Source: Nitrospirales bacterium (GTDB taxonomy: Bacteria > Nitrospirota > Nitrospiria > Nitrospirales > UBA8639). From it: a DNA stretch of 37,107 bases. The stretch lies in contig JAJEJG010000021.1 in assembly GCA_022828225.1 (NCBI GenBank), positions 1-37,107 on the forward strand. Direction: 5' to 3'. The notes under the pieces are model-generated. The model saw only the letters and a list, made by a program, of their open reading frames with translations, was not told the DNA's origin and ran no database searches. Both the position numbers and the translations under genes were made by a program. This document shows, one piece after another, positions 1 to 37,107 of the stretch. Every line of letters starts with the position of its first letter. The stretch's first letter is position 1.

Positions 1-1
1 C

Positions 2-139
2 TTAGCGGAGTTTCAGGACGAATTGGAGCAATACTTGCTCTACTACAATGAGGTGCGCCCGCATCAGGCGTTGGAGGGGAAAACCCCGAAACAAATCAAC
101 GAATCTTGTCAACGAATTACTGAACACATACAGGGATGA
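2..139 (+). CDS. Transposase, integrase-core C-terminus (5' end outside window)
   Basis: The window opens inside this gene, in frame from base 2, and 45 codons remain before TGA at 137-139. The translated tail contains YYNEVRPHQALEGKTPKQ, the usual end of the DDE integrase core in IS3/IS481-type transposases, where the YN..RPH.AL..+TP stretch follows the catalytic glutamate. The enzyme would cut and join element ends. Only the last 45 residues are visible, so the family is not settled and it cannot be said whether the full gene is intact. The stop codon lies inside a sequence that recurs as an element end at 22964 and 23199, so the gene probably runs right up to the terminal repeat. Confidence 0.8.
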   Translation, partial: LAEFQDELEQYLLYYNEVRPHQALEGKTPKQINESCQRITEHIQG

Positions 140-140
140 C
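106..140 (+). repeat. Probable right terminus of the transposase-carrying IS
   Basis: These 35 bases cover the last transposase codons. They match 23199-23233 at 30 of 35 positions in the same orientation, and the reverse complement of 120-140 matches 22964-22984 at 20 of 21. A sequence shared between a transposase 3' end and both ends of a separate block is what an IS terminal inverted repeat looks like. The left end of this IS is outside the window. Confidence 0.55.
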
Positions 141-214
141 AAGCTGCCCCTCCGCTTTTGAGACTACTGTCGGCTGCGCCACTGCACTGCCGAAGCTCAT
201 CACAAGTTGTTCGC

Positions 215-379
215 TCACTTCCGATCCGTTGGTAACGACATCACATGGATTCGTGCAACCTTTTGGGATGAATCCGTATGTTTAACCGATACACGGAGAT
301 TCGATAACAACGAAACCAATTTACTCCATGCATCTTCAAATAAAGTTGGTCGGCTACCGCTATATGCATCTATGGCAAA
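215..379 (-). pseudogene. Out-of-frame 3' remainder of the methyltransferase gene
   Basis: Reading the minus strand from 379 to TGA at 217-215 gives 54 uninterrupted codons beginning FAIDAYSGSRPTLFEDAW and ending SLPTDRK. They continue directly from the upstream gene if one base, near position 380, is skipped. In the upstream frame translation instead runs into a TAG after six residues. Codons are ordinary and the reading is open to the end, so this is most simply the original C-terminus displaced by a one-base insertion (real or a sequencing error). Confidence 0.6.
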
Positions 380-965
380 CCAAACAGACGTTCGTATTTA
401 CAGACAGCTTTTTGCACAGGCTGGCCAGTTCTTTCAAGCTACCATCCTTATTGGTTTGAATCAAGACATAACCCAGCGTGAGCACAACGCATGCTGACCG
501 GGAGGAACTAGACATCGCGGTAGCGTACAATTCGTTCTTATCGTGATAACACGAGTAACCGACATTTTCATTGAGCCGCTCCCAAATCATATTCGCGAGT
601 TTCGCCATTTTTGGTGCGCGATCATAACCGTACAGTTCAAGATTGATCGTTGGGTAATTCCTGCGAGCGTAATCCCTCAACACCCAGCTATACAGGCCGG
701 GACCGGCTCCAATATCGATGTGAAGCAGAGTTTGTCTGGAACCCGTATTTGGCAGGATATGACTCATGGCGGTCTTTAACACATTCCGGCATCGATTATA
801 TCGATGATGTTCCTCGTCTCCTTCGACATAATATCTTTGAGCATAGCCTATGCACTGAGCCAATGTCGCATCCTTCGGAACGACATAATGACAATCGTCG
901 CTACCATGCTCTTCCGCGATAGCATCAATCACGTCAACGTATTTGCCTTTGATATTCTGTGTCAT
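360..965 (-). CDS. SAM-dependent methyltransferase-like protein, frameshifted near its C-terminus
   Basis: The 201-residue reading has a class I methyltransferase motif I, LHIDIGAGPG, at about residues 81-90, followed by a second strand with YGYD near 120 that would contact the ribose of S-adenosylmethionine. The substrate cannot be told. The ATG at 965 has AGGAA about nine bases upstream, which supports this start. The frame ends early with CHRCI; a one-base shift near 380 restores another 54 codons (215-379), giving about 255 residues in total, normal for the fold. The gene is AT-rich compared with its neighbours and lies next to a transposase end, so acquisition by transfer is likely. No partner gene is visible. 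Moderate confidence in the fold, none in the substrate. Confidence 0.6.
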   Translation of the reverse strand: MTQNIKGKYVDVIDAIAEEHGSDDCHYVVPKDATLAQCIGYAQRYYVEGDEEHHRYNRCRNVLKTAMSHILPNTGSRQTLLHIDIGAGPGLYSWVLRDYARRNYPTINLELYGYDRAPKMAKLANMIWERLNENVGYSCYHDKNELYATAMSSSSRSACVVLTLGYVLIQTNKDGSLKELASLCKKLSVNTNVCLVCHRCI

Positions 966-1119
966 GACGAAATTCCTGCGCTAGACAAAGCTAAATTCTC
1001 AGAAGAATGGATAATCAGAAAAACAGAAATGGTCATCTCAATCTCATTCTTCAGCATGAAAAATGGCAAAATAGCAATCACTATTATTGATAATTACTCC
1101 CTCTTCCTTAATTAACTCT

Positions 1120-1911
1120 TTACTCTCCCACCCGCACCAACATGCCGCGGTCCTTACACTCGGCGAACGTGTATTGATAGACCCCGATCATGATCAGCAA
1201 ATAAAGGCTGTTCAGACCCATCGCCCACCACAGATGAGACCACGGTACGGCCTGATTCAACAAAACCTCCCGCATACCCTCGAACACGTGCGCGGCCGGG
1301 TTTGCCAGGGCCAACGGTTGCAGCCATCCCGGCAAGACGGACAGCGGATAGAAGACGCAGGAAATCGGCTGGAACAGAAAGACCAACCCCCAGGCGAGGA
1401 CTTCGGCTTGCTGGCCGAAGCGCATGATCACCGACGTAGTCAAAATGCCGATGAGCCAGCCGGCGGCAATCAGGTTCATGACGAACGGGAACAAAGTCAG
1501 TCCCATGATGAAGACGTTATAGGAATAAAAGAACAAGGCGGCGAACGCCATGATGACGGACACCGCGGCGACCTTGAAGATACTCATGGCCATCATCGCC
1601 GCGAGAAATTCTCCGGCGGTAAGCGGACTCGCGAAGAGGTTCATGAGATTTCTCGACCAGATTTCTTCGAGAAAGGAAATGGTGATCCCCTGTTGCGCCC
1701 GAAAAAGAATGTCCCAGAAAATGAGCGCCCCCAGAAAAAAAACAACGGCCCCGTGCAGGCCCTTCCCTTCCTGGGCCAGGTACATGGTAATGAATCCCCA
1801 TACCACCAGGTCCAACATCGGCCAGTAAAAAATCTCCAACAACCGCGGAAAACTCCGCCGGTAAAGAAACAAATGCCTGGAAATCAATGCGGAGATACGG
1901 CCGATGTTCAT
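1120..1911 (-). CDS. ABC-2 type transporter permease
   Basis: A 263-residue inner-membrane protein with about six hydrophobic segments, the size and pattern of ABC-2 family permeases, which form the channel of exporters for polysaccharides, lipids, drugs or, in some cases, cytochrome-related cargo. The N-terminus is short and cytoplasmic (MNIGRISALISRHLFLYRRS), typical for this group. A conserved-looking loop, NPAAHVFEGMREVL, lies before the last segment. The gene follows the ATPase gene by 23 bases on the same strand and surely forms a transporter with it. The ATG at 1911 has AGGA about 11 bases upstream. The substrate cannot be read from sequence; being last in a run with a cytochrome c and cofactor genes may be coincidental. 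Confidence 0.85.
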   Translation of the reverse strand: MNIGRISALISRHLFLYRRSFPRLLEIFYWPMLDLVVWGFITMYLAQEGKGLHGAVVFFLGALIFWDILFRAQQGITISFLEEIWSRNLMNLFASPLTAGEFLAAMMAMSIFKVAAVSVIMAFAALFFYSYNVFIMGLTLFPFVMNLIAAGWLIGILTTSVIMRFGQQAEVLAWGLVFLFQPISCVFYPLSVLPGWLQPLALANPAAHVFEGMREVLLNQAVPWSHLWWAMGLNSLYLLIMIGVYQYTFAECKDRGMLVRVGE

Positions 1912-1934
1912 AGGGCAATTATCCTGGGTAGTCC

Positions 1935-2672
1935 TTAATGCTCACGGGCGATTTTGAGGAAGACCTGTTCGAGGTCGGCTTCGCCGTATTGGGCTACAAC
2001 GTCCTGGGCTGTACCTTCGGCGATGATCTTTCCTCGTTGAAGGAACACGATCCGGTCGGACATTTCCTCTATCTCCCGCATGTTGTGCGAGGTGTACAAC
2101 ATGCTCAGGCCGGAGGTCGCCCGGTATTCCTTCAAAAACCCCTTCACCTTGTGAGCGATGTCCGGGTCCAGGCTAGCCGTGGGTTCGTCCAGAAACAGGA
2201 TCTTCGGTTCGGTCAGGACCGCCTTGGCCAACGTCAGCCGTGTCATCTGTCCGGACGACAATTTGCGAGCAATTTTATGGCGCATGTCTTCCATTTCGAG
2301 TTCTTTGATCACATCGTCGATCCGCCTGTCGATGCTTGATACCCCGTACAATCGGCCGATGACCCGGAGATTTTCTTCGACGGTCAAGGCGTACGGCATC
2401 GAGATGTAGGTCGAGGAAAAATTGACCTGCCGGAGAATCTCTTCCCGATGATGGAGGAGATCGAGCCCCAACATTTCGATGGTTCCATGCGTGGGGGTAA
2501 TCACTCCCAGGAGCATTTGAAACGTCGTGGTTTTCCCCGCGCCGTTGGGCCCAAGCAGGCCGACGGTTTCTCCTGGTTGGATCTCGAACGACACGTGATC
2601 CACCGCGGTGAAATCACCGAACTTTTTCGTCAGATTGTGAACGCGAACGATCGGAGCCGACATCAGTGCCAT
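1935..2672 (-). CDS. ABC transporter ATP-binding protein
   Basis: A 245-residue ABC ATPase that would power the permease encoded just downstream. Walker A is GPNGAGKTT (about residues 40-48), the signature is LSSGQM (serine in place of the first glycine of LSGGQ), and Walker B is ILFLDEPTASLDPD. The switch histidine is present in YTSHNMREIEEM. The signature variant is tolerated in exporters of the DrrA/NatA type. It starts about ten bases after the cytochrome c stop; ATG at 2672 and ATG at 2663 are both possible, neither with a strong ribosome binding site, so translational coupling is likely. Substrate unknown. Confidence 0.9.
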   Translation of the reverse strand: MALMSAPIVRVHNLTKKFGDFTAVDHVSFEIQPGETVGLLGPNGAGKTTTFQMLLGVITPTHGTIEMLGLDLLHHREEILRQVNFSSTYISMPYALTVEENLRVIGRLYGVSSIDRRIDDVIKELEMEDMRHKIARKLSSGQMTRLTLAKAVLTEPKILFLDEPTASLDPDIAHKVKGFLKEYRATSGLSMLYTSHNMREIEEMSDRIVFLQRGKIIAEGTAQDVVAQYGEADLEQVFLKIAREH

Positions 2673-2682
2673 CTATACGAGG

Positions 2683-3384
2683 TTAAAATAAGAAACCTCC
2701 GATTTTGTCCGGGAGATGACAGACTTCACATTCCTTGCTGAGCACCTTGCCTTCGTAGGAAGTCTTATTGTCGTGGCACCGCACACAATCAGCCAGGGCA
2801 GATTTCCATAACGCCGAACCCTCCGGATGGTCGGGATGGTACGGCTGCATATCCAACTTTACGTGACCGCGCGGGAGCACGATGGGATACCCCTTGACGG
2901 GTTTGCCGTGTACCACGCGCGCGTGACAGGTCGTGCACCCCTCCCCCTGCCCGCGTTTCTCGAAGGCATCCATGTGTTTCCGATGACTCATGATCAATCC
3001 GACGTCCTTGACGGGCTTCGGCAAATCTCTCGTGGACACTTCCGATACCCTGAGGATTGCGCGATGGCAACCCAAACAGACCTTTGAATCAATGTGCGCT
3101 TGCAGGTCATGGGGTTCGGTCGGCGTGCCGAACCACGTAATCGTCACGTCTTTCAGGCCGGCATACACTTTATCTTCGAGAAACCCTTGAAGGCCAGGTC
3201 GCACGTGGCACGCCACGCAGGTCACGTCCTTATGAGACGACGTTTTCCAACTGTCCACCGAAGGACGAATCGTGTGGCAGGACGCGCAGAACTCGGGATG
3301 GTTGGTAACGGGAATGGCCGCCGTCCCGGCTAAGCCAAGGACCACGACAGCGACCAGGAGGACGATGACGGTCCTTTGGTTCAT
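2683..3384 (-). CDS. Membrane-anchored multiheme cytochrome c, NapC/NirT-like, six heme motifs
   Basis: The 233-residue protein starts with an uncleaved signal anchor (residues 5-24) and places its bulk in the periplasm. Six CXXCH heme-binding motifs begin at about C33, C56, C103, C150, C200 and C219. The first part, NHPEFCASCHTIRP followed by a second motif 23 residues on, resembles NapC/NirT/NrfH quinol dehydrogenases, which normally have four hemes. Such proteins pass electrons from quinol to periplasmic reductases. Four extra histidines in MSHRKHMD, RGH and YHPDH could be distal ligands. It is separated from mobB by a single base (TGA C ATG), so the two are translationally coupled. The redox partner is not in view. 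Confidence 0.85.
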   Translation of the reverse strand: MNQRTVIVLLVAVVVLGLAGTAAIPVTNHPEFCASCHTIRPSVDSWKTSSHKDVTCVACHVRPGLQGFLEDKVYAGLKDVTITWFGTPTEPHDLQAHIDSKVCLGCHRAILRVSEVSTRDLPKPVKDVGLIMSHRKHMDAFEKRGQGEGCTTCHARVVHGKPVKGYPIVLPRGHVKLDMQPYHPDHPEGSALWKSALADCVRCHDNKTSYEGKVLSKECEVCHLPDKIGGFLF

Positions 3385-3385
3385 G

Positions 3386-3889
3386 TCAGGAGGAAGGCGG
3401 CTTGGGGTAATGCTGAATAATCACCTTGGCCAGTTCCGCGATATCATCACGGTCGATGCACGGCACCGACGCTTCGATGGGTTTCATCGAGACGATGGCC
3501 AATAACCCGTCGACGGCGACGTTCACTTCTTCCAGTTGTTCGCGGACGACGGCAATTTTGGGATAGCCCTCGCTTTTCCAGCCCTCCGCAATGATGAGAT
3601 CCGTTTGGCTGTCGAGAAACCGGTCGCGGACTTCTTCGACTTTCATTTCTTCGGCGACGTCGGCAAACATGGCGAGGCTTCCCTTGGAGATCACGATGAC
3701 GGCATGTGCCCCGGCCTGTTTATGCCGCCAACTGTCCTTCCCTTCCGTGTCCAACTCGAACCCGTGTCCCGCGTGCTTGACGGTGGCGACCCGGTACCCC
3801 GCGCGGGTGAGTTCGGGAATGACCCGCTCGATCAACGTGGTTTTGCCGCTATTGGAACGGCCGACAAAAGATAGGATAGGTGGCGCCAT
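3386..3889 (-). CDS. mobB: Molybdopterin-guanine dinucleotide biosynthesis protein B
   Basis: This 167-residue P-loop GTPase is the accessory protein of MobA, which attaches GMP to molybdenum cofactor. The P-loop GRSNSGKTTL (residues 10-19) and the following ATVKHAGHGFELDTEGKDS stretch are diagnostic: the histidine and the DTEGKDS loop are strongly conserved in MobB. The ILIAEG-type strand appears as DLIIAEGWKS. Length is normal. It begins three bases after the moeA stop and overlaps the operon with the cytochrome gene downstream. No mobA is visible in the window, so it is presumably elsewhere. Confidence 0.92.
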   Translation of the reverse strand: MAPPILSFVGRSNSGKTTLIERVIPELTRAGYRVATVKHAGHGFELDTEGKDSWRHKQAGAHAVIVISKGSLAMFADVAEEMKVEEVRDRFLDSQTDLIIAEGWKSEGYPKIAVVREQLEEVNVAVDGLLAIVSMKPIEASVPCIDRDDIAELAKVIIQHYPKPPSS

Positions 3890-3892
3890 GGG

Positions 3893-5119
3893 TTAAAAAT
3901 TCTTACTGAGTACTTGCACTCGAACGGTATCGCCGGGATTGATCTTTTCCACTTCTTCCGGAATGTCGATCAATCCGTTGGCCTTCACCATGGAAGTCAA
4001 AATTCCCGAGCCTTGCGGCCCGGTGGTGCGAACGGTGAGTTTTCCGTTCTTTTGTTCCAGGATCCCTCGAAGAAAATGCCGGCGATCAGGATGCTTGGAA
4101 AACTTTTCCTGAAACTCGGCCTCGACCACCGGACGCTCCAGGTGCCGGCAGCCGCCCATCTTCATGACCGCCAACCGGACCAACTGTTCAAACGTCACCA
4201 TGGACGACACGGGATTCCCCGGCAACCCGAACGCCAATTTGCCCTGGATCTTGCCGAAGGCCAGGGGTTGCCCGGGTCGAATCGCCAGCTTCCAGAAATG
4301 CATGTCGGCGCCGAGTTCCGCGAACACGACCTTGGTGAAGTCATAGTCGCCCATGGACACGCCGCCCGAAAGAACCAGGATGTCACACCCCAATCCCTGC
4401 GAGATCTTTTCCTTGAGGGATTCTGGCGTATCCTTGGCAATGCCCAGCAGAAGCGGGATACCACCCGCCTCTTGCACCGCGGCCGCGATACCGTAACTGT
4501 TGGAATTGACGATTTTATTCTCGTCGAATTTCTCATCGAGATCCGCGAGTTCGTCACCCGTCGACAGGATGGCAACCCGGGGACGTTGATGCACCAGCAC
4601 GAACGATTTCGCCAGGATCGCGAGCATGCCGATTTCCGCCGGGCGCAGTTGCGTGCCCTTGGGAATGATGCAGTCCCCTTCCTTGACGTCCTCGCCCTTC
4701 GGCCGGATGTTGGCCCCCTGAGGTTCCGCCTGGAAAATCCTGACGCTGGTGTCGGACGGTTCCGTGAACTCGACCCGCACTACGGTATCGGCTCCGTCCG
4801 GAACCGGCGCGCCGGTCATGATGCGGATGGCTTCGCCGGGCCCCACGGACTTCATGGCGACCTGGCCGGCCGGTACGTCCTCGACGATGGTCAGTTCCGC
4901 GGGCTTGGTGATTTCATGCTCTTTCTTGATGTCTTCCCAGCGGACGGCAAACCCGTCCATGGCCGAATTGTTCCACGGAGGATTGTCCCGCGGCGCCACG
5001 ATGTCTTCGCCCAACACCCGCCCCAGGGCGTCCACCAATCCGACTTTCTCGCACCCCAAGGTCGTCGCGGCGTCCAGCACGATTTGTTGTGCCTGCGTGA
5101 GAGGAGTTAACCCGTCCAT
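3893..5119 (-). CDS. moeA: Molybdopterin molybdenumtransferase
   Basis: MoeA inserts molybdate into adenylylated molybdopterin, the last step in forming molybdenum cofactor. The 408-residue length is normal. Visible family marks are PPWNNSAMDGFAV near residue 45, GEAIRIMTGAPVPDGADTVV near 95, the MoCF-domain loop LSGGVSMGDYDF near 250, and GLPGNPVSS near 295. The C-terminal beta-barrel domain IV is present. Start ATG at 5119 is six bases after the mrp stop. It sits between an Mrp-type ATPase and mobB, so molybdenum cofactor assembly is the theme of this operon. Confidence 0.95.
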   Translation of the reverse strand: MDGLTPLTQAQQIVLDAATTLGCEKVGLVDALGRVLGEDIVAPRDNPPWNNSAMDGFAVRWEDIKKEHEITKPAELTIVEDVPAGQVAMKSVGPGEAIRIMTGAPVPDGADTVVRVEFTEPSDTSVRIFQAEPQGANIRPKGEDVKEGDCIIPKGTQLRPAEIGMLAILAKSFVLVHQRPRVAILSTGDELADLDEKFDENKIVNSNSYGIAAAVQEAGGIPLLLGIAKDTPESLKEKISQGLGCDILVLSGGVSMGDYDFTKVVFAELGADMHFWKLAIRPGQPLAFGKIQGKLAFGLPGNPVSSMVTFEQLVRLAVMKMGGCRHLERPVVEAEFQEKFSKHPDRRHFLRGILEQKNGKLTVRTTGPQGSGILTSMVKANGLIDIPEEVEKINPGDTVRVQVLSKNF

Positions 5120-5125
5120 ACGTCT

Positions 5126-6085
5126 CTACTTTTTCTTGAAGGGACTCTTGGAGGCGACTTGCACCAACGACCCTTTTTTCTTGCAAAAATCATCGACCTT
5201 GTTGGCAATGCTGTGATACGCGTCGGCCGTCGGCAAATCGGAATGGAACAGGGCATAGGGTTCGCCGTAATCGCTTTGCCGCACCACTTCGGGATCGAGC
5301 GGGATCCTGCCCAAGAAGGGCACGTTCATGTCATGGGCGGACGCTTCCCCGCCCCCCAGTCGAAAGACTTCGATGTGCTGGTGGCAATGCGGACAATCCA
5401 AGCCGCTCATGTTCTCCACGATGCCGATGATCGGCAATTCGCTGTCCCTGGCAAAGGTCACGGACTTCCGGGCGTCGAGCAACGCCACTTCTTGCGGTGT
5501 CGAAATAATCACGCACCCGGTCACCTCCCCGATCAGGTCGATCGTCGTGACCGACTCGTTCCCCGTTCCCGGCGGCAAGTCCACGATGAGAAAATTCAAA
5601 TCCTGCCATTCGACGCCGCCGAGTAATTGATTGATGAATTCGAATTTATAGGCGTCGCGCCAGATAATCGGGTCGTCGGAATTTTGGAGCAGGAACGACA
5701 TCGAGGCGATCTTCATGTTGTAGGCCTGATGAGGAATGATGCCGCCGCCCGTGCTGATCTTGAGGCGCTCACCTTCGGCGCCCACCATTTTCGGAATATT
5801 GGGGCCGTGAATATCCATGTCGCAGATCCCCACTTCATAGCCCTTCAGCGCCAGGCTGACGGCCAGGTTCGTGGAAACGGTGCTTTTCCCGACTCCGCCC
5901 TTGTTGCTCATGACGAGAATCTTGTAGTCGATCCGCTCCATGCGTTTGGCCACCAACCACCGGCTATGGCCTTCCTTGTCTTTCTGACACGTTTCATTCT
6001 CGTCACAAATCGCACATGCCCACATGTACGTACAGGCATCGTCTTGTGAAGAAGCAGGTTGAAACATTTTCAATTCAGCACTCAT
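5126..6085 (-). CDS. Mrp/NBP35-type P-loop iron-sulfur carrier ATPase
   Basis: About 319 residues of the Mrp/NBP35 (ApbC) family, dimeric ATPases that hold a labile 4Fe-4S cluster and hand it to client proteins. The deviant Walker A is SNKGGVGKST. The family cluster site CPHC occurs in MSGLDCPHCHQH. An N-terminal cysteine set (C..C.ICDENETC) resembles the extra ferredoxin-like motif of NBP35 proteins. The true start is ATG at 6085, preceded by TTGGAGG five bases upstream; a longer reading from a TTG at 6097 would destroy that site. Its place before moeA, mobB and a cytochrome suggests it serves iron-sulfur molybdoenzymes, which is inference. Confidence 0.9.
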   Translation of the reverse strand: MSAELKMFQPASSQDDACTYMWACAICDENETCQKDKEGHSRWLVAKRMERIDYKILVMSNKGGVGKSTVSTNLAVSLALKGYEVGICDMDIHGPNIPKMVGAEGERLKISTGGGIIPHQAYNMKIASMSFLLQNSDDPIIWRDAYKFEFINQLLGGVEWQDLNFLIVDLPPGTGNESVTTIDLIGEVTGCVIISTPQEVALLDARKSVTFARDSELPIIGIVENMSGLDCPHCHQHIEVFRLGGGEASAHDMNVPFLGRIPLDPEVVRQSDYGEPYALFHSDLPTADAYHSIANKVDDFCKKKGSLVQVASKSPFKKK

Positions 6086-6375
6086 GAATGCCTCCAAGTC
6101 TTGCTGCTATTATCAACGAAAAAATCCACGATCAAGCTATTATTCCCGCAGCCGCCTTCATCAGACAGCCACCACGGCCGATTCCCCTCCTTTGTAAGGA
6201 CGGGAACTTTTTCCGAAGAGGGAAAAGTTGGGAGGTAGAACCTAAGCCAACGCGGGTAGGCCCCGTGTGCTTGTTGTTGCCTGTACACCCTAAACATTCG
6301 ACTCTACCCCACCTGACCTCCCCTTACAAAGGGGAGGAAAAAATGCCGACCTCTCACGCCGACGCCTTCCTCAGT
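6086..6375. other. Intergenic stretch between mrp and moaB
   Basis: About 290 bases without a credible gene. The centre is taken up by the paired inverted repeat element at 6183-6340. The promoter of the mrp-moeA-mobB run should lie in 6090-6180, where the sequence is AT-rich (TATTATCAACGAAAAAATCC), but no single -35/-10 pair stands out. Confidence 0.5.
6183..6340. repeat. Paired inverted repeat element, CCTTTGTAAGG family, copy 1
   Basis: A left unit TCCCCTCCTTTGTAAGGA followed by GGGAGGTAGAA, then about 85 bases of spacer, then the right unit in opposite orientation: TCTACCCCACC... CTCCCCTTACAAAGGGGAGG. The same two-unit arrangement recurs at 23056-23172 and 30229-30346. It resembles the BIME/REP class of bacterial intergenic repeats. 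Each unit can form a hairpin of its own and the two can pair with each other. Confidence 0.75.
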
Positions 6376-6864
6376 TTATTCTTTCTTATTGGAGGACGCG
6401 CCCGATATCTTCCCAACGGTGTGGTCGAGAATCGGGAGCAGCGTCGCCAAATTTTCGATCACACCCTTCGGACTCCCCGGAAGGTTGACCACCATGGTCT
6501 TTCCTCGAATCCCGGCCGTTCCCCTGGACAGCATGGCCGTCCTCATTTTTTTCAGGCTCTCCGCCCGCATGGCTTCCCCGATACCGGGGATTTCTTTCTC
6601 AATGACGTCTCGCGTGGCTTCCGGGGCCCAATCCGTGGGCCGCACTCCGGTCCCGCCTACTGTGAAAATTACCCGGAGCCCCTCTTTCTCGCAACAACTC
6701 AACAAATGCTTGCGAATCATCTCCCGGTCATCATGTATAACTTCATACCCGACAAGACGGAGGTCGTGGTTTTCCAGATATCGACAAAGACTTTCCTTTC
6801 CCCGATCGTCCGCTTCTCCGGCACAGATCTTACTGCTGATGACCAAAACCGCAACGTCAATCAT
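6376..6864 (-). CDS. Molybdopterin adenylyltransferase-like protein, MoaB/Mog family
   Basis: A 162-residue protein of the MoCF-binding family that adenylates molybdopterin before MoeA inserts the metal. The motif TVGGTGVRPTDWAPEAT (about residues 69-85) is the nucleotide and pterin loop, followed by the MRAESL helix, and NLPGSPKGVIENL is the second binding loop. The order IPGIGEAMR..S.. is as in MoaB/Mog. Length fits a single-domain member. The start ATG at 6864 lies 11 bases after the tatC stop, so it is probably the third gene of an htrA-tatC-moaB unit. MoaB and Mog cannot be separated confidently by eye. Confidence 0.9.
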   Translation of the reverse strand: MIDVAVLVISSKICAGEADDRGKESLCRYLENHDLRLVGYEVIHDDREMIRKHLLSCCEKEGLRVIFTVGGTGVRPTDWAPEATRDVIEKEIPGIGEAMRAESLKKMRTAMLSRGTAGIRGKTMVVNLPGSPKGVIENLATLLPILDHTVGKISGASSNKKE

Positions 6865-6875
6865 GTGACCGGACG

Positions 6876-7868
6876 TCAGGGCACACCCACGTAGTCGTCA
6901 TCGTGACCGCCGGTGGCCGCTTGAGGTTGCAACGCGCCGGCGCCCTTTGACGCAGGATTGGCGGCAGCAGCAGTCTCTTCCTCTTCGGTGGCTTCCGGTT
7001 TCTTCTTGAAAAACCCGGCGCTGATAATGCCGACCTCATAGAAAAAGTACATCGGCAGGGCCATGAGGCATTGATTGAACGGATCGGGCGTCGGCGTTAA
7101 AAGGGCGGCAAAAAGAAATGCCCCCAAGAATGCCCATTTCCGGTACTTTTTCAGAAACGGCGCGTCCACCCATCCCAATTTGGCCATGAGCGTCAGCGCC
7201 AGCGGAACTTCAAAGATCAGTCCGAACACCACCAGGAACCACAGCGCAAACCCCACGTAGCTGGCAATGGAGATTTGCGGGATGAACCCCGCCTTGACGC
7301 CGTAGGAAATCAGAAAGTTCAAGGCAAACGGCAGGACGAAGAAGAAACAGAACCCCAACCCCAAATAAAACGCCACGGCGCTGATTGCGACAAACGGAGC
7401 CACGAACCGGCGTTCCTGCACGTGCAGACCGGGGACCACAAACGCCCAGATTTCCCAGAGGATGTACGGCGTGGCGAGCACCAGGGCGAACAGGGCCGCC
7501 ACCTTGAGGTTTTGCCACAACGCTTCAGCCGGCGACAAAAAGATAAAGGGAATTTTCGGCAGGTCGGTCGGCACCCATTCCAGGTTTCCGGGTACGAACA
7601 TGTTCTGCAATGGGATACGCAGCCACTGCACCAGGGTATCGGCGTAGAAGAACGTCCCGACGAAAAACAAGGCCACGATCACGACGACTTTGGTCAGCCT
7701 TGCCTGAAATTCAAACAAGTGCTGCATGACCGGCATCTTCTTATCCTCAAGAGGATTAAAGACCTTGTCCTGCAGCCACTTGGTAATTTTCGATTGTTCC
7801 GCCATAACCCAGTACGACTCTTCGCGTTTGCCCGGAGCCCCTTCAATGGCGATCGGAATCCGTGCCAC
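6876..7868 (-). CDS. tatC: Sec-independent protein translocase TatC (first copy)
   Basis: TatC is the receptor of the twin-arginine translocase for folded, cofactor-loaded proteins. This 330-residue version keeps the conserved PVMQHLFEFQARL amphipathic start, the periplasmic LSPAEALWQNLK stretch with its glutamate, VVPGL, FGLIFEVPLALTL, and TPTPDPFNQCLMALPMYFFYE near the end, with six membrane segments. The C-terminus is an acidic, alanine-rich tail of about 45 residues, unlikely to be folded. Translation probably starts at GTG 7868; an ATG at 7805 (MAEQSK) is an alternative and neither has a clear ribosome binding site. It follows htrA by 20 bases. A second tatC lies at 13607-14452. No tatA or tatB is in the window. 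Confidence 0.92.
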   Translation of the reverse strand: MARIPIAIEGAPGKREESYWVMAEQSKITKWLQDKVFNPLEDKKMPVMQHLFEFQARLTKVVVIVALFFVGTFFYADTLVQWLRIPLQNMFVPGNLEWVPTDLPKIPFIFLSPAEALWQNLKVAALFALVLATPYILWEIWAFVVPGLHVQERRFVAPFVAISAVAFYLGLGFCFFFVLPFALNFLISYGVKAGFIPQISIASYVGFALWFLVVFGLIFEVPLALTLMAKLGWVDAPFLKKYRKWAFLGAFLFAALLTPTPDPFNQCLMALPMYFFYEVGIISAGFFKKKPEATEEEETAAAANPASKGAGALQPQAATGGHDDDYVGVP

Positions 7869-7888
7869 ACCGAGGCAGGCTCAACGAC

Positions 7889-9376
7889 CTATTCGGGATT
7901 GACCGCGACAAAGAGATTATTCCCTCTCCGGCTTAAAAAGAGCACGACCAATTCCTCTTTTTTAATCATCGGGGCCACCCGTTGATAATCGTCCAAACTC
8001 TTGACGACTTCCCGATTGACTTCCTGAATGATGTCCCCCTGTTGCAAGCCCGCGGATTCCGCCGCACTTCCGGGCTTCACTTCATTCACCACGACACCGG
8101 CAACGTCTTCAGGGACGTTCAGTTGTTTTCTGCGTTCATCCGTCAACGGGGCGACGTCCAGACCGGCTAGCACATTGTCGAGTTTTTCAGTTGTCGCGGG
8201 AGGAGCCAAGCCTTTGCCGCTGGCAAGCATTTCATCCGTCGGCCGTTCTCCGACTGTCATGGTCAATTTCTTTTGTTCGCCGTTGCGTAAAACGGTGAGT
8301 TCAACCTCGGAGCCGACCGGCGTCCGCGCGACGATATTGCGCAGATGATTGACGTCTCGAACTTTCTTGCCCCGATATTCCAGCAACACGTCTCCCCGCT
8401 GCAAGATGCCTCCTGCGGATGGGCCTTTTTCATTCACTTCACTGATCAACACCCCACCCTGATGGGATTCCGGCAATTGAAAAGACTGCGCCAGAGCCGG
8501 ACTCAACTCTTGAATGGCAATCCCCATCCACCCTCTCACGACGCGTCCAGTTTTGATCAGGCTACTCGTAATGTCCTGAACAATATCGACTGGAATGGCA
8601 AACCCGATCCCTTCCGAGCCGCCGGTACGGGAAAAAATGGCGGTATTGATGCCGACAATTTCACCCGCCATGTTCACAAGGGGCCCGCCGGAATTACCCG
8701 GATTGATCGGCGCATCGGTCTGGATAAAATCCTCGTATTCCGTAATCCCGACGTTTCCGCGTCCCATGGCGCTGATGATGCCCATCGTCACGGACGACGT
8801 CAGACCGAATGGGCTGCCCACGGCCAGGACCAGATCGCCCACCCTGATCGACTCCTGAACACTCCACTCAATGAACGGAAGTTTATCCCCTTCGATCTTG
8901 ATCACCGCCAAATCGGTCTTGGGATCGGTCCCCACGACTTTTGCAGGGTGTTCTTTTCCGTCAAACGTCGTCACCGTAATGTCCGTGGACTCCTCCACCA
9001 CGTGGTTGTTGGTCACGATATATCCTTCCGGACTGATGATGACACCGGACCCGGCACTCATGCCCGGAGGTCCGGGTGGCCGTCCCGGAGGGCCTGGGGG
9101 CACCATTGGAGGTCCGGGAGGGCCTGGCGGGCCGCCAAAGGGGCCGGGGGGTAACCGTCGAGGTCCCCTGGCTCTGGCTGGTTCGGCAACCGCAACGTTC
9201 ACCACGGCGGGTTGTACTTTCGCGACGATATCGGAGAATCCCCTGCTAAAGGCTTCCGGAACAGTGGCCGATGCCGGTTGGGGTGAAAAACCAGCCATGA
9301 GTCCCACAAAAACCACAACAGCGAGACCGAAAACAACATTCCCCTTGCGACACCCGTATAAAGTTTCCATAATCAT
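7889..9376 (-). CDS. HtrA/Deg-family periplasmic serine protease with Pro-Gly-rich insert
   Basis: A 495-residue envelope protease/chaperone. An N-terminal signal segment (residues 12-37, ending PASA) exports it. The trypsin-like domain has the triad His125 (TNNHVV), Asp155 (KTDLAVIK) and Ser229 (PGNSGGPL). Two PDZ domains follow (about 285-375 and 400-490), with GSAAESAGLQQGDIIQEVN in the second. The domain order is that of DegP/DegQ, which degrade or hold misfolded periplasmic proteins. Residues 71-105, just before the protease core, are a run of GPP-like triplets, not usual for the family. ATG at 9376 has AAGGG eight bases upstream. It heads the htrA-tatC-moaB run, linking protein export with quality control. 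Confidence 0.94.
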   Translation of the reverse strand: MIMETLYGCRKGNVVFGLAVVVFVGLMAGFSPQPASATVPEAFSRGFSDIVAKVQPAVVNVAVAEPARARGPRRLPPGPFGGPPGPPGPPMVPPGPPGRPPGPPGMSAGSGVIISPEGYIVTNNHVVEESTDITVTTFDGKEHPAKVVGTDPKTDLAVIKIEGDKLPFIEWSVQESIRVGDLVLAVGSPFGLTSSVTMGIISAMGRGNVGITEYEDFIQTDAPINPGNSGGPLVNMAGEIVGINTAIFSRTGGSEGIGFAIPVDIVQDITSSLIKTGRVVRGWMGIAIQELSPALAQSFQLPESHQGGVLISEVNEKGPSAGGILQRGDVLLEYRGKKVRDVNHLRNIVARTPVGSEVELTVLRNGEQKKLTMTVGERPTDEMLASGKGLAPPATTEKLDNVLAGLDVAPLTDERRKQLNVPEDVAGVVVNEVKPGSAAESAGLQQGDIIQEVNREVVKSLDDYQRVAPMIKKEELVVLFLSRRGNNLFVAVNPE

Positions 9377-9606
9377 AAAATCTACCCTTTAAAGTTAATG
9401 GCTTGAGCCAATAATCAACGCAGATCCGGGACCTGGTCAGACCCTCCTGGCTATTTCCCAGAGAAACATTGAGCCTAACTAACCGATTCTACACTAATCT
9501 CTTTCGGCTGTTCAAAGGGCAAACCAGAAACACCCTCTCCCTTGGTGGGAGAGGCTGGGGTGAGGGGGAGAATGATCGGCCAACAAGTCACCGACACTTT
9601 ACCCTC
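9377..9606. other. Divergent intergenic region between htrA and the dehydrogenase
   Basis: This 230-base divergent stretch must hold promoters for both flanking genes. Close to htrA a minus-strand TTTAAA/TTGATT combination is visible but its spacing (19) is poor. The right part contains the GC-rich palindrome at 9532-9570. No small gene is credible here. Confidence 0.4.
9532..9570. repeat. GC-rich dispersed palindrome, CCCTCTCCC...GGGAGAGG type
   Basis: The sequence CCCTCTCCCTTGGTGGGAGAGG forms an eight- to nine-base hairpin and is followed by CTGGGGTGAGGGGG. The same combination, in reverse and interrupted, lies at 11677-11741. This is a common pattern of intergenic REP-like repeats. It sits 40 bases before the dehydrogenase start, so it could affect that transcript. 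Confidence 0.6.
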
Positions 9607-10563
9607 ATGCGCGCACTGACCCTACGATCCGGCTTGGAATATTGCGAGAAGTACCCCACCCCGACACCAGCCGACGGTGAAGCCGTCGTGCGGGTCATCC
9701 AGGCGGGAATCTGCGCCACGGACCTGCAACTGGTGCAGGGCTACATGAGTTTTCAGGGCGTGCTAGGCCATGAATTCGTCGGCATCGTTGACGAAGCGCC
9801 GCACCATCCGGACCTGGTCGGAAAGCGGGTCGTCGGTGAAATCAATGCGGCCTGCCGGGTCTGCCCGGTCTGTCAAGCCGGACGCTTGACGCATTGCCCC
9901 CATCGAACGACCCTGGGCATCGACCGCCGGGACGGAGCTTTTGCCGACTTTCTGGCCCTGCCCGTAGAAAACCTGTATCCCCTGCCCGACGAGATCACCA
10001 ACGATCAAGCGGTCTTTACGGAGCCGCTCGCCGCGGCCTGTCAAATTCTCGAACAGGTACCTATCGACATTGCGGACCAAGTCCTAATCATCGGCGATGG
10101 GAAACTGGGGCTGTTATGCGCACAAGTCCTGCATCGCACCGGATGCCGCTTAACGGTGTTGGGACGCCATCCGGAAAAATTGCAGATCCTTGCTGACCGC
10201 GGCATTCATACGAGCCATGCTCCCGCATCGCTTTCCCCCGGACTCGACATCGTAGTCGAAGCCACCGGCACGGCCGACGGGTTCAAATTGGCCTGTGAGT
10301 ACGTCCGTCCCAGAGGGACCGTAGTGCTCAAGTCAACCTACCACGGGCAAACCGCCGTGGCCATGACCGCACTCGTAATTCACGAAATAACCGTCGTAGG
10401 CTCACGGTGCGGCCCATTCCCGACAGCAATCGCGTTATTGAGAGAACACGCCGTCGACGTGGAATCCCTCATCCACAAACGCTTTCCGATCGAACGAGGC
10501 ACGGACGCCTTCGCCTACGCGGCAACAAAAGGCGTGCTGAAAGTACTCTTGGAAATGACGTAG
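9607..10563 (+). CDS. Zinc-dependent alcohol dehydrogenase-like oxidoreductase (MDR family)
   Basis: A 318-residue medium-chain dehydrogenase/reductase, soluble and NAD(P)-dependent by family. The catalytic zinc site has C36 (GICATDLQ) and H55-E56 (GHEF). The structural zinc loop has C83, C86, C89 and C97 (CRVCPVCQ..LTHC). The nucleotide-binding turn reads IIGDGKLGLLCAQ in place of GxGxxG. It resembles threonine/sorbitol dehydrogenase-like members and is a little short. The start is set at ATG 9607 (MRALTLRS), where family similarity begins; the longer reading from 9469 passes through a dispersed repeat and has no family sequence. No clear ribosome binding site is seen. It stands alone, convergent with the PIN-like gene, so its substrate is unknown. 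Confidence 0.88.
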   Translation: MRALTLRSGLEYCEKYPTPTPADGEAVVRVIQAGICATDLQLVQGYMSFQGVLGHEFVGIVDEAPHHPDLVGKRVVGEINAACRVCPVCQAGRLTHCPHRTTLGIDRRDGAFADFLALPVENLYPLPDEITNDQAVFTEPLAAACQILEQVPIDIADQVLIIGDGKLGLLCAQVLHRTGCRLTVLGRHPEKLQILADRGIHTSHAPASLSPGLDIVVEATGTADGFKLACEYVRPRGTVVLKSTYHGQTAVAMTALVIHEITVVGSRCGPFPTAIALLREHAVDVESLIHKRFPIERGTDAFAYAATKGVLKVLLEMT

Positions 10564-10580
10564 GAGAGGTGCTGCAGATT

Positions 10581-11225
10581 TCATTTTTTTAGCTTGTAAT
10601 TCACATTTCTTTCATTGCTGCTGACAGTCACGACTCCGCGTTTTCTCAACTCGTCCAGTAGGGTGTTGAGTTCATCTTCCCCTAAGCTTTTCGAAAATAA
10701 TGAATTTATCGTGTTAGAAAGCGTTTTTAATTTTCTCGGTCTTGCATTGCCTCGGGAGATCAAGAATTTGACAATTTTCTGCACGCGACTGTCTTTTATT
10801 GATGGGGTCGCAGGTTTTGAAACTTGAACGTGCTCTTTCTTTGTTACGTTTGCAGGTTTTAAAAGTGGCAACTCGCTGATGTCCTTATGCCTTTTCGTCC
10901 AAATTTTTCTGGATTCGAGATGCTTAATGAGAGGGTCAAATCCCTTGTCTTTTGAAATGATGTGGAAATGGCCATCACGGTTTTCTTTGGAAAGCTGGCC
11001 GATGTAAAACGCGACGTGAAAATCAAGGGCATTTGGCCCATTGCCTTTAATTTTGATGTACTCGGCGTTTTCACCTAAATTCTGTACAGATCGAACCAGA
11101 TCAAATGAGATCTTCGATTGATTCTCGCCTACGAAAACAAGAATCTTGAAGTCGTGCCCATCTAAAACACTCAGGTGTTTCGGCTGAATATTTTCCAAGT
11201 CAATTAAGACATAATGTGTTTTCAC
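10581..11225 (-). CDS. PIN-like ribonuclease domain protein with C-terminal winged helix
   Basis: The 214-residue protein begins THYVLIDLENIQ, the first strand and acidic pair (D9, E11) of PIN/NYN-type metal-dependent RNases. Further acidic residues fall at the expected strands: D68 (NALDFH), D93 and D97 (ISKDKGFDPLI). A charged linker follows, then an 80-residue C-terminal region (VQKIVKFLISRG... LLDELRKRGVVTVSS) that looks like a winged helix, probably for nucleic acid binding. Translation starts at GTG 11225 with GGAGA five bases upstream. The gene is AT-rich compared with its surroundings and overlaps the XRE gene by 26 bases, so the two form one transcript. It may be a toxin-like RNase controlled by the regulator or an RNA-processing protein. 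Function is inferred. Confidence 0.75.
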   Translation of the reverse strand: MKTHYVLIDLENIQPKHLSVLDGHDFKILVFVGENQSKISFDLVRSVQNLGENAEYIKIKGNGPNALDFHVAFYIGQLSKENRDGHFHIISKDKGFDPLIKHLESRKIWTKRHKDISELPLLKPANVTKKEHVQVSKPATPSIKDSRVQKIVKFLISRGNARPRKLKTLSNTINSLFSKSLGEDELNTLLDELRKRGVVTVSSNERNVNYKLKK

Positions 11226-11445
11226 GTTTTCTCCTCTTTTGTTCTGAAAGAACAGCTAATTCAAGCTTGCCCGCCCCCCCCGGCTTCCGCCGTCCTTGTT
11301 CCCAATTCTGGAGCGTTGCCATGCTGCCGCCAATCATCAGAGAAAATTCTTGCTGAGACTTCTTTAACCGGGTACGAATAGCCTGCACGTCTTCCTGACG
11401 AAAATCCGTCGTCCGGTCAGCGAGCGAAGCAGGAAGGCATTTCAA
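11200..11445 (-). CDS. XRE-family helix-turn-helix regulator, short
   Basis: An 81-residue protein with the helix-turn-helix IRTRLKKSQQEFSLMIGG..ATLQNWEQGRRKP, which matches the DNA-binding part of HigA/XRE antitoxin-type regulators. The C-terminal tail is basic. It precedes and overlaps the PIN-like gene, the order seen in many two-gene modules where the regulator represses its own operon. The only in-frame start candidates are TTG at 11445, directly after a stop codon, and a GTG near residue 20; neither has a good ribosome binding site. The protein is shorter at its N-terminus than typical HigA proteins and may be truncated. A run of eight C bases at 11273-11280 within the gene is a possible phase-variable or error-prone site. 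Confidence 0.65.
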   Translation of the reverse strand: MKCLPASLADRTTDFRQEDVQAIRTRLKKSQQEFSLMIGGSMATLQNWEQGRRKPGGAGKLELAVLSEQKRRKRENTLCLN

Positions 11446-11516
11446 TCAGAAATTCATTCGACGGGCGGTGGAGGGCTCACTCAAGAAGAAGCCTAAAACT
11501 CTCACATGACCAACTC

Positions 11517-11545
11517 TTGTCAAAGTCGTCTCAGTGCGCAACAAT
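11517..11545 (+). promoter_or_regulatory. Probable sigma70 promoter of tRNA-Thr
   Basis: TTGTCA at 11517-11522 and AACAAT at 11540-11545 are spaced by 17 bases. The -35 box has five of six consensus bases and the -10 box four of six. Transcription would begin at about 11552, three bases before the tRNA 5' end. Position and spacing support it; no experiment does. Confidence 0.5.
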
Positions 11546-11554
11546 AGACGTGAA

Positions 11555-11629
11555 GCTGGCGTAGCTCAATGGCAGAGCAGCGGTTTTGTAAACCGCTGGT
11601 TGGAGGTTCGATTCCTCTCGCCAGCTCCA
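11555..11629 (+). tRNA. tRNA-Thr, anticodon TGT
   Basis: The 75 bases fold into a full cloverleaf. The acceptor stem GCTGGCG pairs with CGCCAGC, followed by discriminator T and an encoded CCA. The D arm contains GCTCAATGGCAGAGC. The anticodon stem GCGGT/ACCGC closes the loop TTTGTAA with anticodon TGT (reads ACA). The T arm is GAGG TTCGATT CCTC. The gene stands alone and is followed at once by a run of seven T bases (11630-11636), which may help end transcription. An AT-rich two-gene module lies just upstream, as is common beside tRNA genes used as insertion sites, although no attachment repeat was found. Confidence 0.97.
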
Positions 11630-11676
11630 TTTTTTTCTCTCGGTCCTTGCCCGGCCTATTAATCACTTTTTTCAAT

Positions 11677-11741
11677 CCCCCCTCACCCCGACCCCTTCGA
11701 CAGGCTCAGGGCAGGCTCTTTCCTACGTTGGGAGAGGGTGA
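11677..11741. repeat. Composite dispersed repeat: REP-like palindrome split by a second repeat
   Basis: The outer parts, CCCTCACCCCGACCC and GTTGGGAGAGGGTGA, are the reverse of the repeat at 9532-9570. They are separated by CCTTCGACAGGCTCAGGGCAGG (11694-11715), which resembles CCTTCGACTGCGCTCAGGACAGG at 22991-23013. One repeat therefore appears to have landed inside another. Confidence 0.6.
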
Positions 11742-11785
11742 AGCCTGCGTCACGAGATGGCAAGGCTACACTACAAAGACACTGG

Positions 11786-11808
11786 ATGCCCGATCGAGCC
11801 GGGCATGA
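11786..11808. repeat. Short palindrome ATGCCCG-ATCGAGC-CGGGCAT
   Basis: A seven-base stem followed by GACA. The pattern GGATGCCCG...CGGGCATGAC is typical of small intergenic repeats in environmental genomes. Only one clear copy is seen in this window. Confidence 0.4.
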
Positions 11809-11869
11809 CAAAAACTGCAAAGGGCGTTTTCCGTCGCCTGCGAAATGACCGAAGGAGACAAAAGGCTTG

Positions 11870-11975
11870 TGCTATGACCTTGCTATACTTGCTATGTTCT
11901 TGCGATGTTTTGCTGCGCTGTTGCTATAAATTGCTATGTTTTTGCTATTTTTGCTATGTTTCCTGCTATGCTGCT
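11870..11975. repeat. Degenerate tandem repeat, unit TTGCTATG plus 1-4 bases
   Basis: About ten imperfect units follow each other, such as TTGCTATAC, TTGCTATGTTC, TTGCGATGTTT, TTGCTATAAA, TTGCTATGTTT, TTGCTATTT and TTGCTATGTTTCC. Spacing varies between 9 and 13 bases. There are no unique spacers, so it is not a CRISPR. It ends about 40 bases from the 3' end of the cyclophilin gene. Confidence 0.75.
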
Positions 11976-12014
11976 GCAAAGCAGACGGACTTGGTTTCCC
12001 TCTTCCAAGGGTGG

Positions 12015-12530
12015 TCACGAAATCGTCACTGTCATTTCAATGCGTTCGAGGGGATTGTCGCGGCCGTCACGTTTGGCGTTGACGACTCGATCGGCAATTT
12101 CCATGCCGCTGATGACTTCTCCGAAGGCCGTGTATTGACCATCCAGGAACGACGCATCGGCGACACAGATGAAAAACTGCGACCCCGCGCTGTCGGGGTC
12201 CTGAGCCCGCGCCATCGAGAGCACGCCGCGTTTGTGTGGTTTGTTGTTGAACTCGGCCTTGATGTGATACCCGGGCCCGCCCATCCCGTGATTGGAACGA
12301 TCGGCGTTCTTGCTGTTCGGATCGCCCCCCTGGATCATGAATCCGGGGATGACTCGATGAAACGTGGTCCCATTGTAAAAGTCTTCACCAGCCAGTTTGC
12401 AGAAATTCTTGGCATGGTTCGGCGCTACGTCCGGGTAAAATTTGAGGACAATGTCTCCCCAGGACTCGCCCCGGGACGACACGGCAATGGTGGCACGGGT
12501 GTCTGTGGTAACCTCACTCATTTCGGACAT
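12015..12530 (-). CDS. Peptidyl-prolyl cis-trans isomerase, cyclophilin type
   Basis: A 171-residue single-domain cyclophilin that speeds proline isomerisation during folding. Active-site residues are visible in FHRVIPGFMIQGGDP (Arg and Phe of the catalytic pocket), GVLSMARAQDPDSAGSQFFI and FGEVISGMEIADRV. There is no signal peptide, so it is probably cytoplasmic (PpiB-like). The start is ATG 12530 (MSEMSEV), with AGGAG five bases upstream; a longer reading from TTG 12545 is less likely because it would begin inside that site. It lies 11 bases downstream of the beta-propeller gene and is probably the last gene of that run. Confidence 0.93.
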   Translation of the reverse strand: MSEMSEVTTDTRATIAVSSRGESWGDIVLKFYPDVAPNHAKNFCKLAGEDFYNGTTFHRVIPGFMIQGGDPNSKNADRSNHGMGGPGYHIKAEFNNKPHKRGVLSMARAQDPDSAGSQFFICVADASFLDGQYTAFGEVISGMEIADRVVNAKRDGRDNPLERIEMTVTIS

Positions 12531-12541
12531 ACGTTCTCCTT

Positions 12542-13600
12542 TCAAAAATAAGGCCGGGGCATCGAGAAATGCATGCCCAGTGTTTCACTGATATTGACCC
12601 AATGGTTGCCGGCGTCCTGACTGCGGAAGGCGCCCGCACTGGTCCCGACGTACAACTCTCCTTCCGAAGTGGCCATCATGACCTGGATCGCCAATTCGGT
12701 TAACCCGTTATTGACCGGCACCCATTTGGCATTTTGAAAATTGTTCATGAAAATCCCACGCCCCGTCGCGACGAATAACGCCGCTCTCGTGACCACGATA
12801 CCGCGAATCGAATCGTTCGGCAGCGATCGTCCGACGGGTTTCCACGTCTTGCCTGAATCCTTGCTGCGGTACACGCCCCCATCCTGGGTGCCCACGTATA
12901 CGTGCTGTTGCGGGCTCACCGTCGTCACGCGAATATGGGTATGGGTCAGGTGTTCCTTGGGATCCACCAGGGGATCGCCCACTTTCTGCCAAGTGCCTTG
13001 TTTGGTTGCATCGATTCGATACAGACCCTTGCCCGCGGTGCCGGCGAATAATTGCGACGTGTTCGTCATCGCCAAGCTGGCAATGAGTACCTGCTCGAGA
13101 CCGGGCGCCACGGGCGACCATGCACGCGCGCCTTCGTCCCACTGGTAGACACCCTTTCCCGTGCCCGCATACATGATCCCGTGATGGGCCAGCAGGGATT
13201 TGACCTCCACGAATCTCAAGCCGGCCTTGATCGACTCCCAGGTCTTCCCATCTTCTTTTGTGCGAAAGACGCCGCCGCGTACCGTCCCGGCGTACACTGT
13301 CCCTTTCTCATCCGCACTGAGGCAAAGAATAAAGCGATCACCCAAACCGTTGTTGATCGCTTCCCACGTCTCGCCGTAATCGTCACTGAAAAACACCCCG
13401 AACCCGAACGACCCCGCATAGAGCACGCCCCCACCCGTCGTGGCCAGGGCTTGGATGCTCGGCGCAACGCCGCCCTCTCGTTGAAAGGGATCGGGGTGCC
13501 CGCGGTCTTCAGCCAAAACGGGAACGCCCCCACCTGACACCATGAGGACGAGCAGGAACGCGATTGGGCGTAAGAGGTATACGGTCACGAAGCAACGCAT
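12542..13600 (-). CDS. Secreted beta-propeller protein with BNR/Asp-box repeats
   Basis: The 352-residue protein has a signal peptide (residues 8-30, ending VLAED). The rest is made of about seven repeats ending in Asp-box turns such as SDDYGETWEAIN, TKEDGKTWESIK, SKDSGKTWKPVG and SQDAGNHWVNIS, with YAGT/YVGT strands between. This is the sortilin/VPS10-like or YCF48-like propeller fold, used for protein binding or assembly. Catalytic sialidase residues are not apparent. It starts six bases after the tatC stop without its own ribosome binding site, so its translation is coupled to tatC. It could assist a periplasmic complex; that is inference only. Confidence 0.8.
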   Translation of the reverse strand: MRCFVTVYLLRPIAFLLVLMVSGGGVPVLAEDRGHPDPFQREGGVAPSIQALATTGGGVLYAGSFGFGVFFSDDYGETWEAINNGLGDRFILCLSADEKGTVYAGTVRGGVFRTKEDGKTWESIKAGLRFVEVKSLLAHHGIMYAGTGKGVYQWDEGARAWSPVAPGLEQVLIASLAMTNTSQLFAGTAGKGLYRIDATKQGTWQKVGDPLVDPKEHLTHTHIRVTTVSPQQHVYVGTQDGGVYRSKDSGKTWKPVGRSLPNDSIRGIVVTRAALFVATGRGIFMNNFQNAKWVPVNNGLTELAIQVMMATSEGELYVGTSAGAFRSQDAGNHWVNISETLGMHFSMPRPYF

Positions 13601-13606
13601 GGTCGG

Positions 13607-14452
13607 TCAGGACACACGATCGCCTGCCGTTCCGGTTGGCATGGGTGTTTCTTCTTCCGGGTCGTCGCCGTCCTCTTCCTCTTCAACTTTAGGAGGGATA
13701 CGTCCGAAGATCTTGGCGCCCCACACGCCGATCTCATACAACACGATGAGCGGAATCGCCATGAGGAGCATCGTAAACAAGGTCGCATCAGGAGTGATGA
13801 CCGCCGACAGGATCAATGCCAACATGGCGGCGTGCCGGCGATATTTCGCCAAATGTGCGTGAGTGACCAGCCCCGCACGCGCCAGGAGCGACAGCGCCAG
13901 GGGAATCTCGAACGCGAATCCGAAGGCCACCAAGAACTTCACGTTGAAATCCACGTAAGTGCCCACGGCCAATTCGGGTTTGAGTTCCCGTTCCAGCCCG
14001 AACGACACGAAAAAGTCGATCACCAGCGGGAGGATCACCAAATTGCAAAAGACCAGCCCCAACACAAAGAAGCCGGTCGCGAGCAGAAACAGGGGGATAC
14101 CCCAACCTTGTTCGCCGGGCAACAAGGCCGGCTGCACGAATTTCCAGAATTGATACAGGATAACCGGCAGGCTGACCACGATACCGGCGAGAAACGAGAT
14201 CTTGATCGACGCAAACAGGGCTTCGGCCGGACCGTAGAACAACAGGTCGTCGGCAAAGGGGCGCTTGAACCATTCAATCAGGTCGGGCGACACCGAGAAC
14301 ATGGCGACAAACGCCACCATGATCGTCGCCCCGACGATGATCAACCGGCGTTTGATATCACGGATATGACGCGCAAACGGATGAACGAGTGTAGCCATGG
14401 GGTGCTGGCGGGAAAACCGCGTATTACGAGGCTGCGGTTTTTTGTTGCTCAT
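13607..14452 (-). CDS. tatC: Sec-independent protein translocase TatC (second copy)
   Basis: A 281-residue TatC, clearly different from the copy at 6876-7868. It has HPFARHIRDIKRRL at the start, the periplasmic YGPAEALFASIK with the conserved glutamate, GFAFEIPLALSLL, and TPDATLFTMLLMAIPLIVLYE, with six membrane segments. The tail is rich in glutamate and aspartate. Start ATG 14452 overlaps the DUF465 gene by 29 bases; ATG at 14398 (MATLVHPF) would remove 18 residues of a non-conserved leader and is a real alternative. The neighbours are a secreted propeller and rimI/tsaB rather than cofactor genes, so this may be the general copy and the other specialised, or the reverse. Confidence 0.92.
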   Translation of the reverse strand: MSNKKPQPRNTRFSRQHPMATLVHPFARHIRDIKRRLIIVGATIMVAFVAMFSVSPDLIEWFKRPFADDLLFYGPAEALFASIKISFLAGIVVSLPVILYQFWKFVQPALLPGEQGWGIPLFLLATGFFVLGLVFCNLVILPLVIDFFVSFGLERELKPELAVGTYVDFNVKFLVAFGFAFEIPLALSLLARAGLVTHAHLAKYRRHAAMLALILSAVITPDATLFTMLLMAIPLIVLYEIGVWGAKIFGRIPPKVEEEEDGDDPEEETPMPTGTAGDRVS

Positions 14453-14666
14453 TCCGGTATTCGCGGATGAGCATGGCCATGCGGTCCTTCTTGCCGAGCT
14501 TTGCTCTTTGGATCTGCTTTTTCTGCACTTCTTCTTCAGGAGTCAGGATATGATTTTTCAACAATTCCTGCAGTTGCTCGTCCAATTGATGGTGCGCTTC
14601 CTGGAGTTCACGAAAATCGGCATTGGTATTCCGGAGGTGTTCGGCAATTTGGTCATCAGTCAGCAT
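14424..14666 (-). CDS. DUF465 (YdcH-like) small coiled-coil protein
   Basis: An 80-residue, highly charged, helical protein without membrane segments. The pattern of a helical hairpin (FRELQEAHHQLDEQLQEL) followed by LTPEEEVQKKQIQRAKLGKKDRM, with KK..L...KD near the C-terminus, is the mark of the DUF465/YdcH family. No function is established for the family. It has AGGGG four bases before ATG 14666. Its last ten codons overlap the start of the second tatC, so the two are translationally linked. Confidence 0.85.
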   Translation of the reverse strand: MLTDDQIAEHLRNTNADFRELQEAHHQLDEQLQELLKNHILTPEEEVQKKQIQRAKLGKKDRMAMLIREYRNEQQKTAAS

Positions 14667-14704
14667 GAGACCCCTCCCTTGTCATGAAGTGAATCTTATA
14701 GGTC

Positions 14705-15208
14705 TTATAGGTGAATTTGGTTCGTCAATGGCAATTCCATAAGGATAGCATCCTCATTCGGGTTCGTATAGTAGGACCGGCGGCAGCCGTATTGCCGAAA
14801 CCCCAAGGCCCGATACAGTTGCTGCCCCACGCTATTGCCGGCCCGGACTTCCAGGAGGGCCCGGGTCGTTCCTTGCGCGGTCCCCTCCTCAATGGCATGC
14901 CTAACCAGACGGCTCGCAATACCCAGACGCCGGCAATCCTGGCGCACGGCCAGATTCATCAGGCGCAACTCCTCAAAGACCACCCAGTAACAGATATACC
15001 CGAGGAGCGGCTTCGCAGAAGAAACCTCGCCGGCACGAAAAGCTCCCAGGAAGCGGCCGAAAGGATTCCCCTGCAACTCCGCCTCAAACATCCCCCGGGT
15101 CCACGGTTCCGAGAATGACTCCAGCTCAATCGCGAGGACGTCGTCCAGATCCCGCGTTTGAAACGGGCGAACGTCAAAATCGGGACAAGCTGAGGTTCGT
15201 GTCACCAT
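14705..15208 (-). CDS. rimI: Ribosomal protein S18 alanine N-acetyltransferase-like (RimI family)
   Basis: A GNAT-fold acetyltransferase of 167 residues. RPFQTRDLDDVLAIELESFSEPWT is the RimI-type N-terminus (split here only for naming the region: residues about 14-37), and the acetyl-CoA loop is CRRLGIASRLV (R/QxxGxG/A form). NSVGQQLYRALGFRQYGCRRSYY is the C-terminal strand and tyrosine helix, seen near residues 123-145. RimI acetylates the N-terminal alanine of ribosomal protein S18. The start is ATG 15208, 11 bases after the tsaB stop; a longer reading from 15280 would overlap tsaB with non-family sequence. The tsaB-rimI pair is a common bacterial arrangement. Confidence 0.88.
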   Translation of the reverse strand: MVTRTSACPDFDVRPFQTRDLDDVLAIELESFSEPWTRGMFEAELQGNPFGRFLGAFRAGEVSSAKPLLGYICYWVVFEELRLMNLAVRQDCRRLGIASRLVRHAIEEGTAQGTTRALLEVRAGNSVGQQLYRALGFRQYGCRRSYYTNPNEDAILMELPLTNQIHL

Positions 15209-15218
15209 CGTTGAATCA

Positions 15219-15920
15219 TCACGAGGACATTTGGCCGGTTTTAAGATCCCATTGGACTTCCGCATCCGAGCGTTGAACATAATGCGGCGAGATACGGGAG
15301 CCGGCGAATTTCCCTGCTTGAAACGCGTCCAAACTCGCCAGCCCGACGTGGTAGGCGGACGGATTCATCGATTCCGGCTCCCCACCAATCGCCATATCAC
15401 CCAACGTGTCCATGAGCACGCGCCGGTGACGCAGCCACCCCTCGCCAAACAGTACCGTGGGGCGGCGAATGGAATCCATCATGTTTTGAATCGTTCCGAC
15501 CCGGTCTTCCAGTAACCGAACCACGTGTCCGTTTTCCCATTGAAACTGCGCCCAATAGACTTCATCGGTTCGGGCTATCAATACGGGACACACGGGATGC
15601 CCGGAGGCCCTGTGACTCCACGCCATCGCTTCCAACGTCGGCACGGTGACCAGGGGCAAACCCGTGACCGTACGGAATCCTACCATAGTCGAAAGGCCCA
15701 CGCGCAAACCTGTAAAGGATCCGGGCCCCGCGGACACGGCGAGTCCCTCAAGCGCCGAGAACGGACACGACAGGGATGTCAAAAGGTCTTGAATGGCAGG
15801 AATCAGGGAACTGGCGTGTGAAGCACAGTTCTCCTGATTCCTTTCAGCCAACAGGACCGCCCCATCCATGATGGCCACACTTTGATACCGCGTCGCGGTT
15901 TCAACGGCCAGGAGTTTCAT
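15219..15920 (-). CDS. tsaB: tRNA threonylcarbamoyladenosine biosynthesis protein TsaB
   Basis: TsaB is the inactive ASKHA-fold partner of TsaD in making t6A at position 37 of ANN-decoding tRNAs. The 233-residue length is typical. Visible marks are MKLLAVETATRYQSVAIM at the start, HASSLIPAIQDLL, and the signature VSAGPGSFTGLRVG near residues 63-76. The C-terminus ends at ISPHYVQRSDAEVQW, near the usual P.Y.R. motif. ATG 15920 has GGAG five bases upstream. It is followed by rimI at 11 bases. Confidence 0.93.
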   Translation of the reverse strand: MKLLAVETATRYQSVAIMDGAVLLAERNQENCASHASSLIPAIQDLLTSLSCPFSALEGLAVSAGPGSFTGLRVGLSTMVGFRTVTGLPLVTVPTLEAMAWSHRASGHPVCPVLIARTDEVYWAQFQWENGHVVRLLEDRVGTIQNMMDSIRRPTVLFGEGWLRHRRVLMDTLGDMAIGGEPESMNPSAYHVGLASLDAFQAGKFAGSRISPHYVQRSDAEVQWDLKTGQMSS

Positions 15921-15965
15921 CGCGGCTCCAACGGTTCGCAGAATCCCCAGGATGACGCACCCGCA

Positions 15966-16790
15966 TCACCGGAATTCAAACTCCTTTCCGGACACCGGAA
16001 TATTCGGCACAAGCTCTGAAAATTTCAAGCTGACCGATCCCGCCGTCACGTATTCTTTCACCTCGATCGAAAAGGGCAGGATCACCGAAGCCGGTTGCTC
16101 CGGCGGTCCCACCTTCCGGTAATCCGAAGCCGTGAGGGTGACCAGCTTGTTCCCCTTGGTCGAATAATACTCGATGCCCTGAATCAGAGCCGAAGAGTGA
16201 TCCACCCACACGTGTTGCAACACGGAGACGTTCGAGGCATTACCGTGAGTGAGGGCCACGGTATACCGATAGGCCGTATCCGCCAACCGAACTTCGCGAA
16301 ACTGCTCTGCGGTCCATCGCAGTCTGCCAAGAAGCACGTCGACGGCACGCAAACTGAGTTGAACCGGAAGCCCCAGATTTCCGAGAGGACGAAAATCCGG
16401 CACGCGCCCGACAATGGGGTACAGGCGATCGGCCGTATGCAGGGAATACGGCCGGCCGTTCACCAGGAAATCGAAGAGCGTCCCACCGAATCGTGTAAAC
16501 CCTTTAATGCGAATGGATTGCGGGCGCTGGTAGAACAGCGTGCCTTGAACGCTGTGCGAAAAGGGAGAAAACGATCCCTCGACGTCGGCCTGAAACAACC
16601 CCTTTAAACTTGTGATGTTCGCTTCACGTGCATGAAGCGCTGCCAGCGCTTGTTCGGGAGTCAGCACGGGGGCCCGTGCCGGAGCCGGCTCGACCCGCGG
16701 TGCGGGAGCACGGCCTGCGCACGCCCCAAGACTGAGGCACAACACCCCGACGGCCACCCACCGCACGAAAGGGCGCCTGCAATATGACAC
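15966..16790 (-). CDS. Outer-membrane lipoprotein, LolA-like DUF4292 family
   Basis: The 274-residue protein has a lipoprotein signal with lipobox LGAC (cysteine at about residue 24), so it is lipidated and held in a membrane, most likely the outer one. A proline/alanine-rich tether follows. The body (ANITSLKGLFQADVEG..., FYQRPQSIRIKGFTRFGGTLFDFLVNG) is the LolA/LolB-like half-barrel of the DUF4292 family, thought to bind lipid or hydrophobic ligands. Translation starts at GTG 16790 with TGGAGG nine bases upstream. It follows radA by 21 bases and precedes tsaB by 45. No direct functional tie to those genes is evident. Confidence 0.8.
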   Translation of the reverse strand: MSYCRRPFVRWVAVGVLCLSLGACAGRAPAPRVEPAPARAPVLTPEQALAALHAREANITSLKGLFQADVEGSFSPFSHSVQGTLFYQRPQSIRIKGFTRFGGTLFDFLVNGRPYSLHTADRLYPIVGRVPDFRPLGNLGLPVQLSLRAVDVLLGRLRWTAEQFREVRLADTAYRYTVALTHGNASNVSVLQHVWVDHSSALIQGIEYYSTKGNKLVTLTASDYRKVGPPEQPASVILPFSIEVKEYVTAGSVSLKFSELVPNIPVSGKEFEFR

Positions 16791-16811
16791 GTCCGTGTAC
16801 CTCCACTACGG

Positions 16812-18182
16812 CTACGAAGCTGACGTTACGACGTGATCGAACACTTCCCCGACTTCGTGAACACCATAGAGTTCCATCCCGGGATTACTCAATTGCTTGG
16901 TCAGGTTCCCCTGCGGTAACACGCACCGTTGAAACCCCAGTTTCATGGCTTCACGAATCCGCAACTCGACTTGACTGACGGGACGGATTTCTCCTCCCAA
17001 GCCCACTTCCCCGATGCAGCACGTCTGACCGTCGAACGCCTGATCTCGAAAACTGGAAACGATGGCCGCGACGATTCCGACGTCAATCGCGGGCTCGTCG
17101 AGTCGAAGCCCGCCCACCACGTTGAGATACACGTCGTATCCGGACAGGTGCAATCCCAATCGTTTTTCCACCACGGCCAGCAACAACGCCACACGATTCA
17201 ATTCTATCCCATTCGCCATGCGCTTGGGCATCGCATATCCCGTGGCCGTGACCAGGGCTTGCAGTTCGACCAGAATCGGGCGACTCCCCTCCAGACTCGA
17301 CACCACGACCGATCCCGTGCTCTTGGCCGGCCGGCCCGCCAGGAACAGTTCGGACGGATTGGCTACCTCCTGCAATCCGCCGTCGTTCATTTCGAACACG
17401 CCGATTTCATTCGTCGCCCCGAACCGATTCTTTACGGCCCGCAGGATGCGGTAGGCGTGGCTCTTGTCGCCTTCAAAATACAAGACGGTATCGACGATGT
17501 GCTCGAGCAGTTTGGGACCGGCAATCATGCCCTCCTTCGTCACGTGCCCGATGACGAAAACCGGCACGCCCGTCCGTTTGGCATACCACATGAGTTGGCA
17601 CGCCACTTCCTGCACTTGGCTGATCGTGCCGGGGGCGGACGTCACCTGATCGGTGTAGACGGTCTGCACGGAATCCACGACCAAGGCCGTCGGACGAAGG
17701 GTTTCCGCCACCTTGAGTACGCCTTCGAGCGAGGTTTCCGTCAGGATGTACAGCGAGGGACTCAAAACGCCCAGACGATCTCCGCGCATTTTGATCTGTT
17801 GCGCGGATTCTTCGCCCGTGACGTAGAGCACCGGCGGGTTGCGCTGCTCAAGCCCATGCAGGGCTTGCAGCAACAAGGTGGTTTTCCCGATGCCGGGATC
17901 GCCGCCGACCAGGACAATCGATCCGGGCACGACGCCGCCGCCGAGCACACGGTCGAGTTCGGTCAAACCGGTGGCAAAACGGATCTCCTTGGTGACGGCC
18001 ACTTCATTGATCGGCATCGCGGATTCCCCGTCTCCGATCGTCTGCCGGCCACGCTGCCGAACCGTGGTTTCCTCTTTCAGGGAATTCCACTGCCCGCAAT
18101 CCGGACAACGCCCGGCCCACCGCGGCGATTGACCGCCACATTCCTGGCAAATGAAAATCGTGCGAGGCTTACCGGTTTTCAT
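16812..18182 (-). CDS. radA: DNA repair protein RadA
   Basis: RadA (Sms) is a RecA-like hexameric helicase that drives branch migration in recombination. The 456-residue protein has a four-cysteine zinc site (C12, C15, C26, C29), Walker A GGDPGIGKTTLLLQ, Walker B-like TALVVDSVQTVY, the RadA-specific KNRFG motif in RAVKNRFGATNEIG, and a C-terminal Lon protease-like domain (VGGLRLDEPAIDVGIVAAI). All regions expected for the family are present and the length is normal. Confidence 0.96.
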   Translation of the reverse strand: MKTGKPRTIFICQECGGQSPRWAGRCPDCGQWNSLKEETTVRQRGRQTIGDGESAMPINEVAVTKEIRFATGLTELDRVLGGGVVPGSIVLVGGDPGIGKTTLLLQALHGLEQRNPPVLYVTGEESAQQIKMRGDRLGVLSPSLYILTETSLEGVLKVAETLRPTALVVDSVQTVYTDQVTSAPGTISQVQEVACQLMWYAKRTGVPVFVIGHVTKEGMIAGPKLLEHIVDTVLYFEGDKSHAYRILRAVKNRFGATNEIGVFEMNDGGLQEVANPSELFLAGRPAKSTGSVVVSSLEGSRPILVELQALVTATGYAMPKRMANGIELNRVALLLAVVEKRLGLHLSGYDVYLNVVGGLRLDEPAIDVGIVAAIVSSFRDQAFDGQTCCIGEVGLGGEIRPVSQVELRIREAMKLGFQRCVLPQGNLTKQLSNPGMELYGVHEVGEVFDHVVTSAS

Positions 18183-18215
18183 AGGAGACGTGTGCCGCCG
18201 GAGAAACGTCGGCGC

Positions 18216-19070
18216 TTACAATTGTTTCCGGACTTCTTTCCATGAATTGACGATCAACGCACGTCGCGGATACTTCTTCTTTTCCCGGGGATCGGGAAAG
18301 ATGACCGTCTTAACCCGATTTTTCACCAACGTCCGAGCGAATGCCTGCGTTCGCCCGATAGCGGCTTCGATATTATCCCACCCACCTTCCTTCAACTTTT
18401 CCATAAACGCCAACAAGGCCTTTTCCTCCTGGGGAACCGTTCTCGTGATCCCAACAGGAAATTCATGCTGCCTCAGCCATGCACGGGTTTCATGCAAAGC
18501 CGTGCCCGGACGGTCATGCAGATAGACGACGTTGTAATAGAATTCGGCCAACTTGGACAGTTCATACGCGGCATTCTCCTGAGGCTTTCCCAATGCGCCG
18601 AGGCTCCCGATTCCGGCGAGCGCCGTCAACGGGTTCGAGTCACCTTGCTGAACGAGCACGGAACAATCCACCAATAAAAGAGGCCTGCGGCGTTCCCAGG
18701 ACGCCAGATTCCCCTTGCCTTCCGCAGACTCGACGCGCGGGCTGGATTCCACGGTTGCGACGATCTTGTGATTGCCCCGCATGTGGGTCTTGAATTCCAA
18801 AAATGCGCGGCCGTCGCCGCCGGTGAGCGCCGTCCCGGCATGCTGGCCTTGAACGGTAAAGATCACGGTTTCTCCACCCAGGCCTCTATTCCCCAATAAC
18901 CCTTTTTCAATCAACGCGGCTTTCAATTTCACGGAGGTCCCCGGTCGAGCCAGGATGTCTTCGACAAACAGGTGCCCTTTGGCTTTTTCCTGCGCCGCAA
19001 TCGTACCGGGGATGAGAAGGAAGCTGATGAAGATCGCCCGGAAGAATAAGAAGGGAAATACTCGGTTCAC
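18216..19070 (-). CDS. Secreted protein: Ig-like domain plus degenerate HAD/LNS2-like domain
   Basis: With the start at GTG 19070 (TTTAGGAAC eight bases upstream) the protein has 284 residues and a good signal peptide (residues 4-26, TIAAQ). Residues about 40-110 read like an all-beta Ig-like module (GTSVKLKAALIEKG... TALTGGDGRAFLEFKT). Residues 128-284 look like a HAD fold: LLLVDCSVL puts an aspartate (D135) at the nucleophile place, but the second acid is serine (S137), and later KTVIFPDPREKK could be the last strand. LNS2/lipin-like bacterial proteins have this kind of layout. Catalysis is doubtful. A longer reading to GTG 19130 adds a glycine-rich lead without support. The fold assignment is tentative. 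Confidence 0.55.
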   Translation of the reverse strand: MNRVFPFLFFRAIFISFLLIPGTIAAQEKAKGHLFVEDILARPGTSVKLKAALIEKGLLGNRGLGGETVIFTVQGQHAGTALTGGDGRAFLEFKTHMRGNHKIVATVESSPRVESAEGKGNLASWERRRPLLLVDCSVLVQQGDSNPLTALAGIGSLGALGKPQENAAYELSKLAEFYYNVVYLHDRPGTALHETRAWLRQHEFPVGITRTVPQEEKALLAFMEKLKEGGWDNIEAAIGRTQAFARTLVKNRVKTVIFPDPREKKKYPRRALIVNSWKEVRKQL

Positions 19071-19205
19071 GAAGAGGTTCCTAAAGAACGTCGCACCGCC
19101 GCTACCACCATCACCGGAATACTCTAGCACGTCAATTTCGGATAGATCCAGCCGGGACCTTCACGTCGTCAGGCCTGGCAACTCCTGGCAGAAAGTTCCC
19201 CGGCA

Positions 19206-19490
19206 CTAGCCGAGTTGACGTTTGCAAAGTTCTTCCCTGTACGTTTTTTCGTACAGTACGTCCCATTCCGAAGAACCCTCGGGTATCCGGCGGGAGTAAG
19301 ACTGCAGGCGGGACCGGACTAACCGGTGAATCTGCTCCTCGACGTTCATCGAGTCCGCGAGGATCCGCTTGATTTCCTTCAACGCTTGAGTAGCCGTTCC
19401 ACGAAGTTTCCCTTCAGACGTTCCTTGAAGAGCCTGAAGAATGACGTGTGAAAGATGGGTCTGCTTGTCGTCGGATAAGAGAGGGCCCAT
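19206..19490 (-). CDS. DUF507 family protein (second of a tandem pair)
   Basis: A 94-residue helical, charged protein. The layout of an N-terminal helix (DDKQTHLSHVILQAL), a middle helix with LKEIKRIL, and a C-terminal helix with SSEWDVLYEKTYREEL matches the DUF507 family, whose role is unknown. It lies 41 bases downstream of a second DUF507 gene, and the two are clearly paralogous in pattern (VE..IH/LH.+R.+L..Y... WDVLYEKTY / YQKMFTMVK). ATG 19490 has no clear ribosome binding site. A 34-bp perfect palindrome separates the pair. Confidence 0.8.
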   Translation of the reverse strand: MGPLLSDDKQTHLSHVILQALQGTSEGKLRGTATQALKEIKRILADSMNVEEQIHRLVRSRLQSYSRRIPEGSSEWDVLYEKTYREELCKRQLG

Positions 19491-19504
19491 GCGGCAACGT
19501 CGCG

Positions 19505-19538
19505 CCTGTAGGGATCAACGATCGTTGATCCCTACAGG
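19505..19538. repeat. Perfect 34-bp palindrome between the two DUF507 genes
   Basis: CCTGTAGGGATCAACGA is followed at once by its exact reverse complement. The inverted repeat covers the stop codon of the upstream DUF507 gene (19532-19534) and ends 15 bases before the start of the next. As RNA it would form a very stable hairpin in the intercistronic space. No T-run follows on the minus strand, so it is not a standard terminator. It could serve RNA processing, partial termination or protein binding. Confidence 0.9.
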
Positions 19539-19813
19539 ACCAGCCCGCGCTCCTTGACCAACTTGGTTTTCACCATCGTGAACATCTTTTGATAATCGGC
19601 CCGGCCGCTTTGAAACTCCTCGTCGTACTGTTTCAACAGCGTCCGGATTTCGGCATGAAGCCGGTCCTCCACGGAAAGCTCGTCGGTGATAGCTTTTCCG
19701 ACGCCACGGATCAACCGCTCTTTCGACCCGGAGACCTCCAGGAGCCCTTGTTCCTGCAAACGGTCCACGACCTCCGTTGCCAACGATTGAATGCGTTCTT
19801 CGGTGACTCGCAT
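19532..19813 (-). CDS. DUF507 family protein (first of a tandem pair)
   Basis: A 93-residue, helical DUF507 protein beginning MRVTEERIQSLATEVVDRL, a start typical of the family. It continues with SVEDRLHAEIRTLLKQY and YQKMFTMVKTKLVKERG, the most conserved part. Start ATG 19813 lies four bases after the stop of the cyclophilin-like gene; a longer reading from TTG 19828 would overlap that gene. Members often come in pairs of single-domain genes or as one double-domain protein, which agrees with the neighbouring copy. No function is known. Confidence 0.85.
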   Translation of the reverse strand: MRVTEERIQSLATEVVDRLQEQGLLEVSGSKERLIRGVGKAITDELSVEDRLHAEIRTLLKQYDEEFQSGRADYQKMFTMVKTKLVKERGLVL

Positions 19814-19817
19814 CCCG

Positions 19818-20207
19818 CTATGAAGCAACCTTTTCGACTTTCATCATCGTCGCACCGGCGGCTTCATGAAGCACCTTCGGGTCTCCGATCAATCGTCCGA
19901 CGACGTTCACCCGATCGGCCGGCACGGGATCTTCACCGATACTCATCGGGGTGCGTCCGAAAAAAACAGCCAATGCTCCGCCAAGCCCCCAATACGCGAC
20001 ATCGCCCACTTTCACGTTCGTCGTCGCGGTTTCACGGTGGTCCTTCACTCCGGGAAGCTGGCAATAAAATTCTTCCCCCCATTGATTCACCTTGGCTTCC
20101 ACCGGCAAAGCGTCATAGATGGCCTGCGCCGTCCGCGTCGGCTTCAACGCGGCTTCCACCGCCACGCCGCCGACCGTAATTTTAATCAGTTTCGGTTTGT
20201 CATCCAT
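19818..20207 (-). CDS. Cyclophilin-like-fold protein (TM1367/DUF369-like)
   Basis: A 129-residue beta-barrel protein. ITVGGVAVEAAL, TAQAIYDALP, VKVGDVAYWGLGGALAVFFGRTP and VNVVGRLIGD match the pattern of the cyclophilin-like family first seen in TM1367. Members share the cyclophilin fold but lack the catalytic arginine/phenylalanine set, and their role is unknown. The start is ATG 20207 with GGGGAG nine bases upstream. It heads a three-gene run with the two DUF507 genes, with gaps of four and 41 bases, so the three products may work together. Confidence 0.75.
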   Translation of the reverse strand: MDDKPKLIKITVGGVAVEAALKPTRTAQAIYDALPVEAKVNQWGEEFYCQLPGVKDHRETATTNVKVGDVAYWGLGGALAVFFGRTPMSIGEDPVPADRVNVVGRLIGDPKVLHEAAGATMMKVEKVAS

Positions 20208-20324
20208 TAACAAGTTCTCCCCATATTTCGATCATCAGACGACCCGGGAACGTGAAGAAGCATCGAGTCACTCCAACAGCTCGATGGAATTCGGAGCCTC
20301 TTTCCTACAGCACCTTTCCCAGTT

Positions 20325-20350
20325 GTCGGGTTACGCTGTGCCAACCCGAC
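20325..20350. repeat. Dispersed palindrome GTCGGGTT...AACCCGAC
   Basis: An eight-base inverted stem GTCGGGTT / AACCCGAC around ACGCTGTGCC, followed by CTACA. It has the same design as the TTGGATTA...TAATCCAA elements at 20902 and 36825 (stem, ACGCT.. centre, then CTACA). It lies between the DUF507 operon and the ParE gene. Confidence 0.6.
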
Positions 20351-20382
20351 CTACACCACTCAATAATTCGTTCTATCCCGTT

Positions 20383-20679
20383 TCATGAAAGATATCGATC
20401 TATTTCCAACGCACCGTGAAATACCCCGAGAATATCAATTGGCCTATCGGTCGCCAATAGATACGCAATTCTGTAATGCCCATAGAGCAATATACGAATC
20501 TCGCCTTCTGGTTCAGAGCGGTACGTATAACCTATCTCAGGATATTTCTTGAGCAATTGTGTTTTTTCATATATTCCCTCCACCACCCTAATGGCTGCAC
20601 GGGGATTGTCTTGGGCAACATAGTCGTAAATGTCCTTCAGCCACGTTTCGCCTTCATTTGTCCATCTTATCTCTGCCAC
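20383..20679 (-). CDS. ParE/RelE-type toxin
   Basis: A 98-residue toxin of the RelE/ParE superfamily. IRWTNEGETWLKDIYDYVAQDNPRAA is the usual first helix region (residues about 4-29), followed by KYPEIGYTYRSEPEGEIRILLYGHYRIAYLL and the C-terminal HGALEIDRYL; the R-ILLYGHYRI-Y strand pattern is that of ParE-like proteins, which poison gyrase, rather than of the mRNA-cutting RelE. Start GTG 20679 lies inside the last codons of the antitoxin gene (13-base overlap). Target not proven. Confidence 0.88.
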   Translation of the reverse strand: MAEIRWTNEGETWLKDIYDYVAQDNPRAAIRVVEGIYEKTQLLKKYPEIGYTYRSEPEGEIRILLYGHYRIAYLLATDRPIDILGVFHGALEIDRYLS

Positions 20680-20852
20680 GATCGAATACGGTGCTCCATT
20701 TGCTCATTTGATAGCACACGGCCTTTTCGGGAATCCGCAAGCCCACGCTCGACCATACGTTCGAACGTAAGTTCGCGCAGGATTTCCTCATAGGTGGCAT
20801 CATCAGGCTGGGACTCGATTACTTCCTTCATCTTCTCTTTTGCTATTGCCAT
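20667..20852 (-). CDS. Antitoxin of the ParE-type pair
   Basis: A 61-residue acidic and helical protein placed directly before the toxin gene, overlapping it by 13 bases. The reading MAIAKEKMKEVIESQPDDATYEEILRELTFERMVERGL (given here as one helical stretch of about 38 residues) is the pattern of small antitoxins that neutralise ParE-like toxins. ATG 20852 has AGAGG five bases upstream. No DNA-binding fold is obvious, so autoregulation may depend on the complex. Confidence 0.8.
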   Translation of the reverse strand: MAIAKEKMKEVIESQPDDATYEEILRELTFERMVERGLADSRKGRVLSNEQMEHRIRSWQR

Positions 20853-20901
20853 AGCACCTCTCCTCTGCTTAAGATATAACGTCGTAAAGCAGCGTTGCAG
20901 G

Positions 20902-20925
20902 TTGGATTAGCGTAGCGTAATCCAA
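20902..20925. repeat. Dispersed palindrome TTGGATTA...TAATCCAA, copy 1
   Basis: Eight-base arms TTGGATTA and TAATCCAA around GCGTAGCG. The exact reverse complement of all 24 bases occurs at 36825-36848. It sits in the gap between the nuclease-like gene and the antitoxin gene, two bases from the former's stop. Confidence 0.8.
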
Positions 20926-20926
20926 T

Positions 20927-21337
20927 TCATTCATCTCCACGACCTATTCTAGACCACGCTTCTCTAAACTGCTTTGCATCATAAGAAGTTGGTTGAAGCC
21001 AATACGATACCTTTCCATTTTTCTCTCCTCGATGTGCTAAAGACTTGACTTCTTCGGGAACCATTACAAAAACATTTGGCTCATGAGCCACATTGTTTAC
21101 TATAATCCAAAAATCACCCATTACCTTTTCGAGACTGTTGCCAAGAGGCACAGGATTTCTTTTCGATAACGCTTTAACCTGGACACCAATGAACTTGGTA
21201 TTGCTTTTGTTATAGGCAATAATATCTATGCCGCGAGCATTGCGTGCCGTTGGCATAACGTTCCACCCCATGCACGATAGCTTATAGCATGTGTAATACA
21301 TGCCCATATTTCCCGTGATTTGCGGGTTGGAGTTCAT
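20927..21337 (-). CDS. PD-(D/E)XK nuclease-like protein
   Basis: A 136-residue protein that begins NPQITGNMGMYYTCYKLSCMG, a helix of the kind that opens many PD-(D/E)XK nucleases. The core GIDIIAYNK..KFIGVQVKA supplies D38 and the Q53-x-K55 pair of the active site. This is the layout of archaeal-type resolvases and of many orphan restriction-like proteins. Start is put at ATG 21337; a longer reading from TTG/other start at 21391 adds 18 residues without support. The gene is AT-rich and stands beside a toxin-antitoxin pair, so it is probably an acquired gene. The substrate is unknown. Confidence 0.65.
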   Translation of the reverse strand: MNSNPQITGNMGMYYTCYKLSCMGWNVMPTARNARGIDIIAYNKSNTKFIGVQVKALSKRNPVPLGNSLEKVMGDFWIIVNNVAHEPNVFVMVPEEVKSLAHRGEKNGKVSYWLQPTSYDAKQFREAWSRIGRGDE

Positions 21338-21415
21338 CTTTCTTGAATTTCCCAAAAATCGACTGTAGCGTGTTGCCGAATCCGAACGCAAGAAACAAGG
21401 GGCTACGACTCAGTC

Positions 21416-22177
21416 ATGCTTGAATCTTCGTTTATTTTTCTCAAGGGCATCGGAGAAACCACGGAACGGCGTCTCTGGTCCGAGGGCATTACCGATTGGC
21501 GACAATTCCTTGAGACTTCGACTGCCCTGAACATCGGGCCGGCACGAAAAGCGCTGTATGATCGTGAAATTGAGCAAGCCCTGGACGATTTGCGACGTGC
21601 GCAATGGCGCAAGGTGGCCGGTCGATTCAAGACAGCCGATCATTGGCGGTTGTTCGAAACCTTTCGCAAGCGGACGGTGTTCCTGGATATCGAAACCAAC
21701 GGATACCCGGCCGGAGAAGGCGAAATTACCATGGTCGGCTTGTACGGTCAGCACACGATGACCACGCTGGTGCGCCACCAAAACCTGACGTTGGATCGCT
21801 TGCAGGATGAACTGTCCAACTATGACCTGATCGTGACGTTTTTCGGGTCGGGGTTCGACCTGCCGTATCTGCGGGCCAGCTTTCCCCGCCTGGCTCTCTC
21901 TCACGCCCATTTCGATTTGTGTTTCGCCGCCAGGCGCTTGGGCATGCGAGGCGGGTTGAAACATATCGAAGCGGAACTCGGGCTGTCTCGCTCCGACGAT
22001 TTACAAGGGTTGAATGGCTGGGATGCCGTCAATTTATGGCACGCATGGCAAGCCGGAGATGCGCGGGCCGGCGAGACCCTGCATCAATACAACGAGGCGG
22101 ACGTCCGCAATCTCGAGCCGCTTGCCGAATATCTGTATCAAGCCCTTCGCGACCGCCACGGGCCCGTCTGTAACTGA
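21416..22177 (+). CDS. YprB-like RNase H-fold exonuclease domain protein
   Basis: The 253-residue protein begins with a helix-hairpin-helix-like stretch (FLKGIGETTERRLWSEGITDW) that would hold nucleic acid. An RNase H-fold DEDD exonuclease domain follows: FLDIETNG (motif I, two acids), VTFFGSGFDLPYL (motif II) and YNEADVRNLEPL (motif III with the last aspartate). This is the YprB family, of unsettled role. Start ATG 21416 is in the short divergent gap after the nuclease-like gene. It is followed by the phosphatase gene two bases later, so both are one transcript. Confidence 0.85.
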   Translation: MLESSFIFLKGIGETTERRLWSEGITDWRQFLETSTALNIGPARKALYDREIEQALDDLRRAQWRKVAGRFKTADHWRLFETFRKRTVFLDIETNGYPAGEGEITMVGLYGQHTMTTLVRHQNLTLDRLQDELSNYDLIVTFFGSGFDLPYLRASFPRLALSHAHFDLCFAARRLGMRGGLKHIEAELGLSRSDDLQGLNGWDAVNLWHAWQAGDARAGETLHQYNEADVRNLEPLAEYLYQALRDRHGPVCN

Positions 22178-22179
22178 CC

Positions 22180-22947
22180 ATGGACAGGACAGTACACTGG
22201 CATGGAGCCGGCGCCACACACACCGGACTTGTGCGCCCCACGAACCAGGATGCGTTCCTGGTCGCCAATGATCCGGGCTTATGGATCATAGCCGACGGCA
22301 TGGGCGGCCATGCAGGGGGCGACGTCGCCAGTAAAATAACCGTGGAAGCCATCCATAACTACATTACGGAACATGCGGGGCACCATTCAACAACCAACGC
22401 GGACGAGATTCCCTCTCTTTTGCGATCGGCGGTCGGGCACGCCAACGAAGCCGTTCTTGCCCATGCCAAAACCAACCCCGAATTCACCGGGATGGGAACG
22501 ACCGTGGTCCTTTTCTTTCTGCCTGCCCCCTCTTCCCCTCTGGCCTGGGTCGCTCATGCCGGAGACAGCCGTGCGTATCTCATTAGGGATCGACGGATTT
22601 CCGCATTGACCAGGGATCACACCGTGCTGGAAGAACGCATACAGCAAGGATTGCTGCCGAAATCAACGCCGGCCAGCCACCCGGACGGGCACAAGCTCAC
22701 CAGAGGAGTCGGAGTCTATTCAACAATAGAAACAGATGTTTCAGCAATACAACTTAAACCTGAAGATGAAATTATTCTGTTCAGTGACGGCCTGAACAAA
22801 GTGTTGAGCGACGATCAGATTCTGGACACCCTCCTGACCATGAGCACGGAACCACCGGAACACAAATGCCGGTCACTCATCGATCAAGCCAACGATTGTG
22901 GCGGAGTGGATAATACGACCGTGATCCTGATTGCAAGATCACGCTAA
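22180..22947 (+). CDS. PP2C-family serine/threonine protein phosphatase
   Basis: A 255-residue, metal-dependent phosphatase without a membrane segment. Metal ligands are seen in RPTNQDAF (D24), IADGMGGHAGGDVAS (D39, G40), SDGLNK and VDNTTVILI. GMGTTVV, HAGDSRAYL and LTRDHT are further family motifs in the right order. It resembles PrpC/Stp enzymes that reverse Hanks-type kinase action. No kinase gene is next to it in this window. The start overlaps nothing and lies two bases after the stop of the exonuclease-like gene. Confidence 0.95.
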   Translation: MDRTVHWHGAGATHTGLVRPTNQDAFLVANDPGLWIIADGMGGHAGGDVASKITVEAIHNYITEHAGHHSTTNADEIPSLLRSAVGHANEAVLAHAKTNPEFTGMGTTVVLFFLPAPSSPLAWVAHAGDSRAYLIRDRRISALTRDHTVLEERIQQGLLPKSTPASHPDGHKLTRGVGVYSTIETDVSAIQLKPEDEIILFSDGLNKVLSDDQILDTLLTMSTEPPEHKCRSLIDQANDCGGVDNTTVILIARSR

Positions 22948-22963
22948 CCCGCCTTCTCCTTCT

Positions 22964-23233
22964 GTCATCCTTGTATGTGTTCAGTCATTCCCTTCGACTG
23001 CGCTCAGGACAGGCGTTGACAGAATGCTACGCACAGTGAAGCAGGAGTATCCTGTTCCTCCCCTTTGTAAGGGGAAGATAGGAGGGGTAGAGTCAAGCAT
23101 GTCCGGAGCAGGGTCCCCCGTCATCGCCGCAAGTTCTACCTCCCCTCGCCCCTCCTTACAAAGGAGGGGAATTAGAGCACAGAAGAAACGGGCAGAAATT
23201 GTCAGCGAATGAGTAAACACATACAGGAATGAC
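22964..23233. mobile_element. MITE-like element with IS-type terminal inverted repeats
   Basis: A 270-base non-coding block between the phosphatase gene and a small membrane-protein gene. The left end (22964-22984) and the reverse complement of the right end (23213-23233) agree at 17 of 21 positions. The left end matches the reverse complement of 120-140 at 20 of 21, and the right end extends the match with the transposase end (30 of 35, 23199-23233 versus 106-140). No transposase is inside, so this would be a non-autonomous derivative. Inside lie a TTCGAC-type repeat (22991-23013) and the paired repeat at 23056-23172. No target duplication was found. Confidence 0.55.
23056..23172. repeat. 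Paired inverted repeat element, CCTTTGTAAGG family, copy 2
   Basis: Left unit CCTCCCCTTTGTAAGGGGA then GGAGGGGTAGAG, spacer of about 45 bases, right unit TTCTACCTCCCC..CCCTCCTTACAAAGGAGGGG. The two units are in inverted orientation, as in copies 1 and 3. It lies wholly within the MITE-like block at 22964-23233. Confidence 0.75.
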
Positions 23234-23294
23234 CCATTCTTGCTTTTTTTGTATCAATGACGGAGAAGGATGTTCTGCAACTAAGGGAAGCCGA

Positions 23295-23459
23295 TCAACG
23301 CTGTTTTCCCATGGGCTGGCACGTGATCCAGGTGGCGCAACTCCATTCGTAGAATTGCACGATCAGCCACAGGATCAAGGGAATGGTCACGGCCACCAGC
23401 ATGGCAAAAAACAGGACGCGAAGAGGTACAGGAATTTTTCTGATCAGCGAGGGAACCAT
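23295..23459 (-). CDS. Small single-span membrane protein, unknown
   Basis: A 54-residue reading that begins MVPSLIRKIPVPLRV and has one strong hydrophobic segment (residues about 15-39, LFFAMLVAVTIPLILWLIV) and a short tail with two cysteines (SCATWITC). The basic N-terminus would stay in the cytoplasm. It follows ribE by 14 bases on the same strand, which supports translation as part of that operon; a ribosome binding site is weak (ACGAGAAACA). It belongs to no family I recognise. Overlapping plus-strand readings are shadows. Confidence 0.6.
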   Translation of the reverse strand: MVPSLIRKIPVPLRVLFFAMLVAVTIPLILWLIVQFYEWSCATWITCQPMGKQR

Positions 23460-23473
23460 TGTTTCTCGTTGCC

Positions 23474-24130
23474 CTACGTCAAGCCCCGTTTTTGCAGATA
23501 GTCCCGGTCGATGACTGGAGCCGCTTTTTCCGGCAACTTGCCGCTATTTTGAAGCAGCCGCTCGACGTATTTGCCGATCAGGTCCGACTCCAGGTTGACG
23601 GCATCCCCGGGCTGCTTGATGCCCAAGGTCGTAACCTTGGCCGTGTGGGGAATAATCGCCACGGACACCCCGTTCTCCGACACGCTGTTGACGGTCAGAC
23701 TGACGCCCTCCACGGTGATGGACCCCTTGGGAATACAATACCTGAGAATGGGCTCAGGCACTTCCAGGGTCAGCAACAACGTGTTGCCCGCTTGCGTTCG
23801 CTCCCGAAGGATACCGGTCCCGTCCACGTGCCCCGTCACGAGATGCCCGCCCAGACGATCGTTCAATTTCAAGGCTCGTTCGAGATTCACCGCCGCACCC
23901 GCCGTGAGCGTACCCAACGTCGTCACACCCAGGGTTTCGACCGAGACGTCGACGGCAAAGTCCGTTTCACCAACCTCGGCAGCCGTCAGACAGGCTCCGG
24001 AGACGCTCACGCTTTCACCAAGTTGAAGATCCTTGAGAACGGTCCCCGCCACAATCGACAGGCGCGTACCGTCAAGACCACGTACCAGGGATTTGACCAC
24101 ACCCATTTCTTCGACGATCCCGCTGAACAC
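23474..24130 (-). CDS. ribE: Riboflavin synthase, alpha subunit
   Basis: The enzyme joins two lumazine molecules to make riboflavin. The 218-residue protein has the usual two-barrel layout: MFSGIVEEMG at the start, SVSGACLTA and LGGHLVTGHVDGTG in the first repeat and SITVEGVSLTVNSV with IPHTAKVTTLG in the second. Length is normal. Start is GTG 24130, one base after the stop of a small upstream gene, so translation is coupled. Other rib genes are not in the window, and no FMN riboswitch was seen upstream of this operon. Confidence 0.95.
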   Translation of the reverse strand: MFSGIVEEMGVVKSLVRGLDGTRLSIVAGTVLKDLQLGESVSVSGACLTAAEVGETDFAVDVSVETLGVTTLGTLTAGAAVNLERALKLNDRLGGHLVTGHVDGTGILRERTQAGNTLLLTLEVPEPILRYCIPKGSITVEGVSLTVNSVSENGVSVAIIPHTAKVTTLGIKQPGDAVNLESDLIGKYVERLLQNSGKLPEKAAPVIDRDYLQKRGLT

Positions 24131-24131
24131 G

Positions 24132-24260
24132 TTACTTGTCCTTGTCGTCGCTCAAAAAAACACTGCGAAACACGAGGATAAACACCACGATCAAGACGAC
24201 GACTCCCGCCGCGGCCAAAACGCCAATAACGAGGTCGCCCGTTGTCATCGCTTCTTCCAT
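24132..24260 (-). CDS. Small single-span membrane protein, unknown
   Basis: The 42-residue reading starts MEEAMTTGD, has one hydrophobic segment (residues about 9-35, rich in valine, alanine and isoleucine) and ends with the charged SDDKDK. ATG 24260 has AAGGA about ten bases upstream. It ends one base before the ribE start and begins 37 bases after the transporter gene, so it is placed like a true gene in an operon. I know no family for it. A matching small membrane gene follows ribE at 23295-23459. Confidence 0.6.
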   Translation of the reverse strand: MEEAMTTGDLVIGVLAAAGVVVLIVVFILVFRSVFLSDDKDK

Positions 24261-24297
24261 GCCCGGTTATCCTTTCCGTCGAGTCGCGGCGATCCCG

Positions 24298-25482
24298 TTA
24301 GAGACGCCCCGACCGCCGGCAGGTCGCCACCCAAAACCCTGCTGCCGTCACCAATTGCAGGCATCCGATAATGGTGAAAGCCCAAGTATAACTGATTGCG
24401 GCGACGAGCACACCTGCCACGATCGGTCCGCTCGCATGCCCGATATCCATGATCGTGCCGCGCAACCCCATACCGGCTCCGACGTTTTCGGCCTTTCCCA
24501 GGTCCGCAATCATCGCGGCCGACGACGACGTAATGATCGCTTCACCAAACCCGAACCCCGCCGCGCACAAGGCCAACCAAACCATCTGAGTCGCTTGCGG
24601 AACGGCCATGATGGCAACACCGCAGACCAACAAACCCAGCGCAATCAACGGTCGTCTCCCGACGCGGTCCGAGACGCGGCCCATCACCGGCTTGGAGAGA
24701 AACGACGTCAACCCTTGTATGCCGAACAGCAAGCCGCTCTCCGCCAAACTCAGCCCGATGGACAACGCGTATAACGGCAGGAACGCCATCAGCGTCCCGT
24801 TGGCCATCATTTTCGAGGCCTCCGTAACACTCGCGGCGACCATGCCTAGATGTCTCAACACGGTCCGCAAACCATGCAGCACGTTCGAGAGGAGTACCTT
24901 GAACTCCAATTTCACAGGGCGCGACGGTGCCGGACAGCGCCACCACAGCATCAGATACAGGGCAAGCCCAACCAGCCCGAACGCGCCTCCGGTGAGAAAC
25001 GTTTCCGTATAGCCGGCCGTATCGATGATCCACCCACCCAGCATCGGGCCCACCAATGCGCCGCCTTGAGCGGCGGAGGTATACCAACCCAATGCCGCCC
25101 CTCTGGTCGCGGGATACAAATCCGCCACCATGGCCAGGGCCAACGGCGTGAACACGGCCGTGGCTAATCCATGGACCAGCCGCAAAACCGTCAACACTTC
25201 CAGATTCGACACCAGCGGATAGACGAATGGCGGCAACGCAAAGGCCAGGACACCCACCATCATCAAGCGTGAGCGGTTCACCAGGTCGGATAACGTGCCA
25301 ACCGGGAGTTTCAGAAAGATCCCCGTCATGGTTGACGCGGCGACGATAAACCCCACCGTGACCGGCCCCGCACCCAGTGTTTCAGCAAAAGGAGCCAAGG
25401 CCGGCATGCGGACAAGGTTATAGCTGACAAAGGAGCAAAACCCTACGCCGCACAACAAAAGGAAAATCGGGGTGCCGATCAT
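24298..25482 (-). CDS. Major facilitator superfamily transporter
   Basis: A 394-residue inner-membrane protein with about 12 hydrophobic segments. The MFS loop motif between segments 2 and 3 is KLPVGTLSDLVNRSRLMM, and its repeat in the second half is SKPVMGRVSDRVGRRPLIAL, with the G-x-x-x-D-R-x-G-R pattern. Such proteins are often drug or metabolite antiporters. Substrate is unknown. The gene heads the run that contains the small membrane proteins and ribE, so it might carry a flavin-related compound, but nothing in the sequence proves it. Confidence 0.9.
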   Translation of the reverse strand: MIGTPIFLLLCGVGFCSFVSYNLVRMPALAPFAETLGAGPVTVGFIVAASTMTGIFLKLPVGTLSDLVNRSRLMMVGVLAFALPPFVYPLVSNLEVLTVLRLVHGLATAVFTPLALAMVADLYPATRGAALGWYTSAAQGGALVGPMLGGWIIDTAGYTETFLTGGAFGLVGLALYLMLWWRCPAPSRPVKLEFKVLLSNVLHGLRTVLRHLGMVAASVTEASKMMANGTLMAFLPLYALSIGLSLAESGLLFGIQGLTSFLSKPVMGRVSDRVGRRPLIALGLLVCGVAIMAVPQATQMVWLALCAAGFGFGEAIITSSSAAMIADLGKAENVGAGMGLRGTIMDIGHASGPIVAGVLVAAISYTWAFTIIGCLQLVTAAGFWVATCRRSGRL

Positions 25483-25563
25483 TCGCGTAGGTGTTCACTC
25501 ATATGTTGACAATTCTCGTTCCCCCCACCGGTTTGCCTGCGGGCGCTGCCCTTGTCTCACCGA

Positions 25564-25596
25564 CTCCCCCTCAAGGGGGGAGTGACGGGAGGTAGT
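25564..25596. repeat. Single unit of the GC-rich repeat, at the end of the ATPase gene
   Basis: CTCCCCCTCAAGGGGGGAG is a hairpin, followed by TGACGGGAGGTAGTACC. The GGGAGGTAG tail is as in the units at 6183 and 30229. It overlaps the last codons of the DUF4143 ATPase and includes its stop codon. Confidence 0.6.
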
Positions 25597-26764
25597 ACCG
25601 GGCGCGCAATTCTTCGGCGAATTCGCGAAGGCCGACCGACTCCAGAGTTTTCGAGATCGGATAGCGGTCATCGCCGGCATGGACGACAAAAGCGCGGGAT
25701 GGATTGATATCCGCACAGGCGAAGTGGAATCCCCGTTCGACGCTCGCGGACAGCGAACGTTTGATTTCGATGGCCCACAATGCGCCATCGTCATGTTCAA
25801 GCACGAGGTCGATTTCGGCACCGGTTCTCGTGCGGTAGAAAAACGGTTTCACGGACCGCGGCATGACGGCAAGCAGCGTCTCGATCACGAATCCCTCCCA
25901 ACTTCGACCAACAACCGGATGCCCCGCGAGTTGTTCCAGCGACGCAATCCCCAACAGGGCATGCACCAGACCACTATCCCGCACGTACACTTTCGGTGAC
26001 TTGACGAGACGTTTGCCGGTATTGATCCGAAAGGGCGGCAACCGGCGTACCAGCAACAAATCAGACAACAGATCCACATAGCGGGTAACCGATTGCGCGC
26101 TGACCTCCAGCGCCCTCGCAAGATCCGACGCATTCAGCATCGCACCCTGGCGATGGGCAAGCATCGTCCACAGCCGATCCAAGGTCGTGGCCGGAACGCG
26201 CGAACCAAACGTCGCCACGTCGCGCTCCAGGTAGGTACGGATGAAATCCTTGCGTAAGGCCAAACTATCCCCGTCGCTGTCAGCCAGATAGCTGTCAGGG
26301 AACCCGCCACGCAGCCACAGCCGTTCACGCGACGAGCGCGCATCCTCGATCTCGAGTGCGGAAAACGGGGCCAGATCAATGTATGCAATGCGCCCGGCCA
26401 GGGTTTCACCGGATTGGCGCAACAGGTCGACCGAGGCAGACCCCAGGATCAGGAACCGCCCCTTGCCTTTCCCTTTTCGCCGGCCCCTGTCGATCACACC
26501 ACGTAAGATCTGAAACAATTCCGGCATCCGGTGGATTTCATCGAGAATGACGAGCCGATCTTCCGCATGGTCGAAGAACAGCACGGGTTCGGCAAGCCGA
26601 TTCCGGTCATCCCGGTCTTCGAGATCAAGATACAGCGCATCGCGCAGGCGACCAAGCTCCAGTGCCAACGTGGTTTTACCAACTTGCCGCGGCCCGATTA
26701 GGGCCACGGCAGCTTGCCGATGCAGCGCGTTTTCGATATCTCCGGCAATGGTTCTTTTGATCAT
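25571..26764 (-). CDS. AAA ATPase with DUF4143 domain
   Basis: A 397-residue protein of the large family of AAA-14/DUF4143 ATPases. Walker A is GPRQVGKTT (K30), Walker B LVILDEIHR (D75-E76), and sensor-like GSASVDLLRQSGETLAGRI follows. The C-terminal DUF4143 part includes a winged helix (ASDLARALEVSAQSVTRYVDLL) and a PD-(D/E)XK-like end GAEIDLVL..GALWAIEIK. The cell role is not known; members are common in accessory DNA. The start is ATG 26764, which lies two bases from an inverted repeat. The last residues, LPSLPP, are encoded by a dispersed repeat, so the original C-terminus may have been replaced. Confidence 0.88.
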   Translation of the reverse strand: MIKRTIAGDIENALHRQAAVALIGPRQVGKTTLALELGRLRDALYLDLEDRDDRNRLAEPVLFFDHAEDRLVILDEIHRMPELFQILRGVIDRGRRKGKGKGRFLILGSASVDLLRQSGETLAGRIAYIDLAPFSALEIEDARSSRERLWLRGGFPDSYLADSDGDSLALRKDFIRTYLERDVATFGSRVPATTLDRLWTMLAHRQGAMLNASDLARALEVSAQSVTRYVDLLSDLLLVRRLPPFRINTGKRLVKSPKVYVRDSGLVHALLGIASLEQLAGHPVVGRSWEGFVIETLLAVMPRSVKPFFYRTRTGAEIDLVLEHDDGALWAIEIKRSLSASVERGFHFACADINPSRAFVVHAGDDRYPISKTLESVGLREFAEELRARYYLPSLPP

Positions 26765-26765
26765 A

Positions 26766-26804
26766 TTGTTGCATTTTATCCATGAGTTGGATAATTTACA
26801 ACAA
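26766..26804 (-). promoter_or_regulatory. Imperfect inverted repeat just upstream of the ATPase start
   Basis: The arms TTGTTGCATTTTATCCA and TTGGATAATTTACAACAA pair at 14 of 17 positions around TGAG. The minus-strand start codon follows one base later. Such a site could be an operator for autoregulation or, in RNA, a hairpin that blocks the start; the AT-rich GGATAA and TTTTAT parts could also form promoter boxes. No gene for a regulator of it is nearby. Confidence 0.55.
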
Positions 26805-26910
26805 TCAAGTCTGAAAAAACCTCTAGAACCCTCGACTCCAAGGTTCTGTCGTTTTCGTTTTTCACGATGGACTATACGGGTTTCGCATGACTCTCTCACC
26901 TTGACGTCCC

Positions 26911-28257
26911 ATGCCGACACGTCTCACGGAACTGTCCATTCTATTTTTCAGCGTGGCCAAGTGGTTTCTCCTGGCCAGTGCCGTGGGCCTGCTCGTCGGA
27001 CTCTCCTCCACGCTGTTTCTCATCGTCCTCCAGAGCAGCGTTGCGCTCACGCAATCGTTCCCCTACCTGTTTCTTTTCCTGCCGGTCAGCCTGGCGCTCA
27101 CCGGGATCATGACGGGCCGCTTCGCCTTCAGAGCGCGAGGGTACGGCACGGAACAAGTGATTCGGGCCATTCATCAAGAGGGCGGGAAAATCCACCCTCG
27201 CGTGATTCCCGTCAAATTTATCGCTACCATCGTCACGATCGCGAGTGGAGGGTCGGCAGGCAACGTCGGGCCGTGTGCGCAAATCGGCGGAGCGTTGTGC
27301 TCGACGTTCGGACAATTCATTCGCATGGAGGACGTCGACCGAGTCCGACTCGTCGTCTGCGGAATCAGCGCGGGCTTCGCCGCCGTGTTCGGCACCCCGG
27401 TCGCCGGCGCCCTGTTTGCCATCGAAGCGCTCTGGGTCGGACGATTTTCTTACGGGGCACTGTTCCCTTCACTGGTTTCGGCGTTTGTCGGGTATCAGGT
27501 TGCCGCAAACCTGGGCATTGCGTACCTCTCGCCCGTTTTCCCATCGGTCCCGTCGTTGAACGTTCCCTTTTTACTCAGCGTCGGATTAGCGGGCATCACG
27601 TTCGGCGTGGCCGCGTTTGCCTTCGTGGAAGTGATGGGACTCGGAAAACGGCTCGCCCTGTTGACCAAGACCTCCTCCGTGCTGACCGGTATGATCGGCG
27701 GGTTCATTCTCATCGCCGTCACGTTCCTTGTTTCGGACGACTATCTCGGCCTGGGCTGGACGACGGTTGCTCAAGCGCTCAAGGGCGACGACCTTCCCTG
27801 GTACGCCTTTGCCGTCAAAGCGGTCACCACCAGCGTGACGCTGAACTTCGGCGGCAGCGGCGGCATTCTGCTTCCCCTCTGTTTTTACGGGGCCGCCTTG
27901 GGATCGGCCTTGGCTCAGGGGTTGGGGATGGACCCCGCCACCCTTGCCGCACTGGGATTCGTGAGCGTGTTGGCCGGCGCCACCAATACGCCCATCGCGT
28001 CTTTGGTATTGGCCATGGAATTGTTCGGCCCTGCCATTGCACCGTACGCGGCAACAAGTTGCGCCATGAGTTACCTGCTCACGGGTCACCGCAGCGTCAT
28101 CCCCACACAACTCCTGAACGAATCCAAGTCCCCGTCATTTGCACTCGCGTCTCAACAGGAAATCGAACGGGTCACGTTGGCCATCAAATCCCGGCGCAAG
28201 ACCCTCACGAAAATGTTCTTCGGCAAACGGTCCTCGCCTGACTCCTCCGACGAATAA
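26911..28257 (+). CDS. CLC-family chloride channel/transporter homologue
   Basis: A 448-residue membrane protein with the CLC fold of about 16-18 helices. The first anion-binding motif, normally GSGIP, reads GYGTE at residues 77-81. The second, normally GREGP or GKEGP, reads GNVGP at 117-121 within SGGSAGNVGPCAQIGG, so the gating glutamate is Val119. GTPVAGALFAIE and GGSGGILLPL (GxFxP counterpart) follow. No CBS domains follow the membrane part, only a basic tail. CLC proteins without the gating glutamate behave as channels in animal ClC-K; here that is inference. Start ATG 26911 has no clear ribosome binding site. Confidence 0.88.
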   Translation: MPTRLTELSILFFSVAKWFLLASAVGLLVGLSSTLFLIVLQSSVALTQSFPYLFLFLPVSLALTGIMTGRFAFRARGYGTEQVIRAIHQEGGKIHPRVIPVKFIATIVTIASGGSAGNVGPCAQIGGALCSTFGQFIRMEDVDRVRLVVCGISAGFAAVFGTPVAGALFAIEALWVGRFSYGALFPSLVSAFVGYQVAANLGIAYLSPVFPSVPSLNVPFLLSVGLAGITFGVAAFAFVEVMGLGKRLALLTKTSSVLTGMIGGFILIAVTFLVSDDYLGLGWTTVAQALKGDDLPWYAFAVKAVTTSVTLNFGGSGGILLPLCFYGAALGSALAQGLGMDPATLAALGFVSVLAGATNTPIASLVLAMELFGPAIAPYAATSCAMSYLLTGHRSVIPTQLLNESKSPSFALASQQEIERVTLAIKSRRKTLTKMFFGKRSSPDSSDE

Positions 28258-28341
28258 CCGTTCTCATCTTGCCGTACACCGTCGACGAACAGCGGTCTCC
28301 TTTGTGCTCCCGACAAGTTCCTGTTACACTTCCCCTCGTTC

Positions 28342-30201
28342 ATGCCACCTGCCATACACCCAGTCGATCTGCTTCGAGTCCTTCGACACCAACGTCTGAC
28401 CCCGGCCATTGTCTTTTTGACGTCCCGGCGCGCCTGTGACGAAGCCATCGGGAGCTTCGAACACCGCCAACTCCCTATTCCCCCCACGCGGTCGTCGGCC
28501 ATCACGGACGTACTGGATCACATGATCGCCGAATATCCCAGTATTGCCGACCACCCTCTCATCCCCACGGTCCAACGCTATGGCGTGGCGGCCCATCACG
28601 CCGGACATTTGCCGTCCTGGAAAATCGCCGTCGAAGAACTCATGCGTCAGGGGTGCCTGGATGCGGTCTTCGCCACGACCACCCTGGCTGCCGGTGTGGA
28701 CTTTCCGGCCCGCACCGTGGTGATAACCCAATCAAGTGTGCGCAAGGATCGCGATATCGTGGAACTGACCGTCAACGAAATCCAACAACTCGCCGGCCGC
28801 GGGGGAAGACGCGGGAAAGATTACGTGGGGTTCGTCGTGGTCACGCCGTCGCCGTACATCGACCTCGGCCCCATCGCGAACGGTCTCACAAACCACCCGG
28901 AGCCGATCGACAGTCAATTCGTCGTGTCCTATCCCATGGTCCTGAATCTCCTGAAAGCTCATTCCATCGACCACATCCAACCCATTCTCGAAAAGAGTTT
29001 CGCGCAATTCCAACTCAACCAACGCACCGACGCGTATGAAACAAAGCTGGATGACGTGGAAGCGCAACTGGAGACCTATGGCCAGCGGGAATGCGCCGAT
29101 TGGATCGCGCAGTGGCAGTCCTTCAGTCTGGCCAAGAAACGCCGCTCGCACCATCGCCGGAAAACCCAGCACGACCCGCCGGAAATCTCGGCGCAATTGG
29201 CGTTTCTGACGCCGGGGCGCGCGGTCGAACTCTCCAAGGATTACGCCATCGTCCTGCGGCAATATCGAAGCCGTGGCCAAGGGGCTCCGATGTTGACCGT
29301 GATACGCAGCAGCGGACGCATCGTGGAATATCCCGCGAGCGCGGTGACCGCGGTGATCGATGAAGTCATCGACGTCACGGAGGCCCGCCGGTTTCCCTGG
29401 TGCACGCCCCAAAGCCTGGAGCACGCGGTTACAACGTTGGAACAGTTTCCCGCTCGCTTACGACGTCTCCCTATTCGCGTGGACCCGAACGGCGCCGACA
29501 ACCCGATCCTGACCGAAACGCTCATGGACGAATTTCCCTGTCCAACCTGTCCGTCGCGTCCCGCGTGCCAAAAAGACCATCCGCAGGCCCTGAAACTGCG
29601 GCAGGAAGAGCATCGCCTGACGAAAACCATTCATGCCTTGCGCACGGAACTCTGGCATCGCTTCCAGCAACACATCGAAGTATTACAGAAGTTCGGCTAC
29701 CTGACGCCCGCGTGCCAACTGACCTCCGAAGGCGACTGGGCCCGTCTCATTCGCATCAATCATTCGTTACTCATCACGGAACTGATCAGGATGGGAGCCT
29801 TTGAAGGAATCAGCGCCTCACTCCTGGCCGGCGTGTTGGCAAGCATTGCCCATGACGACGACCGGCCGGCCTCGTTTGCCGGACGTCAACAGGCCCTGAT
29901 ATCCACCCTTGGACAGGTCAGGAAGATCGCCCACTCGTTGTCCGCGTACGAAGAGCCGCCCCTTCTGCGGCTGGACGTCGCCGCGATTGTCGACCGGTGG
30001 ATTGCCGAACCCACCCTGCCCTGGAGCGAACTCATTCACGCGACCACCATGGCGGAAGGCGACATCTATCGACTTCTGGCCAGGACCCTGGAATATCTGT
30101 CGCAGTTGCACGGCTTACGTTCGACGCATCCCGGGCTGGCCGATATCGCCAGGGACGCAATGGATCTCATGCGCCGTGACGTCCTGCAGGAATTGCCATG
30201 A
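28342..30201 (+). CDS. Ski2/HelY-like helicase, C-terminal half (RecA2 and accessory domains)
   Basis: The 619-residue protein begins at the second RecA domain: PAIVFLTSRRACDEA (motif IV), GVAAHHAGHLPSWK, VFATTTLAAGVDFPARTVVI (motif V) and QLAGRGGRRG (motif VI, about 148-157; usual form QxxGRAGRxG). Winged-helix, ratchet and a DSHCT-like region follow. C400, C403 and C409 with nearby H (CPTCPSRPACQKDH) recall the cysteine/histidine cluster of HelY-type proteins. There is no Walker A. The missing first RecA domain is encoded by the next gene, 30384-31445. Ski2-like enzymes unwind RNA or DNA. Start ATG 28342 is the only one in frame after the CLC stop. Confidence 0.85.
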   Translation: MPPAIHPVDLLRVLRHQRLTPAIVFLTSRRACDEAIGSFEHRQLPIPPTRSSAITDVLDHMIAEYPSIADHPLIPTVQRYGVAAHHAGHLPSWKIAVEELMRQGCLDAVFATTTLAAGVDFPARTVVITQSSVRKDRDIVELTVNEIQQLAGRGGRRGKDYVGFVVVTPSPYIDLGPIANGLTNHPEPIDSQFVVSYPMVLNLLKAHSIDHIQPILEKSFAQFQLNQRTDAYETKLDDVEAQLETYGQRECADWIAQWQSFSLAKKRRSHHRRKTQHDPPEISAQLAFLTPGRAVELSKDYAIVLRQYRSRGQGAPMLTVIRSSGRIVEYPASAVTAVIDEVIDVTEARRFPWCTPQSLEHAVTTLEQFPARLRRLPIRVDPNGADNPILTETLMDEFPCPTCPSRPACQKDHPQALKLRQEEHRLTKTIHALRTELWHRFQQHIEVLQKFGYLTPACQLTSEGDWARLIRINHSLLITELIRMGAFEGISASLLAGVLASIAHDDDRPASFAGRQQALISTLGQVRKIAHSLSAYEEPPLLRLDVAAIVDRWIAEPTLPWSELIHATTMAEGDIYRLLARTLEYLSQLHGLRSTHPGLADIARDAMDLMRRDVLQELP

Positions 30202-30383
30202 GGGGCTATGAAGGAACGGTACACGCAGTTCCCCTCCTTTGTAAGGAGGGGTGAGGGGAGGTAGAGGCATTTGAAGAACGGCAAAACCCCGTGTTTCATG
30301 AACGGTGAGATCTACCCCTCCTACCCTCCCCTTACAAAGGGGAGGAAAAGAAAAAAACAGCCGACCGTGGAGCGAGCAATCGC
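30202..30383. other. Gap between the two helicase halves
   Basis: These 182 bases hold the paired repeat at 30229-30346 and, apart from it, only short flanks. No gene or frame joins the two halves. The second gene would need its own promoter or read-through across the repeat. Confidence 0.6.
30229..30346. repeat. Paired inverted repeat element, CCTTTGTAAGG family, copy 3
   Basis: Left unit TTCCCCTCCTTTGTAAGGAG then GTGAGGGGAGGTAGAG, spacer of about 45 bases, right unit ATCTACCCCTCCTACCCTCC and CTTACAAAGGGGAGG in opposite direction. This is the clearest copy in the window and lies between the two helicase genes. Confidence 0.8.
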
Positions 30384-31445
30384 ATGACGAACGACACCTT
30401 GGCAAACCAACTGGCCGGTCTTTCCGTCAGACTGCTTCACCGTCTGGCGAAGAACCGGGTACCGAGACATTTCCGAATGGGGAAAAACCGGCTGATTCAA
30501 ACATTGCTGTCGCTGTCGCCCGAGCAACAGGCGGACTTGGAAACGCACCTTTCTTCACTCCTGCAAGCACACCCGCGCGTTCCGCAACCGCCCAAGCACG
30601 GCAAAGGCGACAAGCCGAAGCACGAGCCCAATGTGGTATCCCGGCCTGCCCTGCCCCCTCAGCCAAGCGTACCGGCAAAACCGGCGATCAGCCTACAAGC
30701 GTTGCTTGAAGGGATCGGCGTGCCTCCGCCGCAATCGTTCAAGCCTGATGACTGGCAACAGGAAGCCATCGACCGTTTGACGACCAACGACGTCATCTTG
30801 AGCGTGCCTACCGGCAGCGGCAAAACCTATGTGGCAATCGAAGCCATGCGGCGCGCCATCAAGGCCGACCGGATGGTTATCTACACGTCTCCCCTGAAGG
30901 CGCTTTCAAATACAAAACTGACCGAATTCTCGCAGACATTCGGCGCCGATCAGGTCGGCATTCTCACGGGTGACCGTCGTGACAATCCGCAAGCGCCGAT
31001 CTTGATCATGACCACGGAGATCCTGCGGAATTTACTGTACGATGCCGCGAGCGGTGAAATCGACATGCGGTTGGATACCCTGGGGTTGATCATTTTGGAT
31101 GAATCACAATTTCTGGCCGATCGGGAACGGGGAGTGGTCTGGGAAGAAACGATTATTTTCTGTCCGGCGCAAGCCCGGCTGCTGCTGCTGTCGGCCTCCA
31201 TCGGGAACCCTGACGAAATCGCCGCCTGGATCAGTTCCATTCGGTCCGAGTCCTGTCACCTGATCCAACACCGCAATCGCTCGGTCCTCCTTCGCGCGGC
31301 CTATCTCGATCCTGGCGGAAAACTCGCCCCGTTCTTCCGCACGCGGGACATTGCCCGCGGCCGAGGCTTTGCCCTCCATCCGGAAACCAAACGCTTGTTT
31401 GCAAACTACGAAGAGCAGACCCTCAGCCCGCGCTCCAAACGCTGA
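30384..31445 (+). CDS. Ski2/HelY-like helicase, N-terminal half (RecA1, ATP-binding)
   Basis: The 353-residue protein has an unusual N-terminal extension of about 115 residues (basic and proline-rich), then the first RecA domain: FKPDDWQQEAID (Q-like motif), VPTGSGKTYVA (Walker A, 141-149), YTSPLKALSN (Ia), MTTEILRN (Ib), ILDESQFLADRERG (motif II, 239-242, DESQ in place of DEVH) and LSASIGNPDE (motif III). It ends at the linker before RecA2 and has no motifs IV-VI. It therefore complements the preceding gene, with the order of the two halves reversed compared with a normal Ski2-like protein. Start ATG 30384 has only a weak GGAGCG ahead of it. Confidence 0.85.
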   Translation: MTNDTLANQLAGLSVRLLHRLAKNRVPRHFRMGKNRLIQTLLSLSPEQQADLETHLSSLLQAHPRVPQPPKHGKGDKPKHEPNVVSRPALPPQPSVPAKPAISLQALLEGIGVPPPQSFKPDDWQQEAIDRLTTNDVILSVPTGSGKTYVAIEAMRRAIKADRMVIYTSPLKALSNTKLTEFSQTFGADQVGILTGDRRDNPQAPILIMTTEILRNLLYDAASGEIDMRLDTLGLIILDESQFLADRERGVVWEETIIFCPAQARLLLLSASIGNPDEIAAWISSIRSESCHLIQHRNRSVLLRAAYLDPGGKLAPFFRTRDIARGRGFALHPETKRLFANYEEQTLSPRSKR

Positions 31446-31477
31446 CAACTGAAGAAACCCGGCAGGGACACGCTGGC

Positions 31478-31843
31478 TCAGAGGAGACGGCGGGAGGCTT
31501 TCTTATCCGTGGTTGGATCTTTATCGGGCCGGCAGACGTCGCATTGACACATCCGGCGAAGCGCCCCGAACGCATACAACCCGGTGTCATGCCCATCACT
31601 CCAAATCAGTCGTAAGGCGTAATGTCCCACGGGCTGGATGTCCTTCAACATGATGAGCATCGGGACATCATCGGGTTTCAACTTCAATTCGCCGGTCCAC
31701 TCATCCGTGCAAGCCGCACAGGGGCAGTGCAACCGCAGATATCGAATCGGATAGACGCCTTGGTGGCCATCGCTCCACGCGATGCCGAACACGCCCTTCT
31801 CAAGCCACTTCATGTCTTCAGGCTGAATGGTTTCCGTGCTCAT
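31478..31843 (-). CDS. DUF971 domain protein
   Basis: The 121-residue protein has IAWSDGHQGVYPIRYLRLHCPCAAC (about residues 21-45) and LIWSDGHDTGLYAFGALRRMC, two WSDGH blocks that mark the DUF971 family (also the N-terminal domain of gamma-butyrobetaine hydroxylases). The cysteines CPCAAC and CQCDVC probably bind a metal such as zinc. Single-domain members occur near iron-sulfur or Mrp-type genes, but here the neighbour is recO. The start ATG 31843 has no strong ribosome binding site. Convergent with the helicase half. Confidence 0.9.
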   Translation of the reverse strand: MSTETIQPEDMKWLEKGVFGIAWSDGHQGVYPIRYLRLHCPCAACTDEWTGELKLKPDDVPMLIMLKDIQPVGHYALRLIWSDGHDTGLYAFGALRRMCQCDVCRPDKDPTTDKKASRRLL

Positions 31844-31906
31844 GGATCAATCAATTTTGAATTTTTGATTGTGGATTGCCGATTGGATTTCGTGTTCATG
31901 AAGCGC

Positions 31907-32707
31907 TTACTTTTCGGTCATCACGTCTTTCCGCGTGAGACCGTACGGGGTCGCGGCAGGTTCCGCAGCCAACACGTCCTTCGGAGGCAACCGTTTTCCG
32001 ACAACGGATCTCGCATACGTTTCGACGATATTTTCCACCTCTCTCCGTACTTGGCCTGCCGCCTTCAGACGCGTCGCCCGTGCAAAGGGTATTCGACGCG
32101 CTTGGCGGAGAAACGCCATGCTTCCCTGCGACATGGGCAAACAATAATCCCAACTGCCACGATCGCACGATCCGCACAAACGCCCTCCGGCCGTCGGTGA
32201 AAACAGGGACGATTGTTCTCCCAGATTGCAGCCACAGGAGGCACAGCGGTCGACCTGTGGTTGAAACCCTGATTGGCTCAGGACATGAATCTGAAAAATC
32301 AACGTGACTAATGCCGGATCATCCGTTCGGACCAGCGATCGCAGTCCTTCCAGCAACGTGTGATAAATCGTGGGATTCGAATCACGGTCGGCCGTGACGC
32401 CGTCGACCAGAGCCACCATGCGAGAAGCCGCCCAGATCTGTTCCAGGCTCTCTCGTAACGGACTGAAGGACTCGAGGCTATCGATGTGGCTGATGGACCC
32501 AAGACTGTCGTTTCGTTTATTGAAAAACGTGAGGTTGATCGACGAAAAGGGTTCGAGCATGCCGCCGAACCGGCTTTTCATCCGTCGCGCGCCACGCGCA
32601 ATTCCTCGAACTTTACCCAATTGAAGCGAATAAAACGTGAGGATGCGATCGGCTTCTCCCCAGCGCATGCTTTTCAGCACGATCGCTCTTGTGGTGACCA
32701 GAGCCAT
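31907..32707 (-). CDS. recO: DNA repair protein RecO
   Basis: RecO helps load RecA on SSB-coated single strands in RecFOR recombination. The 266-residue length is normal. The OB-fold starts TTRAIVLKSMRWGEADRILT and continues GIARGARRMKSRFGGMLEPF. The C-terminal part has a four-cysteine zinc site (CASCGC ... CGSC). The last 20 residues are not conserved. It is followed upstream by mgtE 16 bases away, in one run with era. Confidence 0.93.
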   Translation of the reverse strand: MALVTTRAIVLKSMRWGEADRILTFYSLQLGKVRGIARGARRMKSRFGGMLEPFSSINLTFFNKRNDSLGSISHIDSLESFSPLRESLEQIWAASRMVALVDGVTADRDSNPTIYHTLLEGLRSLVRTDDPALVTLIFQIHVLSQSGFQPQVDRCASCGCNLGEQSSLFSPTAGGRLCGSCDRGSWDYCLPMSQGSMAFLRQARRIPFARATRLKAAGQVRREVENIVETYARSVVGKRLPPKDVLAAEPAATPYGLTRKDVMTEK

Positions 32708-32723
32708 AACAGAGATGGCGCGA

Positions 32724-34160
32724 TTATCTCAGATAGTCCAACATCATCGTCGCAAATCCAAGGTAGATGCTGACTCCCGTGATGTCCATGGCCGTGGTAA
32801 TAAACGGCCCTGCCGCCACGGCCGGATCAACGTGAAACTTTCGTAAGAGCAAGGGGGTGACCGTAGCCATGCTCGAGGAAATCAGAAACGTAATCAGGAT
32901 AGCCCCGCCAACGACCATGCCCAGATACCCGTTTCCCTGCCACACCCATCCCGTCAAAAAGAGCAACAGTCCACAGATGACGCCGAGAAGCAGCCCGATT
33001 CGAAACTCCCGAAACACGACCTTCCAAATGTCACTGTGATCGACGCGACCCGTCGCCAATCCCCGAATGATCAGGGTCGAAGATTGGAGACCCAGATTGC
33101 CGCCCATCGCCGCGATCACGGGGATGAAAGTCACGACGGCCACGACCTCCTGAATCGTGAACCGGAACCACCACAGGATAAGTCCCGATACGAGGCTTCC
33201 GGCCAAGTTGGTAAACAACCAGGGAAACCGCAGGCCCGCGGCCACGAGACTGGGCGTGCTCATCTGCGCATCTTCTTCGGTGGCCCCGGCCATCTTCAGC
33301 ATATCCTTGGTGTCTTCGTCCCGGATAACGTCTACCACGTCGTCTACCGTAATGATCCCCACGAGCCGATGTTCGGCATCCACGACCGGAATCGCCAACA
33401 GATTGTAATTCGCCACCTGACTGGCGACTTCCTTTTGCTTCGTGTCCACGCGCACACTGATCACGTCGCGAAAGAGCATGCTTTTCAAGGGCGCCGTCGG
33501 GGCCACCACCAGCAATTCGCGCAATGAGACCACGCCCGTGAGCCGCCCCTCCCGGTCCGTCGCATAAATGTAAAACACCGTCTCGGCTTTGGTGGCCTGT
33601 TGAAGGCGCTGGATGGCTTCGCGAGCCGTGGTCTCTTCGGGCAACGAAAAAAATTCCGTCGTCATGATACTGCCGGCCGTTCCCTGGGGATACGCCATAA
33701 GATGGGCGACTTCCTGGGACTCCTCGGCTTTCATCAACGGCAAGATATTTTGCGCCACTTCCTCGGGCAGCACGCCGAGAATATCCGCGGCGTCGTCGGC
33801 CGGAACGGTCCGTAACATCCACGCAATATCGGCGGCGTTTCGATCTTCGAGCAGTTCCAGAATCATCTCGTCGCTCAACTCGCTCACGACCTTGCCTTGC
33901 CCGGCTACGCCTTCGACCAATTCAAAGATTGTCCGTCGCTCCTGAGGGGTATCCAGATTCATGATCACCCGGGCCACGTCCGCGGGATGCAACCGGGTAA
34001 TCAGATTCGTCAGGTTTGAAATAGCGCCACGCTTCAAGAGACGGCGCGTCGAGAGCCGCACCACGTCGAATTTGCTTTGACTATTGGTCGACGTCGACTC
34101 CGTCTGATCCTTGTCAGCCGGAGGGGCGCCGGGAGTCATGGTCTTAACCGGTTCCGTCAT
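32724..34160 (-). CDS. mgtE: Magnesium transporter MgtE
   Basis: MgtE is a Mg2+-gated channel of the inner membrane. The 478-residue protein has the N-terminal helical domain (LHPADVARVIMNLD, with MgtE repeats; ILGVLPEEVAQNIL), two CBS domains (about 210-330; GRLTGVVSLRELL and HRLVGIITVDDVVDVI) and five membrane helices with the pore motif PVIAAMGGNLGLQSSTL. The start is ATG 34160, two bases after the era stop (TAG CC ATG), so translation is coupled. A longer reading from TTG 34193 would overlap era. Confidence 0.95.
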   Translation of the reverse strand: MTEPVKTMTPGAPPADKDQTESTSTNSQSKFDVVRLSTRRLLKRGAISNLTNLITRLHPADVARVIMNLDTPQERRTIFELVEGVAGQGKVVSELSDEMILELLEDRNAADIAWMLRTVPADDAADILGVLPEEVAQNILPLMKAEESQEVAHLMAYPQGTAGSIMTTEFFSLPEETTAREAIQRLQQATKAETVFYIYATDREGRLTGVVSLRELLVVAPTAPLKSMLFRDVISVRVDTKQKEVASQVANYNLLAIPVVDAEHRLVGIITVDDVVDVIRDEDTKDMLKMAGATEEDAQMSTPSLVAAGLRFPWLFTNLAGSLVSGLILWWFRFTIQEVVAVVTFIPVIAAMGGNLGLQSSTLIIRGLATGRVDHSDIWKVVFREFRIGLLLGVICGLLLFLTGWVWQGNGYLGMVVGGAILITFLISSSMATVTPLLLRKFHVDPAVAAGPFITTAMDITGVSIYLGFATMMLDYLR

Positions 34161-34162
34161 GG

Positions 34163-35056
34163 CTATGTCGCGTACCCCAATTCTACCAACCAATGATCAT
34201 CATCACGCCACGCGCTTTTCACTTTCACGTGGAGTTTTAAAAACACCTTGCAGGCCAAAGCCTGCGCCAATTCCAACCTGGCGGCGGTGCCGATCGCCTT
34301 TAACCGTTCTCCCGCTTTTCCGATCACAATCGCCTTCTGGCCGGGTTTCTCAACAAAAATGGTGGCCGCAATCGCGGTGACGCGTCCTTGTTCCTGAAAC
34401 TCGTCCACCATCACGGCCACGGCATACGGCAGTTCCGCCTTGGTCGATTCAATCACCTTTTCCCGTATGGTCTCCGCCGCCAAATGACGCCATGACTGGT
34501 CCGTCACAAAATCTTCATCAAAGGCGTCTTCCCGTTCAACCACCCGATCGAATACCAGCGATGCCAACCGGTCAACGTTCAGGCCCGTTTTAGCCGATAC
34601 GGGAATAATCTCCGTCCAATCACCCAACTGCCGATAAGCCTCGATCACCGGCAACACGTGGGGTTTGGGAATCACGTCAATTTTATTCACCAACAAAAAC
34701 ACGGGCGCCGCCGATGATCGTCCGTGTCTTGAGAATATTTGATCTACCACAAATCGATCGACAGGGCTAGGCAAATTTCGTCCATCCACCATGACGGCGA
34801 GCACGTCGGCGTCGTCTATGGCATCCAGCGCCGTTCGCACCATGAGTTTATTGAGTCTATGCCAGGGCCGATGCAGCCCGGGAGTATCCAACAACGCCAA
34901 TTGACCTTGCGGGAAATGCGCGACGCCCAGAATCCGGGAACGCGTGGTCTGGGGTTTGTCGGACACAATGGCAATTTTTTGATGGACCAACGTATTCACG
35001 AGGGTGGACTTCCCCACGTTGGAACAACCCAGAATAGCCATCGTACCGAATTTCAT
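34163..35056 (-). CDS. era: GTPase Era
   Basis: Era is an essential GTPase that binds the 3' end of 16S rRNA in 30S assembly. The 297-residue protein has G1 GCSNVGKST (usual GRPNVGKS; cysteine-serine in place of arginine-proline), the switch KPQTTRSRILG, G3 LDTPGLHRP, G4 NKIDV and G5 VSAKTG, followed by a KH domain (VEKPGQKAIVIGKAGERLK). The length is normal. It precedes mgtE and recO in the same direction; era-recO linkage is common in bacteria. Confidence 0.96.
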   Translation of the reverse strand: MKFGTMAILGCSNVGKSTLVNTLVHQKIAIVSDKPQTTRSRILGVAHFPQGQLALLDTPGLHRPWHRLNKLMVRTALDAIDDADVLAVMVDGRNLPSPVDRFVVDQIFSRHGRSSAAPVFLLVNKIDVIPKPHVLPVIEAYRQLGDWTEIIPVSAKTGLNVDRLASLVFDRVVEREDAFDEDFVTDQSWRHLAAETIREKVIESTKAELPYAVAVMVDEFQEQGRVTAIAATIFVEKPGQKAIVIGKAGERLKAIGTAARLELAQALACKVFLKLHVKVKSAWRDDDHWLVELGYAT

Positions 35057-35175
35057 GACGCAACCAAAACGGAGAGGACGTACAGGAGAGGAGTCCGGAC
35101 AGGCAAACTTCGATGATCATTCACTCATTGCCGGTCACCTCCCATACCCTGTTCTGCTCCCTGAAAGTGATTCAT

Positions 35176-35502
35176 CTACGGAGTCTCGACGAATTGATAG
35201 ACCGTCTCTCCTTCCTTCACGTACCCCAACCGCTCCCGTGCCAATTCTTCCAAGGCAAACGGGTCGGATTCCAGACGATGGATTTCCTCCCGAAGGGTGG
35301 CGTTGGCCTGTTCCAACGAGACAATTTCCTCCTGCGTCCTATCAAGTTCTTGCGTCATCATCCAATACTTTGGCAACCCCGTTCCCTGCAACGTCCACAC
35401 CACGCACAGCAGAATTCCAATGCTGAAACCCAGAGGGTAACCCAGCGATCGTCGAACGGACCAGCGACTCGGCTTTTTCAGTCTTCGGTTCTGACGGACC
35501 AC
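35176..35502 (-). CDS. FtsB/DivIC-like septum formation protein
   Basis: A 108-residue bitopic membrane protein with a basic cytoplasmic start, one membrane segment (residues about 22-38) and a periplasmic coiled coil (47-80). The end ALEELARERLGYVKEGETVYQFV is typical of FtsB/DivIC, which bridges FtsL and FtsQ in the divisome. Translation starts at GTG 35502, a single base after the enolase stop, so it is coupled. The eno-ftsB order is common in bacteria and supports the name. Confidence 0.88.
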   Translation of the reverse strand: MVRQNRRLKKPSRWSVRRSLGYPLGFSIGILLCVVWTLQGTGLPKYWMMTQELDRTQEEIVSLEQANATLREEIHRLESDPFALEELARERLGYVKEGETVYQFVETP

Positions 35503-35503
35503 G

Positions 35504-36793
<1,290 letters not shown>

Positions 36794-36824
36794 TCACTCA
36801 TCGCTTTTCGGAAAGAATGCATTG

Positions 36825-36848
36825 TTGGATTACGCTACGCTAATCCAA
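36825..36848. repeat. Dispersed palindrome TTGGATTA...TAATCCAA, copy 2
   Basis: The 24 bases are the exact reverse complement of 20902-20925. Followed by CCTACATA. It lies 32 bases before the eno start codon (minus strand). Confidence 0.8.
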
Positions 36849-36879
36849 CCTACATATGTCGTGCATCGAAACGATCCGT

Positions 36880-37036
36880 CATTCGTTGACAAAATTTCCG
36901 CTTCCTTTTGTGCCCCAGTGCCCCACCTTTGTAAGACAACCCCCTCAATCCCCCTTATCAGGGGGACGGCAGAGAGCCGACAGCACAACTTGCCCCCCTG
37001 TTTTGGGGGGCAGGGGGGTTCAGGAGGGGCAACACC
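36880..37036. repeat. GC-rich repeat fragment related to the MITE-like block
   Basis: GTCATTCGTTGACAAAATTTCCGC, then TTTTGTGCCCC and CCTTTGTAAG (36880-36936, seen in parts) follow the same order as the reverse complement of 23150-23213. A second half has the hairpins CCCCCTTATCAGGGGG and TGCCCCCCTGTTTTGGGGGGCA (36992-37012) and GGGGGTTCAGGAGGGG. The outer terminal repeat is missing, so it seems to be a decayed copy. Confidence 0.5.
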
Positions 37037-37041
37037 CGACG

Positions 37042-37107
37042 CTATGGAGCAAGCCGCGTCTTGAACAACGCATTCACTTTTTGGGGATTGGATTTGCCTC
37101 CGGAACG
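37042..37107 (-). CDS. gatB: Probable GatB C-terminus (Asp/Glu-tRNA amidotransferase subunit B), partial
   Basis: The minus strand enters the window in frame and ends at TAG 37044-37042 after 21 residues, RSGGKSNPQKVNALFKTRL and two more. The pattern GK.NP..VN.L....L is the usual end of the GatB tail domain (K..GKANP..VN.LL...L), which binds tRNA in the amidation of mischarged Glu- or Asp-tRNA. Only this short tail can be seen, so the name is likely but not certain. Confidence 0.5.
   Translation of the reverse strand, partial: RSGGKSNPQKVNALFKTRLAP

Follow-up and report, generated by a model that had tools for sequence, protein, structure and literature searches.

A Ski2/Mtr4-like helicase of Nitrospirales divided between its RecA domains into two genes, candidates for the subunits of one enzyme

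Two neighbouring genes of a Nitrospirales bacterium most probably specify, between them, a single Ski2/Mtr4-like (DSHCT) superfamily 2 (SF2) helicase made of two subunits that would assemble non-covalently. The genes lie in a stretch of 37,107 nucleotides (contig JAJEJG010000021.1), here termed the window, and together make up exactly one complete helicase of this family, cut at the linker between RecA1 and RecA2. Their order is reversed, the RecA2-DSHCT half (C-half) being encoded before the RecA1 half (N-half). The case for a two-subunit enzyme draws on homology, on where the cut falls, on patterns of conservation, selection and occurrence, and on the predicted fold, and from these we infer that the products form a complex with ATPase and helicase activity on an RNA or DNA substrate.

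SF2 helicases are taught as machines that carry both RecA domains on one chain. Here a whole bacterial order, and numerous members of a class from a different phylum, make the halves of the motor as separate proteins, and their genes are sometimes far apart in the genome.

Domains and motifs of the two genes

The two ORFs are on the same strand, 182 bp apart (Table 1). The C-half yields Pfam matches to Helicase_C and DSHCT (PF08148, E 1.6e-23, 83.8 bits against a cut-off of 22.7), and alignment places in it the RecA2 motifs IV (FLTSRR), V (FATTTLAAGVDFPART) and VI (QLAGRGGRRG). A stalk/SH3-like arch comes next, then cysteines in the pattern CPTC-x5-C, and last the DSHCT domain; the ORF has no Walker A motif. 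The N-half matches the Pfam DEAD domain (E 1.3e-21) and carries the RecA1 motifs Walker A (GSGKT), Ia, Ib, II (DESQ) and III (LSAS). It consists of a helical N-terminal extension, a variable linker and RecA1, ends in the RecA1-RecA2 linker, and contains no part of RecA2. In phmmer comparisons the N-half corresponds to RecA1 of Mtr4/Ski2 only (146-327 in Mtr4 numbering), and the C-half to everything from RecA2 to the end of DSHCT, starting at about 323 in a slightly different Mtr4 numbering. An earlier note on this DNA had placed a split at the RecA1/RecA2 boundary with the C-terminal half first, and coordinates, Pfam and phmmer all agree with it; of the motifs it assigned to the second gene, Walker A and motif II hold, and the 'SAT-like' motif III reads SAS. 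A search of the source genome found no DSHCT protein besides the C-half.

Table 1. Features of the helicase locus and its surroundings, in window positions.
Feature	Positions	Strand	Length	Basis or remark
Further repeat copies	6185-6204; 23149-23168
ATPase-like neighbour	25571-26920	-		PADLOC match
C-half, putative subunit gene	28342-30201	+	619 aa	ORF, Pfam, alignment
Cys-x2-Cys-x5-Cys motif	29539-29568			C-half residues 400-409
Dispersed palindromic repeat	30215-30365	.	~120-150 bp	Between both genes
Inverted arms of the repeat	30229-30265; 30311-30347
N-half, putative subunit gene	30384-31445	+	353 aa	ORF, Pfam, alignment
Helical N-terminal region of N-half	30384-30620		~60 aa	Present in f1-f3 Nitrospirales

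Counting both proteins together, the set of SF2 motifs is complete (Walker A and II-III in RecA1, IV-VI in RecA2), the C-terminal domain is the DSHCT domain of the Ski2-like group (Mtr4/Ski2/HelY), and the overall fold is Mtr4-like in predicted structures, both for each half and, in a pair from Blastocatellia, across the subunits. In place of the single polypeptide with RecA1 first that is standard for Ski2-like enzymes there are separate genes with RecA2-DSHCT first, and as the two RecA domains are not on one chain we regard the pair as a variant rather than a standard member of the group.

The boundaries of the C-half are constant, with the same Met start and the same Leu-Pro end in all aligned members. 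Its Cys-x2-Cys-x5-Cys motif is invariant in all aligned Nitrospirales C-halves and may be a metal site. The helical N-terminal region of the N-half, missing in two aligned f4 Nitrospirales and not seen in Blastocatellia, gives no Pfam match above its cut-off, and it folds confidently in the model of one Nitrospirales pair (L123, residues 628-688). One further N-half (L013 in genome G007) has an in-frame insertion of about 50 residues in its linker that resembles a palindromic repeat and leaves the frame unbroken.

Conservation of the split and of the reversed order

We compared gene order in 60 relatives and a phylum-wide sample, in which 119 Nitrospirales genomes hold both halves. Each half was detected in 57 of the 60 relatives, and each is single-copy in nearly every Nitrospirales genome. 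This comparison, which the earlier note had proposed, found the C-half directly followed by the N-half on the same strand in 112 of the 119 genomes, with gaps of -1 to 198 bp (median 75). In three more the order is the same with 7.2, 13.4 and 25.3 kb between the genes, in the remaining four the halves are on different contigs, and neither a fused gene nor the normal, N-half-first order occurs in any of the 119. The carriers include 16 single-contig genomes, and the closed chromosome of Ca. Nitrospira defluvii (FP929003.1) also has the C-half before the N-half.

In 76-79 of 79 paired genomes both halves retain intact ATP-site motifs. In five genome pairs dN/dS ranged from 0.05 to 0.12 in the C-half and from 0.06 to 0.13 in the RecA1 core of the N-half; both halves are thus under purifying selection, and faster evolution in the N-half is confined to its linker and N-terminus. 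The absence of internal stops, the dN/dS values and the shared arrangement in the relatives speak against decay; the earlier note had argued against recent decay from the two long open frames.

The start and stop codons of the two genes overlap (ATGA or GTGA) in several genomes. Such overlaps and very short gaps could be taken to mean that frameshifting or stop-codon read-through yields a single circularly permuted chain, with the C-half fused to the N-half. We consider this very improbable, because close relatives differ freely in the frame relation of the genes, in the stop codon and in the length of the gap, and because gaps of 7-25 kb occur in some genomes.

Exceptions to the paired state are few. 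Both halves are absent from one genome that is 99% complete (G149). In G193, a near-complete scaffolded MAG in which a cluster of polysaccharide genes follows the C-half, no N-half was detected, which may reflect either true loss or an assembly gap. Apparent loss of the N-half in G047 was discarded, the contig stopping 160 bp past the C-half, as was an apparent TAA inside the N-half of G002, a gene whose reading frame proved uninterrupted throughout. Among the sampled phylum members outside Nitrospirales nothing similar was found, apart from one single gene in normal order (G225) and distant helicases.

The space between the helicase genes also serves as a landing site for polysaccharide/nucleotide-sugar clusters of 13-25 kb or more. 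These were seen at L092/L093 (G231), L091/L289 (G193) and L104/L105 (G042), which belong to different Nitrospirales families.

The intergenic repeat

In the source genome the two genes are separated by a palindromic repeat with inverted arms (Table 1), which looks like a MITE-type element. This copy has 46 matches in its own 2.36-Mb genome, and the copies in the window share the core CCCTCCTTTGTAAGGAGGGG. Rfam finds no RNA element at gathering score in the interval 30202-30383. In the nearest relative the gap between the genes is merely 36 bp and lacks the repeat.

The presence of the repeat could suggest that a helY-like gene has been broken here, or that the assembly was wrongly joined within 30202-30383. 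We give this almost no credence, given that the arrangement is common to 112 genomes, among them 16 in a single contig and one closed chromosome, that internal stops are absent and selection is purifying, and that the nearest relative does without the repeat. The earlier note had offered rearrangement at the repeat as one of two interpretations. As the element is young, dispersed and absent from the nearest relative, while the split goes back as far as the order itself, that interpretation is unsupported; the repeat arrived after the split and has no bearing on its origin.

Predicted structure and a proposed composite ATP site

The other interpretation, that the products could assemble into one active enzyme, is well supported by order-wide conservation, intact motifs, purifying selection, retention of the genes when they are apart, and a predicted composite fold. 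For the last of these, the Nitrospirales pair L123 was modelled with AlphaFold as one C-N chain in which the stop codon was read as Gly (pLDDT 87.4, pTM 0.75). Residues 3-618 of the model match MTR4 370-1039 (Z 20.1, 2.4 A over 400 residues) and residues 707-927 match Mtr4 82-325 (Z 24.4), each half separately, since the order is reversed and structural aligners are sequential, so that the placement of the halves cannot be compared directly with Mtr4. A Blastocatellia pair was modelled with its genes in their native order, the only connection being some 240 disordered residues from intergenic DNA. The model matches human MTR4 across both subunits (623 residues, 2.4 A, Z 40.8), although with chains joined artificially, by taking stop codons as glycine, and alignments that include single-chain relatives AlphaFold may reproduce the family fold regardless of subunit binding. 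The Blastocatellia pair is thus predicted to dock as one Mtr4 core, in a model steered by family alignments.

In Mtr4 and Ski2, ATP is held between RecA1 and RecA2, and the arginines of motif VI in RecA2 reach the ATP bound to RecA1. Since each Nitrospira half keeps its own side of this site, a working enzyme would need both. In the proposed complex the N-half would supply RecA1, with Walker A and motifs II and III, and the C-half would supply RecA2 (motif V and motif VI with its arginines), the stalk/arch and the DSHCT ratchet domain. The ATP site and the nucleic-acid channel would then form at the subunit interface, as they do between domains in Mtr4/Ski2.

Alternatively, the halves might be separate proteins with new roles that never rebuild a helicase, the C-half acting for example as a nucleic-acid binding protein and the N-half being a lone ATPase-like RecA1 domain. 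Consistent with this, the genes can sit on separate contigs in f4 Nitrospirales and many Blastocatellia, and the N-half of f1-f3 has an extra N-terminal region. We nevertheless find it unlikely, because all ATP-site residues are kept although they are meaningful only jointly (I, II and III in one protein, V and VI in the other), because one genome (G149) lacks both halves, and because the predicted composite fold is Mtr4-like.

The same cut in Blastocatellia

One genome per species was scanned, followed by 162 genomes of Blastocatellia (Acidobacteriota). There, too, the helicase can be divided into two genes, the break falling at the same linker between RecA1 and RecA2, with the motifs kept in both halves. 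Separate genes are present in 86 of the 162 genomes: the N-half comes first within 1 kb in 34 and within 10 kb in three, the halves are on different contigs in 45 and on opposite strands in four, and the C-half-first order occurs in none of the 86. In 17 other Blastocatellia genomes one ORF of 835-1028 aa holds both halves; several MAGs have only one half, which genome incompleteness may explain. The linker at the break matches that of the single-gene Blastocatellia forms: the linker of a single-gene form is ...SPEIPPPHLISALRKYNLLPAIVF, the C-half of the split form starts MRFKLPEIPPPKLITALRNYNLLPAIVF and the Nitrospira C-half starts MPPSIHPVDLVATLRQRNLTPAIIF.

A homologue is present in 66 of the 247 genomes sampled from the phylum of L147, which was deposited as Proteobacteria, nearly always as one ORF of 619-1048 aa, with one exception of 347 aa. 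Pyrinomonadaceae-type C-halves (L148, L153 and L157) are only about 420-440 aa long, having lost the arch/stalk insertion, and their N-half genes are on another contig.

Evolutionary history

In IQ-TREE trees built on the joined RecA1 and RecA2 cores, Nitrospirales form one clade (100/100), and Blastocatellia fall elsewhere, together with the single-gene L147 clade (98/89). At least four to five changes between one gene and two are required, a number that is soft because of long branches in the tree. A single origin of the split without re-fusion, with all split forms in one clade, was rejected by the AU test (p 2.5e-5) on a tree in which these long branches are present. In this tree the Blastocatellia forms have a separate origin, and the history could be one of repeated fission or of fission followed by re-fusion.

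Reversed order was seen only in Nitrospirales. It could have come about by fission followed by relocation, or by a tandem duplication that then lost its outer halves; no duplication remnants were found in the source genome, each half being single-copy.

Relation to known helicases

By both sequence and fold, the best PDB matches are the eukaryotic DSHCT RNA helicases Mtr4/Ski2, which share the SF2 motifs, RecA1, RecA2, stalk/arch and DSHCT domain with the Nitrospirales proteins; they are single polypeptides with RecA1 first, whereas Nitrospirales have two polypeptides and the C-half gene first. HelY-type helicases of Actinobacteria and their cyanobacterial relatives have the identical domain set, and actinobacterial HelY-like proteins even have a Cys-x2-Cys at the position of the Nitrospirales cysteine motif, but all are single genes of about 900-1200 aa and form a separate clade in the tree. 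The Blastocatellia forms share the linker cut and differ in their normal order or unlinked genes, in the 17 one-gene genomes and in their apparently separate origin.

In open-licence PMC papers the only helicases found as split or separate polypeptides were the split reverse gyrases. Those of Nanoarchaeum equitans and Methanopyrus kandleri are helicase-containing enzymes made as two polypeptides, cut between the helicase and topoisomerase domains in N. equitans and off that boundary in M. kandleri (PMC8185306). The Nitrospirales cut is elsewhere, separating the two RecA domains of one motor. We found no description of a natural cut between two RecA domains in the open-licence PMC literature, nor any paper there with both Nitrospira and DSHCT; the helicase family is known, and its RecA1/RecA2-split form was not found described in that literature.

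Recurrent splitting between the RecA domains might mean, as a tentative idea that we rate as less likely than not, that a two-subunit motor is useful in itself, allowing on/off switching or exchange of motor halves through assembly and separation of the ATP site. If true, this would be a form of control impossible for any single-chain helicase. If confirmed, the two-subunit enzyme would provide a natural system for testing RecA domain pairing and regulated motor assembly, and tools based on split helicases could take it as a natural template. At such loci annotation pipelines will see two 'partial' helicases and may call them pseudogenes.

Other assignments considered and a neighbouring gene

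Several other assignments were set aside. Matches to Hel308 (51.9 and 55.2 bits) are far below the curated equivalog cut-off of 1200, and those to HamB of Hachiman (at most 47.4 bits) are limited to the shared RecA cores, with no HamB-like match over the whole protein. A role as a defence gene was rejected likewise, the matches to HamB, SngC and others being generic RecA only. A viral origin was discarded after no viral contig encoding a relative was found. Near the pair, on the opposite strand, an ATPase-like protein matches the PADLOC candidate defence family PDC-S01 (E 1.6e-92; Table 1), and this neighbour is conserved in G012.
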